This document shows, one piece after another, positions 1 to 11,599 of a DNA stretch of 11,599 nucleotides. Under the pieces are notes generated by a model. It was not told the DNA's origin. It made no database searches and worked only from the letters and a program-made list of their open reading frames with translations. Positions within the stretch are counted from its first letter, which is position 1. Each line of letters begins with the position of its first letter. This DNA comes from Lentzea aerocolonigenes. GTDB taxonomy: Bacteria > Actinomycetota > Actinomycetes > Mycobacteriales > Pseudonocardiaceae. The translations under genes and the position numbers were made by a program. The stretch covers positions 1 through 11,599 of the forward strand of contig NZ_JYJG01000043.1 of the NCBI RefSeq assembly GCF_000955955.1, in the 5' to 3' direction.

Positions 1-1086
1 CTAGTGTCCTGAGTCATTAATTCGTTGGCAGTAGGCGGCGAGCGACTCGAGGATCTGGTCGGCGGTGCGGGTCCAGACGTATGGCTTGGGGTTGGTGTTC
101 CACTGCTCGATCCAGCCGCGGATGTCTTTCTCCAGTGCCGTGACCGAGCGGTGGACGCCTCGCCGCAGCAGTTTCATGGTGATCTCGGCGAAGAAGCGCT
201 CGACGAGGTTGAGCCAGCTGGAGCTGGTCGGGGTGAAGTGCAGATGGAACCGCGGATGCTTGAGCAGCCACGTTTTCACCGCTGGTGTCTTGTGGGTGGC
301 GAGGTTGTCGAGGATGACATGGACGTCCAGTTCGGCGGGCACGTTCTTGTCGATGGTGCGCAGGAACGCCAGGAACTCTTGGTGCCGGTGTCGGCGTTTC
401 ACCGCGCTGATGACCTGGCCGGTCGCGATCTCCAGAGCGGCGAACAGGCTAGTGGTGCCGTGCCGGATGTAGTCGAAGCTCTGTCGCTCGGGCACGCCAG
501 GCAGCATCGGCAGTACTGGTGCCGAGCGGTCGAGGGCCTGGATTCCGGTCTTCTCGTCCACGCACAGCACGACCGCCTTCGCGGGCGGGTCGAGATACAG
601 ACCGACGACGTCGCGGACCTTGTCTACGAAGAAGGGGTCTTTGCTGATCTTGAACGTGTCGACCCGGTGGGGCTTGAGGCCGAAGGCTCGCCAGATTCGT
701 GACACCGCGGACTGCGTCATCCCGGTTTGCTGGGCCAGCGAGCGGGTCGACCAGTGGGTGGCGTTCGTCGGGGTGGTTTCCAGTGTCGTCACCACGACCC
801 GCTCGACCTGATCGTCGCTGATCTGCCGCGGGCGGCCCGGTCGCGGTTCGTCGGACAGGCCGTCCAGCCTGTCGCTGACGAACCGCGACCGCCACGTCCG
901 CACCGTGTTGCGGCTCAACCGCAACCGTTGCGCCACTTCGGTATTCGAGCCGCCCTCCGCGCAGGCGAGCACGATCCCGGCTCGCATCGCCAACCCCTGC
1001 GCTGTCGTCCGGCGCCGCGACCAGCCCTCCAAGATCCGACGTTCCTCGTCGGACAGGACCAACGGCACCAACTTCGAACTCGGCAT
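1..1086 (-). CDS. IS630 family transposase
   Basis: A 361-residue DDE transposase that would catalyse cut-and-paste movement of the surrounding element. The N-terminal third (about 15-140) holds helix-turn-helix segments for binding the terminal repeats, including the stretch around S-R-N-T-V-R-T-W (58-65). The C-terminal DDE_3 domain has the three metal-binding acidic residues in context: D177 in VVLCVDEKTG, D260 in HVILDNLATH and E296 in WLNLVERFF. The D260-E296 spacing fits IS630 transposases. Length is normal and there is no frameshift. The ATG at 1086 is preceded by TAGGCT and six bases, so the mRNA may be leaderless. The stop codon lies across the IS boundary: TA comes from the target duplication and the final G from host DNA. 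It is co-directional with, and 41 bp downstream of, the tetR gene, so read-through expression is possible. Confidence 0.95.
   Translation of the reverse strand: MPSSKLVPLVLSDEERRILEGWSRRRTTAQGLAMRAGIVLACAEGGSNTEVAQRLRLSRNTVRTWRSRFVSDRLDGLSDEPRPGRPRQISDDQVERVVVTTLETTPTNATHWSTRSLAQQTGMTQSAVSRIWRAFGLKPHRVDTFKISKDPFFVDKVRDVVGLYLDPPAKAVVLCVDEKTGIQALDRSAPVLPMLPGVPERQSFDYIRHGTTSLFAALEIATGQVISAVKRRHRHQEFLAFLRTIDKNVPAELDVHVILDNLATHKTPAVKTWLLKHPRFHLHFTPTSSSWLNLVERFFAEITMKLLRRGVHRSVTALEKDIRGWIEQWNTNPKPYVWTRTADQILESLAAYCQRINDSGH
4..23 (+). repeat. IS630 left terminal inverted repeat
   Basis: Pairs with 1109-1128: 12 identical outer bases, then TTA and TTC blocks separated by single A/G differences. The repeat also encodes the last residues of the transposase (minus strand, ending N-D-S-G-H). 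The transposase stop TAG is completed by the flanking TA and the host C at position 1. Confidence 0.9.
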
Positions 1087-1092
1087 CGACCA

Positions 1093-1098
1093 AGCCTA
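1093..1098 (-). promoter_or_regulatory. Candidate leaderless -10 box of the transposase
   Basis: On the minus strand TAGGCT fits the actinobacterial TANNNT -10 motif and is followed by six bases and the ATG. This is the spacing of a leaderless transcript. No Shine-Dalgarno sequence is visible before the start. No good -35 was identified; 17 bases upstream falls inside the right terminal repeat. Confidence 0.4.
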
Positions 1099-1108
1099 CG
1101 GTGCACAA

Positions 1109-1128
1109 GAACTAACGACTCAGGACAC
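1109..1128 (-). repeat. IS630 right terminal inverted repeat
   Basis: Reverse complement matches 4-23 with two mismatches over 20 bp. It lies just upstream of the transposase start and may supply the -35 side of the transposase promoter. Its terminal G, on the minus strand, restores the TAG stop codon of the neighbouring tetR gene. Confidence 0.9.
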
Positions 1129-1691
1129 TAGGGCCAGGCGCGCAGCAGGGAGTCGAGCGCGTCGAGGGCGCGGGTCCACGACGCCTCGACCCCGCGCGGA
1201 TGACTGTGGAACGCCCCCGCGCGCTCCAACGACACGTAGCCGTGGAACGTGCTGTGCAGCAACCTCACGGCGTCGGTCTGGTCCGGCTCCCACAGGTCGT
1301 AGCCGCGCAGGATCGCCCGCGTCATCTCGGCGTGCTTGCTCGCCGCGCTCAGTGCGGCCGTGTCCGGGTCGAGCACCATCTGCGCCGCCGCGTACCGGCC
1401 GGGGTGCTCGTGCGCGTACGACCGGTACGCCTGGGCGAACGCCACCAGCGCGTCCTTGCCCGAACGGCCGGCCAGCGCGTCCGACACCCGGTCCGCCATC
1501 TCGGCCAGCGCCAGCACCGCGAGGCGCACGCGCAGGTCGTGGGCGTTGCGGATGTGCGAGTAGAGCGACGCGTCCTTCACGCCGAAGTGCCGGGCGAGCG
1601 CGGACACCGTCACGTTCTCGAAGCCGACCTCGTCCGCCAGCTCCGCGGCCGCCTGCGTGAGGCGTTCGGCGGTGAGCCCCGCGCGTGCCAT
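1128..1691 (-). CDS. TetR/AcrR family transcriptional regulator (WHG-type C-terminal domain)
   Basis: A 187-residue one-component repressor. Residues 8-55 form the TetR DNA-binding domain: a first helix (LTAERLTQAAAELADEVG), then the helix-turn-helix at about 27-47 (VTVSALARHFGVKDASLYSH). The rest is an all-helical ligand and dimer domain. The phrase STFHGYVSLE (147-156) matches the signature of the TetR C-terminal WHG domain (with F in place of W). The ligand is not predictable. ATG at 1691 is preceded on its strand by GGAAGGG at good distance. The gene is divergent from the FBP gene across a 67-bp spacer rich in CTAG repeats, the likely operator, so self-regulation and control of FBP are expected (inference). 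The IS630 element inserted within its TAG stop, which is regenerated, so the protein is unchanged. Confidence 0.9.
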   Translation of the reverse strand: MARAGLTAERLTQAAAELADEVGFENVTVSALARHFGVKDASLYSHIRNAHDLRVRLAVLALAEMADRVSDALAGRSGKDALVAFAQAYRSYAHEHPGRYAAAQMVLDPDTAALSAASKHAEMTRAILRGYDLWEPDQTDAVRLLHSTFHGYVSLERAGAFHSHPRGVEASWTRALDALDSLLRAWP

Positions 1692-1702
1692 CCGTCACCC
1701 TT

Positions 1703-1747
1703 CCTAGAGCCCTTAATGATTTGCCTAGGACCTCTAGGTAAGCCTAG
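1703..1747. promoter_or_regulatory. Putative TetR operator: four CTAG-centred repeats
   Basis: The spacer between the divergent tetR and FBP genes carries CTAG at 1704, 1725, 1734 and 1744. Positions 1724-1738 form the imperfect palindrome CCTAG-N5-CTAGG, and CCTAGAG (1703-1709) pairs with CTCTAGG (1732-1738). CTAG is normally scarce in high-GC actinomycete DNA, so four in 45 bp is striking. The last copy overlaps a candidate -10 box of the FBP gene. Binding by the adjacent TetR is inference. Confidence 0.55.
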
Positions 1748-1750
1748 CGT
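1745..1750 (+). promoter_or_regulatory. Candidate -10 box of the FBP gene (leaderless)
   Basis: TAGCGT fits TANNNT and is followed by eight bases and the ATG at 1759, with no Shine-Dalgarno sequence. That suggests transcription starts at or next to the start codon. It overlaps the CTAG at 1744-1747, so a repressor bound there would block the polymerase. Confidence 0.4.
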
Positions 1751-1758
1751 CCCTGGTC

Positions 1759-2250
1759 ATGAAGCCGCTGACCGAACCCGACATCCGCGCGTCCTTCGTC
1801 AATTCCACCAAGGGCGAGGCGAAGCGCATGCACGTGCCCAGGGATCTCGCCGAACGCCGGTGGGACGACCTGGACTTCCTGGGCTGGCGCGACCCGGCCG
1901 CACCCGACCGCGGCTACTTGGTGATCGAGCTGGACGGCAAGCTCGTGGGCATCGCGTTGCGGCGCGCAAGCAGTTCCGGCAGCGCGCGCAAGACCATGTG
2001 CGCGTGGTGCCTGACCACGCATTCCGGTGACGGGGTGTCGTTGATGACCGCGCGCAAGGCCGGGAAGTCCGGGCAACTGGGCAACTCGGTCGGCGTCTAC
2101 GTGTGCGCCGACCTGGAGTGCTCGCTGTACCTGCGCGGGAAGAAGAGTGCGGGACCGGGGTCGCGGTTCAAGGAGTCGATCACGCTCGACGAGCAGGTCG
2201 ACCGGATGGTCAACGGCGTGAGCGCGTTCCTCGATCGCGTGAACTCGTAG
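1759..2250 (+). CDS. FBP-domain (EF-G-binding, FusB-like) zinc-finger protein
   Basis: A 163-residue protein resembling the FBP C-terminal treble-clef zinc-finger family, the fold by which FusB-type proteins bind elongation factor G and free it from fusidic-acid-stalled ribosomes. The zinc site is visible: C81 and C84 (CAWC) with C116 and C121 (CADLEC). Other family-like parts are the N-terminal RASFVNSTKGEAKRM and the RDLAERRWDDLDFLGWRDP segment. The fold assignment is from recognised pattern; activity on EF-G in this organism is inference. The preferred start is ATG 1759. It is divergent from a TetR regulator with an operator-like spacer, so induction by a small molecule is plausible. Its stop lies 11 bp from the end of a convergent small gene. 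Confidence 0.82.
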   Translation: MKPLTEPDIRASFVNSTKGEAKRMHVPRDLAERRWDDLDFLGWRDPAAPDRGYLVIELDGKLVGIALRRASSSGSARKTMCAWCLTTHSGDGVSLMTARKAGKSGQLGNSVGVYVCADLECSLYLRGKKSAGPGSRFKESITLDEQVDRMVNGVSAFLDRVNS

Positions 2251-2261
2251 GGATCAGGGCA

Positions 2262-2438
2262 TCAGAGCTCGAGCACCAGTTCGGCCGTGCACGCGCGGGC
2301 GCACGGCCACGGGTCGCCGCACTCGGTGCAGCCGGTTGCCGCGGGCAGGTGCGTGTCGAGCACGTGCACCGCGCGGCTGCGGTAATGCTCCAGGTCAGAC
2401 TCCCAGTCGTGGTGGGAGGACGCGGTCGCACTGGTCAT
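2262..2438 (-). CDS. Small four-cysteine protein of unknown function
   Basis: A 58-residue protein, too short for firm family assignment. The C-terminal half carries C37-x2-C40-G-D-P-W-P-C46-x3-C50, a compact cysteine cluster that could bind one zinc ion (inference). The N-terminal half is acidic and His-containing (SSHHDWESDLEHYRSR). It has no signal peptide or membrane segment. ATG 2438 is chosen because GAGGA lies nine bases upstream on the minus strand; ATG 2444 would add two residues but leaves the ribosome site too close. Longer in-frame extension to 2519 runs into promoter-like sequence and is not supported. It ends convergently with the FBP gene and is divergent from the sigma-factor gene. 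Confidence 0.6.
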   Translation of the reverse strand: MTSATASSHHDWESDLEHYRSRAVHVLDTHLPAATGCTECGDPWPCARACTAELVLEL

Positions 2439-2593
2439 GGTCATCAGTCCTCGGGTAGAGCTGCTGGACATCAGCATGCACCTGAGACGCCGGTTTGTGA
2501 CGCGCATTACGCCAAACAAGACCGTGTCCGTCCAAATTCAGACAAGTGGGTGGAGATCCGGATCTGGACGGGCGCGCGCGGCATCATGTCCAC
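2439..2593. promoter_or_regulatory. Divergent intergenic region between small Cys protein and sigma factor
   Basis: A 155-bp spacer that must hold promoters for both flanking genes. The clearest symmetry is GTTTG (2493-2497) facing CAAAC (2513-2517) across 15 bp, which could be a regulator site. No convincing TANNNT box sits at leaderless distance from either start. There is also a GATCCGGATC palindrome near 2555. No transcript start can be assigned. Confidence 0.3.
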
Positions 2594-3148
2594 ATGGACA
2601 TCCCAGCGCTGGTGGCCGCGGCCGCGCGTGGTGACCAGAGCGCGTGGGACGCCCTGGTCAGGCAGTTCAGCGGGCTGCTGTGGTCGATCGCCCGCGCCTA
2701 CCGCCTGAGCGATGCCGACGCGGCCGACGCCGTCCAGTGCACCTGGATCAAGCTCGTCGAGCACCTCGACCGCATCGCCGAACCGCAACGCCTCGCCGGC
2801 TGGCTCTCCACCACCGCGCGGCACGAGTGTCTGCAGCTCATCCGCAGGTCAGGCCGCCTGCCGGAGCCCACGGAGGAGGTCGACGAGTCCCCCGACCCCG
2901 CCCCGGCCGTCGACCACGAGCTGCTCGAAGGTGAACGCGACGCGGCGCTCTGGCGGGTCTTCGAACAGCTGCCGGAACGGTGCCGGCGGCTGCTGCGCGT
3001 GCTGATGGCCTCGCCGCCGCCCGCGTACGCCGACGCCGCGCTCGCCCTGGACATGCCGGTCGGCAGCATCGGTCCGATCAGGCAACGCTGCCTCGGCAAG
3101 CTGAAAGCGCTGGTCAGCGGTCACTCACTGCTGGAGGAGCGGTCATGA
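2594..3148 (+). CDS. ECF-type RNA polymerase sigma factor (sigma-70 family)
   Basis: A 184-residue sigma factor with only regions 2 and 4, the ECF layout. Region 2 (about 12-86) includes SAWDALVRQF, the core-binding stretch around DADAADAVQCTWIKLVEHL and the promoter-melting WLSTTARHECLQLIRR. An acidic proline-rich linker (91-108) follows, then region 4 (about 113-173) with LPERCRRLLRVL and the helix-turn-helix YADAALALDMPVGSIGPIRQRCLGKL. ATG 2594 is chosen because the sigma fold begins there; an upstream in-frame GTG at 2546 would add 16 unconserved-looking residues. No Shine-Dalgarno sequence is visible, so the start is less certain than the gene. Its TGA overlaps the ATG of the next gene (ATGA), implying translational coupling. 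No classical zinc-type anti-sigma factor is adjacent. Confidence 0.9.
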   Translation: MDIPALVAAAARGDQSAWDALVRQFSGLLWSIARAYRLSDADAADAVQCTWIKLVEHLDRIAEPQRLAGWLSTTARHECLQLIRRSGRLPEPTEEVDESPDPAPAVDHELLEGERDAALWRVFEQLPERCRRLLRVLMASPPPAYADAALALDMPVGSIGPIRQRCLGKLKALVSGHSLLEERS

Positions 3149-3552
3149 ACGACGACGACTTCCTCGACGTTCTCAGGGCTGCGGCCGAGGAGTTCGACCC
3201 GGTTCCGGCTGGCGTGCTGCGCGATGCGAGCGCCGCGCTGGCGTTGCGGACCCTCGACGCCGAACTGGCCGAGCTCGCCGAGTCGGAGGCACTGGTCCGC
3301 GGCGACGGTCCGCTCACGCTGGCGTTCGAGTCGGAGCGGGTCACGGTCAGTCTGGAGATCAACGACTCCACGGTCCGGGGGTTCGTCACCGGTGCCGAGG
3401 GCGAGGCGGTGGTGGAGACGCCGCGGTCACGCCGTTCGGTGGCCATCGACGGCGGCTGGTTCACGGCGACCGAGGTGCCGCCCGGGCTGGTGCGCATCCG
3501 GGTGACAGCGGACGACGGCACTCCCGTCGTCACGCAATGGGTTCGGCAATGA
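3145..3552 (+). CDS. Sigma-factor-coupled small protein, helical N-terminus plus beta-sandwich-like C-terminus
   Basis: A 135-residue protein read from the ATG of ATGA (3145), with GGAGGAGC just upstream. The first 50 residues are predicted helical and strongly acidic (DDDFLDVLRAAAEEFDPVP, then ALRTLDAELAELAESEAL). The remainder alternates short strands and turns, and phrases such as RGFVTGAEGEAVVETP and GGWFTATEVPPGLVRIRV resemble carboxypeptidase-regulatory-like beta sandwiches. There is no transmembrane segment, signal peptide or cysteine. The coupling to the sigma gene suggests a partner, possibly a soluble regulator of its activity. The N-terminal helices could be an atypical anti-sigma helix set, but no known anti-sigma motif is visible. 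The function is therefore unassigned. Confidence 0.8.
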   Translation: MNDDDFLDVLRAAAEEFDPVPAGVLRDASAALALRTLDAELAELAESEALVRGDGPLTLAFESERVTVSLEINDSTVRGFVTGAEGEAVVETPRSRRSVAIDGGWFTATEVPPGLVRIRVTADDGTPVVTQWVRQ

Positions 3553-3590
3553 ATTTCGGCGATCCCCCTTCGGTGAATCCCGCACGCACA

Positions 3591-3596
3591 TAGTCT
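3591..3596 (+). promoter_or_regulatory. Candidate -10 box of the secreted-protein gene
   Basis: TAGTCT matches TANNNT and would start transcription near 3603. That gives a leader of about 70 bases containing the inverted repeats at 3616-3652. No good -35 is seen. Confidence 0.3.
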
Positions 3597-3615
3597 CTGC
3601 GTACTACTGGGGACT

Positions 3616-3652
3616 AGCGATATCGCGATATGTCCGGTTTCGCGGTATCGCT
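3616..3652 (+). promoter_or_regulatory. Nested palindromes in the leader of the secreted-protein gene
   Basis: Perfect palindromes GCGATATCGC (3617-3626) and ATATCGCGATAT (3620-3631) overlap each other. AGCGATA (3616-3622) also pairs with TATCGCT (3646-3652). The block is AT-richer than its surroundings and lies between the candidate promoter and the start codon. It may be a repressor operator or an RNA hairpin upstream of the ribosome site; the sequence alone does not decide. Confidence 0.45.
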
Positions 3653-3659
3653 GCGAGAT

Positions 3660-3664
3660 GAGGG
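3660..3664 (+). promoter_or_regulatory. Ribosome binding site deciding the TTG start
   Basis: GAGGG lies ten bases before the TTG at 3675. The in-frame ATG at 3630 has no ribosome site and is itself part of the palindromic leader, so the TTG is preferred. Confidence 0.5.
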
Positions 3665-3674
3665 AATATCCGAA

Positions 3675-4031
3675 TTGAGCACATCACTGGGGAAAGTCCT
3701 GACTGGAGCCGCGGCGGCCGCGGCCCTGCTGTGCGCGAACGCATCCGCTGTCCAAGCCGCACCCGCACCCCTCTCGTCGGACGGGTTCTGGGCGGGCACC
3801 TGCCAAGCCGGGCGTGCCTGCATCGAGGCCAGCACGCCGCCTCCGTACAAGTGGTGGAACTTCGACGGCTGCTACTTCCACACCTTTTACCTGCTCCCTT
3901 CCAAGGGCACAGCGCACGGGAACGCATTCCGCGTCACCTACCAGGACGACAAGTGGGATGACGTCGAGCCGTGGACCACCAGGTGGCTGGACGCGCGCAA
4001 CGAGACGAAATACGTGTACGTGTACTGCTGA
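3675..4031 (+). CDS. Small secreted four-cysteine protein, unknown function
   Basis: A 118-residue precursor read from TTG 3675. The start is chosen because it gives a textbook signal peptide: n-region STSLGK, hydrophobic core VLTGAAAAAALLCANAS and an AxA-type site V-Q-A before A29-P30. C20 is inside the hydrophobic core and does not fit a lipobox, so this should be secreted, not a lipoprotein. The mature part (about 90 residues) has four cysteines, C43, C49, C66 and the C-terminal residue C118, enough for two disulfides. It is rich in aromatic residues (PPPYKWWNFDGCYF, KYVYVYC). I do not recognise the family; peptidase-inhibitor-like or crystallin-like small exoproteins are possibilities only. 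A strong terminator follows at 4042. An alternative ATG at 3630 would add 15 residues and spoil the signal peptide. Confidence 0.72.
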   Translation: MSTSLGKVLTGAAAAAALLCANASAVQAAPAPLSSDGFWAGTCQAGRACIEASTPPPYKWWNFDGCYFHTFYLLPSKGTAHGNAFRVTYQDDKWDDVEPWTTRWLDARNETKYVYVYC

Positions 4032-4041
4032 TTGATCTGGT

Positions 4042-4075
4042 CACGGCGTCCTGCTGCCCGCAGCGGGACGCCGTG
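4042..4075 (+). terminator. Intrinsic terminator after the secreted-protein gene
   Basis: A perfect 10-bp stem (CACGGCGTCC with GGACGCCGTG) continues inward through a T-G pair to a GCTGC/GCAGC extension, giving one long hairpin of about 16 pairs. It is followed by TATTTA. It begins ten bases after the secreted-protein stop and separates it from the M4 peptidase gene. Confidence 0.85.
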
Positions 4076-4137
4076 TATTTACCCGCCGTGCGGCCCCTCC
4101 TCCACTGGTACAAGGGGAACCAGGAGGGGGAAACACC

Positions 4138-5184
4138 ATGGTCTGCTTCATCCTGCCCGCGCATCTGCTCATCGAGCTCGCGGAAGCCGGCAACGTCGAC
4201 ATCCGCGACACCATCCCGACCCTGCTCGCCTCTGCGGCCCTGCGCACCCAGCGCGACACGCTCACCGAGGCCGTCCAGTTCCTCGACCTGAACGCGGGCC
4301 AGCTGCGCGGCCCCGCCAGCGAGTTCAAGGCCGTGCACGACGTCCAGGGCGGCGACGAGCGCAACCTGCCCGGCGTCATGCGCCGCAAGGAAGGCGACGG
4401 CGCCAACAGCGACCCGGCCGTCAACGACGCGTTCGACAACGCCGACCGCACCTACGACTTCTACCGCGACGTCCTGGGCCGGCACAGCGTCGACGGCAAC
4501 GGCCTCAGGCTGGTCAGTTCCGTCCACTTCGGACGCGGCTTCGACAACGCGTTCTGGGACGGCACGCAGATGGTCTACGGCGACGGCAGCGGCAAGGTCT
4601 TCCAGCCCGGCGCGCTCGCCCGCGACGTCTCCGTGGTGGGCCACGAGATCACGCACGGTGTCGTCCAGTACACGGCGGGCCTGCGCTACCGCCAGCAGTC
4701 CGGCGCCCTGAACGAGTCCTGGGCCGACGTCTTCGGCTCGCTGGTCAAGCAGCACGCGCTCGGGCAGTCAGCCGACCAGGCCGACTGGCTGATCGGCGCG
4801 GGCATCCTCGGCACGCAGCTGCAGGGCGTCGCGCTGCGGTCGATGAAGGACCCAGGCAAGGCCCACCAGCTCGACCGCCAGCCGGCCCACATGCGTTCGT
4901 ACGTCGACCTGCCCGACGACGGCAACCCGCGCAACGACAACGGCGGCGTGCACATCAACTCCGGCATCCCCAACAAGGCCTTCCACCTCACCGCGACCCG
5001 TCTCGGCGGCAACGCGTGGGAGCGCGCGGGCAAGGTCTGGTACGACGCGCTCGCCACGAAGCTCCGGGTGAACTCCGACTTCGCCGAGGCGGCGGCGGCG
5101 ACCGTCGCGTCGGCGCAGGCCCTGTTCGGTGCCGATGTCGCCAACACCGTCCGGTCCGCGTGGAACGACGTCGGCGTCAGCTAG
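4138..5184 (+). CDS. M4 family (thermolysin/protealysin-like) zinc metallopeptidase
   Basis: A 348-residue peptidase with the complete M4 active site: H169-E-I-T-H173 (zinc ligands and catalytic E170), third ligand E193 in the GALNESWADVFG motif, Y178, and the transition-state His H272 in NGGVHINSGIPNKAF. It is much shorter than secreted thermolysins because there is no signal peptide and no long propeptide. Instead a short N-terminal stretch (about 1-50, FILPAHLLIELAEAGN) resembles the short propeptide of protealysin-type enzymes, which act inside the cell or leave by non-classical routes. C3 could act as a zinc-blocking residue (inference). ATG 4138 has an excellent ribosome site, GGAGGGGG at 4122. 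It is monocistronic between an upstream terminator and a convergent gene. Emfourin-type inhibitor genes accompany many protealysin-like genes, but none is adjacent here. Confidence 0.93.
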   Translation: MVCFILPAHLLIELAEAGNVDIRDTIPTLLASAALRTQRDTLTEAVQFLDLNAGQLRGPASEFKAVHDVQGGDERNLPGVMRRKEGDGANSDPAVNDAFDNADRTYDFYRDVLGRHSVDGNGLRLVSSVHFGRGFDNAFWDGTQMVYGDGSGKVFQPGALARDVSVVGHEITHGVVQYTAGLRYRQQSGALNESWADVFGSLVKQHALGQSADQADWLIGAGILGTQLQGVALRSMKDPGKAHQLDRQPAHMRSYVDLPDDGNPRNDNGGVHINSGIPNKAFHLTATRLGGNAWERAGKVWYDALATKLRVNSDFAEAAAATVASAQALFGADVANTVRSAWNDVGVS

Positions 5185-5278
5185 CGAGTTCGGTGTGGAT
5201 CGTGTCGCGGGTGTCCTTCTGCTGGGTCTCGCGGTGCGGCGTCACGAGATGGACGACTTCGTCCTGCGGCGCGGTTGG

Positions 5279-5339
5279 TCAGGTTGATGGCACGCAGGCG
5301 AGCTCGTATCGTCCAGCCATTGCCCGCAGATCAACCTGA
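5279..5339. repeat. Inverted repeat between convergent genes
   Basis: TCAGGTTGAT (5279-5288) is perfectly repeated in inverse orientation as ATCAACCTGA (5330-5339), separated by 41 bp, within the 183-bp spacer between the M4 peptidase and the TIR-STAND gene. There is no U-tract on either strand, so it is not a standard terminator. It could be a bidirectional 3' hairpin or the ends of a tiny decayed element. The rest of the spacer (5185-5278 and 5340-5367) shows nothing recognisable. Confidence 0.4.
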
Positions 5340-5367
5340 AAGCATGCTGTTCGGCGCGCTTCCAAAC

Positions 5368-8300
5368 TCACGGACACGTCTCCCGGTACGGCAGACCGGG
5401 CACGAGCTGGGGCCACTCCTGTTCGGCCAGACCCTCTCCCAGGATCTCGCAGGCGATCTCGAAAGGCTTGTCCAGCATGGAGGTCAGCGGCCTCAGGTCC
5501 CACAGCCGAACGCCGTCCGACACGTCACCGGTGGCGAGCGTCGTGCCGTCCGGGCTGAACGCCAGCGGTCCGCGGGCGCGAAACCTCAGCGGCGGCCCGA
5601 GCTGACGTGGTGTGAACGGGTCGGTCATGTCCCACAGCAGGACGGTGCCGTCGGGGCTGCCCGTCGCGAGCAGTCTGCCGTGCGGGGCGAAAGCGAGCTG
5701 TGCCGCGGCAACCGGCATCGGCTGCCCGACGCGGGACACGCCCTGGGTGTCCCACACGAGTGCGGTACCGCCGGACCCGCCCGCCACCAGCACGCCGCTG
5801 TCGGGAGAGAAGGCCACCGCGGCGGCGCCGGAGACGTTGCCAACCATCGGGTCGGGGACGCTTCCCGGTGCGAGGAAGTCCCATCCTCGAACAGAACCGT
5901 CCGTGCTGACTGTGGCGATCTTGCGGCTGTCCGGTGAGATGGCGGCCGCCGCGACCTTCGTGTCGTGCCCTCGGAGGAACCTGTCGCGCCGGGCAGGGTC
6001 GCGCGAGGACCACAGCGTCGGGACGTTGCCGGTATCGCCCGCGGTGGTCGTCAGGAAGTAGTTCCCGTCCGGAGAGAACACCGTGAGCACGGTCCAGTAC
6101 TCCAGCTGGTGCTTTTTCCGGGGATGTCCTGGGTCCGTGACGTCCTGGAAGGTGTTGCCCGCCGCGAGAACGCGGCCGTCCGGAGCGAACGTGACCGCTG
6201 TCGGCTCGTGCGGCGAGATGCCGGTCAGCGGCTCGCCGAACGGTGTGGCCGGGTCGTGCGGCCGCCACAGGGTGACGCGGTCGTCACCGCCGACGGCGAG
6301 GGTCGTCCCGTCCGGGCTGAACGCGAGGCTGCGCACGTCTGCGTCGAACGGCTCTCCGATCGGGGCCGGGCGGAACTTGCCGGTGAGGTCCCACAGGGTG
6401 TTCTCGACGGCGAGGCTGTGGCCGTCCGGTGAGAACGACACCGAACCGGCGGTGATGGCGGGCGGGGTGTCGGCGACCCGCCTCGGTGCCAGCGGGTCGG
6501 TCACGTCCCACATCGCGGTGCCACCGAGGCCACCGGTGATGGCAAGCGTGCGGCCGTCCGGTGAGAAGTCGAGGGACTTCGTCGACTCGGACCCGGCCAG
6601 CCGCGCGGACACGGCGCGTGGATGATCCGGATCGGACACGTCGACGAGCACGACACCGTCGTCGCCGGACACCGCGGCGAGTCCGCGCACTGGTGAGAAC
6701 GCCACGTCCCGCAGTGGAGCTGTGCCGACCGGCAGCCGACCTGCCGGCCGCGGCTGCTCCGATCGCGTCACGTCCCACAGACTCTCGCCTGCCGCCAGGA
6801 GCTCGCCTCCTGGGGAGAACGCGACAGCGTTGATCTCGCTCGCACCGTCGTGGTGGAGGTACCAGCCGAGCAGATGAGTCCGGGTGGGATCAGAGATGTT
6901 CCACAGTCGTGCGTCGTGCCGGTTGGCGGTCACGAGCGTGGTGCCGTCATTCGTGAACGCCATGTCCGTGATCGGCTGGAACTCCCCGCTCAGCACCGGA
7001 CCGATGCGATGCGGTGTGGTCGCCGTCAGGTCCCAGACGAGAATCTCGCCGCTGCTGTTCGCGGTGGCCAGCGTCCGGCCGTCCGGTGAGATCGCCACTT
7101 GTCGCAGCCCCATCCCGTCGACGGCGAGCCGGTGTTTCAGGCGTGGCGGGCCCGGTGCTGAGGTGCTCCACACGGTCACCGAACCGTCGGTGCCGACACC
7201 CGCGAGCAGCCTCGCGCGGCGGGCATGCACGACCCGAGTCTGGCCTGGCAGGGCACCCCGGTAGCCGCTGTTGGCCAGCGTGTGCCGGACCACGGCGTTC
7301 GCGGAGGCGTTGCCGGGGGCGATCCGTCCCGCGGCGACGCCGAGTGCCAGCGCGGCCCAGGGAGCTACGGAGGTGAAGGTGCCCGCCTGGGTGATCAGCT
7401 GCTGGGCGACGGCGGCGCGCTGGCGTTGCTCGGCTTCCGACTGGCGGTCCTGGGCGATGAGCTGGCGGTTGTAGGCGATGGCCGCGCCGGCCAGCGCGAT
7501 GACCAGCAGGACCGACAGCACGGTCACAGTTCGCCTGCGCCGGTGCCTGTCGTGGCGGACGCTCGCGTGGAGGAAGTCGTCGGCGGTGGCGGACAGGTCG
7601 ACCCGCGTGACGTCCTCGCGGGCCACGTGCAGGTGGGCGCCCTGCCACAGTCGCGAGGGCGGTCGCCCGGCCGCGGTCCACTCGGTCGCGGCCTGTTCGA
7701 GGGCACCGCGGGTGCGCAGGGCCGCCGCGTGTTCGGTGATCGCCTCGGCCAGCGGCGGCCACTCGGTCAGGAAGGCCTCGTGTGCGACGCCGAGGACGAC
7801 CTCGCCCGCGATCGTGTCGGTGGTGACCAGGCGGCGGGTCACGAACTCGGCGAGCTCGGGGAACGAGATGCCGGGCACGTGGCGGCGGGTCGGCCGGCCG
7901 CGTTCGTCCACGGTGACGAGCGAGAGCAGTGCGGCGAGCACGTCCGGCGCGGTCCGGCCGGTGGTCGCGGCGAGCAGGGCCGCGTCGGACTGCGCGAGCA
8001 ACGCGCCCCGCACACCGCCCAGCGCGTCGTACCGGGCGGAGGAGAGCCTGCCGCCGCGCCGCACGCCGTCGCTGAGCTCGGCGAGGGTGAACGCGAGCAG
8101 TGGCAGCGCGGTGCCATCACCGGTGTCGTCGATCAGCCGGGACGTGAGGTGCTCGTCGATCGCGATGCCGGCGATCTCGGCGGGCCGTTCGATGATCTCG
8201 CGCAGCGACTCCCGGCGCAGTGGCGTGACGGGGTGGACGCGGCCGCACAGGTCGGCGAGGTGTGGGTCGGACAGCAGCTCGGTCAGGTACTCCGGGCGGA

Positions 8301-9105
8301 TCGTGCACACGAGGTGGGCGTCCGTGTCGCGCAGCCGGCCCGCGAACTCCCTGCGCCGGTGCACGTCGGACAGCGTGAAGACCTCCTCGAGCTGGTCGAT
8401 CACGAGTAGCGGGCGGTGCGACGGGGTCTGGGCGAGCACGTGGTCCAGCGCGCTCACCGGGTCGTGTCCCGGCATCACGACGGGCAGTGGGAACACGCCG
8501 GGGACACCGGTCATCGCGGGGATCAGGCCTGCCCGCACGAGCGAGGACTTGCCGCAGCCGGACGGGCCGACGACGAGCGTGCCGCCGTTGTCCTCCTGGA
8601 CGAGCCCGACGAGTTCGGCGACCTCGCGGTCACGGCCGAAGAAGACGCGGTGGCGGTCGACGTCCAGCGGCACGAGGCCGGGGAACGGGGAGCGGCCGTC
8701 CGGCCAGTGCGGATCTCCTGCCGCGTCGATCTCCCGCAGTGCCCTGGCGATGCGGGCCCTCGCCTTGGCCGGGTCGGCGAGGTCGGTGTGCTGGATCTCG
8801 TCGAGCAGCGGGTGGACGACGGTGCCGGGCCGCAGAGGCAGGATCCGGCTGCCCAGCATGCGCGCCGTGTCGAGCTCCGCCGTGCACCACGCCGAGGCGA
8901 GGTAGTCCGTCGTGATCACGCAGAGCAGCGCGTTGGCCCAGCGCAGGCGTTCGTGCAGGCGGCGCACCCACTCGTCGCCGACCGCGATGCCGGTGCGCGG
9001 ATCGCGGTCGAGGAAGACCTCGTGGCCGTCCGCTTCGAGCCACTCGTGCAGTTTCGCGGCCAGTGCCAGGTCCGGGCTCGCGTAGCTGACGAACACCTTG
9101 GCCAC
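5368..9105 (-). CDS. TIR - STAND NTPase - transmembrane - WD40 repeat protein (putative immune/conflict sensor)
   Basis: A 1245-residue multidomain protein. TIR domain, 1-125: KVFVSYASPDLALA, FLDRDPRTGIAVGDEW and SAWCTAELDTA, where E77 is at the place of the catalytic Glu of NAD-cleaving TIRs. STAND-type NTPase, about 140-480: FFGRDREVAELV, Walker A G180-PSGCGKSS, Walker B LLVIDQLEEVF (D237, E240/E241), arginine motif CTIRPEYL (R270). A basic cluster (RHDRHRRRR) precedes one hydrophobic helix (526-546). A helical Gln-rich stretch follows, then 14 WD40-like units (about 625-1210), enough for two seven-bladed propellers, and a conserved-looking tail. Families of this layout are thought to sense a trigger through the repeats, oligomerise via the NTPase and activate the effector, here TIR. 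A role in phage defence or cell suicide is inference. The start is GTG 9105 with GGGGG upstream. The frame is intact. Confidence 0.93.
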   Translation of the reverse strand: MAKVFVSYASPDLALAAKLHEWLEADGHEVFLDRDPRTGIAVGDEWVRRLHERLRWANALLCVITTDYLASAWCTAELDTARMLGSRILPLRPGTVVHPLLDEIQHTDLADPAKARARIARALREIDAAGDPHWPDGRSPFPGLVPLDVDRHRVFFGRDREVAELVGLVQEDNGGTLVVGPSGCGKSSLVRAGLIPAMTGVPGVFPLPVVMPGHDPVSALDHVLAQTPSHRPLLVIDQLEEVFTLSDVHRRREFAGRLRDTDAHLVCTIRPEYLTELLSDPHLADLCGRVHPVTPLRRESLREIIERPAEIAGIAIDEHLTSRLIDDTGDGTALPLLAFTLAELSDGVRRGGRLSSARYDALGGVRGALLAQSDAALLAATTGRTAPDVLAALLSLVTVDERGRPTRRHVPGISFPELAEFVTRRLVTTDTIAGEVVLGVAHEAFLTEWPPLAEAITEHAAALRTRGALEQAATEWTAAGRPPSRLWQGAHLHVAREDVTRVDLSATADDFLHASVRHDRHRRRRTVTVLSVLLVIALAGAAIAYNRQLIAQDRQSEAEQRQRAAVAQQLITQAGTFTSVAPWAALALGVAAGRIAPGNASANAVVRHTLANSGYRGALPGQTRVVHARRARLLAGVGTDGSVTVWSTSAPGPPRLKHRLAVDGMGLRQVAISPDGRTLATANSSGEILVWDLTATTPHRIGPVLSGEFQPITDMAFTNDGTTLVTANRHDARLWNISDPTRTHLLGWYLHHDGASEINAVAFSPGGELLAAGESLWDVTRSEQPRPAGRLPVGTAPLRDVAFSPVRGLAAVSGDDGVVLVDVSDPDHPRAVSARLAGSESTKSLDFSPDGRTLAITGGLGGTAMWDVTDPLAPRRVADTPPAITAGSVSFSPDGHSLAVENTLWDLTGKFRPAPIGEPFDADVRSLAFSPDGTTLAVGGDDRVTLWRPHDPATPFGEPLTGISPHEPTAVTFAPDGRVLAAGNTFQDVTDPGHPRKKHQLEYWTVLTVFSPDGNYFLTTTAGDTGNVPTLWSSRDPARRDRFLRGHDTKVAAAAISPDSRKIATVSTDGSVRGWDFLAPGSVPDPMVGNVSGAAAVAFSPDSGVLVAGGSGGTALVWDTQGVSRVGQPMPVAAAQLAFAPHGRLLATGSPDGTVLLWDMTDPFTPRQLGPPLRFRARGPLAFSPDGTTLATGDVSDGVRLWDLRPLTSMLDKPFEIACEILGEGLAEQEWPQLVPGLPYRETCP

Positions 9106-9129
9106 TCAGGTACCCCCGTTCGGGCACGA

Positions 9130-9135
9130 ATGGTA
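9130..9135 (-). promoter_or_regulatory. Candidate -10 box of the TIR-STAND gene
   Basis: On the minus strand TACCAT fits TANNNT. Transcription near 9123 would leave a short leader carrying GGGGG before the GTG. The base run 17 upstream (CTGTGC) is a poor -35. Confidence 0.3.
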
Positions 9136-9234
9136 GTCGGTCAGCTCGGCGTGCACAGTGGAGGACCTGGACGCGTTGGTGCAGGACGTGCTGGAGGCTC
9201 AGATCTGATTTGTGCGCACCTCCCCCCGGATGTC

Positions 9235-9993
9235 CTAGTGCCTCAGGACGGCCAGCAGCCCGTCGAGTGCATTCCGCAAGGCGTCGGAGTTGGTCGCGTC
9301 GAACCACGTGGTGCGGATGCGCTCGTTGCTCCCGCCCACCGTCTCGTGATCGGCCGCGAGCTGCGACAGAGAACGGGATTCGTCGCTCAACGACCGGCCA
9401 ACCCCCTGGAACAGTCCCCGGATGTACCGATCCGCGTCCTCGGGAGCGATTCCCTGGCCCGAAGCCCACGAGGCGAGCGTGGCGAGGTAGGCGTAGTGGG
9501 TGGTCAGAGTGCCGCTCAGCGCGGAGAACACGTCGAACGCCGCCTCGTCCGCGACGGGCAGCGCACCGCCCAGGCGGTCGAACAGGGCGTTCACCACCGG
9601 ATGGGACGGGTGGACGACCGTGACGGACTGGCGTTCGCGCACGGCCGGCAGCGGAATCGCCCGGACGACCGGTGCGTCGGTGGCCAGCAGCGAGCGCAGG
9701 TCGGCGTTGGACACCCCGGCCATCACGTTGACCACGAGCTTTCCGGAGACCTCCAACCCTGCCAAGGCCTCGTGACGGGAAGCTCCGCGCACCGCGATGA
9801 TCACCAGGTCGGAGTTGTCCACGACCTCCTGGTTGGAGCCGCACACGTGCACTCCGGGGTACGCGGACGCCAAGGCTGCGGCCGTGGCGGCGTTGCGCGG
9901 GGACAGGAAGATCGGCGAAGAGCTGTCTTGGCGCAGGCCCGCCACGAGTGCCCGGCCGATCTCGCCCACCCCGATGATGCCGACTCGCTCCAT
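9235..9993 (-). CDS. ProC-like NAD(P)-dependent oxidoreductase (pyrroline-5-carboxylate reductase family)
   Basis: A 252-residue Rossmann enzyme of the ProC/F420-dependent oxidoreductase superfamily. It has the dinucleotide motif G8-V-G-E-I-G13 after VGIIG, strand SDLVIIAVRG (61-70), KLVVNVMAGVSNADL (85-99) and RAIPLPAV (111-118, the position of RxMPN in P5C reductases). The C-terminal half is helical (FSALSGTLTTHYAYLATLASWA), as in the ProC dimer domain. HETVGGSNER (216-225) sits where ProC has its P-G-G-T-T substrate loop, but the sequence differs, so the substrate may not be pyrroline-5-carboxylate. It is likely cytoplasmic. ATG 9993 has no ribosome site; TACGCT sits seven bases upstream, implying a leaderless mRNA. 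The gene is divergent from the disulfide operon and its promoter abuts that operon's promoter. Confidence 0.83.
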   Translation of the reverse strand: MERVGIIGVGEIGRALVAGLRQDSSSPIFLSPRNAATAAALASAYPGVHVCGSNQEVVDNSDLVIIAVRGASRHEALAGLEVSGKLVVNVMAGVSNADLRSLLATDAPVVRAIPLPAVRERQSVTVVHPSHPVVNALFDRLGGALPVADEAAFDVFSALSGTLTTHYAYLATLASWASGQGIAPEDADRYIRGLFQGVGRSLSDESRSLSQLAADHETVGGSNERIRTTWFDATNSDALRNALDGLLAVLRH

Positions 9994-10000
9994 GTCGATC

Positions 10001-10006
10001 AGCGTA
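10001..10006 (-). promoter_or_regulatory. Leaderless -10 box for the ProC-like gene
   Basis: TACGCT on the minus strand, then GATCGAC (7 bases), then ATG. This is the TANNNT-N7-start pattern of actinobacterial leaderless transcripts. It faces the plus-strand box at 10013-10018 only six bases away. Confidence 0.6.
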
Positions 10007-10012
10007 GGTCGC

Positions 10013-10018
10013 TACTCT
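10013..10018 (+). promoter_or_regulatory. Leaderless -10 box for the disulfide-formation operon
   Basis: TACTCT, then GGATCAC (7 bases), then GTG at 10026. This is the same spacing as the divergent minus-strand box. No ribosome site lies in the 32-bp spacer, supporting a transcript that begins at the start codon. Confidence 0.6.
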
Positions 10019-10025
10019 GGATCAC

Positions 10026-10388
10026 GTGACCGGCGCCTCGCGAACCCGTGCGTACCTCGCGCGCGTGTTCGCCGTGCTCGCGCTGGTGGCCGGGGTCGCG
10101 ATGATGCAGGGCACTCCGTGTGAGACGGAGTTCGCCTGGACCGCGCAGTGTCCGACGTCGAGCACCCACGTGGTGGCCCACTCCGACCTGGCCGATGACG
10201 GCGGGTTGCTGGAGGGCATTCTCGTCGCGGGCGCGTGTCTCGTGGTGGCGCTGGCGGTGTTGATCGGGTTCGCCGTGCTGCGGCGGGCCCGGTCCGTGCC
10301 CGCGCACCTCATCCCCGCACAGGTTTGGTCTCGGCCTTCACGTCGGCTGGAAGTACGGCTGGCGCAGCTCTGCGTGCTGCGCACATAG
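10026..10388 (+). CDS. Small two-TM membrane protein, first gene of the DsbA-VKOR operon
   Basis: A 120-residue protein of unknown function. A basic N-terminus (SRTRAYLARV) leads into a hydrophobic helix at about 12-28. A loop of about 34 residues follows, then a second helix at about 63-84 and a basic tail (RRARS), so both ends should be cytoplasmic and the loop outside. The loop has two cysteines, C32 and C42; C71 is in the second helix and C116 near the C-terminus. The start is GTG 10026, judged leaderless. It is followed after 56 bp by a DsbA-like gene in the same direction. Its position suggests a role in, or dependence on, extracytoplasmic disulfide formation, but no family is recognised. 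Confidence 0.75.
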   Translation: MTGASRTRAYLARVFAVLALVAGVAMMQGTPCETEFAWTAQCPTSSTHVVAHSDLADDGGLLEGILVAGACLVVALAVLIGFAVLRRARSVPAHLIPAQVWSRPSRRLEVRLAQLCVLRT

Positions 10389-10444
10389 ACCGCTCGTCGG
10401 TCGCCAAGCCCACTTCCCAGCCTTCGTCGGAGGTTCTACGAGTC

Positions 10445-11044
10445 ATGTCCAAAAACGCTCGCCTGTCCCTGGTCATCGTCGCCGTCGTCGCGGTGGTGGT
10501 CGCCGGTTTCCTGCTGTTCTCCCGCAACGACACGACCGCCGCACCGCAGTCCGTTGACGGCAAGGTGACCGTCGTCGAGTACCTCGACATGGAGTGCCCG
10601 TCCTGCCGTGCCGCGTATCCCGGCGTGGAGAAGCTCAAGAGCGAGTACGGCGACCGCGTCACGTTCGCGGTCAAGCACTTCCCGCTTCCCATGCACCGCA
10701 ACGCCGAACTGGCCGCGATTGCGGTCGAGGCCGCCGACGCGCAGGGCAAGAAGAACGAGATGTTCAAGGCGCTGTTCGAGTCGCAGCCGGAGTGGGGCGG
10801 GCAGCAGACGTCGCAGCGCGCGAAGTTCCTGGACGTGGCTCAGCAGCTCGGGCTCGACCCGGCCGCGTTCGAGAAGGCGCTCGACGACTCGGCGCTGCGC
10901 GACAAGGTGCTGGCCTCGCGCACTGAGGGGTCGAAGCTCGGGGTGCAGGGGACGCCGACGTTCTTCATCAACGGCACCAAGTTCAGCGGCGCGCCCAGCT
11001 ACGACAACCTGAAGACGGCGATCGACCGGGAGCTCGCGAAGTGA
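10445..11044 (+). CDS. DsbA-like thiol:disulfide oxidoreductase, membrane-anchored
   Basis: A 199-residue protein: short basic N-terminus (MSKNAR), one uncleaved-looking hydrophobic anchor (about 8-25) and an extracytoplasmic thioredoxin-fold domain with an inserted helical part, the DsbA_4/thioredoxin_4 type. The redox centre is C51-P-S-C54 in EYLDMECPSCRAAYPG. The facing cis-proline loop is VQGTPTFFING (P171). It would insert disulfides into exported proteins and be re-oxidised by VKOR. ATG 10445 follows GGAGG at 10429-10433, a somewhat long spacing of 11 bases. Its TGA overlaps the VKOR GTG start (GTGA), so the two are translationally coupled. Disulfide-bond oxidase is the best call; an isomerase role is less likely without a dimerisation domain. 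Confidence 0.93.
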   Translation: MSKNARLSLVIVAVVAVVVAGFLLFSRNDTTAAPQSVDGKVTVVEYLDMECPSCRAAYPGVEKLKSEYGDRVTFAVKHFPLPMHRNAELAAIAVEAADAQGKKNEMFKALFESQPEWGGQQTSQRAKFLDVAQQLGLDPAAFEKALDDSALRDKVLASRTEGSKLGVQGTPTFFINGTKFSGAPSYDNLKTAIDRELAK

Positions 11045-11577
11045 ACCGGATCGTCGCGTGGGTGCTCGCGGCCGGCGGGTTCGTCGGCCTGGTCGCCTCG
11101 TTCGTGCTGACGGTCGAGAAGATCGCGCTGCTCAAGGACCCGTTCTACGTGCCGACGTGCAGCATCAACCCGGTGCTGAGCTGCGGCTCGGTCATGAAGA
11201 CCGCACAGGCCGAGGTGCTCGGGTTCCCGAACCCGCTGCTCGGCATCGCCGGGTTCGCGGTCGTGACGACGGTGGGCGTGCTGCTGCTGGCCGGCGTGGA
11301 GTTGCCGCGGTGGGTGTGGATCGGGCTGCAGGCCGGTGTCACCGCGGGCGTGCTGTTCGTGCACTGGCTGATCTTCCAGTCGCTGTACGAGATCGGCGCG
11401 CTGTGCCCGTACTGCATGGTCGTGTGGGCGGTGACGATCCCGATCTTCTGGTACACGACGCTGCGCAACGTCCGGCCGGGCTTCCAGTTCCACAGCGTGG
11501 TGCTGATCCTGTGGTACCTGGTGATCGCGGGCGGGGTGCTGCAGGCGTTCTGGTTCTACTGGTCGACGCTCTTCTAG
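11041..11577 (+). CDS. VKOR family quinone-linked disulfide oxidase
   Basis: A 178-residue membrane protein of the vitamin K epoxide reductase family, the actinobacterial counterpart of DsbB. It has hydrophobic helices at about 5-25, 66-84, 93-111, 121-140 and 153-172. The active-site pair is C122-P-Y-C125 at the start of the fourth helix, next to the quinone. The shuttle cysteines C40 and C48 lie in the first extracytoplasmic loop (PTCSINPVLSCGSVM). Electrons go from the partner DsbA to C40/C48, then C122/C125, then quinone. There is no fused thioredoxin domain; the upstream DsbA serves that role. GTG 11041 overlaps the DsbA stop and has GGGAG eight bases upstream. Length is typical for unfused bacterial VKORs. 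Confidence 0.93.
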   Translation: MNRIVAWVLAAGGFVGLVASFVLTVEKIALLKDPFYVPTCSINPVLSCGSVMKTAQAEVLGFPNPLLGIAGFAVVTTVGVLLLAGVELPRWVWIGLQAGVTAGVLFVHWLIFQSLYEIGALCPYCMVVWAVTIPIFWYTTLRNVRPGFQFHSVVLILWYLVIAGGVLQAFWFYWSTLF

Positions 11578-11599
11578 TAGTACTTCGTCAGGTCGCGCT
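11574..11599 (-). CDS. Possible 3' end of a convergent gene (partial)
   Basis: On the minus strand one frame from the window edge reads R-D-L-T-K-Y-Y and stops at TAG. The stop shares the CTAG at 11574-11577 with the VKOR stop on the plus strand. A KYY-stop end is protein-like, but only about eight codons are visible, so the product cannot be named and the gene is not certain. Confidence 0.3.

What the first reader, a model, noticed from the sequence alone, without database searches (positions are those of the whole stretch)
5368..9105. Candidate TIR-STAND immune receptor with membrane anchor and WD40 sensor
A TIR with the putative catalytic Glu (E77), an intact Walker A/B NTPase and a repeat sensor in one chain matches the effector-switch-sensor plan of bacterial conflict proteins. 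The strongly basic flank before the single hydrophobic helix (526-546) predicts cytoplasmic TIR/NTPase and an extracytoplasmic sensor. That would be unusual for a phage sensor and would suggest detection of an envelope event or secreted signal.
Basis: partly seen in the sequence, partly recalled or inferred. Interest (0 to 1): 0.72.

Follow-up and report, generated by a model that had tools for sequence, protein, structure and literature searches.

The report
Membrane-spanning bacterial TIR-NLR-like receptor
A soil bacterium encodes a protein laid out like the immune and cell-death receptors of plants and animals, but threaded through the cell membrane so that its sensing part probably faces outside the cell, unlike its intracellular counterparts.

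Summary
Observation confirmed. The 1245-residue gene (5368-9105, minus) encodes a TIR (E77), an nSTAND1 NTPase, one transmembrane helix (526-546), about 14 WD40 blades and a C-terminal Cys pair. In 120 of 120 listed relatives (query included) helix and charge asymmetry are kept. Cysteine is 0.72% before the helix and 0.018% after it once the conserved C-terminal Cys pair is set aside; 113 of 120 have an even count after it. In 114 related proteins with no helix before their WD40, that part has 0.84% Cys and near-random parity (63 of 114). The same helix-WD40-Cys-tail module also caps Ser/Thr kinases. So the propellers are very probably extracytoplasmic. Models match SARM1/SPARTA TIRs, NLR/Apaf-1/ORC NTPases and PkwA propellers. 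The layout itself is common in Actinomycetota, and the chassis usually carries transcription-factor, kinase or protease outputs: none of the 12 other strong nSTAND1 genes of this genome shows a TIR. Best reading: an outward-sensing TIR-NLR-like receptor that destroys NAD when triggered. Ligand, NADase activity and immune role are untested. New variant of a known kind.

The parts
5368..9105 (-). whole gene, 1245 codons plus stop, GTG start; TIR-nSTAND1-TM-WD40-Cys tail
9113..9117 (-). GGGGG, possible ribosome-binding site 7 nt before the GTG start
   Evidence: sequence; inference
8770..9096 (-). TIR domain, residues 4-112 (TIR_2)
   Evidence: 74.2 bits; fold matches to SPARTA TIR-APAZ and SARM1 TIR
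8875..8877 (-). E77, putative catalytic glutamate
   Evidence: E in 119 of 120 and in 19 of 19 other TIR-nSTAND1 of the locus set; aligned with the Glu of solved NADase TIRs
7657..8688 (-). nSTAND1 NTPase with winged-helix part, residues 140-483
8542..8568 (-). Walker A, residues 180-188, K186
   Evidence: K186 in 120 of 120
8392..8409 (-). Walker B, residues 233-238, D237
   Evidence: D237 in 120 of 120
7531..7575 (-). basic flank before the helix, residues 511-525
7468..7530 (-). transmembrane helix, residues 526-546; part of one predicted helix 506-547
7270..7467 (-). helical stalk, residues 547-612
   Evidence: secondary structure of the model
5488..7269 (-). WD40 region, residues 613-1206, about 14 blades, read as two seven-bladed propellers
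   Evidence: (13 units by HMM)
5374..5451 (-). C-terminal Cys tail, C1219 to C1244 with W1231 and Y1240; predicted disulphide
   Evidence: C1219 in 118, W1231 in 118, Y1240 in 113, C1244 in 117 of 120; disulphide is inference

Best explanation
A single-pass membrane receptor with N-terminus inside and C-terminus outside. Two WD40 propellers closed by a disulphide-bonded tail stand outside the membrane and bind an unknown ligand or envelope change. The signal passes through the helix that continues the STAND arm (506-547) to the cytoplasmic nSTAND1 switch, which exchanges nucleotide and oligomerises; clustering of the TIR domains switches on NAD cleavage at E77 and stops or kills the cell. Shown by sequence or model: domain order, intact catalytic and Walker residues, one helix with inside-positive flanks, cysteine pattern of an oxidising compartment, folds. 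Inferred: the disulphide itself, ligand binding, nucleotide-driven oligomerisation, NAD cleavage, and a protective (conflict) role.
Confidence: 0.58

Rival explanations
1. A general outward-looking signalling receptor, not an immune one: the TIR makes a non-lethal NAD-derived signal or tunes NAD during envelope stress or development, as the HTH, SARP and kinase versions of the chassis tune expression.
For: Of 30 non-TIR N-termini scanned, 15 carry HTH_31, 6 BTAD (2 of them with a kinase), 3 Trypsin_2, 2 kinase alone, 1 a cyclase hit, 3 nothing. Ser/Thr kinases use the same helix-WD40-tail module. Neighbouring genes seen were mostly metabolic.
Against: Patchy presence in the genus and faster-evolving propellers fit a conflict role better; solved relatives of the TIR include NADases of defence and cell-death systems.
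Confidence: 0.28
2. The WD40 is cytoplasmic; the hydrophobic segment is a re-entrant or peripheral anchor.
For: Helix calls rest on hydropathy, not on a trained predictor; Apaf-1 and NLRs keep all parts in the cytoplasm.
Against: Charge asymmetry 120 of 120, Cys depletion, parity and tail, and a second helix candidate (>=1.8) elsewhere in only 2 of 120.
Confidence: 0.06
3. The TIR is a scaffold without NADase activity and recruits a separate TIR partner or effector.
For: Many TIRs only assemble; the loop around residues 31-50 is modelled poorly (block pLDDT 61-63).
Against: E77 kept in 119 of 120 and 19 of 19; no conserved partner gene across the 11 loci that could be compared.
Confidence: 0.08

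Closest known systems
nSTAND1-WD40 proteins (Pfam PF20703 with WD40; nSTAND1 named in Kaur et al. 2021, PMC8195603, passages seen)
   Same: NTPase family, domain order; annotated in databases as 'nSTAND1 domain-containing NTPase' or 'TIR domain-containing protein'
   Different: in the passages seen I found no statement that the sensor is extracytoplasmic or bears a conserved Cys tail
Plant TIR-NLR RPP1 (7crc, 7dfv) and animal Apaf-1/NLRP3
   Same: RPP1 is the best Foldseek match of the TIR-NTPase model (E 1.2e-07, TM only 0.25-0.26); NTPase and winged-helix fold; Apaf-1 also pairs a STAND with WD40 propellers
   Different: those are cytosolic; here a helix separates switch and sensor
TEP1 and the Swarozyc system (DUF4062 TIR-like NADase; PMC13174449 preprint, passages seen)
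   Same: TEP1: TIR-like NADase, NACHT, WD40 in one chain; NADase and abortive infection reported for the bacterial form
   Different: DUF4062, not TIR_2; no mention of 'membrane' or 'transmembrane' in that text
Ser/Thr kinases with WD40 sensors (PkwA; planctomycete kinases with predicted periplasmic WD40, PMC11032199, passages seen)
   Same: kinase-helix-WD40-Cys tail found here in 9 proteins; PkwA propeller is the closest fold
   Different: kinase output, no STAND switch
Avs4 and other STAND anti-phage proteins
   Same: STAND switch; Avs4-portal structure among the Foldseek matches (E 4.9e-06)
   Different: no PADLOC Avs model listed for this protein; sensor here is WD40

Membership tests
nSTAND1 STAND NTPases | match to the nSTAND1 profile above curated cut-off | tested here: met
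   248 bits, cut-off 27.1, profile 1-378 of 379
nSTAND1 STAND NTPases | Walker A Lys and Walker B Asp | tested here: met
   K186 and D237, each 120 of 120
nSTAND1 STAND NTPases | nucleotide-dependent oligomerisation | not testable with these tools
   needs biochemistry
NADase TIR domains | TIR profile above cut-off and TIR fold | tested here: met
   74.2 bits, cut-off 28; SPARTA and SARM1 matches
NADase TIR domains | Glu at the position used by solved NADase TIRs | tested here: met
   aligned with AbTIR and RPP1 chains (weak E-values 0.02-0.2); that this Glu is catalytic there is recalled
NADase TIR domains | NAD cleavage | not testable with these tools
   needs assay
NLR / Apaf-1-type receptors | effector-STAND-repeat order in one chain | tested here: met
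NLR / Apaf-1-type receptors | whole receptor in the cytosol | tested here: not met
   helix 526-546 with an oxidising-side cysteine pattern after it; so 'works like an NLR', not filed as one
Thoeris (ThsA/ThsB) | full-length match to a Thoeris model | tested here: not met
   only the TIR matches: ThsB 24.3 bits, ThcB4 47.1 bits against a cut-off of 220
Anti-phage STAND (Avs) | match to a known defence model or activation by a phage protein | tested here: inconclusive
   no Avs model among 8 PADLOC matches; activation not testable
Receptor-type WD40 Ser/Thr kinases | kinase domain | tested here: not met
   no kinase among the Pfam families shown (25 of 41 shown); only helix, WD40 and tail are shared

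The most novel reading that the evidence does not exclude
A transmembrane TIR-NLR: the whole TIR-STAND-double-propeller plan is split by the membrane so that an Apaf-1-like sensor works outside the cell and fires a NAD-destroying TIR inside. It is one output of a portable actinobacterial receptor kit (helix, WD40 propellers, disulphide tail) that is plugged onto STAND switches with TIR, transcription-factor, protease or kinase heads and onto kinases directly. Actinobacteria would thus have surface NLR-like receptors that detect phage adsorption, wall damage, rivals or kin before anything enters the cell.
Probability: 0.45. Interest if true: 0.82.

Novelty: new variant of a known kind. Interest (0 to 1): 0.6.

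Why it matters
NLR and STAND receptors are generally described as sensors of the cell interior. If this one reads the outside, bacteria have combined the surface position of Toll-like receptors with the switch of NLRs and a suicidal NADase in a single chain. The cysteine test makes the topology directly testable for many nSTAND1-WD40 proteins at once, and the shared sensor module means that a ligand found for one output (for example a transcription-factor head, easy to assay with a reporter) could be carried over to the TIR version.

Tried and rejected
Second gene partner: neighbours of TIR-nSTAND1 genes were compared for 18 loci; my simple gene caller found the gene in 11, and the only similar neighbour pairs between loci were DsbA (window and the sister species), a P450-type gene in two Lentzea loci (91% identical) and a weak 29% pair of HTH genes. 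Seven loci (L041, L042, L045, L147, L148, L197, L199) gave no call and were left out of that comparison. Defence island: of ten neighbour proteins scanned with PADLOC, one matched strongly, a restriction-modification enzyme near the gene of one other Lentzea; the rest of the neighbours named by Pfam were mostly metabolic. Mobile element: 77 plasmid records match at E <= 1e-30, none over 80% of the protein; 3 phage records match in the NTPase alone. The IS630-like element at the window edge is 4.2 kb away from the gene and was not linked to it. The Ala at position 72 and the W73R changes in 2 of 120 relatives were not followed. Distance between C1219 and C1244 in the model could not be measured because no coordinates are handed out. 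Positive selection in the propellers: dN/dS is raised but below 1, so no claim is made. The 14-genome control rings in 13 genomes at the loose limit, so only strong nSTAND1 hits were used.

Dropped rows: in the mixed set, 125 ORFs matched nSTAND1; 79 complete ones with at least one WD40 unit were counted, the rest being open-ended or without a WD40 unit. Nearby analysis counts 70 rather than 71 helix-bearing ones because its helix search region ends at the first WD40 unit.

Full report
What is there. The gene at 5368-9105 on the minus strand encodes 1245 residues from a GTG start. Pfam places TIR_2 at 4-112, nSTAND1 at 140-483 and WD40 repeats up to about 1210, each above its curated cut-off. 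The window is contig C549 of a 10.2 Mb genome; the nearest named relative of the protein is from Lentzea aerocolonigenes, 69% identical.

Relatives. 1846 proteins match at E <= 1e-10; I worked with the 120 listed, query included. All 120 match a TIR profile built from the set itself (so partly circular). Residue 77 is E in 119 and D in 1, K186 and D237 are invariant, and a hydrophobic 19-mer sits at the same place in 120 of 120. K+R in the 15 residues before the helix average 6.80 (4-9) and after it 2.58 (1-4), more before than after in 120 of 120. The C-terminus carries a conserved C-x24-C tail (spacing of the query) with W1231 and Y1240: C1219 in 118, C1244 in 117; two rows lack the tail (P0067, and P0096, which its source calls partial) and one has Ser for the second Cys.

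Topology test. Secreted parts of bacterial proteins tend to have no free cysteines and even numbers of them (established knowledge, recalled). Before the helix the 120 relatives have 521 Cys in 72027 residues; after it, without the tail motif, 15 in 81643, and 110 of 120 have none. Counting the tail, 113 of 120 have an even number after the helix, 108 exactly two. As a contrast I took a related nSTAND1-WD40 protein with two N-terminal hydrophobic segments and none before the WD40 (L142) and its 120 best relatives. In the 114 of these scored without a helix there, the part after the NTPase has 627 Cys in 74229 residues, an even count in 63 of 114, and two or more Cys in the last 70 residues in 2 of 114. 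The other 6 scored just above my limit (1.81-1.89), also lack the tail Cys and have 28 Cys in 3774 residues. Fisher tests give 1e-177 for density and 1e-12 for parity, uncorrected for relatedness. Against this: in the contrast set the NTPase side is itself Cys-poor (113 in 52610).

Wider sample. From 132 loci of many lineages I counted 79 complete nSTAND1-WD40 ORFs, window included: 71 have the helix and 8 score below the limit. Of the 71, 60 have an even Cys count after the helix and 63 have at least two Cys in the last 70 residues; of the 8, three have two Cys there (L054, L069, L083) and five do not. The exceptions are listed. A profile of the tail alone (A5) hits 20 of 79 genomes of the class. 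I fetched 20 hit places, hand-picked: 19 have a hydrophobic helix upstream (lowest 1.83) and 2 (15 proteins), 3 (1) or 4 (3) Cys after it; the 20th is cut by its contig start. Eleven of the 19 lack a match to my nSTAND1 profile; of 10 scanned, 9 are Ser/Thr kinases and 1 has no Pfam hit. So the tail follows the helix and the outside position, not the NTPase.

A kit with changing heads. Thirty N-termini without TIR on the helix-bearing chassis were scanned: 15 HTH_31, 6 BTAD (two also kinase), 3 Trypsin_2, 2 kinase alone, 1 cyclase, 3 none. In the own genome the 12 other strong nSTAND1 ORFs all have the helix (one cut by a contig end) and none shows a TIR; 10 were scanned: 7 HTH_31, 2 BTAD, 1 none. 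Three Lentzea species (kentuckyensis, waywayandensis, alba) have TIR-nSTAND1-helix-Cys tail without any WD40 unit found (L047, L048, L052): the tail is a separable module.

Locus. In the 24 genomes of the genus searched, 17 have some match at E <= 1e-50 but a near-full-length one, 70% identical, only in one other, G156. In both genomes the gene lies between an M4 peptidase gene and a DsbA-VKOR pair. Four other stretches that hold both flanks (L243, L245, L246, L247) have 6.7-8.8 kb of other genes there. Two Lentzea genomes carry NACHT-like genes beside the M4 gene at 21-23 bits, below the cut-off of 26.7. The neighbouring reductase gene occurs in 2 of 24 genomes, the M4 gene in 10 of 24. So the gene is an accessory insert in a variable interval. 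Between the two orthologues dN/dS is 0.21 for the TIR and 0.57-0.58 for the propellers.

Mechanism. Most likely the propellers, outside, bind a ligand; the helix passes the change to the STAND; oligomerised TIRs cleave NAD. The preprint on TEP1 and Swarozyc (PMC13174449, passages seen) reports NADase activity for a TIR-like head on a NACHT-WD40 chain and abortive infection for the bacterial form, the closest functional precedent found. The rival that this is ordinary signal transduction is serious because most heads of the chassis are regulators.

What is known. Searches of the held open-access library (one search failed) found two papers with the word nSTAND1. In the passages seen, none describes a membrane-split TIR-nSTAND1-WD40 or the Cys tail. 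Prior hints: periplasmic WD40 predicted on planctomycete kinases (PMC11032199, passages), and a periplasmic prediction for one STAND target in Thiohalocapsa (PMC10907252, section 14 read). PMC7159879, PMC8195603, PMC5587647 and PMC6113231 were seen in passages only; subscription papers are not in the library. Novelty: new variant of a known kind.

Noticed in passing
window 1-1131: IS630-like transposase gene (DDE_3) framed by 30-nt inverted repeats with 83% match (1-30 and 1102-1131); it ends the contig and abuts the stop of the TetR-type gene 1128-1691.
   Followed up: no
window 10355-11577: DsbA-like and VKOR genes overlap by 4 nt, a disulphide-forming pair next to a gene whose product seems to need a disulphide; the pair flanks the variable interval in several Lentzea genomes, so probably coincidence.
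   Followed up: partly
L047, L048, L052: TIR-nSTAND1-helix-Cys tail proteins of 697-727 aa with no WD40 unit found in three Lentzea species: a sensor-less or minimal form.
   Followed up: partly
L243:12011-13801, L249:67-1800: NACHT-like genes (below Pfam cut-off) whose N-termini carry a 'VVQTGHIHGDVHLH'-type stretch, beside the same M4 gene in other Lentzea genomes.
   Followed up: partly
L140, L142 and P0121-P0240: nSTAND1-WD40 family with two N-terminal hydrophobic segments and no output domain recognised; kept at 48-85% identity in many actinomycetes, so perhaps a conserved housekeeping function.
   Followed up: partly
L300 (own genome, C459): 911-aa protein with helix and Cys tail but no WD40 unit found and no Pfam match in its first 520 residues.
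   Followed up: no
window 4138-5184: M4 (thermolysin-type) peptidase of 348 aa, convergent with the receptor gene, present in 10 of 24 genomes of the genus.
   Followed up: partly
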